Shown here piece by piece: positions 1 through 64,000 of a DNA stretch of 64,000 nt. The DNA comes from Thermincola carboxydiphila (GTDB taxonomy: Bacteria > Bacillota > Thermincolia > Thermincolales > UBA2595). Location of the stretch: the NCBI GenBank assembly GCA_016841325.1, contig JAENZJ010000009.1:1-64000 (forward strand), written 5' to 3'. The notes under the pieces were generated by a model that saw only the letters and a list, made by a program, of their open reading frames with translations, was not told the origin of the DNA and did no database searches. Each line of letters opens with the position of its first letter. Within the stretch, counting starts at the first letter, position 1. The position numbers and the translations under genes are program-made.

Positions 1-126
1 GAACAGCCCCCTGCCCAAACTCCTGCCGGCTCTCCTGTTAGAGCCGGGGCGCTGCCTTTCTCCAAAACCAAGAACCTGCCTCCGACCGGTTCCCGGACCG
101 AAGAAACTGCTGTTACCAGGAAACAT
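1..126 (-). CDS. Start of a small Gly/Arg-rich protein, cut by the left edge
   Basis: An AAGGAGG ribosome binding site lies about 10 bases upstream of an ATG at 126 on the minus strand. The frame then stays open for 42 codons to the window edge. The visible residues are rich in Gly, Arg and Phe (beginning MFPGNSSFFGPGTGRR), with no recognisable domain. It lies 46 bases downstream of ablB on the same strand and could be its operon neighbour. The composition recalls small Gly-rich proteins such as DUF5320, but this is only a resemblance. A hairpin (26-47) lies inside the frame, so untranslated DNA remains possible. The strong ribosome binding site is the main support. Confidence 0.45.
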   Translation of the reverse strand, partial: MFPGNSSFFGPGTGRRQVLGFGERQRPGSNRRAGRSLGRGLF

Positions 127-172
127 TTATTATTTACCTCCTTCTTTACTCCGGGTTAAAGTCATATTCCAT

Positions 173-1042
173 TTATATTATGTCAATATTGATATTAATG
201 TCCCTGGGAATGTCCGGTTCAAGTTCTTTGACCCAGAGATTCATGTCCTCAAATTTGCCCATAATGTTACAGTTGTTTATCAACCGTCCCCCGTACGTGT
301 AACCATGGCGATGGAAGACCAGGTTAATGCCGTGGGACAGAGCACGCGACAGGGAGTAGAGTGTCTGCATCTGTTCCTTTCTCATTTCATCTTCAAGGGC
401 ATTAATCAAAATGGACATCAAACCCTGGCCTCTGTAATCAGGGAGGGTGGCACAATCAGTCATTTCTGCAGCCATATTGGTCCGGCTGAACTCCGCAGAG
501 GCAGCGCTGATGATTTTCCCCTGGTTTTCAATCACCTTAAAATGTGCTTTTTTTCCAATTACCTGTTCCAGGTATTCGGGCCTGTTTAATGGTGTGGGAT
601 AACTGGGGAATACCGCTGTGAATAGTTCTACCAATACCGGAATATCATCTGTCCCGGCTGAACGCAGGCGGCTGCCTTCGGGAAGCTTTTTCAGTTTGAC
701 TGCAGCGGGCTGGGCCAGTATCTGCTGCAGTATTTCGTCTTCATCTTCAATGAACTGGCTGATGCGCCGCTCTTTTCCGAAAAACCGGGACAGGCAGTAA
801 CCGGTTTTTCCCCGGAAATAGCTTTTGATAAAGCCTTCCAGGATGAAGCCGCGGGAAAGGAAGGTCTCCCAGTCTGCTTCCCTGGAGACCAGGACAACCT
901 TGCCGAACCCGTTTTCCCTGGCCAGGTAATTTAGGTATTCGGCCAATGCCGGAATATTAGCGCCGTGGTAGTCAAGCACTTTGACCCTTTCATTGGTACA
1001 GTCAATAAACACCTCAACTGTGAAGTCCTCTGCTATCATCAT
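173..1042 (-). CDS. ablB: Beta-lysine N-acetyltransferase
   Basis: GNAT-family acetyltransferase of 289 residues, expected to transfer acetyl from acetyl-CoA to the epsilon-amino group of beta-lysine, giving the compatible solute N-epsilon-acetyl-beta-lysine. The N-terminal half (1-120) is the extension typical of AblB. The C-terminal half (about 125-265) holds the GNAT fold, with the acetyl-CoA motif DYRGQGLMSILINALE near residue 205. It begins 11 bases after the ablA stop, with AAGGAGA in front of a double ATG (1042 and 1039), so translation is probably coupled. The adjacency to lysine 2,3-aminomutase makes the assignment much firmer than the GNAT fold alone. Confidence 0.85.
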   Translation of the reverse strand: MMIAEDFTVEVFIDCTNERVKVLDYHGANIPALAEYLNYLARENGFGKVVLVSREADWETFLSRGFILEGFIKSYFRGKTGYCLSRFFGKERRISQFIEDEDEILQQILAQPAAVKLKKLPEGSRLRSAGTDDIPVLVELFTAVFPSYPTPLNRPEYLEQVIGKKAHFKVIENQGKIISAASAEFSRTNMAAEMTDCATLPDYRGQGLMSILINALEDEMRKEQMQTLYSLSRALSHGINLVFHRHGYTYGGRLINNCNIMGKFEDMNLWVKELEPDIPRDININIDII

Positions 1043-1053
1043 TTTCGGTCTCC

Positions 1054-2313
1054 TTATTGTAAATAGTCCTGCCTGCGGCTTTCCCTGATATTTCCCCTGG
1101 GGACCAGGCTGATTTTCCGGTCAGCAAACAGTTTTGCCAGTCCTGACCTGATGGGCACCTGGTCTTCACATATCCCGCACTCCATACAGCTTCCGGTGCG
1201 GTTGTCGGGCTCAGTATAAGCACAAATGACCCCTTCGTAGTTGCGCAGGATAACTTTCTCGTCAGACATGGATATCAGGTATTGGGGTGAAACCGGGATT
1301 TTCCCTCCACCCCCCGGAGCATCCACGACATAGGTGGGGACCGCCAGCCCGGAGGTATGGCCCCGGAGCATTTCGATTATCTCAATACCTTTGGCAACTG
1401 AGGTCCGCAGGTGTTCCAGGCCCTCGGAGAGGTCACACTGGTACAGGTAGTAGGGGCGCACCCGCATTTTTACCAGCAGGTGGACCAGCTTCCTTACAAT
1501 GTATGGGCAGTCATTAACCCCGTGTAACAATACGGTCTGGTTGCCCAGCGGGATTCCGGCATCAGCCAGCATACTGCAGGCGGTTTCTGCCTCCGGGGTA
1601 ATCTCTCTGGGGTGGTTAAAGTGTGTATTCAGCCACACCGGGTGAAAGCGTTTCAGCAGTTGGCACAAATCTTCGGTTATGCGCTGTGGCAGGACGACAG
1701 GGGTCCTGCTGCCGAAACGGATTATTTCCACATGAGGGATCTCCCGTAAACGCCGGAGCAGGTATTCCAGGCGATCATTATTTACCAGCAAAGCGTCTCC
1801 CCCGGAAATCAGGACATCCCTGACAGCAGGTGTCCCGGCTATGTAGTCCAAAGCCTGTTCGATGGCATCTTTGGGCATGGCCTTGTCGGTACTGCCGGCC
1901 AGGCGGCGCCTGGTACAGTGACGGCAGTACATGGAGCACTGGTCTGTAATCAGGAACAGGACCCGGTCGGGATACCGGTGGGTAAGTCCGGGCACCGGGG
2001 AGTCTGCATCTTCTGAAAGCGGGTCTTCCAGGTCGCAGGGGCTTTCATCCAGCTCCCAGGTGACCGGGACAGCCTGCTTGCGAATGGGGCATTTGGGGTC
2101 ATCCGGGTCCATGAGCAGGGCATAATAGGGTGTGATGGCCATCCTCAGGGTCTGCAGGCAGTTTCTGATACCTTCTTCTTCTTCACCGGTTAGATTTATT
2201 ACCTGTTTAAGCTGTTCTATTTCGGTGATCCGGTTGGCGACCTGCCAGTGCCAGTCGTTCCACTGTTTATCTGTAATGTCCTGCCACATTGGTATTTCAC
2301 GGTAACTGCGCAA
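1054..2313 (-). CDS. ablA: Lysine 2,3-aminomutase
   Basis: Radical SAM, PLP-dependent enzyme of 419 residues converting L-lysine to L-beta-lysine. The 4Fe-4S cysteines are C126, C130 and C133 (CSMYCRHC). PGGGGK at 333-338 carries the PLP lysine K338. A C-terminal cysteine set (C376, C379, C382) matches the zinc-binding region of the family, and length is normal. The start is taken as TTG at 2313 because GGGGAGG lies about 9 bases upstream; an ATG at 2289 has no ribosome binding site. Pairing with ablB points to osmolyte synthesis rather than lysine fermentation. Its ribosome binding site lies in the 3' arm of a hairpin (2324-2363). Confidence 0.93.
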   Translation of the reverse strand: MRSYREIPMWQDITDKQWNDWHWQVANRITEIEQLKQVINLTGEEEEGIRNCLQTLRMAITPYYALLMDPDDPKCPIRKQAVPVTWELDESPCDLEDPLSEDADSPVPGLTHRYPDRVLFLITDQCSMYCRHCTRRRLAGSTDKAMPKDAIEQALDYIAGTPAVRDVLISGGDALLVNNDRLEYLLRRLREIPHVEIIRFGSRTPVVLPQRITEDLCQLLKRFHPVWLNTHFNHPREITPEAETACSMLADAGIPLGNQTVLLHGVNDCPYIVRKLVHLLVKMRVRPYYLYQCDLSEGLEHLRTSVAKGIEIIEMLRGHTSGLAVPTYVVDAPGGGGKIPVSPQYLISMSDEKVILRNYEGVICAYTEPDNRTGSCMECGICEDQVPIRSGLAKLFADRKISLVPRGNIRESRRQDYLQ

Positions 2314-2323
2314 AAAAGAAAAC

Positions 2324-2363
2324 CTCCCCTGCTTTTTTTAGTTATTTTTTCAAAGCAGGGGAG
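2324..2363 (-). promoter_or_regulatory. Hairpin overlapping the ablA ribosome binding site
   Basis: CTCCCCTGCTTT and AAAGCAGGGGAG form a 12-base perfect stem around an A/T-rich loop. Read on the minus strand, the 3' arm contains the GGGGAGG that serves the ablA TTG start. A T-rich stretch (TTTTCTTTTTT) follows it. The structure could be an intrinsic terminator for the upstream marR operon, a translation-blocking hairpin for ablA, or both. Confidence 0.55.
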
Positions 2364-2406
2364 ATTTTATCCTGAATGTTTGTGGCAGCCTGATTTTATA
2401 GACTAA

Positions 2407-2811
2407 TCATCCGTCGGTTTTCAGTTCACCAGGTGAACCTTCTTCCCATATGGTAACATAGACCTTGCCGTCCTCACCCTTAAAACCCCTCAGGAGTTCA
2501 CAGTGCCTCAGGGTGGCGAACTGCTTGTCAAGCTGCCACTTGGGGAGCCGAAATTTTTTCATTATCTGTTCGTGAGTTACAGGGCCTTCCTGTTTTACAT
2601 AGTTATAAATATCTGTCTGTAGTTCTGTAAGTCCCTCGGTCCCTGTCTGGCCGGCCATTTTGCGGGCGACTTTGGCGCTGTAAACCGCGGTAACATCACA
2701 TGTACGGGGGGGTTCAATTGCTTCAATGTAGCAGTCCTCACAGAGAGTCTGGCCCATGTGTTCACATTTTTCACCATCAGGAATCGTATCTTTACACCTG
2801 TCACAAATCAT
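2407..2811 (-). CDS. Zinc-ribbon and winged-helix protein, unknown function
   Basis: Protein of 134 residues. The first 30 residues carry two CxxC pairs (C3/C6 and C24/C27), a small zinc ribbon. Residues about 58-120 resemble a winged helix-turn-helix (LTELQTDIYNYVKQEGPVTH, then a recognition-helix-like stretch ending in a basic wing). The start overlaps the marR stop by four bases (ATGA) and has GGAGGGAAAAG in front, so the two genes are translationally coupled. It is probably a DNA-binding or redox/metal-sensing partner of the MarR protein. No named family is recognised. Confidence 0.7.
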   Translation of the reverse strand: MICDRCKDTIPDGEKCEHMGQTLCEDCYIEAIEPPRTCDVTAVYSAKVARKMAGQTGTEGLTELQTDIYNYVKQEGPVTHEQIMKKFRLPKWQLDKQFATLRHCELLRGFKGEDGKVYVTIWEEGSPGELKTDG

Positions 2812-3257
2812 TCTTTTCCCTCCTCTCCATGATTTGGTGTTCTGAATTTGCGTAACAGAACATATAATTCCTGCTGTTCTTCCCAGGTAAGTCTGGTATC
2901 AATAAGCCTCCTGACAGTTTCCAGGGAACTGAGGATATCATCGCGGACCAGTCTGCCCCTGGGGGTGACAAATAATACGTAGGAACGGCGGTCATGGGGG
3001 TCCGGTTCCCGTGTGATATACCCCAGTTTTTCCAGCCTGTCGGTAATGCCCCCGATTGTAGTCCGGTCAACCCGCATCAGGCTGCCCAGTTCATGCTGGT
3101 TGAAGCCGTCACACTTCCAGAGGAAAGCCAGGGTGGCAAACTGCGGTGGTGTCAGCCCGAATTCCGCGACTGCATCTTTCATCATCCCGTGGGCCTCTTG
3201 GTGGCTTTTGGCAAGTAGGAAAGGAAGCCACTCCTCGATATCAAACAAGCAAATCAT
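2808..3257 (-). CDS. MarR-family transcriptional regulator
   Basis: Protein of 149 residues with the MarR layout: dimerisation helices at both ends and a winged helix-turn-helix at about 45-110 (LTPPQFATLAFLWKCDGFNQ, then the recognition helix LGSLMRVDRTTIGGITDRLEKLGYITREPDPHD). The DRR wing motif typical of MarR follows. It is the first gene of a minus-strand unit with the zinc-ribbon protein. The ribosome binding site at the chosen ATG is weak (GAAGG directly in front), so the exact start is uncertain. A 14-base perfect palindrome lies 63-76 bases upstream and is the likely self-regulation site. Confidence 0.88.
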   Translation of the reverse strand: MICLFDIEEWLPFLLAKSHQEAHGMMKDAVAEFGLTPPQFATLAFLWKCDGFNQHELGSLMRVDRTTIGGITDRLEKLGYITREPDPHDRRSYVLFVTPRGRLVRDDILSSLETVRRLIDTRLTWEEQQELYVLLRKFRTPNHGEEGKE

Positions 3258-3319
3258 CCTTCACAACACAATTTAACAGCGAGTCTTCGTCCAGGCTGCC
3301 AGGTTACTAACGGAAAATC

Positions 3320-3333
3320 ATCAGTATACTGAT
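3320..3333. promoter_or_regulatory. Palindrome, probable MarR operator
   Basis: ATCAGTATACTGAT is a perfect 14-base palindrome in the A/T-rich space between marR (minus) and the secreted-protein gene at 3505 (plus). Size, symmetry and position fit a MarR dimer site. Confidence 0.5.
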
Positions 3334-3504
3334 TATATTTTAGCAATTATTTTGTTCCAGGTCAAACTTTTATTGCAACAGGCTAAATAATACCTGCGGC
3401 TGTTAGTTTTCCCAGCAGGTTAAGGGGGTTCGGGCAGCGAATTATACTGGAGCTGATTCTATAAATGAGTAACTTTATTAAGATGACAGGAATGATGAAG
3501 GAAT

Positions 3505-4092
3505 ATGAAAAAGAGAGCTTTTGGATATTTGCTGCTTGTTATAGTGATTATACTTGGCCTGAGTTTTTTTCCCCAGCATCGCAGGGTCAGGTCCCTGATG
3601 CCCCACCTTCCGGCTCCCATTGCATCTGAAAAGGCCCTGGTTACTCCTGCGGGGCAGGGGCTGGAGGGATTGATTGTAAGTGAAATCTGTGACAACCTGA
3701 ACATTGACAACCGGTTTATGTACTGGGCTGAGCCACAGGACCTGGAGGGCTTTAACAGCCTCATTATAGCCCTGGGGTTCAGCCAACAGGGGTTGTATTC
3801 ACTGCATAAAGAAGAGGAACAGGAAATTGAACGGGTCAGTCAACTGGTACAGGCTGCAGAGGAGCGGGACATTCCTGTTGTCCTGATACACTTAGGCGGT
3901 CAGGACCGCAGGGGTACGGCAAATGATGACCTGGCCGAAATCCTGGCTGCCGGGACGGACTATATTATTGTCACCCAGGATGGTGAAAGGGACGGCTTTT
4001 TTACCGGGCTGGCAGATGAAAACAGTATTCCTGTTACTGTGGTTAACGGAGTTTCGGCGGTAAAAGTGCCCCTGAACTCTGTGTATAGATAG
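3505..4092 (+). CDS. Exported or membrane-anchored protein, DUF6305-like
   Basis: Protein of 195 residues. Residues 5-22 form one hydrophobic segment after KKR, a signal peptide or anchor. The remainder (about 40-195) looks like an alpha/beta domain: it has repeated hydrophobic strands (SLIIALGFS, IPVVLIHLGG, TDYIIVTQDG) and an acidic helix (EEEQEIERVSQLVQAAEERD). This resembles the small DUF6305 family, but I cannot confirm it. It lies 13 bases upstream of the sensor kinase and may be cotranscribed with it, which would suit a ligand-binding accessory protein. No catalytic motif is visible. Confidence 0.6.
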   Translation: MKKRAFGYLLLVIVIILGLSFFPQHRRVRSLMPHLPAPIASEKALVTPAGQGLEGLIVSEICDNLNIDNRFMYWAEPQDLEGFNSLIIALGFSQQGLYSLHKEEEQEIERVSQLVQAAEERDIPVVLIHLGGQDRRGTANDDLAEILAAGTDYIIVTQDGERDGFFTGLADENSIPVTVVNGVSAVKVPLNSVYR

Positions 4093-4105
4093 GAGGATTC
4101 ATACC

Positions 4106-5485
4106 ATGAGGACCACTGACCCCAAAAGGATTATTTATGCACTATGTGCCTTTTTTTTGGCAGGCACCAGTGCATATGAAGGAATATACCGCCTGGAATC
4201 CCGGCAGGTGATCGGAGGGCTGCTGGAGGAAGCTGTTACCAGAGGGGATACCGGGCTTCTGGTCCTGGCATCCTTTGAACTGGTGACCCTGGATACCCTT
4301 TGGCTTATTCCGGGAGTTTTAAGCGGCTTCCTGCTAATAGATGTGTGGCGCAGCCGTCTTCCTTTCAGGTGGTGGGTGAATTATTTCCTGGTGCTCCCCT
4401 GGGTGGCTGTAATTCACCTGGCCCTGGCCATGCAGGGGTCGGATTACAGTTTTATCGGCGGGTTTATTGTGATCGCCCTGACGGTCCTGGCAGTGATAGA
4501 AATGGGGGAGGGCAGGGAGAACTTTGCTCCGGTGGTGCTGGTCGTCTTTGGGGTGGGAATGGCTGTTAACTGGCTTAATATAGTCCCGGCATTTTCCTTT
4601 ATACCCATCAGCCACGGCGACCTGGATGTCGGGATAAAGCTGGCTGCCGGTTTCATGCAGGGGGAAACTGTGCTTAACCTGGTTGGCTTGTTTTTCTCGG
4701 TTTTTTTTATGTTTACCAGTTTGGTGGTAACCCTGCTGATTTCAGTTTATCTCAGGCGGATCAGCCTGGTGGAGGAAAATAAGGTCAAGGAGATGAAGCT
4801 TCAGGAAATGGAGATTCAGGCCAGGCAGGCCAGGGTACTTCAGGAAATGCATACACTGGTCCATGACCTGAAAACACCGCTGATGACTATCAGAGGACTT
4901 AATTCACTGGTAGAAATGAGCGCTGCCAATGAAAAGGTTGCTGAATACTGCCGCAGAATCGACGGTTCTGTGGACAAGGTCAATGCGATGGTTTCTGAGA
5001 TCCTGTATGATGAGGTACGCAAGAAGATTACGGTGGAAGAACTGATTACGTATGTCAGGGCCCATGTCCTGGTGAAAAAGGCCGGTCAGGAGGTTATCTT
5101 CGATATTGCAGAAGGACTGCCTTTACTGGAGATAAATGTTATCCGAATGAGCCGGGTCCTGATAAATGTAATTGAAAATGCATTTACGGCAACGGTGGGG
5201 GTCAGGAATGCCAGGATTACTATCAGGGTCTATGCCAAAGAGGGGGATGAGGTTATTTTTGAAATCTCCGATAATGGAAAGGGCATCCCTGCCGGGCAGC
5301 TGGATAAGGTCTGGAACTGGGGATACAGCACCAGTGGAAACTCTGCCGGACTGGGACTGGCTTTTGTGAGGCAGATAGTGGAAAACCACCGCGGGGCTGT
5401 GGAAATCAGCAGTTCTGAAGGCACCGGGACCAGGGTGACTATTAGCTTAAAGGGGGCAAAGGATAGTGAAAGTACTGATTATTGA
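4106..5485 (+). CDS. Membrane sensor histidine kinase
   Basis: Protein of 459 residues. Six or so membrane segments occupy residues 1-225 with no large extracytoplasmic domain, followed by a coiled coil (VEENKVKEMKLQEMEIQARQ). The phosphoacceptor histidine is in LVHDLKTPL near residue 253. ATP-binding motifs follow: N box NVIENAFTA, G1 DNGKGIP and G2 GLGLAF. AGGAGG precedes the ATG. The gene overlaps the response regulator by 20 bases, so they form one two-component system. The multi-TM sensor suggests detection of a membrane or small-molecule signal. The peptide importer starting about 100 bases further downstream is a plausible target. Confidence 0.88.
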   Translation: MRTTDPKRIIYALCAFFLAGTSAYEGIYRLESRQVIGGLLEEAVTRGDTGLLVLASFELVTLDTLWLIPGVLSGFLLIDVWRSRLPFRWWVNYFLVLPWVAVIHLALAMQGSDYSFIGGFIVIALTVLAVIEMGEGRENFAPVVLVVFGVGMAVNWLNIVPAFSFIPISHGDLDVGIKLAAGFMQGETVLNLVGLFFSVFFMFTSLVVTLLISVYLRRISLVEENKVKEMKLQEMEIQARQARVLQEMHTLVHDLKTPLMTIRGLNSLVEMSAANEKVAEYCRRIDGSVDKVNAMVSEILYDEVRKKITVEELITYVRAHVLVKKAGQEVIFDIAEGLPLLEINVIRMSRVLINVIENAFTATVGVRNARITIRVYAKEGDEVIFEISDNGKGIPAGQLDKVWNWGYSTSGNSAGLGLAFVRQIVENHRGAVEISSSEGTGTRVTISLKGAKDSESTDY

Positions 5486-6077
5486 TGACAATGAGGACAT
5501 CAGGTTTACCGTCAGCGAAATATGTGATTTTGCCGGGTGGACTCCGGTAACGGCCGGTAACGGATATGAAGGGGCCGAACTTTTCAGGACTGAAGAGCCG
5601 GACCTCGTCGTCGTTGATTATCATATGCCCATGCTGGATGGGATGGAAACCATAGAGCAGATCAGGAAACTGGACCGTAAGGTCCCTATTATCGTCCTCA
5701 CGGTAGACGAGCGCCAGGAAGTGGCTGATGAGTTCCTGGCCCTGGGGGCGACCGACTTTGCCTTAAAACCCATCAAGGCCCCGGACCTGATTGCCCGTAT
5801 CAAGGTAAACCTGAGGATTGCCCAGCTGCTTAAAATGGAGTCCGGTCTTGCGGAAGACAATGTTAAGGGGATCAGTGGGGCAACTCAGAAACTGATTATT
5901 GATTTTTTGAAAAAACAGAGTGAGCCGCTGACCATTGAAGAGATTACCACAGGTGTGGAACTTGCTTACCAGACGGTGCACCGGTACCTGATGAATATGG
6001 TCAGGGAAGGAATAGTCATTTCAGTCTGTGACTATGGGAAGGTAGGGAGGCCCAGGAACCGTTACCGGCTTGTTTAG
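5466..6077 (+). CDS. Response regulator with C-terminal helix-turn-helix (CitB/DpiA-like)
   Basis: Protein of 203 residues starting at GTG inside the kinase gene, with AAAGGGGG in front. Residues 1-120 form a receiver domain: acidic pocket IIDDNED, phosphoacceptor aspartate in VVVDYHMPMLDG, and the conserved lysine in ALKPI. Residues about 135-203 form a winged helix-turn-helix (LTIEEITTGVELAYQTVHRY) resembling the output domains of CitB/DpiA-type regulators of transport genes. It is the partner of the kinase immediately upstream. Regulation of the oligopeptide transporter that follows is inferred from position only. Confidence 0.87.
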   Translation: MKVLIIDDNEDIRFTVSEICDFAGWTPVTAGNGYEGAELFRTEEPDLVVVDYHMPMLDGMETIEQIRKLDRKVPIIVLTVDERQEVADEFLALGATDFALKPIKAPDLIARIKVNLRIAQLLKMESGLAEDNVKGISGATQKLIIDFLKKQSEPLTIEEITTGVELAYQTVHRYLMNMVREGIVISVCDYGKVGRPRNRYRLV

Positions 6078-6137
6078 AATGGTTTTAAGAGAAATATGAG
6101 ATAAAATAGGATTTTTCATAATGTTCCGCTAAAATAA

Positions 6138-6161
6138 AAGGGCAGGTCCCAGGATGCCCTT
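6138..6161 (+). terminator. Hairpin after the two-component system
   Basis: AAGGGCA and TGCCCTT pair around a 10-base loop 60 bases after the regulator stop. There is no clear T-run, so termination is probably partial. Confidence 0.3.
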
Positions 6162-6188
6162 GTAAACAAATGATATGGGGGATATTAA

Positions 6189-7175
6189 GTGGCTGAGATT
6201 TTACTTTCAATTGAAGACCTAAAGACATATTTCTATACAGAATCCGGTGTTGTCAAGGCGGTTGACGGGGTCAGTTTCAGTATTGAGAGGGGCAAGACCC
6301 TGGGGGTTGTCGGTGAGTCCGGTTCCGGTAAATCGATTACCGCCATGTCGATTCTGCAGTTAATTCCGTCACCACCAGGGAAGATTACAGGAGGCAGGAT
6401 AATGTTTGAAGGGGTGAACCTGCTGGAAAAATCCCCTGAAGAAATCAGGAAAATCCGGGGCAATGAAATTTCAATGATATTTCAGGACCCGATGACTTCC
6501 CTGAATCCGGTCCTGACAGTGGGTGAACAGCTTGCTGAGGTAATTATGCTGCATCAGAAACTGGATAAAAAGGCTGCTCAGGACAAAGCTGCTGAGATGC
6601 TGGGGCTGGTTGGGATCCCTGACCCCGCGAAACGGCTCAAATCCTATCCTCACGAATTCAGCGGCGGGATGAGGCAGAGAGCTATGATTGCCATGGCCCT
6701 TTCCTGTAATCCCAAGCTTTTGATAGCTGATGAGCCTACCACTGCCCTTGATGTGACTATTCAGGCCCAGATCCTGGAACTTATGAATGACCTGAAGAAA
6801 AAGCTGAACACATCTATTATGATGATTACCCATGACCTGGGTGTCATTGCCGAGATATGTGATGATGTTGTGGTTATGTATGCAGGTAAACCTGTCGAGT
6901 ATGCAGATGTGGAGACAATCTTTTCATCTCCGCAGCATCCCTACACATGGGGACTCCTGGCATCACTTCCCAGGATTGAAGGGGAGCGCAGGCAGCGCCT
7001 GGAGGCTATTGAGGGGCTCCCCCCTGACCTGAGGAACATGCCTGATGGTTGTCCTTTTGCCCCGCGGTGCCAAAAGGCAATGGACATATGTTTCCGGGAG
7101 CAGCCTGCCACCAGGGAGATTGTTCCGGGCCATTCTGTTTCCTGCCATTTGGCCGGCAGCAAACAAAGCAGGTGA
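6189..7175 (+). CDS. Oligopeptide/dipeptide ABC importer ATPase (OppD/DppD type)
   Basis: Protein of 328 residues starting at GTG, with GGGGGAT in front. It has Walker A GESGSGKS (about 40), the Q-loop FQDPMTSLNP, the signature SGGMRQR and Walker B LLIADEPT. The C-terminal region (about 235-320) carries the cysteines of the oligo_HPY extension (CPFAPRCQKAMDIC), which is typical of peptide and nickel transporters. It is the first gene of a five-gene importer: ATPases, binding protein and two permeases. It energises uptake of short peptides at the membrane. Nickel or other substrates cannot be excluded from this subunit alone. Confidence 0.93.
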   Translation: MAEILLSIEDLKTYFYTESGVVKAVDGVSFSIERGKTLGVVGESGSGKSITAMSILQLIPSPPGKITGGRIMFEGVNLLEKSPEEIRKIRGNEISMIFQDPMTSLNPVLTVGEQLAEVIMLHQKLDKKAAQDKAAEMLGLVGIPDPAKRLKSYPHEFSGGMRQRAMIAMALSCNPKLLIADEPTTALDVTIQAQILELMNDLKKKLNTSIMMITHDLGVIAEICDDVVVMYAGKPVEYADVETIFSSPQHPYTWGLLASLPRIEGERRQRLEAIEGLPPDLRNMPDGCPFAPRCQKAMDICFREQPATREIVPGHSVSCHLAGSKQSR

Positions 7176-7182
7176 TAAACTG

Positions 7183-8154
7183 ATGGAAGCATTACTTAAA
7201 GTAAGGAATCTGAAAAAGCACTTCCCAGTTACCAAGGGAATTATAATGGAAAAACAGGTAGGCCTTGTCAAAGCGGTAGACGGTGTCGGATTTGATGTAA
7301 ATAAGGGGGAAACACTTGGATTGGTAGGGGAGAGCGGTTGTGGCAAGAGTACCACCGGCAGGTGTATCCTCAGACTGATAGAACCTACTGAAGGTGAAGT
7401 GGAGTTTAACGGAGTAAATGTCCGGACACTGGATAACCAGGCCCTGAGGCGGATTCGCAAGGATATGCAGATGGTTTTTCAGGACCCCTTTGCATCCCTG
7501 AACCCCAGGATGAAGGTAGGGGATATAATTATGGAGCCTATCCTGCTGCACGGGATTGCCAAAGGCAGGGAAGCCCGGGAGAAGGTGAAAAACCTTCTCG
7601 ATGTGGTCGGGCTGGCCGGTTACCATGCTGAGCGCTATGCCCATGAATTTAGCGGTGGGCAGAGGCAGAGAATCGGTATTGCCAGGGCCCTTGCAGTTGA
7701 GCCTAAACTCATTGTCTGTGATGAACCGGTATCTGCCCTGGATGTCAGTATTCAGGCCCAGATTATCAACCTGATGGAAGACCTTCAGGAACAATTTGAT
7801 CTGACTCTTATTTTTATTGCCCATGACCTCAGTGTAGTTCATCATATCAGTGACAGGGTTGCCGTAATGTACCTGGGCAGGATTGTGGAAATGGCAGGCT
7901 ACCGCGAGCTTTACGAGAACCCGTGCCATCCATATACCAAAGCCCTTCTTTCAGCTATCCCGGTCCCTGACCCCAAGGCCAAAAAAGAGAAAATAATGCT
8001 CAGGGGTGATGTTATCAGTCCCCTGAACCCGCCTCCGGGGTGCAACTTCCATACCAGGTGCCCCTACGCTATTCCAAGGTGCAGGGACGAGGCCCCTGAA
8101 CTGAAGGAGACTGATACCGGGCACAGCGTCGCCTGCCACCTGGTTAACCCGTAA
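7183..8154 (+). CDS. Oligopeptide/dipeptide ABC importer ATPase (OppF/DppF type)
   Basis: Second ATPase of the importer, 323 residues. Motifs are Walker A GESGCGKST, Q-loop FQDPFASLNPR, signature SGGQRQR and Walker B LIVCDEPVSALD, with C-terminal cysteines CNFHTRCPYAIPRC. The start is taken at ATG 7183, seven bases after the oppD stop, where the family N-terminus begins (MEALLKVRNLKKHF). A longer frame reaching back to 7045 only overlaps oppD in another frame. OppD and OppF form the heterodimeric motor under the two permeases. Confidence 0.93.
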   Translation: MEALLKVRNLKKHFPVTKGIIMEKQVGLVKAVDGVGFDVNKGETLGLVGESGCGKSTTGRCILRLIEPTEGEVEFNGVNVRTLDNQALRRIRKDMQMVFQDPFASLNPRMKVGDIIMEPILLHGIAKGREAREKVKNLLDVVGLAGYHAERYAHEFSGGQRQRIGIARALAVEPKLIVCDEPVSALDVSIQAQIINLMEDLQEQFDLTLIFIAHDLSVVHHISDRVAVMYLGRIVEMAGYRELYENPCHPYTKALLSAIPVPDPKAKKEKIMLRGDVISPLNPPPGCNFHTRCPYAIPRCRDEAPELKETDTGHSVACHLVNP

Positions 8155-8227
8155 AGGTTTAGTTTAACGGTATTAATTCCTGCAGGAGTTAAAATACAAA
8201 AAAATTTATTTTAAGGAGGTTTATGAA

Positions 8228-9814
8228 GTGAAAGTGAAAAGACTGGTTGCCGCAATTTTCCTTGTCCTTGCCATGATGGTTACCATTACCGGCTGTGGGG
8301 GCGGGGATGATGCGGCCAAGGACACAGGGGCAGACAAAGAAAAGATCTTTGTCTTTGCCAGGAGCGGTGACGCTTCGGGTCTGGATCCCATCAATGTCAC
8401 CGACGGAGAGAGCCTTTATGTGACCCAGCAGATTTTTGACACACTTTTGGAGTATAAGGAAGACAGTACCGAGGTTCAGGCCGGTCTGGCCACAGACTGG
8501 GAAAGCACCAAAGATGGCAGGGAATGGACCCTTAAGCTGAGGGAGGGTGTTAAGTTCCATGACGGGACCCCCTTTAATGCAGAAGCAGTGAAATTCAATT
8601 TTGACCGCTGGCGTGATGAGAATAACCCTTATCACCACGGAGATTTTAGCTACTATACCTACATGTTTGGCGGTTTCCCCGGAATCATCGAAGATGTGGT
8701 CGTTGTTGATGAATACACCGTAAAATTTGTCCTGACCCAGCCACAGGCCCCGTTCTTAGCTAACCTTGCCATGGCCACCTTTGGGATTTCCAGTCCTGAG
8801 GCCATTAAGAAGCATGGGGAAGACTACTTTAAGAACCCTGTAGGGACAGGACCCTTTAAGTTTGTCAAGTGGGAGAAAGACCAGCAGGTAGTTGTTGAGA
8901 AAAACCCCGAATACTGGGGAGAAAAAGCCAAGGTTGACAAGGTTGTCTTCAGGACCATTCCGGACAACTCTGCCCGCCTGATGGAGCTCCAGGCGGGGAC
9001 TATTGACGGCATGATAGGCTTAAACCCTGACGATGTGGAGACTGTCAAGAATGACCCTAACCTGCAGCTTCTCCTGAGACCAAGTATGAATGTCGGCTAC
9101 CTGGCTATGAATACAGAAAAAGAATACCTCAAGGAACAAAAAATCAGGCAGGCCATCAACTATGCAGTAAATAAACAGGCACTTATTGACGCTTTTTATG
9201 CCGGACTGGCCAAGCCTGCCAAGAACCCGCTGCCTCCTTCACTCTGGGGCTATAATGATGAAGTGAAGGGTTATGAATATGACCCTGCCAAGGCTAAAGC
9301 GCTGCTGGCAGAGGCAGGATATCCCGACGGTTTCGAGACCACCCTGTGGGCAATGCCTGTAGCCAGGCCTTATATGCCCCAGCCCAAGGAAATTGCCCAG
9401 GCCATCCAGCAGGACCTGGCCAAAGTGGGGATTACGACAAAAATCGTGACTTATGACTGGCAGACATATATTGAAAAAGGTGAAAACGGGGAACATGACC
9501 TTTACCTGTTTGGCTGGACAGGGGACAATGGCGACCCTGACAACTTCCTCTATGTCCTCCTTGACAAGAGCAATACGGTTAAAGGTTCCGCAGGTAATGT
9601 TGCCTTCTACATGAATGACCGGGTTTCTTCACTTCTGGTTGAAGCCCAGAAGGAAAGTGACCAGTCTAAAAGAGATAAACTATATAAGGATGCTCAGGTC
9701 CTTATCAATGAAGATGCCCCCTGGGTACCCCTGGTACACTCAACTCCTCCCATTGCAGCCAGGAAGTCAATCAGCGGATGGGTGCCTCATGCTACCGGAA
9801 CTGAGTGTTCGTAG
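8228..9814 (+). CDS. Peptide ABC importer substrate-binding lipoprotein (family 5)
   Basis: Protein of 528 residues with a lipoprotein signal ending in ITGC near residue 22. The mature part has the family-5 binding-protein pattern: WTLKLREGVKFHDGTPFNAEAVKFN near 100 and the middle motif NPEYWGEKAKVDKVVFRTI. It catches peptides outside the membrane and delivers them to the permeases. TTAAGGAGG precedes the GTG start; an ATG five bases earlier opens a frame that stops after two codons. A strong stem-loop 65 bases after the stop probably protects this highly needed part of the mRNA. Confidence 0.92.
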   Translation: MKVKRLVAAIFLVLAMMVTITGCGGGDDAAKDTGADKEKIFVFARSGDASGLDPINVTDGESLYVTQQIFDTLLEYKEDSTEVQAGLATDWESTKDGREWTLKLREGVKFHDGTPFNAEAVKFNFDRWRDENNPYHHGDFSYYTYMFGGFPGIIEDVVVVDEYTVKFVLTQPQAPFLANLAMATFGISSPEAIKKHGEDYFKNPVGTGPFKFVKWEKDQQVVVEKNPEYWGEKAKVDKVVFRTIPDNSARLMELQAGTIDGMIGLNPDDVETVKNDPNLQLLLRPSMNVGYLAMNTEKEYLKEQKIRQAINYAVNKQALIDAFYAGLAKPAKNPLPPSLWGYNDEVKGYEYDPAKAKALLAEAGYPDGFETTLWAMPVARPYMPQPKEIAQAIQQDLAKVGITTKIVTYDWQTYIEKGENGEHDLYLFGWTGDNGDPDNFLYVLLDKSNTVKGSAGNVAFYMNDRVSSLLVEAQKESDQSKRDKLYKDAQVLINEDAPWVPLVHSTPPIAARKSISGWVPHATGTECS

Positions 9815-9879
9815 GTGTTGACAAGGCTGAATAACAGCCGGGGGCTGACAGACTGAATAGCACTTAGGTATGATTGCAG

Positions 9880-9909
9880 ATCGGAGCCGGGGGCAGGCCC
9901 GGCTCCGAT
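9880..9909 (+). other. Intercistronic stem-loop after the binding-protein gene
   Basis: ATCGGAGCCGGG pairs perfectly with CCCGGCTCCGAT around a six-base loop. There is no T-run. Such stems between binding-protein and permease genes usually stabilise the upstream message and reduce permease expression. Confidence 0.6.
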
Positions 9910-9990
9910 TGATTACAGTGTTTCACCGGGAGACCTGCAGTGTTTCCTGAAGCAAGTTTTGCCCCGAGATTTAAGGAGGGTATACCTTAA

Positions 9991-10995
9991 ATGACCAGAT
10001 ACATTATCAAACGACTGATCGGACTTATACCGGTTATCATAGGAGTTTCCATATTTGCCTTTTTACTCATCCACCTGATTCCCGGTGACCCGGCGAGGGC
10101 GATACTGGGGGAGCGGGCTACCGCCCAGGCTCTTGCTGACCTTCGGGAGCAGCTTGGCCTGAATGACCCCCTGTATGTCCAGTACGGACGCTTTATGGGA
10201 CAGATTCTACAGGGTGATTTCGGACGTTCCGTGATTACCAATTCCCCGGTTATTGAGGAATTTGCTGCAAGATTTCCCGCAACCCTGGAACTTTCCGTTG
10301 CCGCAATGCTGATCGCAGTTGTTGTGGGGATACTGGCAGGGGTCATCAGTGCGGTCAGGCAGTACTCGGTTTTTGATAATGTAAGTATGGTCGGTGCTTT
10401 AATTGGGGTGTCCCTGCCTATCTTCTGGCTGGGACTGATGATGCAGTGGCTGTTTGCATTCAAACTGGGTATCCTGGATGCTTCGGCCAGGCTGAGTGTG
10501 GGGACCAACCTTGATAATGTTACCAATTTTTATGTCATTGATTCCCTGATTACAGGGAACTGGGCGGCGCTGAAAGATGCCCTGAGGCACCTGGTGATGC
10601 CCAGTCTTGCCCTGGCTACCATTCCCATGGCTATTATTGCCCGGATGACCCGTTCCAGTATGCTGGAAGTCCTGAAGCAGGACTATATTCGGACTGCCAG
10701 GGCCAAGGGACTTAAAGAAAATGCCGTGATTTTCAGGCATGCCCTAAAAAATGCATTTTTACCTGTACTAACTGTTATGGGCCTTCAGTTTGGGACCCTG
10801 ATGGGAGGAGCGGTACTGACAGAAACCATCTTTTCATGGCCCGGCATCGGGCGCCTCATGTATGAAGCAATAATGCAGAGGGATTTTCCCGTGGTACAGA
10901 ACGGGATTCTGATAATTTCACTGATATTTGTTTTTATTAACCTGATAGTGGATATTCTTTACAGTTTTGTTGACCCGCGGATCAGGCTGGAATAG
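9991..10995 (+). CDS. Peptide ABC importer permease (OppB/DppB type)
   Basis: Protein of 334 residues with six predicted membrane segments. The N-terminal signature YIIKRLIGLIPVIIGVSIF and the 'PGDPA' loop (HLIPGDPARAILGERA) are typical of DppB. The cytoplasmic EAA loop lies near residues 228-245 (RTARAKGLKENAVIFRHALK) and docks on the ATPases. TTAAGGAGG precedes the ATG. It pairs with the DppC-type protein 12 bases downstream to form the pore. Confidence 0.93.
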   Translation: MTRYIIKRLIGLIPVIIGVSIFAFLLIHLIPGDPARAILGERATAQALADLREQLGLNDPLYVQYGRFMGQILQGDFGRSVITNSPVIEEFAARFPATLELSVAAMLIAVVVGILAGVISAVRQYSVFDNVSMVGALIGVSLPIFWLGLMMQWLFAFKLGILDASARLSVGTNLDNVTNFYVIDSLITGNWAALKDALRHLVMPSLALATIPMAIIARMTRSSMLEVLKQDYIRTARAKGLKENAVIFRHALKNAFLPVLTVMGLQFGTLMGGAVLTETIFSWPGIGRLMYEAIMQRDFPVVQNGILIISLIFVFINLIVDILYSFVDPRIRLE

Positions 10996-11007
10996 GGGGG
11001 GTAGGAC

Positions 11008-11919
11008 ATGACTGACACAACATCACTACAACTGAAGGCAAATGGACCACAGCCCCGGACAAATGAAAAAGAAAGCAGAGGGTTATGGGCTGATGCCCTG
11101 AAACGCATTATCAGGAGCAGGATATCACTGGCGGGCCTGATCATAGTGGCGGTTTTTCTGCTGGTTGCTTTGTTTGCTCCTTTGATAGCCCCTTATGACC
11201 CTATCAAAGATAGTGATCTGGTCAAGCGGCTGGAAGCACCCAGTGATGAGCATATCATGGGGCGTGACAGCCAGGGCCGGGATGTATTCAGCAGGCTTGT
11301 TTACGGAGCCAGGATTTCGGTAAAAATCGGTGTGATTTCGGTTGGGTTTGCTCTGGTCCTGGGAGTCACCCTGGGTGCGGTTGCCGGATATTACGGAAAG
11401 TGGCTGGATGGCCTTATTATGAGGCTGATGGACATCCTGCTGGCTTTCCCCAGTGTCCTGCTGGCGATTGCCATTACTGCGGTGCTGGGGCCTGAACTGA
11501 GAAATGCCATGATAGCCATAGGTATAGTATATACACCGCATTTCGCGCGGATTGTCCGTTCCACAGTCCTCAGTGTAAAGGCAACAGAGTATATTGAGGC
11601 TGCCAGGGCTGTCGGGTGCAGTGACCTGAGGATTATCATGCGTCATGTGCTGCCAAACTGTATTGCCCCGATTATTGTACAGTCAACTCTGAGTGTGGGT
11701 ACGGCAATCCTTGATGCAGCAGCCCTGAGCTTTCTGGGTCTTGGAGCACAGCCCCCTGAGCCCGAATGGGGGGCTATGCTCAGTGATGGCAAGAGTTACC
11801 TGCAGAAGGCCCCCCATGTGATGATATTCCCGGGATTGGCGATCATGTTTGTTGTCCTGGGATTTAACCTGCTGGGTGACGGGCTGCGTGATGCTCTGGA
11901 CCCCCGCCTGAAACAGTAA
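11008..11919 (+). CDS. Peptide ABC importer permease (OppC/DppC type)
   Basis: Protein of 303 residues. A polar N-terminal tail of about 40 residues is followed by six membrane segments. The family markers are PIIAPYDP-type sequence (LFAPLIAPYDPIKD), MGRDSQGRDVFSRLVYGAR near residue 85, and the EAA loop EYIEAARAVGCSDLRIIMRH near 195. It has GGGGGGTAGG in front of the ATG and ends the operon at a strong terminator. With the DppB-type protein it forms the transmembrane channel for peptides. Confidence 0.93.
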   Translation: MTDTTSLQLKANGPQPRTNEKESRGLWADALKRIIRSRISLAGLIIVAVFLLVALFAPLIAPYDPIKDSDLVKRLEAPSDEHIMGRDSQGRDVFSRLVYGARISVKIGVISVGFALVLGVTLGAVAGYYGKWLDGLIMRLMDILLAFPSVLLAIAITAVLGPELRNAMIAIGIVYTPHFARIVRSTVLSVKATEYIEAARAVGCSDLRIIMRHVLPNCIAPIIVQSTLSVGTAILDAAALSFLGLGAQPPEPEWGAMLSDGKSYLQKAPHVMIFPGLAIMFVVLGFNLLGDGLRDALDPRLKQ

Positions 11920-11931
11920 TGATATATAAAG

Positions 11932-11982
11932 GCCGGTTAGTGAGCCAAACATATTCTGTGAGCTCATTAACCGGCTTTTTTT
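11932..11982 (+). terminator. Rho-independent terminator of the peptide importer operon
   Basis: GCCGGTTAGTGAGC pairs with GCTCATTAACCGGC (one G-T pair), followed by a run of seven T. Confidence 0.88.
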
Positions 11983-12095
11983 GTATTTTAACAGCCGCAG
12001 GTGTGATATAATAAAAGGGTTAGCAAAAAGGTCTTTTTTAAATAATATTACAAAAAGCTTTCTGAAATTGGTATGAGCAAATTTGGTGGGGTAAT

Positions 12096-13106
12096 ATGAA
12101 CAATGATACTTTAAAGATTTCCAACGTCAGTTATTCCGGCGGTAACAGTACTGTTATTGCAGCAAGGGACCTGGTGAAAACCTTTGATGATTTTGAAGCT
12201 GTCAGGGGAGTCAGTTTTTCCGTAAACCGCGGCGAGTGTTTTGGCCTGCTTGGTCCCAACGGAGCCGGAAAGACTTCCATAGTGAAGATGATTTACGGGT
12301 TTTCTCCGGTAACTTCCGGAGAGCTGCAGATTTTCGGGATGGATGTAGCCGGCGGTGCCAGGCAGATCAAGGCCAGGATCGGGGTGGTGCCCCAGGAGGA
12401 TAATCTTGACCCCGAACTTTCGGTAAAAGAAAACCTGATCATTTATGCCGGTTATTTTCGCTTAAAGAAGGATGAGGCCCGGAAGCGGGCTGCTGAGATT
12501 CTTGAGTTCATGGAATTGAGTGATAAGGCCGATACCGAAGTCAGCAAACTGTCCGGAGGTTTAAAGAGGCGGCTCACCATGGGGAGGGCCCTGATCAACA
12601 GCCCTGACCTGATTATCCTTGATGAGCCGACTACCGGTCTGGACCCCTATGCCCGTCATCTGCTGTGGCAGCGCCTTAGGAGGCTCCGGGACTCAGGGAC
12701 CACCATGCTCCTGACGACTCATTACCTGGAGGAAGCCAGTCAGCTGTGTGACCGGTTAGTGATTCTCCACAGGGGCAAGATCCTTGAGGAGGGCGCTCCC
12801 CAGGAACTTATTGACCTTCATGTGGGTCAGGAAGTAATGGAAGTAGGGGTCAGGGAAGAATGGCGGGAAACTATACTTGAAATTGCCGGGAATTTAATTA
12901 AGGATTACCATGTCCTGGGTGACAACCTGCTCCTGTTTACCAACAAGGGCAAGGAACTGGCCGAACAGGTCCCCCTGAAGGCAGCTGCCCGGAATGTTCC
13001 TTTGTTGTACAGTCGCCTGAGACCTTCCAACCTTGAGGATGTGTTTCTTAAACTGACGGGTGAGACTCTGGAGGGGAAGGGGTGTAACAGGTTTGAACAG
13101 GATTAG
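12096..13106 (+). CDS. ABC exporter ATPase (NodI/CcmA-like, ABC-2 type)
   Basis: Protein of 336 residues. Walker A is GPNGAGKTS (near 60), the Q-loop is VVPQEDNLDPELSV, the signature is LSGGLKRR, and Walker B is LIILDEPTTGLDP. The C-terminal part (about 240-330) is the regulatory extension seen in NodI-type ATPases. A possible TATAAT lies at 12007-12012. The gene overlaps the permease by 14 bases and is clearly its partner. Substrates of such pairs include lipids, antibiotics and polysaccharides; nothing here decides which. Confidence 0.9.
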   Translation: MNNDTLKISNVSYSGGNSTVIAARDLVKTFDDFEAVRGVSFSVNRGECFGLLGPNGAGKTSIVKMIYGFSPVTSGELQIFGMDVAGGARQIKARIGVVPQEDNLDPELSVKENLIIYAGYFRLKKDEARKRAAEILEFMELSDKADTEVSKLSGGLKRRLTMGRALINSPDLIILDEPTTGLDPYARHLLWQRLRRLRDSGTTMLLTTHYLEEASQLCDRLVILHRGKILEEGAPQELIDLHVGQEVMEVGVREEWRETILEIAGNLIKDYHVLGDNLLLFTNKGKELAEQVPLKAAARNVPLLYSRLRPSNLEDVFLKLTGETLEGKGCNRFEQD

Positions 13107-13899
13107 GAACTTACTCAAAGGCCTTTTTACTGTCCCAGACATTTCCTGGCCCCTGGTGGGACGGGTTTTTTACCGCAATTTCAGGGTTTTCCGGAAAACC
13201 TGGAAGACAAATATTATGTTCCATTTTATTGAACCGGTCCTCTACCTCTGGGCAATGGGGTTTGGGCTGGGGGTTTATGTAAGTGATGTCCACGGCCTGT
13301 CCTACATACAGTTCCTGGCTCCGGGGCTGGTCGCGTCTTCCACTATGTTTGCCGTCTCTTATGAGATGACTTATGACAGCTTCACCCGGATGAACTACCA
13401 TAAGACATTTCATGCTATGGTGGCCACACCTGTGAGTATGGATGATGTTGTCATGGGAGAAATAATTTTCGGGACATTTAAAGGGCTTCTGTATGGGGGG
13501 GTATTCTTTTCTGTGACCCTCCTGTTTGGGCTGGTGAAGTCACCCTTTGCGCTCCTGCTGCCGGTGCCGCTGATACTCCTGGCCCTTACGTTTTCCGTCC
13601 TTTCCCTGATATGGACCAGTGTGGCCCCCAATTATGATTCTTTTGGGTATTTCTTTACTCTATTCATATCACCGATGTTTCTTTTTTCCGGGATATTTTT
13701 TCCGATAGAAAGCCTTCCACAGGGAGTCAGGTATGTGGCCTGGCTTACCCCGTTATTTCATGCTGTTGAAGTGGTCCGCCCGCTTATTCTGGGCCGGCTG
13801 ACCACAACCATGCTGGTACACTTGGGAGTATTGACGGTGTTTGCCCTGCTGCCCCTGAGGATTCCCCTGGCAATGGTGAAAAACAGATTGATTAACTGA
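13093..13899 (+). CDS. ABC-2 type exporter permease (NodJ-like)
   Basis: Membrane protein of about 268 residues with six segments after an amphipathic N-terminus. LVGRVFYRNFRVFRKTWKTN begins the domain and GIFFPIESLPQGVRYVAWLTPL near residue 205 is the ABC-2 signature. I place the start at TTG 13093, 12 bases after GGGGAAGGGG and overlapping the ATPase stop. An in-frame ATG at 13060 would add 11 residues but overlaps the ATPase more and has no ribosome binding site. Together with the upstream ATPase it makes a simple two-gene exporter. Confidence 0.88.
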   Translation: MNRIRNLLKGLFTVPDISWPLVGRVFYRNFRVFRKTWKTNIMFHFIEPVLYLWAMGFGLGVYVSDVHGLSYIQFLAPGLVASSTMFAVSYEMTYDSFTRMNYHKTFHAMVATPVSMDDVVMGEIIFGTFKGLLYGGVFFSVTLLFGLVKSPFALLLPVPLILLALTFSVLSLIWTSVAPNYDSFGYFFTLFISPMFLFSGIFFPIESLPQGVRYVAWLTPLFHAVEVVRPLILGRLTTTMLVHLGVLTVFALLPLRIPLAMVKNRLIN

Positions 13900-14482
13900 T
13901 GATTCGGATTAGTTAATGTTTTTTGGGCAAATGCTATTTAAATACAAGACTGATTAAGATATAATATAGATACGGAAATAATATAAGGCCTGATTAAGGG
14001 ACCTCGAAAACCTGTACCAGGGCTACCGGACAAACAACAACAAAAATGTCAGTATTTTTCAACAAGAGGACTTGCACCTTATGCCGGTCCTTTTTGCTTT
14101 TTTGCAGGCTCTCGGAAATGACCGTGGGCGCATATGGTGAGCTATTATACCGATTTTCCGCAGTGCCGCCTATGAGTCTAAGCTGCTCTCCTCCGGCAAC
14201 AAGGCAGCGTCCCCGAACTCGATGGCTCATTGGGCATTTCTGATTAGATGGCCGCCTCTCGTTTTGGCGAGCCAAAACTTCCCGGCGGCCTTCGCCATCT
14301 TCGGACATGCGGGGACTCCCTGCCTTGTTGCCGGTGCTTTGCAGCAAGACTCATAACGGCGTCAGTGCAAGGAGATAATTATTTTTTATTTGGGGAGGAG
14401 GTTAAAAGATAAGGAAAGGGGGACAGGCAGGTCTGATTTCTAAATCAGGAGTAAATAAAATGTTTGGAAGGAAGGTGTTTTG
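13900..14482. other. Long intergenic region with structured DNA, no gene
   Basis: 583 bases without a convincing gene. It holds a TATAAT at 13960-13965 (no good -35), an A/T hairpin near 14043-14059, and a 5-base stem AGGAC/GTCCT (14067-14091) followed by T-runs that could end the exporter transcript. A large nested foldback lies at 14171-14355, and GGGGAGG at 14393-14401 lies before the next gene. A 117-codon minus-strand frame crosses the foldback but has no ribosome binding site and mirrors the palindrome. Confidence 0.6.
14171..14355. repeat. 185-base nested inverted repeat (candidate MITE or structured RNA)
   Basis: Successive arms pair in order. TATGAGTC (14171) pairs with GACTCATA (14348); GCTGC (14182) with GCAGC (14341). 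CCGGCAACAAGGCAG (14193) pairs with CTGCCTTGTTGCCGG (14320), 15 perfect bases. GTCCCCG (14209) pairs with CGGGGAC (14310). GGCCGCC (14250) pairs with GGCGGCC (14284). GTTTTGG (14261) pairs with CCAAAAC (14272) around a CGAG loop. The order is fully nested, so the whole segment folds into one long branched stem. It could be a miniature transposable element or a non-coding RNA; no family is recognised and strand is undecided. Confidence 0.65.
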
Positions 14483-15553
14483 ATGACAATACGCCAGGAT
14501 GTAATGTCTCCTCCGGAGCGGATGCAGGCGCTCCTTACCGGACAGAAGCTTGACAGGATTCCTTTTATCCCCTTTTTGTTTGGGTACACCGCTGTGACCA
14601 CAGGTTATAAGGTGGGTGATATCTATGCAGAACCGGAAAAGAGTTTCCGGGCACAGGTACTCACCCAGGAGATGTTTGGATATGACGGGTCTCCTCTTTA
14701 TGGTTATGCATCTTTCGGAGGCTGGGAGCTTGGTGGTGATGTACATTTTCCTTATGGCAGATATGAACAGGCCCCAAATGTTACCCGGCACCCGCTGAGT
14801 ACTCCCGAAGCAATAGAAAAATACTGTGTCCCCGATGATGTCAGCCAGTGTGGTGCGGTCCCGCTGATGCTCCGCTTTTCCGACCTTCAGGCACAGTACC
14901 GGATGCCGGTGATTGTGCAGGCCGGGACTCCCTTTACCTGTGCCGGGGCAGCCATTGGTGAAGAAACAATGCTCAAATGGATGAGAAGGGAGCCGCAGTT
15001 GGTGCACCTGGCCCTGAGGAAGGTTACCGATTTTCTGTTAAAGGTTATCGAGCTCTTTGTTGACCGTTACGGGGCAGAGAGGATGATGGCTTTTGACGGA
15101 GGGCCCACTGAGGCCAACCAGTTAATCTCCCCCAAACAGTTCGAAGAATTTGCCCTGCCATATGTGGCCGAAATTCATGACAAGGCAATTGCTATGGGGA
15201 TAAGGCATTTCTTTACCCATATTTGTGGGGAACAGAACCTGAACCTGCCTCACTGGCAAAAAGTTAACTGTGGTTACCCGGGCATAGTCAGTGTCGGTCA
15301 TGAGGTAAGCCTGGAAACCGCCAAAAAGATCTTTGGCGATAAAAATGTGGTTGCCGGCAATATCAATACAACCGTAATCCAGATGGGTACACCTGAGGAA
15401 GTATATGAGGTGACCAAAGAGTGCATTCTTGAAGGCAAAGATTCACCCCATGGGTTTGTCCTTATGGCCGGATGTGAAGTACCGGTGCTGGCCCCGCCGG
15501 TGAATATGTATTATATGATGAAGGCCCTGCGAGATTATGGCTTCTATGACTGA
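14483..15553 (+). CDS. Uroporphyrinogen decarboxylase-family methyltransferase (MtaA/CmuA-like)
   Basis: Protein of 356 residues with the URO-D TIM-barrel fold. In anaerobes these paralogues usually move methyl groups between corrinoid proteins and thiol or folate acceptors. The zinc ligands expected for MtaA-type enzymes are visible as HxC in FFTHICG (about residues 246-248) and a later cysteine in MAGCEVP (about 331). The substrate-loop region MMAFDGGPTEANQLISP is conserved. GGAAGGAAGG precedes the start; the ATG at 14483 is preferred to the TTG one codon earlier. No corrinoid protein gene is adjacent. Haem-pathway HemE is less likely because the zinc motif is present. Confidence 0.78.
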   Translation: MTIRQDVMSPPERMQALLTGQKLDRIPFIPFLFGYTAVTTGYKVGDIYAEPEKSFRAQVLTQEMFGYDGSPLYGYASFGGWELGGDVHFPYGRYEQAPNVTRHPLSTPEAIEKYCVPDDVSQCGAVPLMLRFSDLQAQYRMPVIVQAGTPFTCAGAAIGEETMLKWMRREPQLVHLALRKVTDFLLKVIELFVDRYGAERMMAFDGGPTEANQLISPKQFEEFALPYVAEIHDKAIAMGIRHFFTHICGEQNLNLPHWQKVNCGYPGIVSVGHEVSLETAKKIFGDKNVVAGNINTTVIQMGTPEEVYEVTKECILEGKDSPHGFVLMAGCEVPVLAPPVNMYYMMKALRDYGFYD

Positions 15554-15574
15554 TATATTGCTACCCGCGTGATT

Positions 15575-15595
15575 AACCCTAAAAACTTTAGGGTT
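15575..15595 (+). other. Short perfect hairpin after the methyltransferase gene
   Basis: AACCCTAAA and TTTAGGGTT pair around three bases, 20 bases after the stop and just before a longer terminator hairpin. Confidence 0.5.
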
Positions 15596-15604
15596 ATAAT
15601 CAGG

Positions 15605-15653
15605 CACCCTGCTTCCGGTTTTCCCCAAACACCGGGAGCAGGGTTTCATCTTT
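15605..15653 (+). terminator. Terminator of the methyltransferase gene
   Basis: ACCCTGCTTCCGGT pairs with ACCGGGAGCAGGGT (one mismatch), followed by TTCATCTTT. Confidence 0.65.
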
Positions 15654-15758
15654 CTGAGGAGCGTGGGCTGTTGTCTGGCAGTAAAAAACTGTGAGTAAAA
15701 ACAGTTATTTGAAGAAACAATATTCAATGTAAAGATAAATCTTTTCGGAGGGACAATA

Positions 15759-16727
15759 ATGGTTTTTTCCATCATTAAAGGCTCCAAGGAGCGTGCCGAG
15801 CTGGATACCAGGGAAGCTTTCAACCTGTGGGATGTTCTCAAATCGGATTATGATACGGTATACCGGTTGAAAATTTATCAGAACGATACCCATGATAAAG
15901 ACCTTGGTGTCTTAATTAAGAGAATTTTGGTCTTGCTGGAAGGAAATATTAAAAATATGGAAAAACAGCTGACCAGCTATTCTATTCCGGCTCCCAACCG
16001 GAACAGGGCTGCGGTAAACTTTCCCAGAAACTCCCAGGTAATTTCAGATGAAATGGTTGCTGCTGACATGTTTACCTTTCTTCAGGAGAGCATAGAACAT
16101 ACCATGAGGGGATTCCGGACATCGGTCACTTCTGATTCCCTTCGGGAATACTTTAAAGACCTCTCTGTCAAAAAAATTGAGCTGGCCGATAAAATGGTTC
16201 ATTACCTGAAGTTTAAAGGCTGGATAGAGACGCCTCCACTCTTTAACCACACTCCGGGAGAGGTGAATGAAAAAATATCCACGGTCGAAATCTCCAATCT
16301 CTTTGACCACCTGACCTTCAGGTATGACAACATCAATACCTCCGAGATAATCCGGAACTTTGCTTATGACGGGGATTTTAAGACACTCCTGAATATGGGA
16401 ATCAGGACCCTGAGCAAACAGGCCAGGATTCTGGAGAAGGAGCTTGAGTATTTTGGGGTAACCTTACCCAAAAGGCCGGGTAAAGTTACTGTATTTCCTG
16501 ATAACACTGAAATTCTTCATGATGACCACATGTTCCGGACCCTGATTATCGGGATGTATGGCGCTACAGTACTGCACATCATGCCGATAAAGGAGTGTAC
16601 CTTTAATGACAGGATCAGGAGAATCTTTATTAACTTCCTGATAGGTGAAATTGATATGCTGGATAATATGCTGAAGCTGGGAAAGGTGAAGGGCTGGTTT
16701 CACAAAATGCCTATGTATCAAACCTGA
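15759..16727 (+). CDS. DUF3231 family protein
   Basis: Protein of 322 residues built from two similar helical halves (about 10-150 and 160-322), each ending in a matching block: LKFKGWIETPPLF at the end of the first and KVKGWFHKMPMY at the end of the second. This two-copy ferritin-like layout is that of DUF3231, a family common in endospore formers and often linked to spores. No metal-binding motif is obvious. CGGAGGG lies in front of the ATG, and a strong terminator follows, so it is transcribed alone. Confidence 0.75.
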   Translation: MVFSIIKGSKERAELDTREAFNLWDVLKSDYDTVYRLKIYQNDTHDKDLGVLIKRILVLLEGNIKNMEKQLTSYSIPAPNRNRAAVNFPRNSQVISDEMVAADMFTFLQESIEHTMRGFRTSVTSDSLREYFKDLSVKKIELADKMVHYLKFKGWIETPPLFNHTPGEVNEKISTVEISNLFDHLTFRYDNINTSEIIRNFAYDGDFKTLLNMGIRTLSKQARILEKELEYFGVTLPKRPGKVTVFPDNTEILHDDHMFRTLIIGMYGATVLHIMPIKECTFNDRIRRIFINFLIGEIDMLDNMLKLGKVKGWFHKMPMYQT

Positions 16728-16750
16728 ACTTCTGCGGCTGTTTTGTTTAC

Positions 16751-16791
16751 AGAGCGCCAATTCCGTATGAATTGGCGCTCTGATAATTTTT
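16751..16791 (+). terminator. Terminator of the DUF3231 gene
   Basis: AGAGCGCCAATTC pairs perfectly with GAATTGGCGCTCT around five bases, then TGATAATTTTT. Confidence 0.85.
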
Positions 16792-16862
16792 GGTTACCTT
16801 CTGTTTTGGGTTTACATAAACTAAACTATATTTACAAATAAATTATCAGCAGAGGTGATATC

Positions 16863-18197
16863 ATGGCATATCATGATGTTTTACTGATTAATCCGCCGTC
16901 AAGGCAGAGGGAGTTTTATGAGCACCTTGGGTTGGGCTACCTGGCAGCCTGTCTTAGGAAACAAAACGTTGATGTTAAGATCCTGAATATGCCTCATTGG
17001 ATGGCCCCCCGGGCCTTACAGGAGGTTAAGAAGTATTCCTGCAAGTTAGTTGGAATCAGTGTTCCATTTCAGAGGAGTGCAGTACAGGCCTTTAATTTTA
17101 TCTCCCGTCTCAAAAGAGAGGGTTTTGAGACTGCACATGTGGCGATAGGCGGCATCTATCCCTCTTTTGCTTATGAGGAGATTTTGAGCCAATTTCCCGT
17201 TGTGGATTCGGTTGTTATCGGTGAAGGTGAAGAAACCATAGTAGAGCTGGCAGAAGCAATAATCAGCGGCAGTAACTGGAAGAAAATCAGTGGGATAGCG
17301 TTCCGGGAGAATAAAGATATAGTGACAACAGAACTGCGCCCCCTTATTGAGGACCTGGATGCCATCCCTTTTCCGGAACGCGATGCCCTGCCGGAAGTAC
17401 TGGAAAAACTGGAACATGCACCGGTCCTTTCGTCACGGGGCTGTTACGGCAGGTGCACCTTTTGCAGTGTGGTGCCGTTCTTTAAAAAGTTCGGCCCATC
17501 GCTGCGTATGCGTAGCAGTGCCAACGTGATTGAAGAACTGGAGTTCTTGTCCAAAAAATACGGAGTCAGAAATGTGGATTTTAATGATGCCAATTTTATT
17601 GGCGGGAAGGGACGCGGAGCTCGCAGGGCACAGGAGATTGCGGAACTGATGCAGAAAAAAAACCTGAACATAAAGTTTGGCATCCAGTGCAGACCAAATG
17701 AGATCGATTTGGAGCTCTTCACTATTTTAAAAAGAGCGGGTCTCAGCAAAGTTTTTGTTGGAATAGAATCAGGCTCACAGGCAATGCTGGACCGGTTTCA
17801 GAAAGATATCACAGTTGCAGAAAACCTGAAGGCCCTGGAAATTTTAAGCAAACTGGATCTAATTACATATATGGGATTTATAACCTTTGACGATAGGACC
17901 ACAATACATGAATATAATGAGAACATGGCATTTATTGAGAAGGCCAAAAAACTGATGCCGCAAAACAGGCTTTTTTATGACCTGGGAACCAAACTTCTTC
18001 CCCTGGCCGGAACAGATGCCGAAAAAAACATGAAGGAAAGGGGAATTTTAGTTGGAAATTCCCTGAAATTTGATTATAAAATGGATGACCTCAAAATGAA
18101 TTATATTTACAGCGCCATAAAGATTAAGGAAGATATAACCCGAATTGGGAGAAAGGTCAGGGAAACCGATAAGGAATGGACAAAAGATCAGCCTTAA
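16863..18197 (+). CDS. B12-binding-domain radical SAM protein
   Basis: Protein of 444 residues. Residues 1-140 form a cobalamin-binding-like Rossmann domain (VLLINPPSRQREFYEHLGLG and AIGGIYPSFAYEEIL); the classic DxHxxG histidine motif is not seen, as in many BchE-like members. The radical SAM cluster cysteines are C194, C198 and C201 (CYGRCTFC). The barrel continues to about 410. It is a stand-alone gene with CAGAGGTGAT before the ATG. Related proteins make methylations, ring closures or hopanoid changes. The neighbours do not identify the substrate. Confidence 0.85.
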   Translation: MAYHDVLLINPPSRQREFYEHLGLGYLAACLRKQNVDVKILNMPHWMAPRALQEVKKYSCKLVGISVPFQRSAVQAFNFISRLKREGFETAHVAIGGIYPSFAYEEILSQFPVVDSVVIGEGEETIVELAEAIISGSNWKKISGIAFRENKDIVTTELRPLIEDLDAIPFPERDALPEVLEKLEHAPVLSSRGCYGRCTFCSVVPFFKKFGPSLRMRSSANVIEELEFLSKKYGVRNVDFNDANFIGGKGRGARRAQEIAELMQKKNLNIKFGIQCRPNEIDLELFTILKRAGLSKVFVGIESGSQAMLDRFQKDITVAENLKALEILSKLDLITYMGFITFDDRTTIHEYNENMAFIEKAKKLMPQNRLFYDLGTKLLPLAGTDAEKNMKERGILVGNSLKFDYKMDDLKMNYIYSAIKIKEDITRIGRKVRETDKEWTKDQP

Positions 18198-18202
18198 ATA
18201 AA

Positions 18203-18250
18203 ACCGGATGAAGTTGTTCCAAAGTGGGTAACATCTCCATCCGGTATTTT
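18203..18250. terminator. Bidirectional terminator between convergent genes
   Basis: ACCGGATG and CATCCGGT pair over a long loop. An A-run lies before it and T's lie after, so it can serve both the radical SAM gene (plus) and the beta-propeller gene (minus). Confidence 0.6.
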
Positions 18251-18262
18251 AATTATCAGATT

Positions 18263-20311
18263 TTACCTGATTTCAAGACTGTTTAGTTCCGCCATGGAGT
18301 TCATGTCATGGACCTTAATCATGGCCCTGGAAACTGTATACAGGGTATCAGCGATATAGATGATCCTTTCCACATTTTTATTACTGTCATACCATCCATT
18401 GCCTGCTTTAATCTGTTCTGATTCGTGTAAGTGGGTAATTTTACCTTTCAGCCTAAAGCCATTGGTCAGGTCAAGATTGTAGACATAGGCGCCCTGGAAG
18501 GTAAACTGCCCGTGCTCGGGTATCTGGCGGCCGTTTGCCTTATCTGAAGATGGACCGGTATTATCCAGTTCCATTACGGTTATCGGAAATGCCAGGAGAT
18601 TTCTTTCCCTGGAAAACAATAGGGCTTTGTGATTTCTGAGAAGTTCGGAATCAGTACCCCGGTCACCAATTATTTCCCTGAATTTTTCCACCGGGCGGGC
18701 CACATCAGTGACATCAAAAACGGCTATTTTCATGCCCTGGTAAAATGCCCTGGTACCTGTTTCATCGCCGGCAGCATCCTTCATCCCGATTTCCACGGTA
18801 TCTTTGCCGAAGCCAATGATATGATTTTCATCATAGGGATGTAGGTAGTCACTGTATCCTGGTATTTTCAGGGCCCCCAGAATTTTAGGCGACCGGGGTT
18901 CTTTCAGGTCAATCACAAACAGCGGGTCTACTTTTTTAAATGTTACCATATACGCCCGGTCTCCCATAAACCTGACGGAATAAATCCGTTCCCCGGGGGC
19001 GATATCCTCGATTTTTCCTGCTACCTCCAGGCTTTCATCCAGGATATACATGTTGTTTTTTGAGGTATATTCATCATTCCGCCAGACTTCCCCTTTGGTA
19101 GTGGCAATACGGAAATAACCATTGTGTTCATCCATGGAAAACTGGTTGAGAATTGTGCCTGGCACTTCACCCTTGCCCAGGTACTTTGTGAGTCCACCAT
19201 TTAATTGGAACTTATAGACCATTGTCCCTGATTCATCTGCCCTGACATGATTTCGTGAAAACCGGGAAACAGCCACATACAGGTTTTTGTCAGATGCATA
19301 GATATTTTCACCACTGCCCAGGTAGGTGGAGACTTCCATTTCTTGCTCAGGTTCATCCAGATTCAGCCCGGCAACCATAAGGTAATTGGGCTGCGGGTCC
19401 TCCGGAAAATACCTGACATCAGTTAAGTCTATTTTTGTAAGTCTGTCTGTTCCCGCAGAATCCCGGTAAGCAGGAGTCAGGTAAGCATTATCCGGGTTTG
19501 CTTCCTGCTGTTCCATGAGGTAGTAATAATCAATTTGTTTATTGGCTACCAGGTAAAGGGCGGGGCCCATTTTCCGTGAAGAGACATAATGCCCTTCCAG
19601 CTCTGTCTCCCGGAGCTTGCGGATATTTTGGCGGTCACTGATATCATAAATTATTGTTTTTACAGTGTTATATGGCTGTACCGGGGGATGGATTTTCTCT
19701 GACGGCGCCCGTCCGGTGACAGTTTTACCTCTTGATTTGGTGTTTGTGGGGTTATCAGGCCAGGGTCCGCCTTCAGGAAAAGGCGCCAGGTACTGAGTAT
19801 GTCCGATCACCACCATATACCTGTCATCCACATAGAGTTCCCGGGGCATAAAATTATCATCACCAAAGGTTATCTTACTTACTACTTCCATCTCATCAGC
19901 AGGGTAAACCCGGGTAATTATCACCTTTTGGTCATTAACCTGGTAAATGTATGTTCCATCGGTCTTAATCACATCAGCCTCGTCTACTCCCCGGACCTGG
20001 ACATTGGTGCCGGAATAATCAGCCTTGCTTTTGGCCTCATTTACAGCCACTGTACTTTCTGCGGTATCAGCAGATGCCTTCTTCCTGATAACCTTCATAC
20101 TGTAATTAAAATAATTTCCGGACTCATGAATATCTTTCAGGATTGTTTTCAGGTTTGTTAAAGATTCCACTACCGGCAGCGGCTGAGGTTTGAGGCCAAT
20201 GTTACCTTCAGATGGTTCCGGTGGGACACCGGCACTGGTTATGGTCGTGGTGAAGGCAGCGAAAATCAGCAGTACCATGACCGGGTATAACCGGAGCAGC
20301 AGCCTGTTCAT
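18263..20311 (-). CDS. Secreted beta-propeller domain protein (COG4880/PF09826 type)
   Basis: Protein of 682 residues with an N-terminal signal peptide (hydrophobic 8-26, then TITSAG). The rest fits the 'C-terminal beta-propeller distantly related to WD-40' family: TNVQVRGVDEADVIKTDGTYIY near residue 105 is its hallmark. Repeated YxVxxF/DLxxP blades follow (RAYMVTFKKVDPLFVIDLKEPRSPKILGAL region). It is exported and probably stays near the cell surface; no sorting signal or S-layer domain is seen. AGGGGGGATTAAG precedes the ATG. Function of the family is unknown. Confidence 0.82.
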   Translation of the reverse strand: MNRLLLRLYPVMVLLIFAAFTTTITSAGVPPEPSEGNIGLKPQPLPVVESLTNLKTILKDIHESGNYFNYSMKVIRKKASADTAESTVAVNEAKSKADYSGTNVQVRGVDEADVIKTDGTYIYQVNDQKVIITRVYPADEMEVVSKITFGDDNFMPRELYVDDRYMVVIGHTQYLAPFPEGGPWPDNPTNTKSRGKTVTGRAPSEKIHPPVQPYNTVKTIIYDISDRQNIRKLRETELEGHYVSSRKMGPALYLVANKQIDYYYLMEQQEANPDNAYLTPAYRDSAGTDRLTKIDLTDVRYFPEDPQPNYLMVAGLNLDEPEQEMEVSTYLGSGENIYASDKNLYVAVSRFSRNHVRADESGTMVYKFQLNGGLTKYLGKGEVPGTILNQFSMDEHNGYFRIATTKGEVWRNDEYTSKNNMYILDESLEVAGKIEDIAPGERIYSVRFMGDRAYMVTFKKVDPLFVIDLKEPRSPKILGALKIPGYSDYLHPYDENHIIGFGKDTVEIGMKDAAGDETGTRAFYQGMKIAVFDVTDVARPVEKFREIIGDRGTDSELLRNHKALLFSRERNLLAFPITVMELDNTGPSSDKANGRQIPEHGQFTFQGAYVYNLDLTNGFRLKGKITHLHESEQIKAGNGWYDSNKNVERIIYIADTLYTVSRAMIKVHDMNSMAELNSLEIR

Positions 20312-20453
20312 CTTAATCCCCCCTGTTTAAGATTGGTTTGAATAATTAATGATAAGACGCATTTCATAAGAAATTTGTTTCAGAATAAGGGGCATTTCAA
20401 CTCCTTTTTCGTATTATGGGAGAAAAAGATAAATTTTCAGAAGGGAGATCTAT

Positions 20454-21185
20454 ATGGACAGAGATTTCTTGTCAATAATCTGCAGTCCGGAGACAGGGGA
20501 AGGTCTGGAGCTGATTAGAGAGGAGGGGCCCGGGGGGAGGGTAAGGGAGGTGCTGACAGATACCGGGACTGGCAAGAAGTTCCCGGTACGCCGGGGTATC
20601 CCCCTGTTATTAAAAGACGATGAAATCCCGGGTGAAGGAAAGAAAACCCGCGCATTTTATAACGTGATAGCCCCCTTTTATAATGTACTTCATGAATTAC
20701 TGGGCAGTCAAAAAGGGGGAGAAAAGAAACTGCGTGAAAAGATTCTCAGTCCCCTTGAAATAGGTGAGGGAGACAGAGTTCTGGAGGTGTCGGTGGGTAC
20801 AGGCAGTAACCTGCCTTACCTGCCGCGAAATGCTGAATATTATGGTGTGGATATCTCATTACCAATGCTCAGGCAGTGTGCCGGACTGATAAAAAAGCAT
20901 GGTATTGCAGGGAAATTGGTTTTGGGAGCAGCTGAATACCTGCCCTTTAAGGACGATGTATTTGACTGTGTGTTTAATGTATGTGGTTTCAGACTTTTTA
21001 ATGATAAACCAAGGGCCATGAGAGAGATGGTCAGGGTGGCTAAACCGGGAGCCAAAATCCTGGTTGCAGACCAGAAAAAGAGCGGTATTCCTTTGGATCT
21101 GGTACCCCACGCGACATCTCCGGTAAAAGTTTCAGAAATAGAAGAGTGGGAGTTGTATTGCATGATGTTTAGGAAAAAGTACTGA
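20454..21185 (+). CDS. Class I SAM-dependent methyltransferase
   Basis: Protein of 243 residues. Residues 1-50 look like a Trm112-type or degenerate zinc-ribbon start (FLSIICSPETGEGLELI, then FPVRRGIPLLL). The Rossmann methyltransferase core (about 95-215) shows motif I VLEVSVGTGSNLPYL, the acidic end of strand 2 (YYGVDIS) and a later motif DVFDCVFNVCGFRLFND. It resembles UbiE/Methyltransf_11 proteins. GAAGGGAGA precedes the ATG. It is divergent from the beta-propeller gene and ends before a terminator-like hairpin. The substrate is unknown. Confidence 0.82.
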   Translation: MDRDFLSIICSPETGEGLELIREEGPGGRVREVLTDTGTGKKFPVRRGIPLLLKDDEIPGEGKKTRAFYNVIAPFYNVLHELLGSQKGGEKKLREKILSPLEIGEGDRVLEVSVGTGSNLPYLPRNAEYYGVDISLPMLRQCAGLIKKHGIAGKLVLGAAEYLPFKDDVFDCVFNVCGFRLFNDKPRAMREMVRVAKPGAKILVADQKKSGIPLDLVPHATSPVKVSEIEEWELYCMMFRKKY

Positions 21186-21197
21186 TATTCAGAAAAT

Positions 21198-21233
21198 AAT
21201 GCTGCAGAATTTTTAGGGCAGCATTTTCTTTAA
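21198..21233 (+). terminator. Terminator of the methyltransferase gene
   Basis: AATGCTGC and GCAGCATT pair around 12 bases, followed by TTTCTTTAAA. Confidence 0.55.
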
Positions 21234-21249
21234 ATACAAGTTGAATGTA

Positions 21250-21277
21250 ACCTTTCTTAAAGCCTTAACATAAGATT
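21250..21277 (+). promoter_or_regulatory. Sigma-K-like promoter of mini-protein gene 1
   Basis: AC (21250) lies 17 bases before CATAAGATT (21269). Sigma-K promoters have AC, 16-17 bases, then CATANNNTA. The last two -10 bases deviate. Same spacing as three promoters downstream. Confidence 0.45.
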
Positions 21278-21337
21278 TAGTAAAGAGTTGAAACTCTTAC
21301 TCCAAATATTTTAAATTCTTTGAAGGAGGGTATGCAA

Positions 21338-21436
21338 ATGTCTGTTAATACCCAGCAATGGGGATGGACCGCACCGTTTTTCCTGTTCCTGATCCTTATC
21401 CTTCTGTGGGGAGGAGTAGACGGCGGTTTCTGGTAA
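21338..21436 (+). CDS. Mini membrane protein 1 of a seven-member tandem family
   Basis: Peptide of 32 residues. A polar head ends in QQWGWTA. A membrane core PFFLFLILILLW follows, and the tail is GGVDGGFW. GAAGGAGGG precedes the start; an in-frame ATG at 21332 would add two residues and sits closer to the ribosome binding site. The core is shared with members 2-5 and 7, often with identical wording, so the genes arose by tandem duplication. The size and Gly/Trp tail loosely recall small spore proteins such as YjcZ/SscA, but no family is confirmed. The upstream promoter looks sigma-K-like, suggesting late mother-cell expression. Confidence 0.8.
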   Translation: MSVNTQQWGWTAPFFLFLILILLWGGVDGGFW

Positions 21437-21489
21437 TAACCGACAAAAAACCATATGTAAATATATCAAGCAGAAAGGAGGGTATTTAG

Positions 21490-21591
21490 ATGGCTGATGC
21501 GAGATCCCAGGAATTTGGTTGGACCGCACCGTTTTTTCTCTTCCTGATCCTGATTCTTCTGTGGGCAGGGGTAGACGGCGGATTTTGGTAA
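21490..21591 (+). CDS. Mini membrane protein 2 of the tandem family
   Basis: Peptide of 33 residues: head MADARSQEFGWTA, core PFFLFLILILLW, tail AGVDGGFW. AAAGGAGGG lies about eight bases upstream of the ATG. The gene lies 53 bases after member 1 with no terminator between, so they are probably cotranscribed. The head contains the SQE(F/W)G motif also seen in member 4. Confidence 0.8.
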   Translation: MADARSQEFGWTAPFFLFLILILLWAGVDGGFW

Positions 21592-21607
21592 AATTGGCCG
21601 GTTATGA

Positions 21608-21635
21608 ACACTTTGGGAGATATGTTCATAGTATA
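21608..21635 (+). promoter_or_regulatory. Sigma-K-like promoter of mini-protein gene 3
   Basis: AC (21608) lies 17 bases before CATAGTATA (21627), an exact match to CATANNNTA. It is 58 bases upstream of the ATG. Confidence 0.55.
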
Positions 21636-21692
21636 CCAGAAAGGTCGGCAATTTAAATAACTATTAAACTATTTAGTAAAGGGGGACCTAAA

Positions 21693-21791
21693 ATGGCAGA
21701 CGGATTCTTTGGAGGCGGCGCTACTTTCCCGTTTTTCCTGTTTCTGATTCTGATACTCCTGTGGGGAGGAGTAGACGGCGGTTTCTGGTAA
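21693..21791 (+). CDS. Mini membrane protein 3 of the tandem family
   Basis: Peptide of 32 residues. The head is Gly-rich (MADGFFGGGATF) rather than the SQxWG type, the core is again PFFLFLILILLW and the tail is GGVDGGFW. GGGGGACC lies nine or ten bases before the ATG. It has its own sigma-K-like promoter and is followed by a terminator, so it forms a one-gene unit. Confidence 0.8.
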   Translation: MADGFFGGGATFPFFLFLILILLWGGVDGGFW

Positions 21792-21834
21792 AAATACCCG
21801 CTGTTAAACTGATATAGTAAATATATCCCTATTA

Positions 21835-21869
21835 TCAAACCCGCTTTATTATTGAGCGGGTTTGATTTA
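21835..21869 (+). terminator. Terminator after mini-protein gene 3
   Basis: TCAAACCCGCT pairs perfectly with AGCGGGTTTGA, followed by TTTAT. Confidence 0.75.
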
Positions 21870-21887
21870 TCAATGTGCTGCCAATGA

Positions 21888-21915
21888 ACCTTTTAAGCAA
21901 TATAAACATAGTATG
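21888..21915 (+). promoter_or_regulatory. Sigma-K-like promoter of mini-protein gene 4
   Basis: AC (21888), 17 bases, CATAGTATG (21907). The wording GAACCTTT around the -35 is shared with the promoter of gene 6. Confidence 0.5.
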
Positions 21916-21979
21916 TAGCGAAGGTCGATAGATTTTGTACCCCGAAATTTTATAGTGTTCCTGAAAGGAGGTAAAAAGA

Positions 21980-22081
21980 ATGGCCGATTTTAAGTCCCAG
22001 GAATGGGGAGCAACAGCTCCATTTTTCCTCTTCCTGATTCTCATTCTCCTGTGGGCGGGAGTTGATGGCGGCTGGTGGTAG
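21980..22081 (+). CDS. Mini membrane protein 4 of the tandem family
   Basis: Peptide of 33 residues: head MADFKSQEWGATA, core PFFLFLILILLW, tail AGVDGGWW. AAAGGAGG lies about ten bases before the ATG. It is preceded by a terminator and a sigma-K-like promoter, so it starts its own unit. Codons differ from members 1-3 at many third positions although the protein core is identical, which points to selection on the peptide rather than a very recent copy. Confidence 0.8.
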   Translation: MADFKSQEWGATAPFFLFLILILLWAGVDGGWW

Positions 22082-22134
22082 AAACCGAACATTAAAGCAA
22101 TACTAAGCACGTCATAGTCAAACCGGTAATGAAA

Positions 22135-22155
22135 GCCCCGGATTCGTTCCGGGGC
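22135..22155 (+). terminator. Hairpin between mini-protein genes 4 and 5
   Basis: GCCCCGGA pairs with TCCGGGGC around a five-base loop. There is no T-run, so readthrough into gene 5 is likely. Confidence 0.4.
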
Positions 22156-22187
22156 CAGAACCATAAGAGAGGAGGCGAATGTATTAA

Positions 22188-22280
22188 ATGGCTGACGGGT
22201 GTGGAGCAGGCGCTAATTTCCCCTTTTTCCTTTTCCTGATTCTGATCCTCCTTTGGTCAGGAGTAGACGGATGCTGGTGA
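22188..22280 (+). CDS. Mini membrane protein 5 of the tandem family
   Basis: Peptide of 30 residues with a Gly-rich head carrying a cysteine (MADGCGAGANF), the common core PFFLFLILILLW and a tail SGVDGCW with a second cysteine. The two cysteines on opposite sides of the membrane segment are unique in the family. AGGAGGCGAA lies about twelve bases before the ATG. No clear promoter of the AC-N17-CATA type is seen in front, so it may be read from the gene 4 promoter through the hairpin. Confidence 0.78.
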   Translation: MADGCGAGANFPFFLFLILILLWSGVDGCW

Positions 22281-22289
22281 TAGCTTTCT

Positions 22290-22323
22290 ATATCCGCTTC
22301 CTTAGTGAAGCGGATATTAATTT
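22290..22323 (+). terminator. Terminator after mini-protein gene 5
   Basis: ATATCCGCTTC pairs perfectly with GAAGCGGATAT around six bases, followed by TAATTT. Confidence 0.75.
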
Positions 22324-22374
22324 ACTCCAGGAAAGCATATTTAGCCCATTTTAAGAAATGTGGAACATTCATGA

Positions 22375-22402
22375 ACCTTTCAACATCAGCTGACATAATA
22401 TA
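22375..22402 (+). promoter_or_regulatory. Sigma-K-like promoter of mini-protein gene 6
   Basis: AC (22375), 17 bases, CATAATATA (22394), an exact match to CATANNNTA with GAACCTTT at the -35. Confidence 0.55.
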
Positions 22403-22461
22403 TAGCAAAGACCCGGGTCACACTATCAAAATTTTCATGGTCAACGGAAGGAGGGTCTTAG

Positions 22462-22551
22462 ATGGCACGCACACAATGGGGCGGAGGCTTTTTTGGCATA
22501 TTTTTCCTATTCATCATTTTATGGCTTTTCTTTGGAGGACAATGGTGGTAA
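22462..22551 (+). CDS. Divergent mini membrane protein 6
   Basis: Peptide of 29 residues: MARTQWGGGFFGIF then FLFIILWLFFGGQWW. It keeps the layout (short polar head, one membrane segment, Gly and Trp tail) but not the exact core, so it is the most divergent member. GGAAGGAGGG lies twelve bases before the ATG. A longer overlapping frame (22305-22568) is in another phase and lacks a ribosome binding site. It has a sigma-K-like promoter and may be cotranscribed with gene 7. Confidence 0.72.
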   Translation: MARTQWGGGFFGIFFLFIILWLFFGGQWW

Positions 22552-22609
22552 TAACAAGCATGAATTAAAATGTACCCGCCTCAATTAAATCTGAAAGGAG
22601 GTTGAATAA

Positions 22610-22708
22610 ATGGCTGATGTTAAATCTCAACAATGGGGATGGACCGCACCGTTTTTCCTCTTCCTGATTCTGATCCTTCTGTGGGGAGGAGTAGACGGAG
22701 GTTGCTAG
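22610..22708 (+). CDS. Mini membrane protein 7 of the tandem family
   Basis: Peptide of 32 residues: head MADVKSQQWGWTA, core PFFLFLILILLW, tail GGVDGGC. The tail ends in Cys and a TAG where members 1-3 read Phe-Trp-stop, so the last residue is lost by point mutation. AAAGGAGG lies about ten bases before the ATG. The head and core are closest to member 1. No terminator separates it from gene 6. Confidence 0.78.
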   Translation: MADVKSQQWGWTAPFFLFLILILLWGGVDGGC

Positions 22709-22746
22709 TAAAATACCACTGACACACTTTAAGAATTAATTGTTTA

Positions 22747-22775
22747 AGCCCACTTCCAGCTGTATGGAGTGGGCT
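22747..22775 (+). terminator. Hairpin after mini-protein gene 7
   Basis: AGCCCACT pairs perfectly with AGTGGGCT around 13 bases. The following sequence is A/T-rich without a strict T-run. Confidence 0.5.
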
Positions 22776-22815
22776 ATCAAATAATTTATATGGAATCCTG
22801 TTAGGAGGTAAAAGA

Positions 22816-23136
22816 ATGAGCAGTACCCTTTTCGGTCCGGACCTGCCGCCGCTGATTAAAGGTGTGAAGCCTTATCTGCCGGAAAAAGCCCAATACCTTG
22901 CGGATGGCGTACTGAGTCTCATTGAACTGGTAACAAGCAGGCCGGCACAGGAGGCTGCACAAAAAATGAACCGGCTGTTCCAACTGCCTGGTCAAAAATC
23001 AGTTACAATTGATACATCCCTGGGCCCCATTACCCTTTCCCTGGACTCTGCATTCCTGCTATTTTTGATCCTGATTCTACTGATTCTGTCAGGCAATATC
23101 CTGACTATCGGCGCCGGGATATCAGATAATCCTTAA
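22816..23136 (+). CDS. Membrane protein with a C-terminal segment like the mini-proteins
   Basis: Protein of 106 residues. Residues 1-70 are soluble and helical (LIKGVKPYLPEKAQYLADGV, then PAQEAAQKMNRLFQLPGQ). Residues about 78-96 form one membrane segment, FLLFLILILLILSG, which closely echoes the PFFLFLILILLW core of the seven mini-proteins. TAGGAGGTAA precedes the ATG. It ends the cluster at a strong terminator. No known domain is recognised; it may share a partner or location with the mini-proteins. Confidence 0.75.
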   Translation: MSSTLFGPDLPPLIKGVKPYLPEKAQYLADGVLSLIELVTSRPAQEAAQKMNRLFQLPGQKSVTIDTSLGPITLSLDSAFLLFLILILLILSGNILTIGAGISDNP

Positions 23137-23157
23137 TTAAAGAAGTTTGACAGGCAA

Positions 23158-23190
23158 AGAACCGGCAGTGACTACCGGTTCTGATTTTTT
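23158..23190 (+). terminator. Terminator of the mini-protein cluster
   Basis: AGAACCGG pairs with CCGGTTCT around nine bases, followed by GATTTTTT. It may also serve the DUF2680 gene from the other side. Confidence 0.8.
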
Positions 23191-23212
23191 AAGAGTTATG
23201 TTATCCGGGTAT

Positions 23213-23596
23213 TTAGTTGAGGGTGCCCCAGGTGCCTTGCAGGTTAGCATTGGCACCAAATCCACCCCTGAATCCTGCTCCGCCGCCGCCACAACCGGCA
23301 CCGGCTCCGTAACCACCGCAGCCGCCTCCGTTTCTAAAGCCGGCTCCCGGGAGGATGTTGTTTTCCTGGCGGTACTGTTCAGCCTGGTCCATCCTGTCCT
23401 TGATTGCCTGTCCCTGGTCAGAGGTGATCTCTCCTGACTCCACATACTTGTCTACCATCTGCTTCCTGAGTTCGAGAATCTGTTTGTGCAGGTCAAGAAT
23501 ATCTTGTTTCTGGGTATCTGTAAGGGCTGCAAAAGCCGGTACGGCAAAGGCCAGGACCAAAACCGCGGTCAGGGCAATAAGTAGTTTCTTTTTCAT
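23213..23596 (-). CDS. Exported DUF2680 (YckD-like) protein with Gly-rich tail
   Basis: Protein of 127 residues. Residues 1-24 are a signal peptide (KKKLLIALTAVLVLAF, then AFAA). Residues 26-75 are a helical DUF2680 region (LTDTQKQDILDLHKQILELR, then DRMDQAEQYRQ). The tail is rich in Gly, Ala and Phe with two cysteines. The start is at 23596, where GGAGGTGAC lies about seven bases upstream; a frame extended to 23635 lacks support. The protein acts outside the membrane. DUF2680 proteins are common in spore formers but have no known role. A palindrome lies 55 bases upstream. Confidence 0.8.
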   Translation of the reverse strand: MKKKLLIALTAVLVLAFAVPAFAALTDTQKQDILDLHKQILELRKQMVDKYVESGEITSDQGQAIKDRMDQAEQYRQENNILPGAGFRNGGGCGGYGAGAGCGGGGAGFRGGFGANANLQGTWGTLN

Positions 23597-23650
23597 GTCA
23601 ATTGTCACCTCCCTTCTCCGCAGTATAAGTATCACCGGGTTGCTGTTTCT

Positions 23651-23667
23651 GTTATACTAAGTATAAC
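23651..23667. promoter_or_regulatory. Perfect palindrome upstream of the DUF2680 gene
   Basis: GTTATACT and AGTATAAC flank one base. It lies where a promoter or operator of the minus-strand gene would be; ATACTTATACT nearby may be its -10 region. Confidence 0.45.
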
Positions 23668-23754
23668 GAAATGTTGTGTGTAAAATGGGTTGAAATTGTT
23701 AAGAAATTGTGAACATTTGTTTCCAGTACCTGTCGGGCAGGTAATCAGACAACA

Positions 23755-23763
23755 ATTGTCGAA
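23755..23763 (+). promoter_or_regulatory. Candidate Spo0A box upstream of korDABC
   Basis: ATTGTCGAA matches the 0A-box consensus TTTGTCRAA at eight of nine positions, 32 bases before the korD start. Confidence 0.45.
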
Positions 23764-23795
23764 ATAGTACAAAAACTGCCGGGAGGAGGTAATTT

Positions 23796-23996
23796 ATGTC
23801 GCCTGCGTCAATTACCATTGACCCTGCTCTCTGTAAAAAGTGCGGGCTGTGTATTTATTTTTGCCCCCAAAAGGTACTCACAGGGACACCGGGGGAGCTG
23901 CCACAAGTTAAGGACTTAGATAAATGTGCCGGTTGCCGGGCTTGTTTTGACAGGTGTCCTGATTTTGCCATTGAAGTGGAGGTGGAGCGGTCTTGA
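23796..23996 (+). CDS. korD: 2-oxoacid:ferredoxin oxidoreductase delta subunit (ferredoxin)
   Basis: Protein of 66 residues with two 4Fe-4S motifs: CxxCxxCxxxC at CKKCGLCIYFC with a partner Cys-Pro, and CAGCRACFDRC followed by PD. It takes electrons from the alpha-beta catalytic core and passes them to free ferredoxin. GGGAGGAGG lies in front of the ATG, and the gene overlaps korA (TTGA). This order, ferredoxin first, is that of 2-oxoglutarate-type (KorDABC) clusters in Clostridia. Confidence 0.85.
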   Translation: MSPASITIDPALCKKCGLCIYFCPQKVLTGTPGELPQVKDLDKCAGCRACFDRCPDFAIEVEVERS

Positions 23997-25123
23997 ATTT
24001 CGGTGAAAAGGTATTTCTTCAGGGTAATGAAGCCTGTGTCCGGGGAGCCCTTGATGCCGGCGCCGGGTTTTTCGCCGGATACCCCATCAGCCCGTCAACC
24101 GAAATCGCAGAATTATGTTCCCGGGTACTTCCTGAATCCGGAGGTACATTTATCCAGATGGAAGATGAGATTGCTTCTATAGCCGCAGTTATCGGAGCCG
24201 GTCTTGGGGGGCTGAAGGCCTTTACCGCTACCAGCGGGCCGGGTTTTTCACTGATGCAGGAAAACCTGGGGATGGCGGTCATGGCAGAGGTGCCTTGTGT
24301 GATTATAAATGTCCAGCGTTTTGGTCCGGCCACAGGTATTGCCACCAAGCCGGCCCAGGCTGATGTGATGCAGTCACGGTACGGGTCCCACGGTGACTAT
24401 GGAATGATTGTGCTTACACCCAGCTCAGTACAGGAGTGTTATGAACTGACCCTGGAAGCCTTTAACCTTGCCGAACGGTTTCGCAGCCCGGTTATAGTCC
24501 TTTCAGACGCTGCCCTGGCACACCTGAGGGAACAGGTGGTGATACCGGGAGATATGAGGGTTGTGGACCGGAAAAAACCTGCCTGTCCTCCGCAGGAATA
24601 CCTGCCATATAGTCCGGGTCCGGATATGATTCCACCAATGGCGGCTTACGGTGATCCCCATATTATGCGTGTTACCGGTCTGGTCCATGATAAAAGGGGT
24701 TACTCTACGGCAGACGGCGCTGAGGCTGACAGGCTGCTGCGCAGGCTGGTGCACAAAATAGAAGATTATGCCCATGAGTTCCCACCGCCGTTATATTGGG
24801 GTGACCAGGATGCGACGACATTACTGGTTGCTCATGGAGTTGTTGCTCGGGCGGCCCGTGGTGCTGTTGTACAGGCCCATAAAATGGGGATTCCGGTGGG
24901 CCTCCTGCAGTTAAGGACACTCTGGCCCTTTCCTGACCGGATCCTTGCAGGATACCTGGAAAAAGCCAAAACAGTACTTGTCCCTGAGATGAACCTGGGC
25001 CAGGTAGTCCGTGAAGTGAGGCGGGTAAATGAAGGGAAAGCAGATATTCATCTGCTTTCGCGCACAGATACCGGAGTAATTACTCCGGCACAGATTATTG
25101 CGAAACTGCAGGAGGTGATATAA
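23993..25123 (+). CDS. korA: 2-oxoacid:ferredoxin oxidoreductase alpha subunit
   Basis: Protein of 376 residues starting at TTG inside the korD stop. The pyrimidine-binding domain opens with GYPISPSTEIAELC near residue 30, then FIQMEDEIASIAAVIGAGLGG, and the ATSGPG loop. RFGPATGIATKPAQADVMQ near residue 105 is a family block. The C-terminal transketolase-like domain spans about 260-375. It oxidatively decarboxylates a 2-oxoacid with CoA, yielding acyl-CoA, CO2 and reduced ferredoxin. The likely substrate is 2-oxoglutarate, but branched-chain 2-oxoacids are possible, given the importer at the right end. Confidence 0.88.
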   Translation: MNFGEKVFLQGNEACVRGALDAGAGFFAGYPISPSTEIAELCSRVLPESGGTFIQMEDEIASIAAVIGAGLGGLKAFTATSGPGFSLMQENLGMAVMAEVPCVIINVQRFGPATGIATKPAQADVMQSRYGSHGDYGMIVLTPSSVQECYELTLEAFNLAERFRSPVIVLSDAALAHLREQVVIPGDMRVVDRKKPACPPQEYLPYSPGPDMIPPMAAYGDPHIMRVTGLVHDKRGYSTADGAEADRLLRRLVHKIEDYAHEFPPPLYWGDQDATTLLVAHGVVARAARGAVVQAHKMGIPVGLLQLRTLWPFPDRILAGYLEKAKTVLVPEMNLGQVVREVRRVNEGKADIHLLSRTDTGVITPAQIIAKLQEVI

Positions 25124-25981
25124 GTGGCCGGTTACAGTTACCGTGATTACATTGCCTGGGAGCGGCTGCCCCACCTCTGGTGTCCCGGCTGCGGGCACGG
25201 CATTATTCTTAAGGCCCTGGCCGGGGCCCTGGCAGGTCTCGGCCTGCCGCCGGATAAGATCCTGCTGGCTACCGGGATCGGATGTTCCGGGCGCAGCGGA
25301 GATTATGTGAACTGCCACCGTTTCCAGGGGACCCACGGCCGGACCCTGGCTTTTGCCACCGGAGCGAAACTGGCCCGCCCGGAAATGAAGGTTATCTGTG
25401 TAATGGGCGACGGTGATGCTTCCGCCATAGGCGGAAACCACCTCTTGCATGCCGCCAGGCGGAATATGGATGTGACCGCAGTGGTTGCCAATAATTTTAA
25501 CTATGGGATGACAGGGGGGCAGTATTCACCCCTGACACCTGCTGACAGCATTTCCAGCACCTCCCGAAAGGGTACGGTTGATATACCTATGGATATATGT
25601 TCCCTGGCCAACTGGGCAGGAGCCAACTATGTCGCCCGGTCCACGGTGTACCATGTTGCCGAATTAAAGCGTTTCCTCAGGGAGGCCTTGCAGAAAAAGG
25701 GTTTTTCCCTCGTGGAGGTGTTGAGTGACTGCCCGACATATTTCGGTCGTTATAACAAGGTTGGGTCGGCTCCGGAAATGGTGGAATGGTTCAAAAACAA
25801 TGTCATCCCTCTGGAAAAACACCGGCAGCTACCTGCAGAGGAACGGGGAAACTATTACTGGCGGGGCTGCCTGGCTGACCGCAGCAGGCCCGGTTTCCTG
25901 GAGCGTTCCGGCCGTCAGGTGGAGGGCCTGCCTTCTGATAAGGATCCGGGAGCAGTTACCGGCGGGGGTGAAAACCAATGA
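25124..25981 (+). CDS. korB: 2-oxoacid:ferredoxin oxidoreductase beta subunit (TPP-binding)
   Basis: Protein of 285 residues starting at GTG directly after the korA stop. The cysteines of the cluster site are in WCPGCGHG near residue 20, with C-rich TGIGCSGRSGDY following. The thiamine diphosphate and magnesium motif is GDGDASAIGGNHLLHAARRN followed by NNFNYGMTGGQ near residue 125. It forms the active site with KorA. The C-terminus overlaps korC by four bases, indicating coupled translation. Confidence 0.9.
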   Translation: MAGYSYRDYIAWERLPHLWCPGCGHGIILKALAGALAGLGLPPDKILLATGIGCSGRSGDYVNCHRFQGTHGRTLAFATGAKLARPEMKVICVMGDGDASAIGGNHLLHAARRNMDVTAVVANNFNYGMTGGQYSPLTPADSISSTSRKGTVDIPMDICSLANWAGANYVARSTVYHVAELKRFLREALQKKGFSLVEVLSDCPTYFGRYNKVGSAPEMVEWFKNNVIPLEKHRQLPAEERGNYYWRGCLADRSRPGFLERSGRQVEGLPSDKDPGAVTGGGENQ

Positions 25982-26505
25982 GCAAAACATGGAATGTCAT
26001 TATTGCCGGTTCCGGGGGACAGGGCCTGGGCCTGGCCGGTCGGATTCTGGCAGAGGCAGCCCTGGCTGCAGGACTCCACGCGGCCCAAAACCAAAGTTAC
26101 GGCGCCCGGGCCCGGGGTGGATACAGCCAGTCCTCTGTTGTCATCAGTCCTGATGAAATAGTCTATCCCTTTGTGGACGAACCAAATCTGGTAATTGCCT
26201 TATCCCAGAAAGCATATGATATCAATCTGCCCCTGATGGCTCGCGGGGGATTGATGATTTATGACTGTGAACTTGTGCAGGGACGGGAGGCAGAGCTAAG
26301 CAGGTGTTTCCCTTTCAGCGAAACTTCCCGCAGGGCCTGTAATTCACTGGGGATTTCCATAGCGGCCCTTGGTACCGCGGTGCGGTTAACCAATATGGTC
26401 CCTGAGGAAATGCTCAATAAAGTTCTGGGGAGTCATTTCCGGGGGGATACCCTGACCGTAAACGCCCGGTGTCTCAGCCTGGGCTTTCAATTAGCTGAAA
26501 AATAA
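25978..26505 (+). CDS. korC: 2-oxoacid:ferredoxin oxidoreductase gamma subunit
   Basis: Protein of 175 residues. The N-terminal glycine motif AGSGGQGLGLAGRILAEA and the later QSYGARARGGYSQSSVVIS block are standard for the gamma (POR_N-type) subunit. It overlaps korB (ATGA) and completes the four-subunit enzyme. The operon ends ten bases later at a strong terminator. No other gene is attached, so the enzyme serves general metabolism rather than a dedicated pathway. Confidence 0.9.
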   Translation: MSKTWNVIIAGSGGQGLGLAGRILAEAALAAGLHAAQNQSYGARARGGYSQSSVVISPDEIVYPFVDEPNLVIALSQKAYDINLPLMARGGLMIYDCELVQGREAELSRCFPFSETSRRACNSLGISIAALGTAVRLTNMVPEEMLNKVLGSHFRGDTLTVNARCLSLGFQLAEK

Positions 26506-26514
26506 GGTTTGAAT

Positions 26515-26557
26515 AAAGGCAGCGCTTCTTAATTCAGGATAGGAGCGCTGCCTTTTT
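26515..26557 (+). terminator. Terminator of korDABC
   Basis: AAAGGCAGCGCT pairs perfectly with AGCGCTGCCTTT around 17 bases and ends in five T. The A-run on the left allows use from the other strand too. Confidence 0.88.
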
Positions 26558-26573
26558 GAGCTTTACCGCCTGA

Positions 26574-27236
26574 TCAGTATTTTCCGGCCAGTATCCGGAT
26601 GTCTTCCAACCTGACCTGGAGACCACTGCTTTTTTCAAGAATCATATTGACAAGCCCAGTGTGGTTAAGGGCCATCATACAAAAGCCCGGCAGGAAAGTT
26701 ACCCGGCATCCGAAATCCGGTTCTTTCCTGATATTAGCGGCAATGCCTTCAAAGCCTATCATATGGTAAGCGATAACATCCTTAACTTTATGTTCCCGGG
26801 AGTATTTTGGCCCGACAACCCACGTGTAAAGAAGTCCGGTTACCTGTTCAGCCTCTATCACCTGGAGTACATGCGGGATAGGGCAGCCGGCGCCCATTGG
26901 CCGCCCCAGGACATAATCCCCTTTTTTGATATCCATTTTTTCCACCATGTCAGGCCGGAAGGGTAGGACAATTTTTCTGGCTGAAATTTCTCCCGGGAGC
27001 GGTTCCAGCACAAAATCATACTTATGTCCCAGGACATCCTGTTCCGGATACAAGGCCTCTGTTTCGATTCCGGCAACCTCCCCGGAGTCTTTTAATACCT
27101 GATGTTCATAATAGTAGGGGCAGTCAGAATAACTCTTCTGGGAAGAATTAATCATCCTCAGAAAGCTTTTGCAGCTGTCTTCGCCGCATAAACCGCAGTT
27201 TTTTCCGGGGGGGAGCCATGACTTTACTGCATTCAT
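26574..27236 (-). CDS. 4Fe-4S domain protein of unknown function
   Basis: Protein of 220 residues. The N-terminal region (12-42) carries a Fes-type cluster motif, CGLCGEDSC followed by a later DC, as in the corrinoid iron-sulfur protein and RnfB. Residues 60-220 form an alpha/beta domain I do not recognise, with the glycine-rich stretch GRPMGAGCPIPH near residue 112 and FLPGFCMMALNHTGL near residue 185. It begins three bases after the GTPase stop, and both follow an ABC-type ATPase, so the three act together. The set resembles metallocentre or corrinoid-protein maturation modules. The target is not identified. Confidence 0.65.
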   Translation of the reverse strand: MNAVKSWLPPGKNCGLCGEDSCKSFLRMINSSQKSYSDCPYYYEHQVLKDSGEVAGIETEALYPEQDVLGHKYDFVLEPLPGEISARKIVLPFRPDMVEKMDIKKGDYVLGRPMGAGCPIPHVLQVIEAEQVTGLLYTWVVGPKYSREHKVKDVIAYHMIGFEGIAANIRKEPDFGCRVTFLPGFCMMALNHTGLVNMILEKSSGLQVRLEDIRILAGKY

Positions 27237-27239
27237 ACA

Positions 27240-27950
27240 CTATTCACCCCTATAGAGGTAGTCTGCGATCCGGCCGTCCAGTTTTTGAATGACCCCGAAA
27301 TGGTGTTTCCAGCCGATTTCTTTTTTTCCGACACAGATAGTACAGGTACCCAGGGGCGGGTTACCCTTCAGGAAAAGATTATTCTTGTTAATATCCTCAG
27401 AGTCGCTGATCAGTTTATACAACCTGTTCAGAGAAGTCCCCTGCAGGGCATTGGTTTCCATTAAAACAATCTTGCGGTGGACTTCCTTGATTTTCTGGAT
27501 AAGGACTTCTCTTTCGGCCTGGCTCACCAGGTCAATTTTTGTGACCACGGCTATATCAGCCAGGCTGACCATGGCGCCCATTTTTTCCGGGGCATGGATC
27601 CCCGAGATTGAACTTAAAACAATGACCCCCAGTCCCTGGTTAAGGTATGGTGAGCAGCGCAGGCAAAGTCCGGCACTTTCAACTATGAACAGGTCTGCTC
27701 CATTACTTTCAGCCCATTCTACGGCATCACCCAGGACCATTACTCCCGCATGGTCAGGACAGAGGTCACCTGAGTAAATTTTTTTGGTCATAATATTAAA
27801 TTCTTTGTTTAGCTCAATATCCTCATAAGCCCTGACCACATCAATTTTAAGAAAGGCTATCCGTAGTTCATTATTGAAGTGTTTCACAATCTGTTTAGTG
27901 AGTGCGGTCTTGCCCGCAGAGGGGGGGCCGGCTATAACCAACAGCTTCAA
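27240..27950 (-). CDS. SIMIBI-class GTPase (HypB/CobW-like), unknown target
   Basis: Protein of 236 residues with TTG as the most likely start (TTGAAGCTGTTG) and a modest GGCGGTGA in front. The P-loop is GPPSAGKT (8-15). The base-recognition motif is VVTKIDL near residue 150, a variant of NKxD. Cysteines in ESAGLCLRCSPYLNQG and CTICVGKKEIGWKHHFG suggest a metal site, as in nickel or cobalt insertion GTPases HypB and CobW. It lies between the ABC ATPase and the 4Fe-4S protein. Energy-driven assembly of a metal cofactor is the best guess; no hydrogenase or urease gene lies in the window. Confidence 0.72.
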   Translation of the reverse strand: MKLLVIAGPPSAGKTALTKQIVKHFNNELRIAFLKIDVVRAYEDIELNKEFNIMTKKIYSGDLCPDHAGVMVLGDAVEWAESNGADLFIVESAGLCLRCSPYLNQGLGVIVLSSISGIHAPEKMGAMVSLADIAVVTKIDLVSQAEREVLIQKIKEVHRKIVLMETNALQGTSLNRLYKLISDSEDINKNNLFLKGNPPLGTCTICVGKKEIGWKHHFGVIQKLDGRIADYLYRGE

Positions 27951-28010
27951 AAAACATTCACCGCCTTTTTATTAAAGTAAATATCTGTTAACCCTCAGAT
28001 AACTATCTGT

Positions 28011-28793
28011 TCAGGATGCGAAATTTACGGCAAGGACATCATTGGTGATGACGTCTCCTGCCCGCAGCTGCTCCCTGATGCTGCCCACCCTGCGGTCGAT
28101 TTCAAGGAGGTTCTGGGCAGCCCTGATTTCCACTTCATTTTGGTACAGCACCTTCTTAACAGCCCCGTTTTCAATTATAATCCGTTTCTTGGTCAGGAGT
28201 GCAATCACCGGGTCGTGAGTTACAAAAACAATAATTTTCCCGGTATCTTTAATTATGTCGATGACCTCCTGTTTGAAGATACCGGCATTTTCAATCTCGT
28301 CCAGGAGTATGATGGGCGCTGCTCCAATCATAATAGCATCTGCAATCAGGAGGGACCTTGTCTGTCCTCCGGAAAGAATAGTTACCTTTGTGTCTTTATG
28401 AATTTTTTCACCAGTAAAACTGTTGGCCAGGTTTATAGTTTCAGGAATCACTGCACTGTCGGTAATTCCACGGGCACGGGCATGAATCTCTAGGAACTCT
28501 TCTGTAGTTAGGTCTGCGAAACATTTGGTATTCTGAGTAATCATAGCTATGGGTTTAAGTGAAGGGTTATACCTGATGTCATCTATAGGGTGAGTTCCGT
28601 TAACCAGAACAGTTCGGCCGGTGGAGGTATCTCCCTGGGCCAGCAGCTCAATATCAGTAATAAAAGCGGTTTTTCCGCTTCCTGTGGGGCCGACAATAGA
28701 TACGGTTTCTCCTGCCCTTAATGTAATTTCAGTGAAGTTTTCCCTTACATTTAGTTTATCTGTACCGGGAAGAATTGTGATTTCTCTGAGCAT
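28011..28793 (-). CDS. Stand-alone ABC-type ATPase of a cofactor-maturation-like operon
   Basis: Protein of 260 residues. Walker A is GPTGSGKTAF (near residue 35), the Q-loop is MITQNTK, the signature is LSGGQTRSLL, Walker B is PIILLDEIEN and the switch histidine is in VTHDP. No membrane partner is encoded nearby, and a C-terminal extension of about 50 residues (EVEIRAAQNLLEIDRRVGS) follows the core. It opens a three-gene minus-strand operon with the GTPase and the 4Fe-4S protein. In function it may resemble soluble ABC ATPases such as AtwA, which activates methyl-CoM reductase, rather than a transporter; this is an analogy only. GAGAGGAGAG precedes the ATG. Confidence 0.72.
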   Translation of the reverse strand: MLREITILPGTDKLNVRENFTEITLRAGETVSIVGPTGSGKTAFITDIELLAQGDTSTGRTVLVNGTHPIDDIRYNPSLKPIAMITQNTKCFADLTTEEFLEIHARARGITDSAVIPETINLANSFTGEKIHKDTKVTILSGGQTRSLLIADAIMIGAAPIILLDEIENAGIFKQEVIDIIKDTGKIIVFVTHDPVIALLTKKRIIIENGAVKKVLYQNEVEIRAAQNLLEIDRRVGSIREQLRAGDVITNDVLAVNFAS

Positions 28794-28917
28794 AAGTTCT
28801 CTCCTCTCAACAATTTATTTCCTGCAGTCTAAACTATGTATTATGTATTCGAAAGGTTACTTTTAAAGGCAGGTAATTTGAGGCTATTTAGAAAAACTGG
28901 ATGCTGTTTCCTTGAAA

Positions 28918-28936
28918 ACTGTATCAATAATACAGT
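28918..28936. promoter_or_regulatory. Perfect inverted repeat upstream of the ABC/GTPase/Fe-S operon
   Basis: ACTGTA and TACAGT flank seven bases, 125 bases before the ABC ATPase start. It could be an operator; evidence is only the symmetry. Confidence 0.3.
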
Positions 28937-28968
28937 GTTGACATGGTAAATCCAAAGAAAAAGATTAA

Positions 28969-29011
28969 GGGAACGCACCTTGATAATCAGAACTCTGAAG
29001 GATGCGTTCCC
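28969..29011 (-). terminator. Terminator of the Gln-rich protein gene
   Basis: GGGAACGCA and TGCGTTCCC pair. On the minus strand a T-rich stretch (TTAATCTTTTTC) follows. Confidence 0.7.
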
Positions 29012-29037
29012 CTGGCATTATTTATTAAATCTCAATC

Positions 29038-29370
29038 TTAGTAAGTGCTTACATATTGTCCGGTTGGTCCGAACTGGGCGGTATTGATTGGACGGTTAGC
29101 CCAACTGCTGGTAGTAATTGAACCCTGATACGGGGATCCAAATTGCTGCCCCACGGTGCCGAACTGAACACTGCTCATCATTGACTGCATCTGTGAAGCT
29201 ACCTGTTGGCAAAGCTGGGCAGCTTGCTGCAGCTGCTGGGCCGCGTTGCGCTCAGACTGCTCAATCTGGTGCAGCTGGGTTGCGTGAGCGCTCTCGCTCT
29301 GGCTCAGCTGGTTACAAATTTGAGCAATCTGGTTCAGGCTGCTCTGAATCTGACTGACTTGTGAATACAT
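29038..29370 (-). CDS. Small Gln/Ser-rich coiled-coil protein
   Basis: Protein of 110 residues without signal peptide or cysteine-rich domain (two Cys only). Residues 5-75 form a helix with regular spacing of Gln, Ser and hydrophobic residues (IAQICNQLSQSESAHATQLH). Residues 76-110 are Gly, Ser, Thr and Tyr rich (TSSWANRPINTAQFGPTGQY). The composition resembles spore-coat or exosporium structural proteins, but no family is recognised. GGAGGTG lies about eleven bases before the ATG. It is a single-gene unit with its own terminator. Confidence 0.65.
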   Translation of the reverse strand: MYSQVSQIQSSLNQIAQICNQLSQSESAHATQLHQIEQSERNAAQQLQQAAQLCQQVASQMQSMMSSVQFGTVGQQFGSPYQGSITTSSWANRPINTAQFGPTGQYVSTY

Positions 29371-29523
29371 TAGTAAAACAACACCTCCATGGAAATTTAT
29401 TGGTGAATCTGAGCATTAGTATTTCAATATTTGAGTAAATTATTCCGGCAGTGGAGCAAAAAAATTTGGAATTTTCCCGGCAGGGACAGGGGAAACTAGT
29501 AGAAAATGAAAGGAGGCACTTGA

Positions 29524-30174
29524 ATGGCTAAACATATTTTCTGCCTGATGACGGTGTTATTGCTGCTGGCAGCCGGCTGTGCGGGTGAGGAGGCAGAAAA
29601 GAAACCCCTCCCCCGGGAGCAGGCGCCAGCCCATGAGACAATGCTGGATGCCGCTGCCGCTGACCCTTTTGCAGATGGATGTGTGTCCTGTCACAAGAAG
29701 ACGGCCCAGGTCGACCAGTCCCTGCCGGCCTACGTATCAAGAATTTCCGGACATCCGGAGGTCAAAGAAGCAACTGTCAATGAATGCTACCGGTGTCACG
29801 AAGCTGAAAAGGACTATTCCCTCTATAAAAAATTTTACCGGGGAATTCATAAGGTCCACTGGGAAAGCCAGACTTTTTATAATGAACAGAAAGGGCGCTG
29901 TTATTCCTGTCATACTGTAGAAACCAATGGTGTATCAGGAATAAAAAAATACCCCCTGGCGGGCTACCGTTCGGGGATAGAAACAGCAGGAGAAGATGTT
30001 TCGGAGCAAAAGGCAGCTCCACAGACTAAAACCCGGCAGCCACAGGTAACGCCGGACCAGAAAGCGAAACCGGAACGCCGGCCGGCACAGGAGCCGGAAC
30101 AGCCGGAACAACCTGAACCCCAGCCGGAACAGGAGCCGGAAGAGGAACCGGAAGTGCCAACACCTGGACCATAA
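29524..30174 (+). CDS. Three-haem c-type cytochrome lipoprotein with Pro/Glu-rich tail
   Basis: Protein of 216 residues. The signal peptide ends in lipobox LLAAGC (Cys19). Haem-binding CxxCH motifs are CVSCH (53-57), CYRCH (88-92) and CYSCH (126-130). Residues about 165-216 form a charged low-complexity tail of Pro, Glu and Gln (repeats of EQPEQPEP type), suited to spanning or contacting the wall. Such lipid-anchored cytochromes outside a Gram-positive membrane move electrons to the surface. AAAGGAGG precedes the ATG. It is a lone gene; no cytochrome maturation genes lie nearby. Confidence 0.82.
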   Translation: MAKHIFCLMTVLLLLAAGCAGEEAEKKPLPREQAPAHETMLDAAAADPFADGCVSCHKKTAQVDQSLPAYVSRISGHPEVKEATVNECYRCHEAEKDYSLYKKFYRGIHKVHWESQTFYNEQKGRCYSCHTVETNGVSGIKKYPLAGYRSGIETAGEDVSEQKAAPQTKTRQPQVTPDQKAKPERRPAQEPEQPEQPEPQPEQEPEEEPEVPTPGP

Positions 30175-30215
30175 GCTTTCACTGTTGATGGTCTTTGTAT
30201 ATAAAAGTGTTAAGA

Positions 30216-30375
30216 CAGGGGTTTCGCTGGAGGCACCCCTGAGCTTACAATTGTTATTAAAACAGGGGTAGATGTGTTCCTGAGGCGGAGTCTGTCGTCC
30301 GTCCGGCCAACGACCGCGAAGCGGGAGTTGCTGCCGGCGGAGATGTAGCCCGCCGAAGGAATTCATCTATCCCTG
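30216..30375. mobile_element. Palindromic element like an IS200/IS605-derived MITE
   Basis: A short hairpin CAGGGGT/ACCCCTG (30216-30241) is followed by a longer foldback. Its outer arms, 30263-30288 and 30350-30375, match at about 20 of 26 positions (CAGGG-TAGATG and CATCTA-CCCTG outermost). Inside are CAAC-GACCGC-GAA-GCGGGA-GTTG (30308-30330) and CGGCGG/CCGCCG hairpins. Two subterminal hairpins without long direct repeats are typical of IS605-type ends and their small non-coding derivatives. No transposase remains. Confidence 0.4.
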
Positions 30376-30416
30376 CCCATGTTACAATATAAGCTGGGAA
30401 GTCTCCTGTAAGACCC

Positions 30417-31922
30417 CTATCTTAATCTGAAGAACTTTGACGACTCCTGCAGGTTCCGCAGCTGTTGGTTGAGGTTGCTGATTTCGTTCTGGATATGGTT
30501 TGTGTTTGTGGTGACTTCACCGGCTGATGCACTTACTTCTTCTGTAGAAGCCGCATTTTCCTGAGAGATGGCAGAAATATTCATTATAGCCTCAGTGGCT
30601 GATTCAGTTTCTGCTGCCAGTTCTCCGGTAATACCGGTGTTTTCTTCAGTAATCCGGGCGATTATGTCAGTGGCCTGGGCAATTTCCCGGCTTTGTGATT
30701 TCATGTTTTCCATCGAGGAATTAATTTCGTCCAGTCTGCTGACTACCTGGTTTACTGCTTTGATGATGTTCCTCAGGGCTGTACCTGCCTTGTAGGCAAC
30801 TTTACTTCCTTCTTCCACGTCTAATGTGGCCCTGACTGTTTCATCGACCACATTCTTTGTTTCTGCCTGAATGCCTGTAATCAGTTCCCTGATTTCTTCA
30901 GTTGATTTCCTGCTGTTTTCCGCCAGCTTACGGACTTCATCAGCTACCACGGCAAATCCCTTGCCGTGTTCTCCGGCCCTGGCCGCTTCTATGGCTGCGT
31001 TTAGGGCCAGCAGGTTTGTCTGTTCGGCAATGTCGTCAATGACCTGGATAATCTCACCTATTTGCTGGGAGCGGTCACCAAGGGAAGCCACTTTTTGTGA
31101 CAAATTATTGACAATTTCCTTGATTGATTTCATATCATCTATGGTTTCATCAACAAGGTCTTTACCTTCATTAGCGGCGCCATAACAGTTTTCAATATCT
31201 TCATTTATCAGTTTTGTATTTTCCACAACCAGGTCGGTTGCTTCCGAAACATGGTCAATAACCTGGACAGTGGTATTCACACTTTCAGTCTGTTTAACAG
31301 CATTTTCACGGATGGCATCTGTTACCTGGCCCAGTTTATTGATCATATCAGTGGTTTTTTGCATATCTTTAGCCTGTTCCTGGCTGCCCACAGATATCTG
31401 TTCGATAGCCTGTTTTACCTGTTCTATTGTTTCCAGGTTTTTGGCTGCATTGGTGTTTAAGGTATCACTAATTTCAACCATCTGGTCAGTGGCAACGAAA
31501 ACATCATACATGTATTTTTTGAGGTTTTTATACATTTCTTTAAACGAAGCGCCCAGGTTTTCCAGTTCATCTCCGGTTTTAATAATATTGATTTCTTTAG
31601 CCGGAGCTGAGAGGTCTCCCTGGGAAATCCGGTGTATCATTTCATGCAGCACCTTCACGGGCCTGTTGACATTGCGAATTATGTAGACCGTAAAAGCCAG
31701 GGAAATTATGAGGGCAACAATTATTATAATGCCGGTTTCCAGGGCAAGGTTTTGAAACCGGTCATTAATTATCTGACCAATCTCCGGATTATCTGCAGCC
31801 GCTTTCAGGAGAGAGGTCTTCAGGCCGGACAGGTTTAAATAGGCTGCAACAGCCGTAATAACCAGTAACCAGAACATAACTGCAAAGGCGGTACAAATCT
31901 TAAAAGCCAGTTTGACCTTCAT
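30417..31922 (-). CDS. Methyl-accepting chemotaxis protein
   Basis: Protein of 501 residues. Membrane segments at about 8-30 and 64-84 enclose an external part of only some 33 residues, too small for a usual ligand-binding domain. A HAMP region follows ([22 protein letters not shown]), then the methylation helices and the signalling hairpin ([20 protein letters not shown] then [12 protein letters not shown], near residue 310). It signals to CheA/CheW, which are not in the window. GGAAGGGAG precedes the ATG. A perfect Spo0A-box sequence lies about 110 bases upstream, suggesting control during the transition to sporulation. Confidence 0.9.
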
Positions 31923-32031
31923 AAATAACTCCCTTCCTTTTCAGGCTATTTCATCCCAACAGGCCTTCGCAGAGGCCGCCGCTTTCACTTGTAGTACTGT
32001 ATTCCATATGAAATAACTTTTTCCTGCATTA

Positions 32032-32040
32032 TTCGACAAA
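32032..32040 (-). promoter_or_regulatory. Candidate Spo0A box upstream of the chemotaxis receptor
   Basis: On the minus strand this reads TTTGTCGAA, a perfect 0A-box consensus, in the divergent region between the receptor (minus) and the CNNM/CorC protein (plus). Confidence 0.55.
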
Positions 32041-32169
32041 AAAGCACTATGGGCACAGGTTTTGGTCACCCCGGAAGATTGCACACAGAAAAAGAAGAGA
32101 CTATAAAAAGGGAAATAACGTATAATAGTAGAATAATGTCAAAAAACTTTAATTTTTCCGGGGGAGTAA

Positions 32170-33504
32170 ATGTCTGAGCTTTGGAGCGAGTTTTTTATAA
32201 TCTTCCTTTTGATACTTATTAATGCGTTCTTCGCTGGGTCTGAGATTGCACTGGTGACTTTCAGGAGGAGCCGTGTCAGGCAGTTGGTAAAGCAGGGGAG
32301 TAAGTCCGCCAGGGCTGTGGAATACCTGCTCAGGGACCCCAGCCGTTTGCTGGCGACGATTCAGGTTGGGGTAACTCTGGCAGGTTTCCTGGCAAGCGCT
32401 GCTGCTGCTGTGAGTATTTCCGGATTTCTGGCAGATTTCTTCAGTACGATACCGGTATTGAAGAAATACGCCCAGGTAACGGCAGTGGTTATAGTCACTA
32501 TTGTAATTTCATATATTACCCTGGTCCTGGGGGAACTGGTGCCCAAAAGAATGGCAATGCAGAAGGCGGAACGGTTTTCTCTTGTAATCGCCCGCCCTAT
32601 TGTTGTTCTGTCCAAAATTGCCGGACCTTTTATAGCATTCCTGACGGCGTCAACCAATTTTGTGGTAAGATTAGTGGGCGGAGAGGTCAGGCACAGGGAG
32701 CAGAAGCTTACTGAAGAAGAAATCAGGCTGATGGTTTCTGAACAGGGGGCCCTCGATGAAGGTGAAAAAGAACTGATTGAAGGTGTCTTTGAATTTGGAG
32801 ACACTGTTGCCAAAGAGGTAATGATACCAAGGACAGAGCTGGCTGCACTGGAAAGCAGCCTAACAGTAAATATGGCCCTTGAGGAGATAATCAGGCACGG
32901 GTTTTCGAGGTACCCGGTTTTTGAGGACAACATAGATAACATAACAGGGATTACAACAATCAAAGACCTTTTGAAGGCTGTAAAAAAAGGTCAGGGAGAA
33001 ATGCGGATCAGGGATATTAAACGAGATACCCACTTTATCCCTGAATCCAAAAATGTAGCAGAATTATTGAAGGAGCTTCAGAAAAGAAGGATGAATATGG
33101 CTGTTGTCCTGGATGAGTACGGCGGGACAGCAGGTATTGTTACCGTGGAAGACCTGCTGGAGGAAATAGTCGGTGACATTGATGATGAGTATAATGAGCA
33201 CAAAGATGAAGTGAAAATGGTTGAAATAATTTCCCCAAATCACGGAATTTTTGACGGCAGGGTCAGGGTTGAAGAAGTCAATGAACACTTAAATCTTGAC
33301 CTTCCTCTCGAGGAAACATATGAAACCATAGGCGGACTTGTTTTCCACCAGTTGGGCAATAAGCCCCATGCAGGAGACAGGGTAGACTTGGACTGTGCCT
33401 CGATTAAGGTACTGGAAATGCAGGGCAACAGGGTAAAACGGGTGGAAGTGGTCAGAGAGAAAAACCCAGGGCAGTGTCCTGAAGAAGGGGATACTTCCGG
33501 GTAA
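32170..33504 (+). CDS. CNNM/CorC-type membrane protein (DUF21, CBS pair, CorC_HlyC)
   Basis: Protein of 444 residues. Residues 1-200 form the DUF21 transmembrane domain (LILINAFFAGSEIALVTFRR near the start). Two CBS domains follow (about 215-335; EVMIPRTELAALE and MAVVLDEYGGTAGIVTVEDL are signatures). A CorC_HlyC domain ends the protein at about 345-430 (FDGRVRVEEVNEHL). The family exports or regulates magnesium/cobalt at the membrane; 'hemolysin' is a historical name. A TATAAT lies at 32121-32126 and GGGGGAG precedes the ATG. Confidence 0.9.
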   Translation: MSELWSEFFIIFLLILINAFFAGSEIALVTFRRSRVRQLVKQGSKSARAVEYLLRDPSRLLATIQVGVTLAGFLASAAAAVSISGFLADFFSTIPVLKKYAQVTAVVIVTIVISYITLVLGELVPKRMAMQKAERFSLVIARPIVVLSKIAGPFIAFLTASTNFVVRLVGGEVRHREQKLTEEEIRLMVSEQGALDEGEKELIEGVFEFGDTVAKEVMIPRTELAALESSLTVNMALEEIIRHGFSRYPVFEDNIDNITGITTIKDLLKAVKKGQGEMRIRDIKRDTHFIPESKNVAELLKELQKRRMNMAVVLDEYGGTAGIVTVEDLLEEIVGDIDDEYNEHKDEVKMVEIISPNHGIFDGRVRVEEVNEHLNLDLPLEETYETIGGLVFHQLGNKPHAGDRVDLDCASIKVLEMQGNRVKRVEVVREKNPGQCPEEGDTSG

Positions 33505-33577
33505 TCCACAGGGCGGCAGAATTATGGGATTCTAACTCCCTCAAAGCCAGTGGGGCTTAAAAAAACATTAAAAAGAA

Positions 33578-33605
33578 AAGCTGCAGACTTTCCGGACTGC
33601 AGCTT
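33578..33605. terminator. Bidirectional terminator between CNNM/CorC and YyaL-type genes
   Basis: AAGCTGCAG pairs with CTGCAGCTT around ten bases, with A-rich DNA on the left and CTGTTTGTT on the right, so it can work for both convergent genes. Confidence 0.7.
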
Positions 33606-33612
33606 CTGTTTG

Positions 33613-35640
33613 TTATTCCATTATTTCTCTTAACTGCTTTGAACCGATGACAGGCTGGCGACAGGCATAGTTAGTACAGACATATGCCGTAGCCCTTCCC
33701 TCCATAGGCCTTCTGTCTTTGGTAAAAGGGACAATCTCCGAAATCTGTTCACCGGCATCTCCCGGGGGCTTCAGAGTCAGGAGAAGTTCGGGCCTGAAAT
33801 CACTGTTGATTACCCGCAGCATTTCTTTCATTTCACCGGATTTCGGGTCACCACAAAGGGTAACTTCAAGCGGTGGCACCATATCGAACCAGGCCCCCAT
33901 CAGGAAATGAGAGTGGCCCATTGGGGCCTCGTTTATAGACCCCCCAAATACCTGCAGCTGTATCCGGGATTTTTCTTCCAGGTTACTGTCACCGGTAAGC
34001 CTGGCCAGTTTTAGCAGGTTGAGGGCTGCCACCGAGTTTCCGGAGGGTGTGGCGCCATCATAAGTCTCTTTAGGACGGCTGATGAGGTTTTCCGCATCAG
34101 AGCCATACTGAAAAAGACCACCATTGCTTTCGTCCCAGAAATACTTCAACATATCACGGTTAAGCTCTAGAGCCAATAACAGCCAGTCAGGTTTAAATGT
34201 TGCCTGGTACAGTTCAATCAGTCCCCAAACCAGGAAGGCATAGTCGTCAACATAAGCCGCATATGCAGCCTCGCCGTCCCTGTACCGGGCCAGCAGACGC
34301 CCATCCTCCCGCCTGAGGTTTTCCATGATAAAACTTACAGCTTTTTCGGCTGCTTCAGCATACTGAGGTTCTTCCAGTACACGGGCCCCCAGGGAAAGGG
34401 CAGCAATCATCAGGCCATTCCATCCGGTAAGAATTTTATCATCTTTGAATGGATGTACCCGCCGGTCCCTGTAAATGAAAAGCTGTTTTATGGCCAGGGG
34501 GTCGCCGCTCCTGTAACCTGTCCTGATAAGGTTGGGAATACTTTTTCCCTCGAAATTACCTTCAGGGGTGATGTCATACTGCTGACAAAATTTTTCCCCT
34601 TCTTCCGTCCCCAATACCTCTTTAATTTCATCAGGTGTCCACACATAGAATTTGCCTTCCACACCCTCCGAATCTGCATCTTCGGCAGAATAAAAAGCCC
34701 CCTCAGGGGAGGTCATGTCCCTGAGTACATATGTGAAAATATCACGGGTGATTTTGGCCCATTTTTCCTTTTTAGCGGCCTGGTATGTTTCCAGGTAAGC
34801 TATAGCCAGCAGGGCATTGTCATAAAGCATTTTCTCAAAATGCGGGACCAGCCAGCGCCTGTCAGTGGAATATCTTGAAAAACCAAAACCGATATGGTCA
34901 TATATACCGCCCAGATACATGGATTCCAGGGTCTTTTCCACCATTTCCAGCGCCTGTTCCCTGCCGGTCATCTTCCAGTAGCGCAACAGGAAGGACAGGT
35001 TGTGGGGGGAAGGGAACTTGGGAGCCCTGCCAAAACCGCCGTATTCCGGGTCAAAGGAGTTTTCAAAATAATTGTATGCCCTTGACAGGGTGTCTTTTGT
35101 AATTGCGCCCCTGTCATGGGTAAAAAAGTTGTTTTCGATGACCCTGGTTATGTCATTAACAGTGTACTGCAGCTTTTCCCTTTCGTTTTGCCACAGCCCG
35201 GTAATCCGGGTTAACATCCCAATCAGTCCGGGCATCCCCCGTGAATCCTGTTTGGGAAAATATGTCCCGGCGAAAAAGGGCTTTTTATCAGGAGTCAGGA
35301 TAACCGTCAATGGCCAGCCGCCGTGACCGGTGATGGCCTGGCAGACGGCCATGTAGATTGTATCGATGTCAGGGCGTTCCTCCCGGTCGACCTTAACTGA
35401 GATAAAGTGTTTATTCAGAATTTCCGCTACTTCCGGATCCTCGAAGGATTCACGTTCCATCACATGGCACCAGTGGCAGGTACTGTAGCCGATAGAGAGG
35501 AAAACAGGCTTGTCTTCTGCCTTTGCTTTAGCAAATGCCTCATCGCCCCAGGGGTACCAGTCCACTGGATTGTGGGCGTGTTGGAGAAGATAAGGGCTTT
35601 TCTCGTTTATAAGTCTATTGGATGTCTTTGTGAGTTTCAT
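33613..35640 (-). CDS. YyaL/DUF255-type protein with thioredoxin-like domain
   Basis: Protein of 675 residues. The N-terminal thioredoxin-like domain (about 1-165) has the family motif [20 protein letters not shown] near residue 53, then [15 protein letters not shown]. The remainder (170-640) is an alpha/alpha-barrel like that of N-acylglucosamine epimerases ([20 protein letters not shown]). The start is placed at ATG 35640, about seven bases after AGGAGG; a GTG nine bases earlier would lie too close to it. The family spans bacteria to man (SPATA20), is cytoplasmic, and has no agreed reaction. Confidence 0.9.
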
Positions 35641-35971
35641 TGGGCACACCTCCTATCTTTAATTGCTATTAGCGTACCCGGAAAGCAGGGGAATATTTCA
35701 ACCGCACAAAGTATCACCAGTTTAAATGAATAAATGCTTCTAGTTACCAAATATTGTCTGGAAAAAAATGATTATTTATGCTAGACTACAAAACGTAATA
35801 CTACGCGAATGACATAATAAAATGTATTATTATGTCGATTATTGTATGTTATGGCTGGTGCAGTCAATTCACTAAAAAGTGGTTATATGTGAGCAAACAG
35901 TAGCATACTAACACTGACAAAGGAGGGGAGATTAACAGTATTTTAAAAAAAGAAATGGAGGGGAAAGAACC
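35641..35971. other. Intergenic region, 331 bases, divergent promoters
   Basis: It lies between the YyaL-type gene (minus) and the six-haem lipoprotein gene (plus). It is A/T-rich and holds one clear inverted repeat (35811-35836) and the AGGAGGGGAG and GGAGGGGAA purine stretches before the haem gene. No open frame with a ribosome binding site was seen. Confidence 0.6.
35811..35836. promoter_or_regulatory. Inverted repeat upstream of the six-haem lipoprotein gene
   Basis: GACATAATA and TATTATGTC are perfect 9-base arms eight bases apart, 136 bases before the start. Size fits a dimeric regulator. Confidence 0.45.
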
Positions 35972-37060
35972 ATGAAAAGTATTAAACATGTTGTCTTAAG
36001 TGTGGGACTTTTGTTGATGCTTCTATTGGCTGCGGCCGGGTGCAGCCCGAATCAGACTGAAACCCCAAAAGAGGATGATACAAAAACAACTCCAAATACA
36101 GAAGCTGCGGCTACATATGTTGGGGACGATGCATGTAAATCCTGCCATGATGAGGCAAGTACTGCCTTCCATGGTACGAAGCACTCAGAAGCGCTGCAAC
36201 CCATTTCGGAATTTCAGTTAACCGGTGACCTGCCGGAGGTTGAACTCTTTGACGGGGCAGACCCTGATAACACAAAGCCTGTTAAAATAGATTTGTCCAG
36301 TGCCAAACTATATGGTGTTATGGTAAATGAATACCTGCTGGCAGAAGTACCTGGTTTTAAAAGTAATATTTACCGGGTTGCCAAGCTTGTGAAGAACGGG
36401 GACAAATATGATGTCCAGGCTGCAAAATCTGTAGATGTTGATAAAGACGGGACAGAGGATTGGCAGGCTGCAGACGGTACGAGCTGCGCCAAGTGCCATG
36501 CACCCGGAGTTTTGGTTGAGTCCCCGACCCTAGGAGTTTCCTGTGAATCCTGCCATGGCCCTGGCAGTGCCCACGTAGCTGCAGCGCCGGACAAGAAGAA
36601 GGGTTCTATTATGGCTTCACCGACCAGCGCACTGCCTGATACCGGTACCTGTCTGGAATGCCACAGGTCTGACCCGGAGAAAGATGATAATGGAACACTG
36701 ATTGCCAACAACCATTATGGTGCACGTAACTGGTTCGCCAGTGAACATGCCCGGAGCGGGCAGCTTACCGGTTGTATGGCCTGTCACACCCCACATAAAG
36801 CAAATGCCAAAGGACAGCTGCTTCTGGAGGACAATGCTGCAGATGTCTGTGCAGCCTGTCACGCAGGGGACAATATAGACCTGGAAAAGCTGATGTGGAA
36901 AAATCCGACAGATCCCCACAACCATATTACTGCTGACCACAGCTTCGGAGCCATGAAATATGAAGATATGGGGGACGACCCGGATACCAAAGAGATTGAA
37001 ATTACAAATCCGGCATATGTTGATTTGGTAAAGAAAGCCTTTCCGGACCTGGCAGAATAA
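35972..37060 (+). CDS. Six-haem c-type cytochrome lipoprotein
   Basis: Protein of 362 residues with lipobox LAAAGC (Cys24) and a Thr/Pro/Glu linker to about residue 48. Six CxxCH motifs are CKSCH (55), CAKCH (172), CESCH (191), CLECH (227), CMACH (268) and CAACH (293). The 113-residue gap after the first haem holds a mostly beta region (VELFDGADPDNTKPVKIDL). The pattern recalls multihaem proteins related to cytochrome c554 and nitrite reductases, but no catalytic motif proves an enzyme. It probably carries electrons outside the membrane, with the three-haem lipoprotein at 29524. GGAGGGGAAAG precedes the ATG. Confidence 0.85.
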   Translation: MKSIKHVVLSVGLLLMLLLAAAGCSPNQTETPKEDDTKTTPNTEAAATYVGDDACKSCHDEASTAFHGTKHSEALQPISEFQLTGDLPEVELFDGADPDNTKPVKIDLSSAKLYGVMVNEYLLAEVPGFKSNIYRVAKLVKNGDKYDVQAAKSVDVDKDGTEDWQAADGTSCAKCHAPGVLVESPTLGVSCESCHGPGSAHVAAAPDKKKGSIMASPTSALPDTGTCLECHRSDPEKDDNGTLIANNHYGARNWFASEHARSGQLTGCMACHTPHKANAKGQLLLEDNAADVCAACHAGDNIDLEKLMWKNPTDPHNHITADHSFGAMKYEDMGDDPDTKEIEITNPAYVDLVKKAFPDLAE

Positions 37061-37106
37061 AAGCTAAACCGGGAAAAAACAGAAGTAAACAGGCAAAAAC
37101 AAAAGT

Positions 37107-37137
37107 AACAGGCAGTTCAAATCGGGCTGCCTGTTTA
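37107..37137. terminator. Bidirectional terminator between haem and dehydrogenase genes
   Basis: AACAGGCAG pairs with CTGCCTGTT around 11 bases, flanked by A-rich DNA on the left and TTATTGTTT on the right. Confidence 0.75.
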
Positions 37138-37145
37138 TTGTTTGT

Positions 37146-38276
37146 TCAGGGCTTTAAAATTACCTTGATACAGCCATCCTGTTTCTGATCAAATATCTCA
37201 TATCCCTTTTCCCCCTGGCTTAAGTCGAGCCTATGGGTGATTATATCTGTAGCATCTATTTTCCCTTCTTTAATCCAGTTCAATAGCTCCTCGACATATG
37301 CTGTGGCCGGGCATTGGCCCATTCTCAGAGTTACGTTCCGGGCAAAGAAATCTCCCAGGGGAAATTGGTTGTATCTAAGCCCATAAACACCTACCAATGC
37401 AACAGTACCCGCTTTCCTTACCGCCTGGGATGCCATCAGGATGGCTGACATAGAACCACCCTGTATTAAAAGGGCTGTTTCAATCATTTCGATTACATTC
37501 ATCTTTCCATCCATCCCCACACAGTCTATAACAGCATCGGTTCCGCCCTTGGTTATTTCCTGAATATAACCCCCTGTGTTTTCATGGTCATTAAAGTTTA
37601 TGATTTCAACATTGTTATATTTTTTTGCATGCTGGAGCCTGTAATCAATATAGTCTACTGCTATAACTCTTTCAGCCCCCAGGGCCCAGGCAAATTTTTG
37701 TGCCAGCAGTCCCACCGGCCCGCAGCCCAAAACAGTTACTGTTGAGCCTTTTTCCACTCCGCCTATCAGATTACCCCAGTAAGCTGTGGGAAGAATGTCT
37801 GTCAGGAAAAGCACCTGTTCATCTGTAAGGTCGTCTGCTATCTTTAGCGGCCCAACATTGGCATAGGGAACCCTCAGGTATTCTGCCTGTCCCCCTGCGT
37901 ATCCGCCAAATGTTTCACTATAGCCGAAAATTGCTCCAACTTCAGCATGCGGATTGGAATTATCACACTGGCTGAACAAGTCATGTTCACAAAACCAGCA
38001 GTGCCCACAGGCTACCGGAAAGGGTACAATAACCCTGTCTCCTTTTCTTAAATCTTTAACCTCAGGCCCTGTTTCCTCGACTATGCCCATTGCTTCATGG
38101 CCAAGAATGAAATTTACAGGCATATTTGGGACTAACCCGTGGATCAGATGAAGGTCTGAGCCGCAGATTGCAGTGGAGGTTACTTTTATAATTATATCAT
38201 CCGGTCGTTCAATCTTGGGGTCGTGTACCTCTTTGACACGTACATCTTTAACTCCCTGGTATGTAATGGCTTTCAT
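37146..38276 (-). CDS. Zinc-dependent alcohol dehydrogenase (formaldehyde dehydrogenase-like)
   Basis: Medium-chain dehydrogenase of 376 residues. Catalytic zinc ligands are in CGSDLHLIHG (Cys38) and GHEAMG (His near 61). Structural zinc cysteines are CGHCWFCEHDLFSQC near residues 90-104. The nucleotide site is VTVLGCGPVGLLA near residue 180. The extra loop DFFARNVTLRMGQCPATAYV resembles glutathione-independent formaldehyde or S-hydroxymethyl-type dehydrogenases. It converts an alcohol and an aldehyde with NAD(P) in the cytoplasm; the substrate is unknown. CAGGGGGATATTT precedes the ATG. It is 18 bases downstream of the DUF2512 gene and so probably cotranscribed. Confidence 0.87.
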   Translation of the reverse strand: MKAITYQGVKDVRVKEVHDPKIERPDDIIIKVTSTAICGSDLHLIHGLVPNMPVNFILGHEAMGIVEETGPEVKDLRKGDRVIVPFPVACGHCWFCEHDLFSQCDNSNPHAEVGAIFGYSETFGGYAGGQAEYLRVPYANVGPLKIADDLTDEQVLFLTDILPTAYWGNLIGGVEKGSTVTVLGCGPVGLLAQKFAWALGAERVIAVDYIDYRLQHAKKYNNVEIINFNDHENTGGYIQEITKGGTDAVIDCVGMDGKMNVIEMIETALLIQGGSMSAILMASQAVRKAGTVALVGVYGLRYNQFPLGDFFARNVTLRMGQCPATAYVEELLNWIKEGKIDATDIITHRLDLSQGEKGYEIFDQKQDGCIKVILKP

Positions 38277-38294
38277 AAATATCCCCCTGTTCGA

Positions 38295-38669
38295 CTATTT
38301 TCTGTCACCCGTTTTGGGACCCATGGAATCAAGACTGACCAACCTTTTCAAATAAGGATGGTAAAATAACCCTTCAACAAGAACAAGAATTAAAATAACC
38401 CATAGAATTGTTGACAGGAGCAGATTTATATTAAAAAACCTCGCTCCCCAAAGAATCCCCAGGCCTAGAAAGGCATCGGCAAGGGTGGCAATCAGGTTTC
38501 CTGCTGCCGGTAAAATGATTAAATCATCAATTAAATAAGCTATCCCCGATAGTAAAAATGTTAAAGCCAGTGCTGAGAGCCAGTTTATATTTCCTAACAG
38601 GAAAAGGATAAGAAATACCGGCAATCCGTTTGCCGCGGCTTTGGTCAGAAAGGTTTTAAAATGACCCAA
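38295..38669 (-). CDS. DUF2512 family membrane protein (YndM-like)
   Basis: Protein of 124 residues with four membrane segments across residues 15-105 and a short polar tail. TKAAANGLPVFLILFLLGN and GIAYLIDDLIILPAAGNLIA are the DUF2512 pattern, a family largely of spore formers. The start is TTG at 38669, with GGGAGGATG about seven bases upstream. It is the first gene of a two-gene unit with the alcohol dehydrogenase, an association without obvious functional meaning. Confidence 0.8.
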   Translation of the reverse strand: MGHFKTFLTKAAANGLPVFLILFLLGNINWLSALALTFLLSGIAYLIDDLIILPAAGNLIATLADAFLGLGILWGARFFNINLLLSTILWVILILVLVEGLFYHPYLKRLVSLDSMGPKTGDRK

Positions 38670-38785
38670 TGTAACATCCTCCCAAAATTAAAAATCAGTA
38701 GATGTAGAATGCCCATAGTTTTGAATTAATAAACCTAAACCGGCAAATACTTAACAACAAAAATGTATTTGACGGAGGTTTAAAA

Positions 38786-40408
38786 ATGTCCGATTATAAC
38801 GTTGCCCAGGTGATTCTACGGCAGCTTGCGGCCTGGGAAATAAAAAATATTTATGGTTTTATTGGTGACGATGTATTTTACCTGTTTGACGCTATTGCAA
38901 AACAAAACCAAATCAGTTTATACCAGGTCAGACATGAAGAGGCTGCAGCATTAATGGCTTCAGTTGAGGGCAAAATAAGTGGAAAGCCAGGTGTTTGTAT
39001 TGCTGATGGAGGTCCAGGTTTCATGCATTTATTAAATGGCCTGGCCGATGCTTATATTGACCGGGTACCTGTTCTCGCAATAACCGGTCAGGTTAGCAGG
39101 AAGGATATAGGGACCAATGCCAAGCAATACTTAAACCAGCAGGTTATTATGTCGGCCATAAGCGGCTACTCGGATATAATAACAGATCCCGAAGCAACCA
39201 TAAAAGTAATGGATATTGCCTATCATACTGCATTGAGTAATAATACCGTGGCCCATATATCGGTACCTATGGATATATTTTCAATGCCGTGTGATCTTAA
39301 TACCGTCCCATTGGCTCCTTACCTGACCAATTCTCCAATGTCCGGTCCGGAAGTTATAAATGAGGCCGCAGAAAAGATAGGAAAATCTCAGAAACCTGTC
39401 ATTCTTGTCGGGGAAGGAGGGCGAAACAGTGGAGAATTAGTTTCTGAGCTGGCTGTCAGGTGTGGGGCTGGTATTATTACTACTCTGGCAGGGACAGGAA
39501 CTATCAGCAGAAGTCACCCTCTTTTAATCGGGGGATTGGGTCATGCCGGCAGCCCGGCAGCCTTCCAACTCCTGACCGAAGCGGATCTCTGCATTATAAT
39601 CGGTGCTAACTGGTGGCCGATTCAATATGTGCCTGAAAACATTCCAACTATAGAGATAAATAACAAACCGGCCAATATAGGCTCATCCTCTCCGTACGCC
39701 TTTGGACTTGTAGGTGACTCCAGAGCAATTTTAAGTTCAATAATTGCGGGACTGGAGAAAAAAGAAAATCATGAGTGGCGTAGACGAATTCAGGAAGCAA
39801 TCCAACTTTGGTTTAGACAGCTTGAAAAAGAGGCGGAGGCCCCAAGTATACCGATTCATCCGGTGGCAGTAGTCAGGGCTTTGGAACAGGTTTTATCCGG
39901 GGATGCCTGTATATGTCTTGATACCGGTGACAATACTGTTTGGTTTGGTCGTGCATTTAGACCGGAAAATCATCGTATATTAATTTCCGGAAAGTGGAGA
40001 ACTATGGGGTTTGGACTCCCTGCTGCCCTGGCAGCGAAAATAAATTTTCCGGGTCGTCAGGTAATAGCCTTAGTGGGTGATGGCGGCTTTACAATGACTA
40101 TGGCTGATTTTCTTACGGCCGTTAAATATGGACTGCCCATTGTTGTTATTATCCTAAACAATCAGTCATTAGCCATGGAAAAAAACAAGATGGAAGCGGG
40201 CGGCCTCCACCCCGAAGTGACATCATTATTAAATCCCGATTTTGCCCTTTATGCTAAAAGCTGTGGCGGTGAAGGATTTTCAGTCACGAAAACCGAGGAT
40301 TTAGTCAATATATTTCAACAAAGTCTCAATCAGAAAAAGCCTGTCATAATTGATGTCCATGTCTCAGGCAGACCGGTACCGGGAACAAAGTTTCCCGCCG
40401 GCAGTTAA
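38786..40408 (+). CDS. Thiamine diphosphate enzyme (acetolactate synthase/pyruvate oxidase-like)
   Basis: Protein of 540 residues with the three-domain TPP layout. The catalytic glutamate is in QVRHEEAAALMA near residue 52. The central Rossmann domain spans about 190-330, and the TPP/magnesium motif is LVGDGGFTMTMADFLT followed by IILNNQSLAM near residue 430. The 540-residue length and the lack of a neighbouring ilvN small subunit argue against biosynthetic acetolactate synthase. Pyruvate oxidase-like or another 2-oxoacid decarboxylase is more likely. GACGGAGG precedes the ATG. It is divergent from the DUF2512 gene. Confidence 0.85.
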   Translation: MSDYNVAQVILRQLAAWEIKNIYGFIGDDVFYLFDAIAKQNQISLYQVRHEEAAALMASVEGKISGKPGVCIADGGPGFMHLLNGLADAYIDRVPVLAITGQVSRKDIGTNAKQYLNQQVIMSAISGYSDIITDPEATIKVMDIAYHTALSNNTVAHISVPMDIFSMPCDLNTVPLAPYLTNSPMSGPEVINEAAEKIGKSQKPVILVGEGGRNSGELVSELAVRCGAGIITTLAGTGTISRSHPLLIGGLGHAGSPAAFQLLTEADLCIIIGANWWPIQYVPENIPTIEINNKPANIGSSSPYAFGLVGDSRAILSSIIAGLEKKENHEWRRRIQEAIQLWFRQLEKEAEAPSIPIHPVAVVRALEQVLSGDACICLDTGDNTVWFGRAFRPENHRILISGKWRTMGFGLPAALAAKINFPGRQVIALVGDGGFTMTMADFLTAVKYGLPIVVIILNNQSLAMEKNKMEAGGLHPEVTSLLNPDFALYAKSCGGEGFSVTKTEDLVNIFQQSLNQKKPVIIDVHVSGRPVPGTKFPAGS

Positions 40409-40633
40409 ATCAGGTTAACGGCCCCCCCACAGTACTTTACTACTGGCGCTATGTCTTTTAATCTGATGTATCACATGAGAAATAATATGTCACTTTGTTA
40501 AGGTGCGGGAAGTATTATAGTTCACAATAAATTCATATATATTTTATTTTGAGGGAAAACTATAACCTGAGGGAAAATGAAACCTGCAGAAATCATTTTG
40601 CTCATTAGATTATGCATACCTCGGGAGATATAC

Positions 40634-41317
40634 ATGAGAATAGAAATTCAGGGATTACATAAAAGCTACCAAAACGGTGACCAGATAACTGAAGTCCTGC
40701 ATAATGTCAACTTACGGGTTGGGGATGGTGAATTTGTTGCCATTATCGGTCCTTCCGGTTCAGGGAAATCGACCCTGATGAATATCATCGGCTGCCTGGA
40801 CCGGCCAACCCGGGGGGTCTATTACCTGGAGGGACAGGATACGGGTAAATTGGGAGACCGCAGACTGGCGTCCATCAGAAACAGGCATATCGGGTTTGTC
40901 TTCCAGTCCTTTAATCTTTTGCCACAGTACACGGCACTGGAAAATGTTGAACTTGCGGGCCTTTATGGTAATGAATCACCCAAAAGGGTCCGGGAAGTCG
41001 CTAAAAAAGCCCTGATTTCCCTGGGCCTGGAAGACAGGATGAAATACAGGCCCAACCAGTTGTCGGGAGGACAGAAACAACGGGTAGCCATTGCCAGGGC
41101 GATAGTAAACTCACCCTCAATAATACTTGCAGATGAACCGACAGGCAGCCTTGACTCGCGGACCGGAAGGAAAGTGCTGGATATCTTCAAAAAACTTAAT
41201 AAAGAGGGCAGAATTGTTATCGTAGTAACCCATGATCCCGGTATTGCCCGGGAAGCAAGCCGGATTGTAGATATCAAAGACGGTATTGTCAGGGAGGTCC
41301 CCAATGAGGTTTCGTGA
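40634..41317 (+). CDS. MacB-type ABC exporter ATPase
   Basis: Protein of 227 residues: Walker A GPSGSGKST (near 40), Q-loop FVFQSFNLLPQYT, signature LSGGQKQR, Walker B IILADEPTGSLDSRTG. The last motif is typical of MacB/LolD-type ATPases. The start is placed at ATG 40634 (MRIEIQGLHKSY) with GGGAGAT just upstream; a longer frame from 40577 has an atypical N-terminus. It overlaps the permease gene by 14 bases. No MacA-like adaptor is in this operon. Confidence 0.9.
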   Translation: MRIEIQGLHKSYQNGDQITEVLHNVNLRVGDGEFVAIIGPSGSGKSTLMNIIGCLDRPTRGVYYLEGQDTGKLGDRRLASIRNRHIGFVFQSFNLLPQYTALENVELAGLYGNESPKRVREVAKKALISLGLEDRMKYRPNQLSGGQKQRVAIARAIVNSPSIILADEPTGSLDSRTGRKVLDIFKKLNKEGRIVIVVTHDPGIAREASRIVDIKDGIVREVPNEVS

Positions 41318-42536
41318 GAGCTTCCGCAGCAGCTTTAAGTCCCTTTTCCATAATAAGCTGCGCAGTTTTTTGACGATGCTGGGAATCATCATCGGCATTT
41401 TTTCGGTAATCATGCTCACTTCAATCGGAGAGGGCATTAAAAATCAGGTAACATCACAGGTGGAATCCCTTGGTGCTAACCTGTTGTATGTGTTCCCCGG
41501 CAAAATTCAAATGGGCCCCCAGAAGGGGAAAAGCAGGCTGGGGGTGCAGGAATCCGGGTTCGGACAGGCCGGGAATACTCTAACATATGATGATGTGCTA
41601 AATTTGAAGGGACAGGAAGGCATTTCTGCAGTTTCCTGCATTTACAGCGGTGTTGACCGCCTTGATGACCTTGACATATTTGCTACCACTACAGGAACTG
41701 ATGAGGATTTAATCAGGGTTTCCGGACTGGATTTGAGATTCGGACGGTTTATCACCAGGGAAGAGCGGTTAGATAATGAACGGGTTGCAGTCATCGGTGA
41801 CCAGGCCAATAAGGAATTGTTCAATAACGGCAACTCAGTTGGCAAAACGTTTAAAATAAATGGAGAAGACTATAAAGTCATCGGTGTGCTTGAATATAAA
41901 GAAACAGAAAATATGGGGCCACAGAGTGAGGATGTTAATGTTAAAATCTATCTCCCCATAACTGAGATGATAAACAGGAAGGAACAAAAAAATGTCAGCC
42001 AGATATTAGTTAAAGCCAAGTCGGCAGAGGCTGTGGAGAGCGCTGAAAAGACCGTCAGGGAAACAATGCGGAAAAATCACAGGGATGATGAATTCACTGT
42101 CATGAAGCAGCAGGATATGCTGAATGCAATTAACAACATACTGGGCATTCTGACTGCAGGCCTTGGGGGAATTGCTGCAATCTCCCTGCTGGTAGGAGGC
42201 ATAGGTATCATGAATATTATGCTGGTTTCAGTCACAGAACGGACGCGGGAAATCGGGGTACGTAAGGCCATTGGCGCCAGCAGGCGGGATATCCTGGTCC
42301 AGTTCCTCATTGAAGCGGTTGTTATGAGCATCATCGGAGGTCTGCTGGGGTTGGCAGCAGGGATTGGCGGGGCACGGCTGCTGCCATCGGTTCTGCCCAG
42401 TATCCATACGGCCATTTCATTGGCCGCAGTTATTGTAGCCCTTGTTTTCGCCCTCCTGGTAGGTGTATTTTTTGGTGTCTATCCGGCATCAAAGGCTGCC
42501 AAACTGGATCCCATCGAAGCCCTGCGCAGTGAGTAA
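41304..42536 (+). CDS. MacB/FtsX-family ABC permease
   Basis: Protein of 410 residues. One N-terminal membrane segment (about 22-42, LRSFLTMLGIIIGIFSVIML) is followed by a large external MacB-type domain (45-275). Three C-terminal segments follow, in the FtsX fold (ISLLVGGIGIMNIMLVSV, then REIGVRKAIGASRRDIL). AGGGAGG lies about seven bases before ATG 41304. These pairs act by mechanotransmission outside the membrane to export lipids, peptides or antibiotics. With the ATPase it forms a two-gene unit. Confidence 0.88.
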   Translation: MRFRESFRSSFKSLFHNKLRSFLTMLGIIIGIFSVIMLTSIGEGIKNQVTSQVESLGANLLYVFPGKIQMGPQKGKSRLGVQESGFGQAGNTLTYDDVLNLKGQEGISAVSCIYSGVDRLDDLDIFATTTGTDEDLIRVSGLDLRFGRFITREERLDNERVAVIGDQANKELFNNGNSVGKTFKINGEDYKVIGVLEYKETENMGPQSEDVNVKIYLPITEMINRKEQKNVSQILVKAKSAEAVESAEKTVRETMRKNHRDDEFTVMKQQDMLNAINNILGILTAGLGGIAAISLLVGGIGIMNIMLVSVTERTREIGVRKAIGASRRDILVQFLIEAVVMSIIGGLLGLAAGIGGARLLPSVLPSIHTAISLAAVIVALVFALLVGVFFGVYPASKAAKLDPIEALRSE

Positions 42537-42590
42537 TCGGGGGTTTTTGCACCGTGAAACTACTATCACTATGAAAAGGGGAATGGATTA

Positions 42591-44051
42591 ATGGAAAGGC
42601 AGAATGGATTGTCGGTCTGGCATTTGACTATGCTGGCTCTCGGTACCGTGGTGGGAGGCTCATTCTTTTTGGGTTCAGCGATAGCGATCAGGGCCGCCGG
42701 CCCGGGAATTCTGCTTTCCTATTTATTGGGGGGTATTCTTGTATATATTGTCCTGACGGCGCTTTCAGAGATGACTGTAGCCCATCCTGCAATAGGATCT
42801 TTTCGGACCTTTGCGGAACAGATGTACGGCCCTGTGACCGGATTTGTTACCGGATGGGTTTACTGGACAGGGCTGACCTTGGCCATGTCCAGTGAAGCAA
42901 CTGCAGTCTCTGTTTTTCTTGGCGCCTGGATACCCGGTCTCTCGCTGCCGTTAATGGCTGCAATCATTATAATTCTGGTAACCCTGGTTAACCTTGTTGG
43001 GGCCAGGACCCTGACAACCCTGGAAAGCAGTCTCGCTGTTATTAAGATTTCTGCAATTGCCGCCTTCATATTGATAGCAGCAGCCTTAATTGCCGGGCTT
43101 TTTCCTGAAAAGGCCCCAGTAGGCCTGGGTACCCTAGCAGGTGAACCGCTGCTGCCTGCAGGTGCTGCCGGAGTTGCCGGGAGTATGCTTGTTGTAATGT
43201 TTACTTATGCAGGTTTTGAAGTTATCGGTTTGGCTGCCTCTGAGGCCCGAAATCCTCACCGTACTGTGCCCAGGGCTATTCTGTTCACAATCCTTGGCCT
43301 GGTGTGCCTCTATACTGCTGCCATCACTGTATTGCTTCCTCTGGTGGAAAGAACAGAACTGACCGCAGAGGTCAGCCCCCTTGTATCCGGACTGACATCA
43401 GCAGGCCTGAGTTGGGCGGCAGACGCTATTAATGTAATACTGGTTATTGCCATTATCTCCACAATGCTTGCTGCCATGTTCGGGATGGGCCGGATGGTCC
43501 GTTCCCTTGCTGATTCGGGATATGCACCTTCCTGGCTAAGGGAAAATAGTGATGTTCCCAGGCGGGGGATACTTTTCTCCGGAGCCGGGATGCTGGCAGG
43601 GGTAGGACTTGCCAATGTGCTGCCCAGCCAGGTATATATTTTCCTAGTGAGTTCCGGTGGTTTTGCCCTGCTGTTTGTGTACCTGGTAATTATGGCAACC
43701 CACTACCGGTTCAGGCGGGTTCGCGGTTGCCCGCCAAGGGGCCACTGCCAGTTAAGGGGTTATCCTTACAGTTCCCTGGGGGCCTTTTTTGCACTGATCG
43801 CCATTATAGCCAGTATGCCGCTGGTCCCCGGACAGGGTTCCGGCCTGGCAGCCGGTTTGCTGCTGGTTGCAGTCTATGTCCTGGCTTATTATGCTTTTAG
43901 GGCATTAGGATATGTCTCCGGGGGGCCTGGTAAGGCACAAAATGATTGTCCGGAGGCCTTTGCGGGACATTTGAAATCGTCTTTTAATACTGAGTCCGGA
44001 GAAGAGCTGGCTCCTAATCCCTCATCTTCCGTTGTACGGAATAGGAAGTAA
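42591..44051 (+). CDS. APC-family amino acid permease
   Basis: Protein of 486 residues with about 12 membrane segments. LTMLALGTVVGGSFFLGSAI at the start is the unwound TM1 substrate site of the APC family, and FTYAGFEVIGLAASEARNP marks TM6. The last 40 residues are a soluble tail. It imports an amino acid by ion coupling. Its 3' end overlaps the convergent SLH gene by 38 bases. The tail in this overlap may be a late extension. The substrate cannot be told. Confidence 0.87.
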   Translation: MERQNGLSVWHLTMLALGTVVGGSFFLGSAIAIRAAGPGILLSYLLGGILVYIVLTALSEMTVAHPAIGSFRTFAEQMYGPVTGFVTGWVYWTGLTLAMSSEATAVSVFLGAWIPGLSLPLMAAIIIILVTLVNLVGARTLTTLESSLAVIKISAIAAFILIAAALIAGLFPEKAPVGLGTLAGEPLLPAGAAGVAGSMLVVMFTYAGFEVIGLAASEARNPHRTVPRAILFTILGLVCLYTAAITVLLPLVERTELTAEVSPLVSGLTSAGLSWAADAINVILVIAIISTMLAAMFGMGRMVRSLADSGYAPSWLRENSDVPRRGILFSGAGMLAGVGLANVLPSQVYIFLVSSGGFALLFVYLVIMATHYRFRRVRGCPPRGHCQLRGYPYSSLGAFFALIAIIASMPLVPGQGSGLAAGLLLVAVYVLAYYAFRALGYVSGGPGKAQNDCPEAFAGHLKSSFNTESGEELAPNPSSSVVRNRK

Positions 44052-45021
44052 TATTATTGTCCCTGTCGTAATCAAAGCTGACCCGGTCCCCTTCGGAGAA
44101 GAGGTCTAATTCTTCTTCATAAACATAAACATGTACTGTTTTTATGTTATTAACACTCACCTGTTTATCTTCAAAGTCTAACGTTGTATGCCGGACCACA
44201 AAGTGGGGGTCATTAAAACCATATACCCGGTCAGTTACAGTGCCGTAAAATGTCTGAATTTTATTATATCCGGGATATTTTTGCACCATATCATAGTCAG
44301 GCCTCCTGAAGTCAATGAACTCAATAGTCCATGGCTGATGGCGCTGTATGGTGGCTGTTTTGTCACTGCTCTGGTCGCCCGGAGTTTCCCTGGCCTGTAG
44401 TATTCTCCGGAGAAACACACAAATTTCGGCCCTGGTTAGCCCTTCCTGACCGCGAAAACTGCCATTGGCATCTCCTGATAAGATGCCATAATATGCTGTC
44501 AGGGCAACACTATCCCTGAACTGGGGAGATATTCTCTGATAATCCCTGAATGTCTCAGCCAGGTAACTACTGCCGGGTTTTGGCGATTTGTCGAGTCCCA
44601 AAGCAAGGGCAATGGCATGTGCCGCTTCTTCACGGGTGATCGCGTGGTCCCCGAAGAAATTAAAGTGACCGGCCTGATTGGCTGCTGTGGGGATAAAGGA
44701 TTTGGCGGCATCAATATAAAGAAATGACCAATGTCCCGGTTTAATATCAGAAAAGATTTGGGGAGCATTTTCATTAAGAGGAATATCCAGTGAGACTACC
44801 AGTAGTTTGGCAAATTGTTCCCTGGTCACCTTTAGCCCGGGTTTAAATGTCCCATCGGGGAATCCGCCAATCACCCCTGCCTGTGTCAGAGCTCCAATTG
44901 ATTCATAAGCCCAGTGGTTCACCGGCACATCTGTAAAAGTTCCGCTAGCTGCAGCAGGACTCAATAAAATCAAAAATGTTGCCACACTTATAGCCACTAA
45001 ACCAGCCCTGGAAAAATTCAT
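44014..45021 (-). CDS. S-layer homology (SLH) domain protein
   Basis: Protein of 335 residues with a signal peptide (1-26). Three SLH domains lie at about 28-85 (FTDVPVNHWAYESIGALTQA), 90-150 (FSDIKPGHWSFLYIDAAKSF) and 155-212 (TFRDYQRISPQFRDSVALTA). The third is the least typical. Residues 225-335 are a beta-rich region of unknown type. SLH domains bind pyruvylated wall polymers, so it is held at the surface. AAGGAGGTG precedes the ATG. A near-consensus Spo0A box lies about 33 bases upstream. Its end overlaps the convergent permease gene. Confidence 0.87.
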   Translation of the reverse strand: MNFSRAGLVAISVATFLILLSPAAASGTFTDVPVNHWAYESIGALTQAGVIGGFPDGTFKPGLKVTREQFAKLLVVSLDIPLNENAPQIFSDIKPGHWSFLYIDAAKSFIPTAANQAGHFNFFGDHAITREEAAHAIALALGLDKSPKPGSSYLAETFRDYQRISPQFRDSVALTAYYGILSGDANGSFRGQEGLTRAEICVFLRRILQARETPGDQSSDKTATIQRHQPWTIEFIDFRRPDYDMVQKYPGYNKIQTFYGTVTDRVYGFNDPHFVVRHTTLDFEDKQVSVNNIKTVHVYVYEEELDLFSEGDRVSFDYDRDNNITSYSVQRKMRD

Positions 45022-45053
45022 ATTATTCAGACACCTCCTTATGATTTCTTATC

Positions 45054-45062
45054 TTCGACAGA
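45054..45062 (-). promoter_or_regulatory. Candidate Spo0A box upstream of the SLH gene
   Basis: Reads TCTGTCGAA on the minus strand, eight of nine to TTTGTCRAA. Confidence 0.35.
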
Positions 45063-45098
45063 ATGGAAAAGTTATCCTGCATTATATAAAAAGAAAAA

Positions 45099-45121
45099 CC
45101 CCGGCCCTTTTAGGACCGGGG
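45099..45121 (-). terminator. Terminator of the 145-residue protein gene
   Basis: CCCCGG and CCGGGG pair; on the minus strand GTTTTTCTTTTT follows. Confidence 0.75.
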
Positions 45122-45148
45122 CAGTGTCACATGGCCCCGGGGAAGATA

Positions 45149-45586
45149 TTAAAGCAACAGTTGACAGAAGACCTGGCGGTTAACATCGGTAACTCCGGTG
45201 AAGGTCCCATAAACGAAAAGCTGTAATCCGCCGGGACAGGTAATCACAAGAGAGCCGATCCAGCTATTGGAAGTGAGCCTGGTGGCATTCAGGAAAGCTG
45301 TACAGTCAGTCATGGGGGTGAATTCATTTTCCTGTACTGAAACATTAAAAAAGGTCGCGCCCACACTTTCGAGGCCGTTGGTCTTAAGGGTAGCCACAAT
45401 GGCGGGCTCATCTCCGATAAATTTTATATTTCTGAGATTCTGACCTCCGCCAAAAAATCTTATGTTTCCGGAGATGCTGCCTGTCGGTGAGCTGTTAACA
45501 CAGGATACCATTGCTTCAACACTTGCCGTTGTTCCATTACCGCTGATAGTTCCTTTAACCAGGCCATCCTGGAGAATTGCTGACAT
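45149..45586 (-). CDS. Small beta-rich protein, possible spore surface protein
   Basis: Protein of 145 residues with no signal peptide or membrane segment. It is rich in Thr, Ser, Asn and Gly with regular short strands (LVKGTISGNGTTASVEAMVS, SLVITCPGGLQLFVYGTF), so a beta-sandwich is likely. Four cysteines are spread through it. It lies between the SASP gene and the SLH gene, all on the same strand, with its own ribosome binding site (AAGGGAGG) and terminator. That setting hints at a coat or exosporium role. No family is recognised. Confidence 0.65.
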   Translation of the reverse strand: MSAILQDGLVKGTISGNGTTASVEAMVSCVNSSPTGSISGNIRFFGGGQNLRNIKFIGDEPAIVATLKTNGLESVGATFFNVSVQENEFTPMTDCTAFLNATRLTSNSWIGSLVITCPGGLQLFVYGTFTGVTDVNRQVFCQLLL

Positions 45587-45670
45587 ATTTTATTCCTCCC
45601 TTCGGTTACATAATATGGAGGGAGGAACGTCAAGGTTACAAAAACATCATGTATGGGAAAAAATAATGGA

Positions 45671-45691
45671 GCCGGAGGGAAATTCTCCGGC
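45671..45691 (-). terminator. Terminator of the SASP gene
   Basis: GCCGGAG pairs with CTCCGGC; on the minus strand ATTATTTTTTCC follows within a few bases. Confidence 0.7.
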
Positions 45692-45737
45692 CCTCGCTTA
45701 TATTCAGATGTCTTTTGCTGTTATCAGAATCGGTATC

Positions 45738-45899
45738 CTATTTGTTGAGGTCGTTGTTGGTATTGAAAGCAGCTTTGCCGGTAGCTTCTTTTTGACCAAG
45801 TTTCTTTTGCGCCCCACCGAATTCTGTTGCAAATTCAGCATCATTGTTGGTATTAAAAGCAGCTTTACCGGTAGCTTCCTGTTTTTGTTTCTTTGGCAA
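45738..45899 (-). CDS. Gamma-type small acid-soluble spore protein
   Basis: Short gene of 53 codons starting at TTG, with TTTGGAGGTGG about six bases upstream. The protein is small, without aromatic residues except Phe, and contains two copies of QEATGKAAFNTNND (7-20 and 37-50). They are joined by AEFATEFGGAQKK. The Gln/Asn/Phe repeats with a TEF site resemble SspE-type gamma SASPs, which serve as amino-acid stores and carry a germination protease (GPR) site in TEFA-like motifs. It has its own terminator. Expression in the forespore by sigma-G is expected from the family; no clear sigma-G promoter was found. Confidence 0.82.
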   Translation of the reverse strand: MPKKQKQEATGKAAFNTNNDAEFATEFGGAQKKLGQKEATGKAAFNTNNDLNK

Positions 45900-46118
45900 C
45901 TAATCCACCTCCAAATTTAGATTTCAATTGTATTTTGCATTTTTACACAGAGGATTATTCCAGACTATTTATGCTAAAAAAGCAGGTGGTAGTTGTTATT
46001 GCCATTTTGTTACATCATTGCATAGGCCCGGCATTCCCGGGCACAGCCGAGACAGATTTGAAGCAGCTTTTCGTATGGCAGAGCCCCTGTCACCTTTAAT
46101 TTAGTATTTTCATATATT

Positions 46119-46147
46119 AGTCTAGGGAAAAAAACTTTCCCTGGACT
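46119..46147 (+). promoter_or_regulatory. Hairpin in the feoAB leader
   Basis: AGTCTAGGGAAA and TTTCCCTGGACT pair with one G-T contact around five A-rich bases, 30 bases before feoA. It may be a leader structure or the end of an upstream transcript; no iron-box palindrome was recognised. Confidence 0.4.
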
Positions 46148-46176
46148 TAATTAATGAAAGACTCAGGGAGGTAGTC

Positions 46177-46425
46177 ATGAAAAGAGAAATCTTTCCGTTA
46201 AATTTGCTGCCCGTGGGCAGTGCCGCCAAAGTCCGGAATCTTACAAATGATGGTAACACCCGCAGGCGGATGCTTGACTTGGGTTTAATTAAAGATACCC
46301 GTATTGAGGCTGTCCAAAAAAGTCCTTCCGGAGACCCTACGGCTTACCAGGTAAGGGGTGCAGTAATAGCTCTGCGTTCTGATGAGGCCTCAAAAATATT
46401 AGTTGAAGCTTTAACCGGGGAGTAA
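46177..46425 (+). CDS. feoA: Ferrous iron transport protein A
   Basis: Protein of 82 residues with the SH3-like FeoA fold: LPVGSAAKVRNLTNDGNTRR, then RMLDLGLIKDTRIEAVQKSP and a final ALRSDEASKILVE. It is cytoplasmic and modulates FeoB. CAGGGAGG lies in front of the ATG. It is followed by feoB after seven bases. This pair is usually controlled by iron and by oxygen. Confidence 0.92.
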   Translation: MKREIFPLNLLPVGSAAKVRNLTNDGNTRRRMLDLGLIKDTRIEAVQKSPSGDPTAYQVRGAVIALRSDEASKILVEALTGE

Positions 46426-46432
46426 TTACATT

Positions 46433-48583
46433 ATGGGTCTGACTAGCCGGTCGACAGGGATGGGTATCTTAAATGAAACCCTCGCTTTGGGGTCAAAAGA
46501 AGCAGACGAATTTATAATTGCCCTGGCAGGCAATCCTAATGTAGGTAAAAGCACTATTTTCAACAGCCTGACAGGAATGAAGCAGCATACCGGAAACTGG
46601 CCCGGAAAGACGGTGACCAATGCCAGGGGGAAATACAGGCATAAGGATAAGTCATTTATTCTGGTGGACATTCCGGGGACCTATTCCCTGATGGCGAGCT
46701 CAGTTGAAGAAGCCGTAGCCAGGGACTTTATTTGTTTTGGTGAGCCTGACACCACTGTTGTGATTACAGATGCCACCTGTCTGGAACGAAACCTCAATTT
46801 GGTACTCCAGACCCTTGAGATTACAGGTAATGTGGTGGTATGTGTCAACCTTGTTGATGAGGCGGAACGTAAGAAAATAAGGGTTGATCTGGAGAAGCTC
46901 GGGGCCAGGCTGGGTGTTCCGGTTGTGGGGGCAAGTGCACGCAGCGGCAGAGGGCTTAATGAACTGATGGATGCGGTATACCGGGCTGTGCTGCAGGGGT
47001 CTGTGAACAAACCCATGACAATTGAATATGACAGTGTCATAGAAGAAGCAGTCCGGATGGTGGAACCACGGGTCAGGGAAATCGCCAAAAATAAGGTAAA
47101 CAGCCGTTGGGCTGCTCTTAAACTGATTGAAGGTGATAAATCTATACTTGAGTCCCTAAGGGAAATGACCGGTATTGACCTCATAAATGATACGATATTG
47201 GTCAACAGACTGGCAGCAGCAGGAAAGTACCTGTATGACAACAATATTCATGGTGATTCCCTGCGTGACAGTATTGTTTCCAGGATAGTATCCCTGGCTG
47301 AGGAGATCGCCAGGGAAGTGGTGACCTGTGAAAATCAAAGATACCATACCAGGGACAGAAAAATTGACAGTGTACTGACCTCCCGGAGGTATGGTCTTCC
47401 GGCCATGATTGCCCTCCTGGGACTGGTTTTCTGGCTAACCGTAACAGGTGCCAATTACCCTTCTGACATCATAGCGGTCTTTTTGTTCTGGATAGAAGAA
47501 CGGCTGACGGAATTATTCCGGTGGGCGGGTTCACCTCTATGGCTTCACGGCCTGATGGTCAAAGGTATGTACAGGACCCTTGCCTGGGTAGTATCAGTCA
47601 TGCTGCCCCCGATGGCAATATTCTTTCCCCTGTTTACCATTCTGGAGGACCTGGGATATCTCCCGAGAGTTGCCTTTAACATGGACAATTTTTTTAAAAA
47701 GGCGCATGCTCACGGGAAACAGGCCCTGACCATGTGCATGGGCTTTGGGTGTAATGCCGCAGGTATTATCGGGTGCCGGATTATTGATTCTCCCAGGGAG
47801 CGGCTGATTGCCATCATAACCAACAATTTTGTCCCCTGTAACGGGAGATTTCCGACACTGATAGCAATTTCCACAATTTTTATCGGTGGTTCGGTTTCCG
47901 GGGTCCCGCGGTCTGTTGTTTCCACTGCTGTCGTTATGGCAGTTATAATACTGGGAGTATTCATGACCCTGCTGATGTCAAGGCTTCTTTCAGCAACTGT
48001 GTTGAAGGGCCTGCCGTCTTCTTTTGTACTGGAACTGCCCCCATACCGCAAACCTCAGATTGGCCGGATTCTGGTCCGCTCCGTATTCGACCGGACCCTG
48101 TTTGTGCTTGGGCGTGCTGCTTCCGTTGCTGCCCCTGCAGGTATGGTAATCTGGGTCATGGCCAATGTCATTGTAGGCGGGGCCAGCCTGCTGGACCACG
48201 GGGCCGGTCTTCTGGAACCCTTTGCAAGAATGCTGGGTCTTGACGGATACATCCTGATGGCCTTTATCCTTGGTTTTCCGGCTAATGAGATTGTCATTCC
48301 AATAATCATCATGAGTTATGTGTCCACTGGCTCCCTGCTGGAATTAGACAGCCTGGAGGCGTTAAGACAGCTCCTGGTTTCCCATGGATGGACCTGGCTG
48401 ACAGCAGTTTGTGTGATGCTTTTTTCACTGATGCATTATCCGTGCGGTACTACCCTCTGGACCATCAGAAAGGAAACCCAAAGCTGGAAATGGACTGTTG
48501 TATCATTTCTCGTACCGACTCTGACAGGGATTATTATGTGTTTCATTGTTGCCCAGACAGTCCGGCATTTGGGATTGCTATAA
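46433..48583 (+). CDS. feoB: Ferrous iron transporter B
   Basis: Protein of 716 residues. The N-terminal G domain (about 27-190) has GNPNVGKST, the switch region with DIPGTYSL, and NLVDEA. A helical spacer follows (to about 300), then the membrane domain with two Gate motifs. The cysteine-containing blocks MCMGFGCNAAGIIGCRIID and NNFVPCNGRFPTL are the hallmarks of the iron path. It imports Fe(II), needed for the many Fe-S enzymes and cytochromes here. Start at ATG 46433; the N-terminus is about 20 residues longer than usual. Confidence 0.94.
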   Translation: MGLTSRSTGMGILNETLALGSKEADEFIIALAGNPNVGKSTIFNSLTGMKQHTGNWPGKTVTNARGKYRHKDKSFILVDIPGTYSLMASSVEEAVARDFICFGEPDTTVVITDATCLERNLNLVLQTLEITGNVVVCVNLVDEAERKKIRVDLEKLGARLGVPVVGASARSGRGLNELMDAVYRAVLQGSVNKPMTIEYDSVIEEAVRMVEPRVREIAKNKVNSRWAALKLIEGDKSILESLREMTGIDLINDTILVNRLAAAGKYLYDNNIHGDSLRDSIVSRIVSLAEEIAREVVTCENQRYHTRDRKIDSVLTSRRYGLPAMIALLGLVFWLTVTGANYPSDIIAVFLFWIEERLTELFRWAGSPLWLHGLMVKGMYRTLAWVVSVMLPPMAIFFPLFTILEDLGYLPRVAFNMDNFFKKAHAHGKQALTMCMGFGCNAAGIIGCRIIDSPRERLIAIITNNFVPCNGRFPTLIAISTIFIGGSVSGVPRSVVSTAVVMAVIILGVFMTLLMSRLLSATVLKGLPSSFVLELPPYRKPQIGRILVRSVFDRTLFVLGRAASVAAPAGMVIWVMANVIVGGASLLDHGAGLLEPFARMLGLDGYILMAFILGFPANEIVIPIIIMSYVSTGSLLELDSLEALRQLLVSHGWTWLTAVCVMLFSLMHYPCGTTLWTIRKETQSWKWTVVSFLVPTLTGIIMCFIVAQTVRHLGLL

Positions 48584-48617
48584 AGGATTGCCCCAATAAC
48601 CTAAGGGGCAATCCTTT
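48582..48617 (+). terminator. Terminator of feoAB
   Basis: AAAGGATTGCCCC pairs perfectly with GGGGCAATCCTTT around ten bases; T-rich DNA follows. Confidence 0.85.
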
Positions 48618-48710
48618 TAAATTTTGGAGACTTTTTTGCGGACGGTCATAATTTTTTGGTAATACTATTGCCACAGACACTAAACAATGGTAATATGTAA
48701 GCAAGCAATA

Positions 48711-48750
48711 ACTAACATGGGACGCAAAATCCGCGGCTGCCCGAGTTAGT
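48711..48750. promoter_or_regulatory. Half-sites upstream of tetR
   Basis: ACTAAC (48711) and AGTTAGT (48744) are the same words that form the operator at 49404. They flank about 27 bases that precede tetR and may serve autoregulation. Confidence 0.35.
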
Positions 48751-48781
48751 GGACAGATTAACAGGAGCAAGGAGGGATAGC

Positions 48782-49387
48782 ATGCACCGGGAAACCACAG
48801 AAGTACGCCAAAGGCAGATCATAGATGCATCCCTGGCTATTATTGCAGAAAAAGGTGTCAGTGGCCTGACAACCGGCGAAGTGGCCAAACGGGTCGGGTT
48901 TTCGGAGGCGGCCCTGTTTCGCCACTTTCCCAATAAGCTGGAAATACTAAAAGCAACGATGATAAGTGTCCATGAGGCCCTGATTAATGAAATAAATATC
49001 ATCATTACGGCGAAAAGCGGACCCCTGACCAAACTTGAAGATATTCTGAAACTACAGCTTTCTTTTATCGAAGAAAACAGGGGAATGCCCAGGATACTCT
49101 TTTCTGATGAACTCCACCTTGGGGACAGCGAACTCAGGGATACTATTGTGAAGCGCCACCGCAGATATATGGAAATTATCAAATCTGTTATTCAGGAGGG
49201 GATTTCTGCAGGCATCTTCAGGACAGACCTCGATGCCGGTATGGCAGCCAGGGCTTTTTTCGGGATGATTCAGATGGCAGTCTTTAATTGTTCTCTGACC
49301 GGGTTTAAAACAGGCCTTGCCGACCAGTATGAGCCAATTTCAAGGTTCTTGCGCGGTTGCTTTATTGCCCGCAGTTATTGCGGATAA
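48782..49387 (+). CDS. TetR-family repressor
   Basis: Protein of 201 residues. The N-terminal helix-turn-helix lies at about 10-55 (RQRQIIDASLAIIAEKGVSG, then TTGEVAKRVGFSEAALFRHF). The C-terminal ligand-binding domain (60-200) is all-helical. The start is ATG 48782, with AAGGAGGGAT in front; the longer frame from 48749 has no support. It precedes an RND efflux operon by 135 bases and very likely represses it. An AGTTAGT-N4-ACTAACT operator lies between them. Confidence 0.88.
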   Translation: MHRETTEVRQRQIIDASLAIIAEKGVSGLTTGEVAKRVGFSEAALFRHFPNKLEILKATMISVHEALINEINIIITAKSGPLTKLEDILKLQLSFIEENRGMPRILFSDELHLGDSELRDTIVKRHRRYMEIIKSVIQEGISAGIFRTDLDAGMAARAFFGMIQMAVFNCSLTGFKTGLADQYEPISRFLRGCFIARSYCG

Positions 49388-49403
49388 AAATTTTTGCCGA
49401 ATA

Positions 49404-49421
49404 AGTTAGTAAACACTAACT
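49404..49421. promoter_or_regulatory. Probable TetR operator before the RND efflux operon
   Basis: AGTTAGT and ACTAACT are perfect 7-base arms four bases apart, between tetR and the adaptor gene. Confidence 0.6.
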
Positions 49422-49522
49422 AACGTATGGGGTGGGAGTACCTCACAGAGTTCGGCAAAAGCACGGAATATAAGCCGGGGAGTACATCCCGGGCAAATGA
49501 GTGGAATAACGGAGGGGTTTTT

Positions 49523-50638
49523 ATGGAAAAAAGTCTTAATAAGTATCTGCTGGTCAGCCTGACCATAGTAATAGTACTTGGAGTACTGGCAGGATTCAGG
49601 ATAAAAAAGATGCAGGAAGTTCCGGCGGTACAGGCGGATTCCGGTTTTCCCGCGGAAACGGTTACAGTAGAGAGAAAATCCATTTCCGCCGTGCTGACTT
49701 ATGTGGGAACGGTAGAGCCCTGGCGGGAGGTGGACCTGGCTCCAAGAATTTCAGCCAGGATACTCAGCATTTCCGGGCAGGAAGGGGATACCATCGGGGA
49801 AGGTCAGGCGGCTGTGACCTTGGATAGCGGTGACCTCAGGGGTAAAATAAACACCCTGGAAAAAAAGGTCCAGGCAGCCAAAATACAGCGGGACTATTGG
49901 GAGAACCAGGTTGCCCTGTACCGTCCCCTGCTTGAGGAAGGGGCAATATCGGAACATGACTTTCAGAAAATAGTGTTCAACAGTGATACCGCAGCCGGCG
50001 GTTATGAAGAGGCACGGGCTGCCCTGGAGGAGGCCCGGATAAACCTGGACTATTCAGTAATAAAGGCCCCTTTGGCGGGGACAGTAACCCGGGTCCACAG
50101 TTATCCCGGAGACCTGGCTGTTCCGGGCAAGCCGGTAATGACCCTGGCGGATGTCAGCCGCCTGAAGATCAGTGCTAAGGTCATCCAGGAAGATGTGGCC
50201 AAAATTAAAAAAGGGGGAACGGTGACACTGGCGTTAAGTGGAGGAGCCCGGGAATTCCCGGCAGTGATTACTGAAATATTTCCATCCCTGGACCGGAATC
50301 TGCGGACCGGGACTGTAGAGATAGGCGTTCCCCCGGAAATGATGCAGGAGTATACACTTAAGCCCGGAATGAGTATCGGTGTATCCTTTGTGCTGGGGCA
50401 GCGGGAGGATGTGCCGGTTATTCCGAAGCACACAGTGCAGCAGGACCACCAAAATAATGAATTTGTCTATGTTATCAGACAGGGGAAGGCCCGGAAGCAA
50501 ACTATCGATACCGGACTCAGCAGTGATAAATTAGTTGAAGTTACCGGCGGCCTTAAAGAGGGAGACAGGGTGGTTTCATCAGGTCTTGTTGAAATATATG
50601 ACGGCAGGCCGCTATATCTAAAGGGAGAGAAGGGATAA
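49523..50638 (+). CDS. RND efflux adaptor (membrane fusion protein)
   Basis: Protein of 371 residues. An N-terminal membrane anchor (8-25) is followed by the barrel-sandwich halves (VDLAPRISARILSISGQEGD and IKAPLAGTVTRVHSYPGDLA) around a helical hairpin (about 100-165). A beta-barrel and membrane-proximal domain follow to 371. The start is ATG 49523, ten bases after GGAGG; the frame extended to 49427 has no support. It links the RND pump to its exit path. A Firmicute has no outer membrane or TolC, so it would work within the wall. Confidence 0.88.
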   Translation: MEKSLNKYLLVSLTIVIVLGVLAGFRIKKMQEVPAVQADSGFPAETVTVERKSISAVLTYVGTVEPWREVDLAPRISARILSISGQEGDTIGEGQAAVTLDSGDLRGKINTLEKKVQAAKIQRDYWENQVALYRPLLEEGAISEHDFQKIVFNSDTAAGGYEEARAALEEARINLDYSVIKAPLAGTVTRVHSYPGDLAVPGKPVMTLADVSRLKISAKVIQEDVAKIKKGGTVTLALSGGAREFPAVITEIFPSLDRNLRTGTVEIGVPPEMMQEYTLKPGMSIGVSFVLGQREDVPVIPKHTVQQDHQNNEFVYVIRQGKARKQTIDTGLSSDKLVEVTGGLKEGDRVVSSGLVEIYDGRPLYLKGEKG

Positions 50639-50639
50639 G

Positions 50640-53600
50640 GTGAACATAGCGGAGTTTTCTGTCAGGCACAGGTATACCGTTTTTGCTCTGGTAATTTTGG
50701 TCCTGCTTTTCGGGGTTTATGGGGCTAAAACCCTCAAGGTTGAACTCATGCCGGATACCAATCCGCCCCTGGTTAATGTGGTTACCTCATATCCCGGTGT
50801 CTCGGCAGGTGATGTCGCCAGGGAACTCAGTAAGCCCATGGAGGAAGAACTGGCTACAGTTGACGGGGTAAAGAAAGTCAGGTCCACCTCCCAGGACGGA
50901 CTTTCTGTGGTAAAGGTGGAATTCCATTACGGGCGGGATGTCGATACTGCTGCCGTGGATGTGCAAAATGCCATCAGCAGGATTAAAAGGGAACTTCCTC
51001 AGGGAATCCAGGACCCTCAGGTGATGAAATTCAATACTTCAGACAAACCCATCATAACCTTTGCCTTAAACAGTGATAAAGTAGACCTGGCTGTGGTTCG
51101 CAGCCTGGCAGATAATGAACTGAAAACAGCATTACAGACTGTTGATGGGGTTGCTGCTGTCGATGTTTTCGGAGGCTACCGGGGGCAGGTAAATATCCTG
51201 GTAGATAAGGCCAGGCTTGATGCCCTGAACATTTCCCTTGACCAGGTAACTGCTGCGGTCAGGGGGCAGAATGTGTCCCGGCCCGGGGGCAGGATAACAG
51301 GCGAAGACAAAGAGTACCTCATCAGGCTGGTCCAGGAATATGAAGACCTGGATGACATTAAAAAAACCGTTGTCAGCAACAGGGAGGGAAACCTCATCTA
51401 TCTTGAGGATGTGGCCACAATTGATGCCTCTGGTGAAGAAAGCCGCAGTGAGTACCGTTATAACGGGGAGACGGCCATTGCCATCCAGGTGTTAAAGAGG
51501 GATGATGCCAATACGGTGGAGGTGGTTGACAGACTTAAGGAAAAAATAGAAGAGCTCAAAAATACTTATCCATATATCGAATTTAGTGTTGCCGATGATG
51601 ACTCGGTTTTTACCCAGCAGGTTGTGGAGAATATGAGCGGGACGGTGAGGGATGCCATCATCCTGACTACACTGATTATACTAGTTTCCATTGTTTCGAT
51701 TAAGGAATCGGTTATTGTATCACTGTCTATGCCTATTTCGTTTTTAACAACACTGGCCCTGATGAAACTGTCAGGCATGGAGCTTAACCTGATTACCCTC
51801 TCAGCCCTAATCCTGTCTGTAGGGATAGTTGTTGATGACTCCATAATCGTTCTGGAAAACATCATGAGACACTGCCATGAATATGGCAAGGATATGAAGC
51901 AGGCAGCCATTGACGGTACAAAGGAGATCTTTATGGCAGATATCGCCGGGACATCTACCAGCGCCATAGTCCTGGTTCCCCTTCTTTTTGTGAAAGGCTT
52001 TGTGGGCAAGGTGTTTGGTCCCCTGGCCCTTACTTTGGTATATTCCCTGATGGCTTCACTGCTCGTATCCGTGACGGTAATTCCGCTCCTGGCCGTGCTC
52101 ATGGGAGGGCGGTCATTTCCGCTCCTGCAGAGGCTGACAGCCAGGATAGCTTCCCCATATACACTTTTTATGGATAAACTCAGAGAATTTTTTATTACGA
52201 CCCTGTCAGGGGCCCTCAGGCGCAGGTGGCTGGCTGTGGCAATTGCACTGGCCCTGCTGGTCTCGGGAGCTCAGCTGCTGAAGGCTGTCGGCATGGAAGT
52301 CCTCCCCAAGATTGATTCCGGGACGTTCAATGTTTCCCTGGAAACCTATCCGGGAACATCTCTCAGCAAGACAGCTGATATTGTCAATCAGGTTGAAAAG
52401 TTAATAGCTGCCGAAAAAGAGGTCAGGACTTACAGTACCCAGATAGGATACGAACCGGGCGGGCATTACCTGGGAGAGTCAGGGGCCCTTGGAGTGACCA
52501 AAGCCAGTATAACAGTAAACCTGTCCACCCGCAAGGAAAGGGAGGAAACCATCTGGGAAATCGAAGACAGGCTGAGGGGGGAGATGTCCCGTATTCCCGG
52601 TATTGAAACATTTGTAGTTAAAGAATCCGGGGGGACAGCTATAGCCACCACTGCGGCGCCTGTAGATGTGCGCATCTCCGGACAGGACCCTGAAATAACC
52701 TACCGGCTGGCCCGGGAAGTGCAGACCCGTCTTGAGGGCGTACCGGGAGCGGTTAACCTTTATAAGAGCTGGTCCCTTAACAGCCCGGAGGCCCATGTCA
52801 GGGTAAATGAGAAACGGGCTGCCGAGCTGGGCCTGTCTCCGGCAGCTGTTATCACAGAAGTGTTTGCCAGCCTTGAAGGGGTCCCGGCCTCAGAAATAAA
52901 GTCGGAAAACCGTAAAGATACCCAGGTGCTGGTGCGGTACCGCCCGGAAGACAGGGCTTCCCTGGAACATCTGGAGAATGTTACCCTGACAACACCCGCC
53001 GGGGCACGTGTGCCCTTAAGGGATGTGGCTGAAATCGAGATCAGAAACGGCGCCAATGTTGTCACCAGGCAAAATCTGGAACCTACCATTGATGTGCTTG
53101 GGTTTACCTATGGACGTACTTTCAGCCATGTTATCGGGGACATAGAGGCGGAACTGAAAAACGTCAGCCTGCCGGACGGGTACAGTATAGCTGTCACCGG
53201 GGAACAGGCAGACCTGAAAGACTCCATGGGTGACCTGATTTTTTCCCTGGTACTGGCGGTAATTGCCATTTATCTACTGCTGCTTGCTCAGTTTCGCTCC
53301 TTTATTCACCCGTTGACTATCATGGCAGCCATTCCCCTGGTATTGATAGGGGTTTCCCTGGCCCTGCTGTTTACCGGGAAATCTGTTTCCATGTCCGTAA
53401 TGCTGGGCCTGATACTTTTAATAGGGACTGTAGTTAATAACTCCATAATGCTGATAGATTTTATTATCAGGGCCCGCGAATCCGGGAAGCCCAGGTCTGA
53501 GGCAATAATAGATTCAGTTGCGGTCAGGTTCCGGCCCATTATGATGACTGCCATGTCGCAATTTGCCGGCATGTTTCCCCTGGCTTCGGGAATGGCCCTG

Positions 53601-53774
53601 GGATCTGAACGTTTTGCCCCCCTTGCAATTGCAGTTATCGGGGGCGCCCTTACAGCTACCCTGCTGACTATGGTAGTAGTCCCTGTTGTTTACAGTATCT
53701 TTGATGATATCGCAGCAGTATTCAGGAGAGAAGGGGCAGGCAGGGCTTCAGAAATTAAATTGGGAGGTTGGTAA
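50640..53774 (+). CDS. RND-family efflux pump (AcrB/HAE1-like)
   Basis: Protein of 1044 residues starting at GTG one base after the adaptor stop. It has 12 membrane segments in two halves with large external loops (about 40-335 and 560-850). The proton relay aspartates sit in VGIVVDDSIIVLENI (TM4). Signature sequences are ELMPDTNPPLVNVVTSYPGV at the start and RFRPIMMTAMSQFAGMFPLA near residue 970. It expels drugs, lipids or metals using the proton gradient. TetR probably controls it. RND pumps are less usual in Firmicutes but are known. Confidence 0.92.
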   Translation: MNIAEFSVRHRYTVFALVILVLLFGVYGAKTLKVELMPDTNPPLVNVVTSYPGVSAGDVARELSKPMEEELATVDGVKKVRSTSQDGLSVVKVEFHYGRDVDTAAVDVQNAISRIKRELPQGIQDPQVMKFNTSDKPIITFALNSDKVDLAVVRSLADNELKTALQTVDGVAAVDVFGGYRGQVNILVDKARLDALNISLDQVTAAVRGQNVSRPGGRITGEDKEYLIRLVQEYEDLDDIKKTVVSNREGNLIYLEDVATIDASGEESRSEYRYNGETAIAIQVLKRDDANTVEVVDRLKEKIEELKNTYPYIEFSVADDDSVFTQQVVENMSGTVRDAIILTTLIILVSIVSIKESVIVSLSMPISFLTTLALMKLSGMELNLITLSALILSVGIVVDDSIIVLENIMRHCHEYGKDMKQAAIDGTKEIFMADIAGTSTSAIVLVPLLFVKGFVGKVFGPLALTLVYSLMASLLVSVTVIPLLAVLMGGRSFPLLQRLTARIASPYTLFMDKLREFFITTLSGALRRRWLAVAIALALLVSGAQLLKAVGMEVLPKIDSGTFNVSLETYPGTSLSKTADIVNQVEKLIAAEKEVRTYSTQIGYEPGGHYLGESGALGVTKASITVNLSTRKEREETIWEIEDRLRGEMSRIPGIETFVVKESGGTAIATTAAPVDVRISGQDPEITYRLAREVQTRLEGVPGAVNLYKSWSLNSPEAHVRVNEKRAAELGLSPAAVITEVFASLEGVPASEIKSENRKDTQVLVRYRPEDRASLEHLENVTLTTPAGARVPLRDVAEIEIRNGANVVTRQNLEPTIDVLGFTYGRTFSHVIGDIEAELKNVSLPDGYSIAVTGEQADLKDSMGDLIFSLVLAVIAIYLLLLAQFRSFIHPLTIMAAIPLVLIGVSLALLFTGKSVSMSVMLGLILLIGTVVNNSIMLIDFIIRARESGKPRSEAIIDSVAVRFRPIMMTAMSQFAGMFPLASGMALGSERFAPLAIAVIGGALTATLLTMVVVPVVYSIFDDIAAVFRREGAGRASEIKLGGW

Positions 53775-53775
53775 G

Positions 53776-54231
53776 ATGTTGGTATTTACCAGGGCGCTGC
53801 ATGATCTGTTTACAGTGGTCTGGATCGGCGGACTTTTAACCATGGGGCTTATTGTTATGCCTGCTGCTAAAAAGATATTTGACGACCCTGAAAAACTGAA
53901 AAAGTTTACCGGCACTGCACAGAAACGAATGAGCCAGTGGGGTTACCTCAGTATTGCTGTCCTACTGGTTACCGGAGTTCTCCTGGCCAGGTACGGCAGT
54001 GACTTTGCAGGACTGTTCTCATTTAACAACCTGTACTCCGGTCTGCTGGCTGTAAAACACTTAATTTTTCTGACTATGATAATAATAGTTGTGGCGCGAA
54101 AGCTGGTCCTGAAAAAGCCCGATAATCATCCACTGCAGAAAAAGAAAATTCCTGAAAAAATGTTTTTGGCAAATGTGCTGCTGGGGAGTGTTGTTGTTAT
54201 TTTAAGCAGTATTGTTTCTGCCATAGGGTGA
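53776..54231 (+). CDS. CopD-like four-helix membrane protein
   Basis: Protein of 151 residues with four membrane segments (about 12-32, 50-72, 85-105 and 128-148). FTRALHDLFTVVWIGGLLTM fits the CopD/DUF2269-like superfamily, including the conserved His and Trp. The start is ATG 53776, with GGGAGG in front and one base after the RND stop; the longer frame from 53686 overlaps the pump. As the last gene of the RND operon it may assist the pump or handle copper or haem. The family function is not certain. Confidence 0.7.
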   Translation: MLVFTRALHDLFTVVWIGGLLTMGLIVMPAAKKIFDDPEKLKKFTGTAQKRMSQWGYLSIAVLLVTGVLLARYGSDFAGLFSFNNLYSGLLAVKHLIFLTMIIIVVARKLVLKKPDNHPLQKKKIPEKMFLANVLLGSVVVILSSIVSAIG

Positions 54232-54295
54232 AATAAAGGTCGCAGGCAGTTATTGTGATAACTTTCATAATCATTTTTAAAGGTAATCCGCAATA

Positions 54296-54304
54296 ATTGT
54301 CGAA
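54296..54304 (+). promoter_or_regulatory. Candidate Spo0A box upstream of the DUF4870 gene
   Basis: ATTGTCGAA, eight of nine to TTTGTCRAA. A second, inverted TGTCGAA core lies at the start codon (54352-54360, GTTCGACATG), so GTCGAACC and GGTTCGAC form a widely spaced inverted pair. Confidence 0.4.
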
Positions 54305-54357
54305 CCTTGAATATGATAGTTAACAAAGCAACTACTATGCAGCAAAGGAGGTTCGAC

Positions 54358-54708
54358 ATGACGGGACAGCTTCAAAAAGAAGAGAAGACATGGGGGATGC
54401 TGGCCCACCTGGGGATATTTTCAGGACATTTTATCCCCTTTGGCAACATTATTGCCCCACTGGTAATCTGGATGGTCAAAAAGGATGAGTCTGATTATGT
54501 GGCCTATCATGGCAAGGAATCACTCAACTTCCAGATATCTATTACAATCTATCTGATTATATCGGTTATCCTGGCTTTACTGCTGATTGGTTTTATCCTT
54601 GTTGGCGTACTCTGGGTATTTAATCTGGTCATGGTCATCATTGCCGGTATTAAGGCGAATGATGGGGAGTGGTACCGCTACCCCCTGACAATCAGATTCA
54701 TAAAATAG
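54358..54708 (+). CDS. DUF4870 family membrane protein
   Basis: Protein of 116 residues. After a charged head (KEEKTWGMLAHL), three membrane segments follow at about 18-38, 60-90 and 90-105. WGMLAHLGIFSGHFIPFGNI and MVKKDESDYVAYHGKESLNF are the DUF4870 (Tic20-like) pattern. The start is ATG 54358, ten bases after AAAGGAGG; the longer frame from 54307 lacks support. The function is unknown. It is a single-gene unit with a Spo0A-like box upstream. Confidence 0.8.
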   Translation: MTGQLQKEEKTWGMLAHLGIFSGHFIPFGNIIAPLVIWMVKKDESDYVAYHGKESLNFQISITIYLIISVILALLLIGFILVGVLWVFNLVMVIIAGIKANDGEWYRYPLTIRFIK

Positions 54709-54744
54709 CAACTGCAAAATAAAATCATAAAACAAAGTACGTGA

Positions 54745-54789
54745 AAAAAGCATGGGAGATGCCCGGATCAAGGGGCGCTCCCGCTTTTA
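54745..54789 (+). terminator. Terminator of the DUF4870 gene
   Basis: AAAGC, GGGAG and GCCC pair in order with GGGC, CTCCC and GCTTT, followed by TTTA. Confidence 0.65.
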
Positions 54790-54936
54790 CTTTCAGGGGT
54801 GGTGAATAAAAGGTTGCCCAGTTAGGGGAATAACAACTGTTAAATAGAAAATAATAAAAATAGTTGGGATTACCAGTATTGCAATTATCAGGGCTGGAGT
54901 AATCGTTAATCTGAATCGGGGTAAGGCGGTAGAGAC

Positions 54937-56523
54937 TTGAAAGGTTTCCGGGGTCTTATTAACAGGATATTAAAAACCAAAAAGACTAAGCCGGCTGTTA
55001 CCCAAGACGGCAAAGGGCAGCCTTTGGCTGATAATCTAGCCCAAAATGAGCAGGCCATAAAAGAAGTCCTGGGTGACAGTGAAGATGTGATCATACGCAG
55101 GTTCAAAGTCGGTATGGGAGAGGCCAATGCATTTATTCTGTTCATTGAGGGTATGGCTGACAAGACATTTATTGCCGACTATATTATGAAATCACTGATG
55201 TTCACTGAATCCCAGGCAGTATTCCCGCATTCTGCAGGCACTGGATTACTGGAATTGATTAAAGATTGTTTCCTTGCGGCCGGTGAGGTTAAAGAAGTTA
55301 AAGACCTTGATGAGGTATTGTCTGAAGTAATCTTTGGGGATACCGCCATATTTGTTGACGGTTCTGACAGGGCCCTGGTTGTCAGTTCAAAAGGGTTTCC
55401 TTCCCGGGGTGTGGAGGAACCGGAAACAGAGACAGTTGTTCGGGGCCCCAGGGAGGGGTTTACCGAGGTCCTGCGTACAAATACCACTCTCATGAGGAGG
55501 ATTTTAAAGACCCCAGGCCTCAGGTTTGAGGTTGTTACGGTGGGGAGGAAAACCAGGACCAAGGTGTGTCTGGCCTATTTAAAAGGGGTCTGCCGGGAGT
55601 CAATTGTTTGCGAACTCAGGAAAAGGCTGGAACGAATAGATACAGATGCGATCCTTGATTCAGGATATATTGAGCAGTTTATTGAAGATGCACCGAATTC
55701 TCTTTTCGCTACAATCGGAACTACCGAGAGGCCAGATGTAGCTGCAGGCAAAATCCTGGAAGGCAGGGTTGCCCTGATAGTTGAGGGCAGTCCCATGGTC
55801 CTTACTGTTCCATATCTGTTCATAGAAGGGTTTCAGACTTCCGAGGACTACACTTCCAGGGTGTATTTTATGAGCCTGGTCAGGGTGCTCCGGTTCCTGG
55901 CATTTTTCATAACAGTATATCTCCCGGGGCTTTATATTGCCCTTACAACTTACCATCAGGAAATGGTCCCTACTTCCCTGCTGATTTCTATGGCTTCAGC
56001 CCGGGAAGGAGTACCGTTCCCTGCCCTTGTTGAGGTGCTGGGAATGGGAGTGGTTTTTGAATTCATCAGGGAAGCCGGTATCAGGATGCCGCGCCCTGTT
56101 GGCCAGGCGGTAAGTATCGTCGGAGCTCTGGTTATCGGCGAGGCTGCCGTTCTGGCAGGATTGGTGGGGGCGCCGGTGATAATCGTTACAGCACTTACAG
56201 CAATAACCATTTTCATCATACCCTCCAAGCTGGATGCGGCTACTGTTTTAAGGCTGGGGTTTACTCTGGCCGCAGGGGTGGCGGGGTTTTATGGTATCCT
56301 GCTGCTTACCCTGGTGGTTTTTATTCACCTGGTAGCCCTGCGCTCATTTGGTATTCCCTATATGTCTCCCCTGGCCCCCTTGTTACTGCATGACCTGAAG
56401 GACCTGTTTATCCGGGCTCCGCTCTGGACACTGGATACCAGGCCAGGGAATATTGGCCGGGATAACCCAGTACGGCAGGCAGGAGGACTTAAGCCGGGAC
56501 CGGGACAAAAAGGCAGGAGATAA
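54937..56523 (+). CDS. gerKA: Spore germination receptor A subunit (GerKA/GerAA)
   Basis: Protein of 528 residues starting at TTG. The N-terminal soluble part (about 1-290) ends in the motif VPYLFIEGFQTSEDYTSR, followed by the membrane domain with FITVYLPGLYIALTTYHQEM and GQAVSIVGALVIGEAAVLAG. The C-terminal tail is basic. It forms the nutrient-sensing germination receptor with the C and B subunits in the inner spore membrane. Expression in the forespore is expected. The gene order A, C, B is common in Clostridia. Confidence 0.93.
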   Translation: MKGFRGLINRILKTKKTKPAVTQDGKGQPLADNLAQNEQAIKEVLGDSEDVIIRRFKVGMGEANAFILFIEGMADKTFIADYIMKSLMFTESQAVFPHSAGTGLLELIKDCFLAAGEVKEVKDLDEVLSEVIFGDTAIFVDGSDRALVVSSKGFPSRGVEEPETETVVRGPREGFTEVLRTNTTLMRRILKTPGLRFEVVTVGRKTRTKVCLAYLKGVCRESIVCELRKRLERIDTDAILDSGYIEQFIEDAPNSLFATIGTTERPDVAAGKILEGRVALIVEGSPMVLTVPYLFIEGFQTSEDYTSRVYFMSLVRVLRFLAFFITVYLPGLYIALTTYHQEMVPTSLLISMASAREGVPFPALVEVLGMGVVFEFIREAGIRMPRPVGQAVSIVGALVIGEAAVLAGLVGAPVIIVTALTAITIFIIPSKLDAATVLRLGFTLAAGVAGFYGILLLTLVVFIHLVALRSFGIPYMSPLAPLLLHDLKDLFIRAPLWTLDTRPGNIGRDNPVRQAGGLKPGPGQKGRR

Positions 56524-56538
56524 GCGAGGTGGCATGAT

Positions 56539-57693
56539 GTGTTTTATCTGAAAAAAGCGGTGGTTATGGTATTGGTTGCAGTCATCGTTTTAACGGGAGG
56601 CTGCGGTAATAAAAGAGAACTGAACGAACTGGCAATTGTCCTGGGCACTGCAGTTGATTTAACCCAGGATGACCAGATAGAGGTAACGGTACAGATTGTC
56701 AAACCGGGTGAAATCAGCTCAGGCGCTCAGGGCGGCGGAGGCGGCGGTGAGCCTGTTGTAATCATCTCCAGCCGCGGCAGAACTGTATTTGATGCTATTC
56801 GTAATTTTACCACTGTCAGTAGTAAAAAGCTGTTTTTCAGCCACAACCAGGTCGTGATATTCGGTGAAGACCTGATGAAGGGCGGTGTACAACAGGTTAT
56901 CGATATTTTTGAACGGGATCATGAATTCAGGACTGAGGTGCCGCTGTTCGCTGCGCGGGGCAGGGCTGCAGAAATTCTGGAAGTTCCGGGCAGTGAAGAG
57001 AAGATTTCTGCAATTGAGATCAAAAAAGAACTGGACACGGTACGCCATCCAGGCTGGGCGGATAAGGTGACTTTCCACGAATTCGTGAGGAAATATGACG
57101 GAAGAATTGTGGTCCCGGTGGTTCCGCAGATTCGCCGGGTTGAGGTTAATGGCAGGACCCACACCAAAATATCAGGGATGGCTGTAATCAAGGGGGGAAG
57201 GCTTGCAGGCTGGCTTGATGAGACAGAGACCAGGGGCCTGCTCTGGGTTCAGGGCAGGATCAGGGGCGGCATCATTCCGGTAAAGGCCGGCGGCAGTGGA
57301 GCTGAGGCCAGTATGGAAGTAAAAAAAGCAAAAGCGAAAATTATCCCGGAAACGGGAGCCGGTTTACCTGTTTTCAGGGTGCAAACAGAGGTCGAATCCA
57401 ACCTGGGGGAGGCCGAGCCTTTTCAACTGACTGAACAGACAATTGAGGCCATGAAAAGAGAACAGGCAGATATAATTAAAAAGGAAGTTGCGACAGCACT
57501 GAAGAAGGCCAGGGAAGAGCTGAAGGCAGATATCTTTGGTTTTGGGGAAACCCTGCACCGGGCAGAGCCCAGGCAGTGGGAGGAACTAAAAACTGATTGG
57601 GATGAGTATTTTCAGGACGTCGAGGTAAGGATTTCGGTTAAATCGGAACTCAGGAACTTTGGTGATAAGAACCGCCCCACAATACCCAGATGA
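56539..57693 (+). CDS. gerKC: Ger(x)C spore germination lipoprotein (receptor C subunit)
   Basis: Protein of 384 residues with the lipobox LTGGC near residue 18 followed by GNKRELNELAIVLGTAVD, the GerC hallmark. Gly-rich GGGGGEP near residue 70 and FSHNQVVIFGEDLMKGGVQQ belong to the family pattern. The start is GTG 56539 because ATGs at 56534 and 56537 lead to stops within a few codons. It lies 15 bases after gerKA and is lipid-anchored outside the inner spore membrane. Confidence 0.92.
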   Translation: MFYLKKAVVMVLVAVIVLTGGCGNKRELNELAIVLGTAVDLTQDDQIEVTVQIVKPGEISSGAQGGGGGGEPVVIISSRGRTVFDAIRNFTTVSSKKLFFSHNQVVIFGEDLMKGGVQQVIDIFERDHEFRTEVPLFAARGRAAEILEVPGSEEKISAIEIKKELDTVRHPGWADKVTFHEFVRKYDGRIVVPVVPQIRRVEVNGRTHTKISGMAVIKGGRLAGWLDETETRGLLWVQGRIRGGIIPVKAGGSGAEASMEVKKAKAKIIPETGAGLPVFRVQTEVESNLGEAEPFQLTEQTIEAMKREQADIIKKEVATALKKAREELKADIFGFGETLHRAEPRQWEELKTDWDEYFQDVEVRISVKSELRNFGDKNRPTIPR

Positions 57694-57708
57694 TGAGAAG
57701 GAGATAAC

Positions 57709-58797
57709 GTGCCGGAAAAAGGGAAGACTACCGCATTTCAGTTTTTTTGCCTGGTCTCGGTATTCCTGTTTGGGAGTACAACAATAATGATGTCATTGAC
57801 CGCAGCGGGCAGGGACAGCTGGATATCCATGGTATTGGCAGGGGCCGGGGGTATGGTCCTGGTTTTGGTTATTACCGGTCTGGCTGTATCTTTTCCCGGA
57901 TTGACCATTATAGAGTATATTCCGAAGATTTTTGGTGCATTTCCGGGGAAACTTATAGGTTTATTGTATCTCTGGTACTTCCTCCACCTGGGTTCCCTGG
58001 TGCTGCGCAATTACGGTGAGCTTATGAGTACGGTCGTAATGCCGGAAACCGCCCCGGGGGTATTTCACGTTTCCCTGGCTATTGTTATTGCATATCTGGT
58101 ATATCACAGGGTTGAGGTTATGGGAAGATTAAGTGAACTGGTATTTCCCCTGAGCATAGGGGTTACCATCCTGACATCCCTGCTGATTATACTGTCAGGA
58201 GTAACGGATTTGAGAAATATTCTTCCGGTATTTGAACATGGCATTAAAAAAGTTATCCTGGGAAGCATTACCCTGGCCGGATTTCCATATCTGGAAACAA
58301 TTCTGTTTGCCATGATATTTCCTTATATAAATTCTGCCGATAAGGGGAAAAAGGCCTTCCTGGCAGCAGTAATTATATCCTGGATTGCCTTATTAATGAT
58401 AATGATACAAAATATAACAATTTTTGGTGACCATATAATAACACTGACATTTCCCAGGTTTTATTCAATAAGGCTGATCTCAATAGGTAATTTTATAGAG
58501 AGGATTGAACCTGTTATTCTTGGAGTCTGGATTATGGGCGGTGTGGTCAAAGCCGGAATATGCCTTTATGCCTTTGGCCTGGGAGCAGCCCAGGTCCTGG
58601 GGCTGAAGGATTTTCGCAGCCTGATACTTCCTGCTGCCCTCATAATGGCAGCTATGGCAGACCTGTTGTTTAAAAATACTTTTGAAATGCAGAGATTTGC
58701 TGTTGACATCTACCCATTCTATGCCTTTCCCTTCCAGTTCGCTTTACCTCTGCTAATGCTTGTGATTGCCCGCCTGAGGCGCCGGAAATCCGGGTGA
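57709..58797 (+). CDS. gerKB: Spore germination permease (receptor B subunit)
   Basis: Protein of 362 residues with ten membrane segments, of the endospore germination permease family in the APC superfamily. TTIMMSLTAAGRDSWISMVL at the start is the TM1-2 site, and VLRNYGELMSTVVMPETAPG marks TM3-4. The start is GTG with GAGAAGGAGAT in front. It binds the amino acid germinant. It lies 15 bases after gerKC; a short gap then leads to the LysM gene. Confidence 0.92.
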   Translation: MPEKGKTTAFQFFCLVSVFLFGSTTIMMSLTAAGRDSWISMVLAGAGGMVLVLVITGLAVSFPGLTIIEYIPKIFGAFPGKLIGLLYLWYFLHLGSLVLRNYGELMSTVVMPETAPGVFHVSLAIVIAYLVYHRVEVMGRLSELVFPLSIGVTILTSLLIILSGVTDLRNILPVFEHGIKKVILGSITLAGFPYLETILFAMIFPYINSADKGKKAFLAAVIISWIALLMIMIQNITIFGDHIITLTFPRFYSIRLISIGNFIERIEPVILGVWIMGGVVKAGICLYAFGLGAAQVLGLKDFRSLILPAALIMAAMADLLFKNTFEMQRFAVDIYPFYAFPFQFALPLLMLVIARLRRRKSG

Positions 58798-58878
58798 ACC
58801 CGGAGAAAAGTACTATAGAGGAGCAATTTTGGCGGACCTGAATATACTGTAGTAAAAATGCGGAGAGGTGATATTTTG

Positions 58879-59580
58879 ATGGTTACTCCTTATCAGATAG
58901 TTTGCCCGCCGGGAACAGTATCTTATGTAATCAGGGCCGGTGATACGCTATACAGTCTGGCTGTAAGGTTTGGTACCACGGTACCGGCTATTGTTTCCGC
59001 CAATCCGGGTATTGACCCCAATAACCTGATTATAGGCCAGGTGATCTGTATACCACAGCAGCCGGGTCCGCAGCCGTGCCCCGGAGGGAGATCCTACACT
59101 ATTCAGCCCGGGGATACCCTGTTCCGGATTGCCCGGTTCTTCAATGTAACTGTTGACGCTATTCTTGCGGCCAATCCCGGGCTGGATCCGGATAACCTGG
59201 TTATTGGCCGGATTATCTGTATTCCCGGTGTCGTGCCGCCTACTGACTGCCCTCCCGGGACTGTACCGTACATAATCCGCGCCGGAGACACTTATTATAA
59301 CATTGCCATAAGATTTAATACCACCGTGGAGGCCCTAATTGCTGCCAATCCGGGTGTAGATCCCAATGCCCTGGTGATCGGACAGCGTATCTGTGTACCG
59401 CGGGTCGTACCGCCTGTTGGCTGCCCTCCCGGGACTATGCCTTACATCATACGTGCCGGAGACACTTTTTACAATATTGCCATTAGATTTAACACTACTG
59501 TGGCAGCCCTGGTAGCAGCCAATCCCGGTGTAGATCCCAATGCCCTGGTGATAGGGCAGCGCATCTGTGTACCGCGTTAA
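58879..59580 (+). CDS. Protein of four LysM repeats (spore wall or coat)
   Basis: Protein of 233 residues made of four LysM domains of about 45-50 residues, joined by Pro-Cys-Pro rich linkers. No signal peptide is present, as in spore proteins such as SafA. Each repeat opens with (I/V)xxGDTxxxIAxRF and ends in NLxIGQxICxP. Repeats 3 and 4 are nearly identical (IRAGDTYYNIAIRFNTTVEA versus IRAGDTFYNIAIRFNTTVAA). The start is ATG 58879, eight bases after GAGAGGTG. It binds peptidoglycan. The link with germination genes suggests a cortex or coat role. Confidence 0.85.
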   Translation: MVTPYQIVCPPGTVSYVIRAGDTLYSLAVRFGTTVPAIVSANPGIDPNNLIIGQVICIPQQPGPQPCPGGRSYTIQPGDTLFRIARFFNVTVDAILAANPGLDPDNLVIGRIICIPGVVPPTDCPPGTVPYIIRAGDTYYNIAIRFNTTVEALIAANPGVDPNALVIGQRICVPRVVPPVGCPPGTMPYIIRAGDTFYNIAIRFNTTVAALVAANPGVDPNALVIGQRICVPR

Positions 59581-59643
59581 CAGCATTTAAATTCCTCTAA
59601 GGGATAGCTTTTCCTCAGGTGAAAACAAAAAAATTTTAGTGAC

Positions 59644-59703
59644 AGGATGGGTAAATTTGTTCCGCTGCAGACCAAAATTCTGCCGGAATACCCATCCTCT
59701 CTT
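59644..59703 (+). terminator. Terminator of the LysM gene
   Basis: AGGATGGGTA pairs with TACCCATCCT, with inner TTCCG/CGGAA, then CTCTCTTTAT. Confidence 0.7.
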
Positions 59704-59740
59704 TATGTATCTCTGCTGAGAAAAAGGGATTAGGTCAACA

Positions 59741-59749
59741 ATTGTCGAA
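59741..59749 (+). promoter_or_regulatory. Candidate Spo0A box upstream of rmuC
   Basis: ATTGTCGAA, eight of nine to TTTGTCRAA, 40 bases before the chosen rmuC start. It contains an in-frame TTG that could be an alternative start. Confidence 0.4.
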
Positions 59750-59789
59750 GGATAAAAACTGCCAGTTTTATTCCGGGGAGGGACAGGCT

Positions 59790-60785
59790 GTGGAGATAAT
59801 GATAATAATTTTACTGCTGGTATTGATAATCATGGTATTCCTGCTGCTTTACAGACAGATTTCCGGAAAACGGGCTGCCGACCCGGAACTGCTGATAAAA
59901 AACACCTTGCTGGAGTTCCGCAGCCAGATACAGGAATCGGTTAACACTACCCGGAAGGAAATGAGTGATGCCAGGGAGGATATCAACAGGCGGACCAGGG
60001 AAACCCTGAGACTAATGACAGACATGCGGGCAACGGCGGAAAAAATAATCAGCCAACAGGAGGAGACCGCCCGTTTGGGCAGGTCCCTGAAGGACATTCT
60101 GCAGACCCCCAAAATACGGGGCAATTACGGTGAGGCTATTCTGGAGGAAATGCTGGACAAGGTGCTTCCTAGGGGGATGTGGATGAGCCAGTTCCAACTC
60201 AGGGACGGTGCCGTAGTCGATGCAGCGGTCAATTACCGGGATATGGTGATTCCAATTGATGCCAAATTTCCGCGTGACAATTATGTAAAGTATCTGAACG
60301 CTGAAGAGCCTGGGGAGAAGGAGTCATTATGGAGGCAGTTTGAGAAAGACGTTATCCTGAGGATCAGGGAAATAAGCAAGTATATTGCCCCTGACCTGGG
60401 TACATCTGATTTTGCCCTGATGTTTATTCCATCAGAGGCAATATATTATGAAACAATTGCCGAAAAGAATCACCTGGGCCAGACCTCAAGGATTATTCAG
60501 GAAGCTGAGAAAAACAAGGTTATGCCTGTCAGCCCCAATACCTTTTATGCTTTCCTCCAGATTATCATGTCAGGCATCCGGAACCTGGAAGTCCTTCATC
60601 AGGCCAGGACCATTCAGGAACAACTTATTAAGCTGGAAACAAAGTTTGACCACTTCTATAAGCAGTACGAAATCATCGGCCGGGAACTGGATAAGGCCTC
60701 AGAAGCTTACCGCAAAGGCGACCGACACATAGGGCACTTCAAGAGGGCATTGGATGAAACGATACGAATAGAAGAAAAATTATAA
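59790..60785 (+). CDS. rmuC: DNA recombination protein RmuC homologue
   Basis: Protein of about 331 residues: an N-terminal membrane anchor (5-22), a coiled coil (about 35-100), and the RmuC domain with GNYGEAILEEMLDKVLPRGM and DAKFPRDNYVKYLNAEEPGE, plus FIPSEAIYYETIAEKNHLGQ. The family has a nuclease-like fold and is thought to limit inversions at repeats. I prefer the GTG at 59790 (VEIMIIILLL), with GGGGAGGG six bases upstream; a TTG at 59742 would add 16 residues. It is the last gene before the amino acid importer. Confidence 0.85.
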   Translation: MEIMIIILLLVLIIMVFLLLYRQISGKRAADPELLIKNTLLEFRSQIQESVNTTRKEMSDAREDINRRTRETLRLMTDMRATAEKIISQQEETARLGRSLKDILQTPKIRGNYGEAILEEMLDKVLPRGMWMSQFQLRDGAVVDAAVNYRDMVIPIDAKFPRDNYVKYLNAEEPGEKESLWRQFEKDVILRIREISKYIAPDLGTSDFALMFIPSEAIYYETIAEKNHLGQTSRIIQEAEKNKVMPVSPNTFYAFLQIIMSGIRNLEVLHQARTIQEQLIKLETKFDHFYKQYEIIGRELDKASEAYRKGDRHIGHFKRALDETIRIEEKL

Positions 60786-60810
60786 AAATTATGGTTATTG
60801 AAAAATTTTC

Positions 60811-60834
60811 CCCTCCCTTATTAGGAGGGATTTT
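60811..60834 (+). terminator. Terminator-like hairpin after rmuC
   Basis: CCCTCC and GGAGGG pair around seven bases, followed by ATTTTGAGG. Confidence 0.5.
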
Positions 60835-60917
60835 GAGGAATTTGTAGAATAGTAAAAACTACCCAAGGGGGAGTCGCTAAAATTGAGAGGGAAAAAAAGC
60901 TAAGGAGGTTGAAAGGA

Positions 60918-62111
60918 TTGAATTTAAAAAGGTTCGGGGCTTTGACAGTGGTTATCTTACTTATTGTCTCACTGATGGCCGGATGCGGGGGCGGGACCCA
61001 AGAGACCGGCAAAGATACCACAGGTGAGACCGAAGGAGCCGAGACAGTTAAAATCGGTTTCCTCGGAGCCCTTACCGGAGATGTTGCCATGTATGGGCAG
61101 CCTACTCTGGAGGGTATGAAAATGGCTGTTGAGGAAATCAATGCAGCCGGAGGAATTGACGGCAAGATGCTTGAGATTGTTGAGGATGACAATCGTGGAG
61201 ACAAGCAGGAAGGCGCTGCCATCACCCAGAAACTTATCAGCCGTGATAAGGTTGTCGCTATCGTAGGTGACCCGACTACAGGTATCACCAAGGTAGCTGC
61301 ACCTATTGCCAACCGGAACCAGGTTGTTCTGATTTCCGCCGGGTCTACCGGTTCAGGTGTTGTTGAGCTGGGGGAATACATATTCCGTGATACCCTGCTT
61401 GATTCAGTGGCTATTCCTGCCCTTATTGACTATTTTACCGGTGAGCTTGGCTACAAGAAGGTCGCTGTAATCACTTCTCAAAATAACGACTATAGTGTGG
61501 GTATGACCGAAGTCTTCAAAAAAGCTATCGAAGGCAAGGATATCGAAATTGTTGCTGATGAAAAGGTGAATGACGGTGACAAGGACTTCAGCGGACAAAT
61601 CACTAATATTAAGTCCAAAAACCCGGATGTAATCTTCTATTCCGGTTACTATACAGAGGGTGCCCTGATTATGAAAGAAGCCCGCAAGCAGGGACTCGAT
61701 GTAAACATGTTCGGCGGTGACGGCCTGTATTCACCGACATTAATCGAACTTGGCGGTGACGCTGTTGAAGGTTCCATGGTATATGTAGGATTCTCGCCTG
61801 AACAGCCCACTCCGGAAACTGCAGCATTTATTGAGAATTTCAAGGCAAAGTATGATGATAAAACACCCGGTCTGTTCGAAGCCCAGGGTTATGATGCGGT
61901 TATGATTCTGGCCGAAGCCATGAAGAGGGCCGGCAGCACTGATCCCAAGGTATTCCGTGATGAGGTTGCCAACACCAAGGACTTCAAGGGAGTGTCAGGT
62001 ACAATCACCTTCCAGGAAAATCAGGAACCTATCAAGAGCCCTGTATACCTGCTGGAAGTCAAAGACGGCAAATACACTCTGAAGAAGAAAGTACCTGTTA
62101 CTGTTGAGTAA
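60918..62111 (+). CDS. livK: Branched-chain amino acid ABC importer binding lipoprotein
   Basis: Protein of 397 residues. The start is taken at TTG 60918, ten bases after AAGGAGG; a TTG at 60909 sits inside the ribosome binding site. The lipobox is SLMAGC near residue 22. The mature part has the type I periplasmic fold of LivK: KIGFLGALTGDVAMYGQPTL, then DDNRGDKQEGAAITQKLISR and VFRDTLLDSVAIPALIDYF-like blocks. It presents leucine, isoleucine or valine to LivH and LivM. A hairpin terminator after it lets it be made in excess. Confidence 0.9.
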   Translation: MNLKRFGALTVVILLIVSLMAGCGGGTQETGKDTTGETEGAETVKIGFLGALTGDVAMYGQPTLEGMKMAVEEINAAGGIDGKMLEIVEDDNRGDKQEGAAITQKLISRDKVVAIVGDPTTGITKVAAPIANRNQVVLISAGSTGSGVVELGEYIFRDTLLDSVAIPALIDYFTGELGYKKVAVITSQNNDYSVGMTEVFKKAIEGKDIEIVADEKVNDGDKDFSGQITNIKSKNPDVIFYSGYYTEGALIMKEARKQGLDVNMFGGDGLYSPTLIELGGDAVEGSMVYVGFSPEQPTPETAAFIENFKAKYDDKTPGLFEAQGYDAVMILAEAMKRAGSTDPKVFRDEVANTKDFKGVSGTITFQENQEPIKSPVYLLEVKDGKYTLKKKVPVTVE

Positions 62112-62133
62112 ACAAAGCTTATATTAAGTAAGA

Positions 62134-62180
62134 GCGGCCTCAAAGTATTGATTATTTTGAGGCCGCAATTTAATTTTTTT
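62134..62180 (+). terminator. Terminator between livK and livH (likely partial)
   Basis: GCGGCCTCAAA pairs with TTTTGAGGCCGC around ten bases, followed by AATTTAATTTTTTT. Confidence 0.75.
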
Positions 62181-62264
62181 CTTTAAGAAGTTGAGGTACC
62201 ATTTGTTGAACAGCGGTTCAGTCTTCTGATTGGTTTTACTACCCATTGTAGAGAGGGGTGCACC

Positions 62265-63140
62265 ATGTTTTTACAACAATTAATTAACGGAATAACTCTC
62301 GGAGCTGTTTACGGACTTATTGCCCTGGGTTATACAATGGTTTATGGTATTATTCTCCTGATTAATTTTGCCCATGGGGAAATTTTTATGGCTGGCGCTT
62401 TTGTCGGCCTGATGATGGTCACAGTTTTCAAGATGAATATATTTCTTGCCCTGATACTTGCCATGGCGTTCTGTATGGTCCTGGGTGTGGTTGTGGAACG
62501 GGTGGCTTACAGGCCGCTGCGGAACTCATCAAGACTGTCGGCCCTGATTTCAGCCATCGGTGTTTCCATTTTTCTTTCCACACTGGCCCTGCTGATTTTT
62601 GGCGCTAATGCCCAAGGATATCCGGCCCAAACTTTTCCTGTTTCCCAGATTCATATCGGTCCTGCCGAGATTTCCACACTCCAGCTCCTGATCCTTGGCC
62701 TTTCTGCTGTCCTGATGATAGGTCTGGAGCTTATTGTACACAAGACAAAGATTGGTAAGGCCATGCGGGCCACATCACAGGATTACCAGACCGCTGCCCT
62801 TATGGGAATTAATGTTAACAGGGTAATCTCATTCACCTTCGGCCTGGGTTCATCTCTGGCCGCTGCCGGTGGGGTGCTCGTCGGACTTTATTTTAACGCG
62901 GTTTCCTGGAACATGGGACTGATGGCGGGCCTTAAGGCCTTTGCCGCGGCTGTTCTGGGAGGGATTGGTTCCATTCCCGGCGCTATGCTAGGCGGACTGT
63001 TCCTGGGCATATTTGAAATAATGGGAGTTGCTGCAGGATTGTCCTCATACAGGGATGCCATAGCCTTTGCCATCCTGGTGCTGGTGCTTTTAATTAAACC
63101 CACAGGTTTGATGGGCCGCAAGATTCAGAAGAAAGTGTAG
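62265..63140 (+). CDS. livH: Branched-chain amino acid ABC importer permease LivH
   Basis: Protein of 291 residues with about eight membrane segments. QLINGITLGAVYGLIALGYT at the start and GIILLINFAHGEIFMAGAFV are LivH signatures. The EAA-type loop is GKAMRATSQDYQTAALMGIN near residue 165. It lies 153 bases after livK, across a terminator hairpin. It forms the pore with LivM, which starts eight bases later. Confidence 0.92.
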   Translation: MFLQQLINGITLGAVYGLIALGYTMVYGIILLINFAHGEIFMAGAFVGLMMVTVFKMNIFLALILAMAFCMVLGVVVERVAYRPLRNSSRLSALISAIGVSIFLSTLALLIFGANAQGYPAQTFPVSQIHIGPAEISTLQLLILGLSAVLMIGLELIVHKTKIGKAMRATSQDYQTAALMGINVNRVISFTFGLGSSLAAAGGVLVGLYFNAVSWNMGLMAGLKAFAAAVLGGIGSIPGAMLGGLFLGIFEIMGVAAGLSSYRDAIAFAILVLVLLIKPTGLMGRKIQKKV

Positions 63141-63148
63141 GTGAAACC

Positions 63149-64000
63149 ATGGCAGAAGTATTACAGAGCATTTCGAATTCAATTGACCCCTATATACTGC
63201 AAATTTTCGTAAACATAGGAATTGCGATAATACTTGCCCTTGGGCTGAACCTGATTACAGGGGTTACCGGCCAGCTGGACCTGGGGCATGCCGCCTATAT
63301 GAGTGTGGGAGCTTTTACTGCAGCAATTATCACCATTAACTTAAACCTTCCTTTCAGTATAAATCTCCTTATTGCAGGGACAATAGCGGCCCTGGTTGGC
63401 CTTGCTATCGGTTTTCCCATTCTCCGCCTTACCGGGGACTATTTTGCCATTGCCACTCTTGGTTTTGCGGAAATACTGAAAGTCGTTTTTCTAAACCTGG
63501 ATATCACCAACAGGGCGCTGGGACTTTCGGTACCCCCGGCGAATACCACAATACCCATGCCTTTTTACGTCTGGATGATTACAATCCTGGTGATTGTCGG
63601 GGTAACTTTTATCCAAAACTCGCGTTTTGGACGGGCCCTCAAGGCTATCAGGGAGGATGAGATCGCTGCTGAGACTATGGGGATAAATTCGACCAGGTAC
63701 AAGAACCAGGCCTTTGCCATCGGATGTTTTCTCGCCGGCATTGGGGGTGGGTTATACGCCCATTTTATCGCATATATAAACCCATCTGACTTTGCTTTTA
63801 TGAAATCCATAGATATCCTGAACATGGTTGTTCTGGGGGGACTTGGAAGCATTCCGGGGGCTATTGTGGGGGCCAGTGTACTGACCGTTGCTCCTGAGTT
63901 CCTGAGGTTCATGTCAGAATACAGGATGCTGGTTTATGGGGCTTTACTGGTGTTCCTGATGGTTTTCCGTCCCAATGGTCTCCTGGGAGGAGTAGATTTC
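63149..64000 (+). CDS. livM: Branched-chain amino acid ABC importer permease LivM, cut by the right edge
   Basis: The frame from ATG 63149 is open for 284 codons to the window end. GLNLITGVTGQLDLGHAAYM near residue 35 and LTGDYFAIATLGFAEILKVV-like sequence are LivM hallmarks. The EAA loop RALKAIREDEIAAETMGINS lies near residue 160, and PGAIVGASVLTVAPEFLRF near the end. The expected length is about 300-320 residues, so only a short tail is missing. LivF and LivG ATPases are expected beyond the edge. Confidence 0.9.
   Translation, partial: MAEVLQSISNSIDPYILQIFVNIGIAIILALGLNLITGVTGQLDLGHAAYMSVGAFTAAIITINLNLPFSINLLIAGTIAALVGLAIGFPILRLTGDYFAIATLGFAEILKVVFLNLDITNRALGLSVPPANTTIPMPFYVWMITILVIVGVTFIQNSRFGRALKAIREDEIAAETMGINSTRYKNQAFAIGCFLAGIGGGLYAHFIAYINPSDFAFMKSIDILNMVVLGGLGSIPGAIVGASVLTVAPEFLRFMSEYRMLVYGALLVFLMVFRPNGLLGGVDF

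Follow-up and report, generated by a model that had tools for sequence, protein, structure and literature searches.

A tandem array of seven genes for peptides of 29-33 residues, at positions 21338-22708 (+) of the window (the whole 64,000-nucleotide stretch of Thermincola carboxydiphila DNA analysed here), probably encodes structural peptides that the mother cell would add to the spore envelope late in sporulation, under sigma-K. Clostridia-like spore formers commonly carry the family to which these peptides belong, and its genes have sigma-K type promoters; these two features together make the spore envelope the family's most likely destination, as is thought for YjcZ. By analogy, the best reading of the array family is as a clostridial counterpart of Bacillus YjcZ. 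Most of the coat morphogenetic proteins of Bacillus are missing in clostridia, and clostridial coat assembly is poorly understood for that reason (PMC5607322). A multicopy family with promoters of sigma-K type that matches no Pfam, NCBIfam or PHROGs model and turns up in roughly one of every four phylum genomes sampled provides concrete candidates for the clostridial coat, and its genes are so small that gene finding can skip them.

The array and its members

The list of open reading frames and their translations give seven tandem genes, all on the forward strand, and such an array is far beyond chance. As the first-pass annotation had described, the genes lie in a row and each has a strong ribosome binding site, here a GGAGG- or GGGGG-type Shine-Dalgarno sequence shortly 5' of the ATG. 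From its sequence, each product is predicted to be a single hydrophobic helix. The common core PFFLFLILILLW, followed by the tail GVDG, is invariant in six of the seven peptides: those of gene 1 (21338..21436, 32 aa, MSVNTQQWGWTAPFFLFLILILLWGGVDGGFW), gene 2 (21490..21591, 33 aa, MADARSQEFGWTAPFFLFLILILLWAGVDGGFW), gene 3 (21693..21791, 32 aa, MADGFFGGGATFPFFLFLILILLWGGVDGGFW), gene 4 (21980..22081, 33 aa, MADFKSQEWGATAPFFLFLILILLWAGVDGGWW), gene 5 (22188..22280, 30 aa, MADGCGAGANFPFFLFLILILLWSGVDGCW) and gene 7 (22610..22708, 32 aa, MADVKSQQWGWTAPFFLFLILILLWGGVDGGC). Gene 1 has a second in-frame ATG two codons upstream, which is too near its own Shine-Dalgarno site. The product of gene 6 (22462..22551, 29 aa, MARTQWGGGFFGIFFLFIILWLFFGGQWW) is the diverged member, with the same plan in other wording, and it has a counterpart in L023. 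The remaining details of that description also agree with the translations: the heads are of two types, SQxWG and Gly-rich, a cysteine pair occurs only in gene 5, and the final Trp is absent from gene 7, which in addition has one Cys.

Two congeneric genomes have orthologous arrays at the same place, where they too adjoin the radical-SAM and methyltransferase genes; one has 5 copies, the other 7 or 8 if copies cut by an assembly gap are counted. Pooled over the orthologues in these two sister species, pS is 0.35 and pN 0.05 (ratio 0.14); among the paralogues within the window the values are 0.60 and 0.17 (ratio 0.28). Synonymous changes predominate both across species and across copies, so it is the peptide that is conserved and not the DNA, and this pattern indicates that the array peptides are under purifying selection. 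Third-position codon differences had led the first-pass annotation to the same view, and the paralogue ratio is far from the dN/dS near one between copies that it had named as evidence to the contrary. For gene 6 there is a single orthologue, with dN/dS 0.32, and the evidence of selection is therefore weaker. One array copy in genome G005 runs into N letters, and in L023 (4934-5050, -) an additional, incomplete gene 3 ends in an N run, probably where the assembly has a gap within the repeats.

Sigma-K type promoters

The promoters supply the strongest new evidence for the reading given above. Sigma-K and sigma-E promoters have similar -10 boxes and are distinguished at -35, where AC marks sigma-K and ATA marks sigma-E (PMC3789822; see also PMC517825). 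The array carries the sigma-K elements (-35 AC, a spacer of 16-17 nt, -10 CATAnnnT) at four sites, all on the forward strand. Three of them, upstream of gene 1 (21250..21276), gene 3 (21608..21634) and gene 4 (21888..21914), are conserved in both sister species, the one at gene 3 with spacer 16, and the fourth, upstream of gene 6 (22375..22401), is a sequence motif in the window. In the sister species AC-N16/17-CATAnnAT is found nowhere else on that strand in 10 kb. The promoter motif was not recognised upstream of genes 2, 5 and 7, nor upstream of the longer gene that follows the array, which we call the long partner.

The same motif precedes family genes in other genomes. Its strict form, AC-N16/17-CATAnnnT[AT], lies 5' of 34 of 89 of the short genes (minis), against 1.5 in shuffles; this set included two YjcZ-type genes and one long-partner fragment, and 86 genes remain when these are taken out. 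The loose form, AC-N16/17-CATA, is present at 58 of the 86 family genes and at 16 of 134 control genes, which were ordinary genes from the same loci (Fisher 2e-17). As a check on circularity, every CATAnnnT site that lay at a suitable distance was gathered without any requirement at -35, 60 in all. AC stands at spacer 17 in 57% of these and at spacer 16 in 35%, 92% together, and the sigma-E signature ATA gives no peak upstream of the 60 sites. The AC-N16/17-CATA sites upstream of the minis match the published sigma-K signature, and the motif holds in seven of the eight taxonomic families examined; three minis of the f113 lineage have none of the sigma-K motifs. The host genome encodes sigma-K, above the curated cut-off, as well as SpoIVA, and in vivo the array would be transcribed by sigma-K. 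Promoters had been the ground on which a role was first suggested for the array, and the strong enrichment of the sigma-K type, with three sites conserved, upholds that ground.

Three hairpins on the forward strand are possible terminators: a perfect 12-bp hairpin after gene 3 (21834..21866), which the terminator scan did not flag, a perfect 11-bp hairpin after gene 5 (22290..22317) and a further hairpin after gene 7 (22747..22775). We propose four transcription units, genes 1-2, 3, 4-5 and 6-7. Scans for sigma-70 promoters and for terminators found no excess over shuffles, and given the terminator result the four-unit division remains a proposal.

Promoter class also bears on two other readings of short hydrophobic peptides. 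Sigma-K type promoters and purifying selection on all copies make it very improbable that these are type I toxin-like or holin-like peptides that damage membranes, even though many type I toxins are likewise short, hydrophobic and tandem; phage and plasmid searches and PHROGs yielded no match, and no antisense-RNA signal came to notice. We give almost no credence to the idea that the peptides are small subunits of a complex for respiration or transport. Single-helix subunits of such a size exist and the host genome is rich in redox genes, but the family consists of scattered multicopy genes with sigma-K type promoters and has no consistent placement with respiratory or transport enzymes.

Distribution of the family and its core

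A profile of the array found relatives in 8 of 10 genomes of the class, and a broader profile, applied to a phylum-wide sample of 398 genomes, found the family in 95, with up to 12 genes in a single one. The first-pass annotation had regarded a lack of homologues as a point against its reading and had named clusters in spore formers only as support. They are found, and mostly there: spoIVA is present in 92 of the 95 positive genomes vs 334 of 398 overall (Fisher 1.2e-5, a p-value that is only a guide because related genomes are not independent). Two of the three positive genomes that lack spoIVA are MAGs, 61 and 75% complete, and in the remaining one, G252, there is a single weak match. By this count the family appears restricted to spore formers in the way that spore envelope proteins would be. 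In G009, a relative from the same order, a four-gene array adjoins the methyltransferase gene orthologous to that of the window (51% identity), which indicates that the genomic place of the array is old. In sister genera the family genes are mostly scattered single copies.

Scans of the array and its relatives against Pfam, NCBIfam and PHROGs matched no family model, and a literature search for the core string returned only an unrelated occurrence. We discarded weak matches to hydrophobic viral and other segments in the family scans as composition noise, and a weak C47 match in the array's own genome (14.5 bits, 40% identity, E 0.3) as chance. The first-pass annotation knew of no described family with this exact core. 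The wording PFFLFLILILLW is indeed specific to the genus, but the FxLFLILILL core is widespread and the family is less isolated than had been thought.

The family consensus is FAF[IV]LFLILILLFFGD. Among 54 distinct peptides that could be aligned by a strict core pattern, L stands at 263 of the 270 residues that make up the five core L positions, and each of the 108 residues at the two inner I positions is I or V. The core itself was the search profile, so this invariance is partly one of ascertainment and carries moderate weight. Ordinary membrane helices swap L, I and V more freely, and for this reason the near-fixed pattern suggests that the core helix packs in a specific way; it also lends itself to a testable model of helix packing. 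Heads and tails differ in charge, with 68 basic and 57 acidic residues in the heads of the family peptides and 8 basic and 58 acidic in the tails, and the positive-inside rule would orient the head towards the mother-cell cytoplasm. At L118 517-786, an otherwise unrelated charged protein of 89 aa has a family core at its C-terminus (AFVVFLILILLLFS), which suggests that the core helix is a module that can be joined to different heads.

The long partner

Directly after the array lies an eighth open reading frame (22816..23136, +), which the first-pass annotation had not connected with it. Its 106-aa product consists of an N-terminal region and a C-terminal SAFLLFLILILLILSG core, and ends in FLLFLILILLILSG, the core of the array. 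Sixteen homologues align through to the core. A structural model (overall pLDDT 61.5) places helices and a hairpin in the N-terminal region with low confidence and is more confident of a helix at the C-terminus; a sequence comparison with the PDB gave no significant match. A profile built from three homologues finds the long partner in 44 of the 398 genomes, 38 of which also have minis (Fisher 6e-21), an overlap for which the shared core and relatedness may partly account. That the link between the two is real is suggested by matches in the N-terminal region and by several distant genomes in which the long partner lies next to minis. A sigma-K type site is present at 9 of 17 long-partner genes. 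The host genome has a second long-partner copy near genes for YheC/D-like ATP-grasp, Mur-ligase and COOH.NH2-ligase proteins, and YheC/D-like ATP-grasp proteins are annotated as endospore coat-associated in Bacillus. For localisation, the long form would offer a larger handle than the minis.

Comparison with known sporulation peptides

In B. subtilis, yjcZ belongs to the sigma-K regulon (PMC517825). YjcZ of the Bacilli (PF09680, YjcZ_2) and the array family are alike in having about 30 aa, a head rich in Gly, a single helix that is uniformly hydrophobic and has Gly after it, multiple copies in a genome and sigma-K type promoters, the last judged for the array family by promoter sequence. YjcZ genes carry the strict sigma-K motif in 5 of 15 cases, against 0.34 by shuffle. 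The two families differ in the core, which is FALIVVLFILLIIVG in the array family vs FAFILFLILILLFFGD in YjcZ (LFLILILL, and not the VVLFILLII of YjcZ), and in the long form with an N-terminal region that the array family has. The PF09680 model leaves the array and its relatives unmatched, and none of 41 searched genomes, the host included, has a match above its curated cut-off. The array family and YjcZ are never found together in the 398 genomes, which may reflect replacement of one by the other between lineages, although just seven of these genomes have YjcZ at all.

One might ask whether the array peptides are true YjcZ homologues that have diverged beyond the reach of the Pfam model. The two families agree in length, plan, promoter class and the tendency to many copies, and a profile comparison (69% probability, score 24.7) exceeds all whole-column shuffles. 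But when the YjcZ helix columns were shuffled, 11 of 40 trials reached such a score, so we do not claim homology; together with the missing Pfam match and the 0 of 398 genomes that carry both, this makes common descent unlikely.

Other small mother-cell products allow a comparison by description. SpoVM is a single-copy spore coat peptide of 26 aa that forms an amphipathic surface helix, and SscA (YhzE) is a small mother-cell protein of coat or cortex assembly in Bacillus subtilis. SpoVM is transcribed early and acts as a tiny mother-cell sporulation peptide at the forespore surface, and CmpA, a small mother-cell protein that serves as a ClpXP adaptor, is confined to Bacillales (PMC5607322). 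The array peptides as read here would likewise be tiny mother-cell sporulation peptides, but unlike SpoVM they have a uniformly hydrophobic core, many copies and sigma-K type promoters. Their likeness to SscA and CmpA would be that of small mother-cell coat or cortex proteins.

Possible role in the spore envelope

If the array does supply structural peptides of the spore envelope, sigma-K RNA polymerase would transcribe it late in the mother cell from at least four promoters, and each gene would give a tiny one-helix peptide, in which a near-invariant FxLFLILILL helix joins a short polar or Gly-rich head to a brief tail of acidic residues and Gly. The peptides might then insert in the outer forespore membrane, or pack in a coat layer on top of that membrane, with the basic head facing the mother cell, and the fixed L/I pattern might let them associate laterally. 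They would be abundant and would serve as structural or anchoring elements of the envelope, and the long partner could dock its N-terminal region in the peptide layer through the same helix. Sequence gives the sporulation reading good support, since it shows the genes, the selection on them, the breadth of the family, its bias to spore formers and the promoter class. Translation of the peptides, their place in membrane or coat, the oligomer and the anchor role are all inferred from sequence. Many genomic neighbours of the minis are not sporulation genes, and we counted this against a role in the spore envelope, along with the genes of the window that have no recognised promoter, the f113 lineage and the low confidence of the long-partner model.

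We speculate further, and with some doubt, that there could be an unnamed clostridia-type spore envelope system in which the FxLFLILILL module, alone in the peptides and as a C-terminal anchor in longer proteins, drives proteins and lipids to assemble themselves into a layer on the outer forespore membrane and replaces YjcZ and other Bacillus-only coat factors.

Sigma-K peptides could also have a signalling or remodelling job, as adaptors of coat or cortex enzymes or in membrane remodelling during late engulfment or mother-cell lysis. There is a precedent for tiny sporulation proteins that are not structural, e.g. CmpA (PMC5607322), and in three genera a mini lies, by eye, between lipid-related-looking genes. 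We consider such a job unlikely, as multicopy arrays with near-identical cores are more in keeping with a component made in bulk than with a regulator, and the neighbours vary between lineages.

Neighbouring genes

The lipid-related-looking surroundings are those of L093 (2174), L099 (4597) and L102 (4521), where by eye the mini is flanked on one side by a zinc-dependent phospholipase C-like gene and on the other by an acetyltransferase-like and then an acyltransferase-like gene. Two distant genomes (at L105 and L068) have genes for patatin-like lipases only a few kb from minis; of the patatin-type neighbours noted by eye, a motif search recovered those of just two loci. Within the window, a sigma-K like site (16796-16822, +) lies 41 nt 5' of the gene at 16863 for a radical-SAM/B12-binding protein, a neighbour that the array keeps in the sister genomes. 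A second such site (28831-28857, -) is just upstream of an ABC ATPase gene (28011-28793, -) that adjoins a coiled-coil-like open reading frame of 110 aa (29038-29370, -). At the far end of the array, a Gly/Cys-rich secreted DUF2680 protein (23213-23635, -) is kept in both sister genomes.
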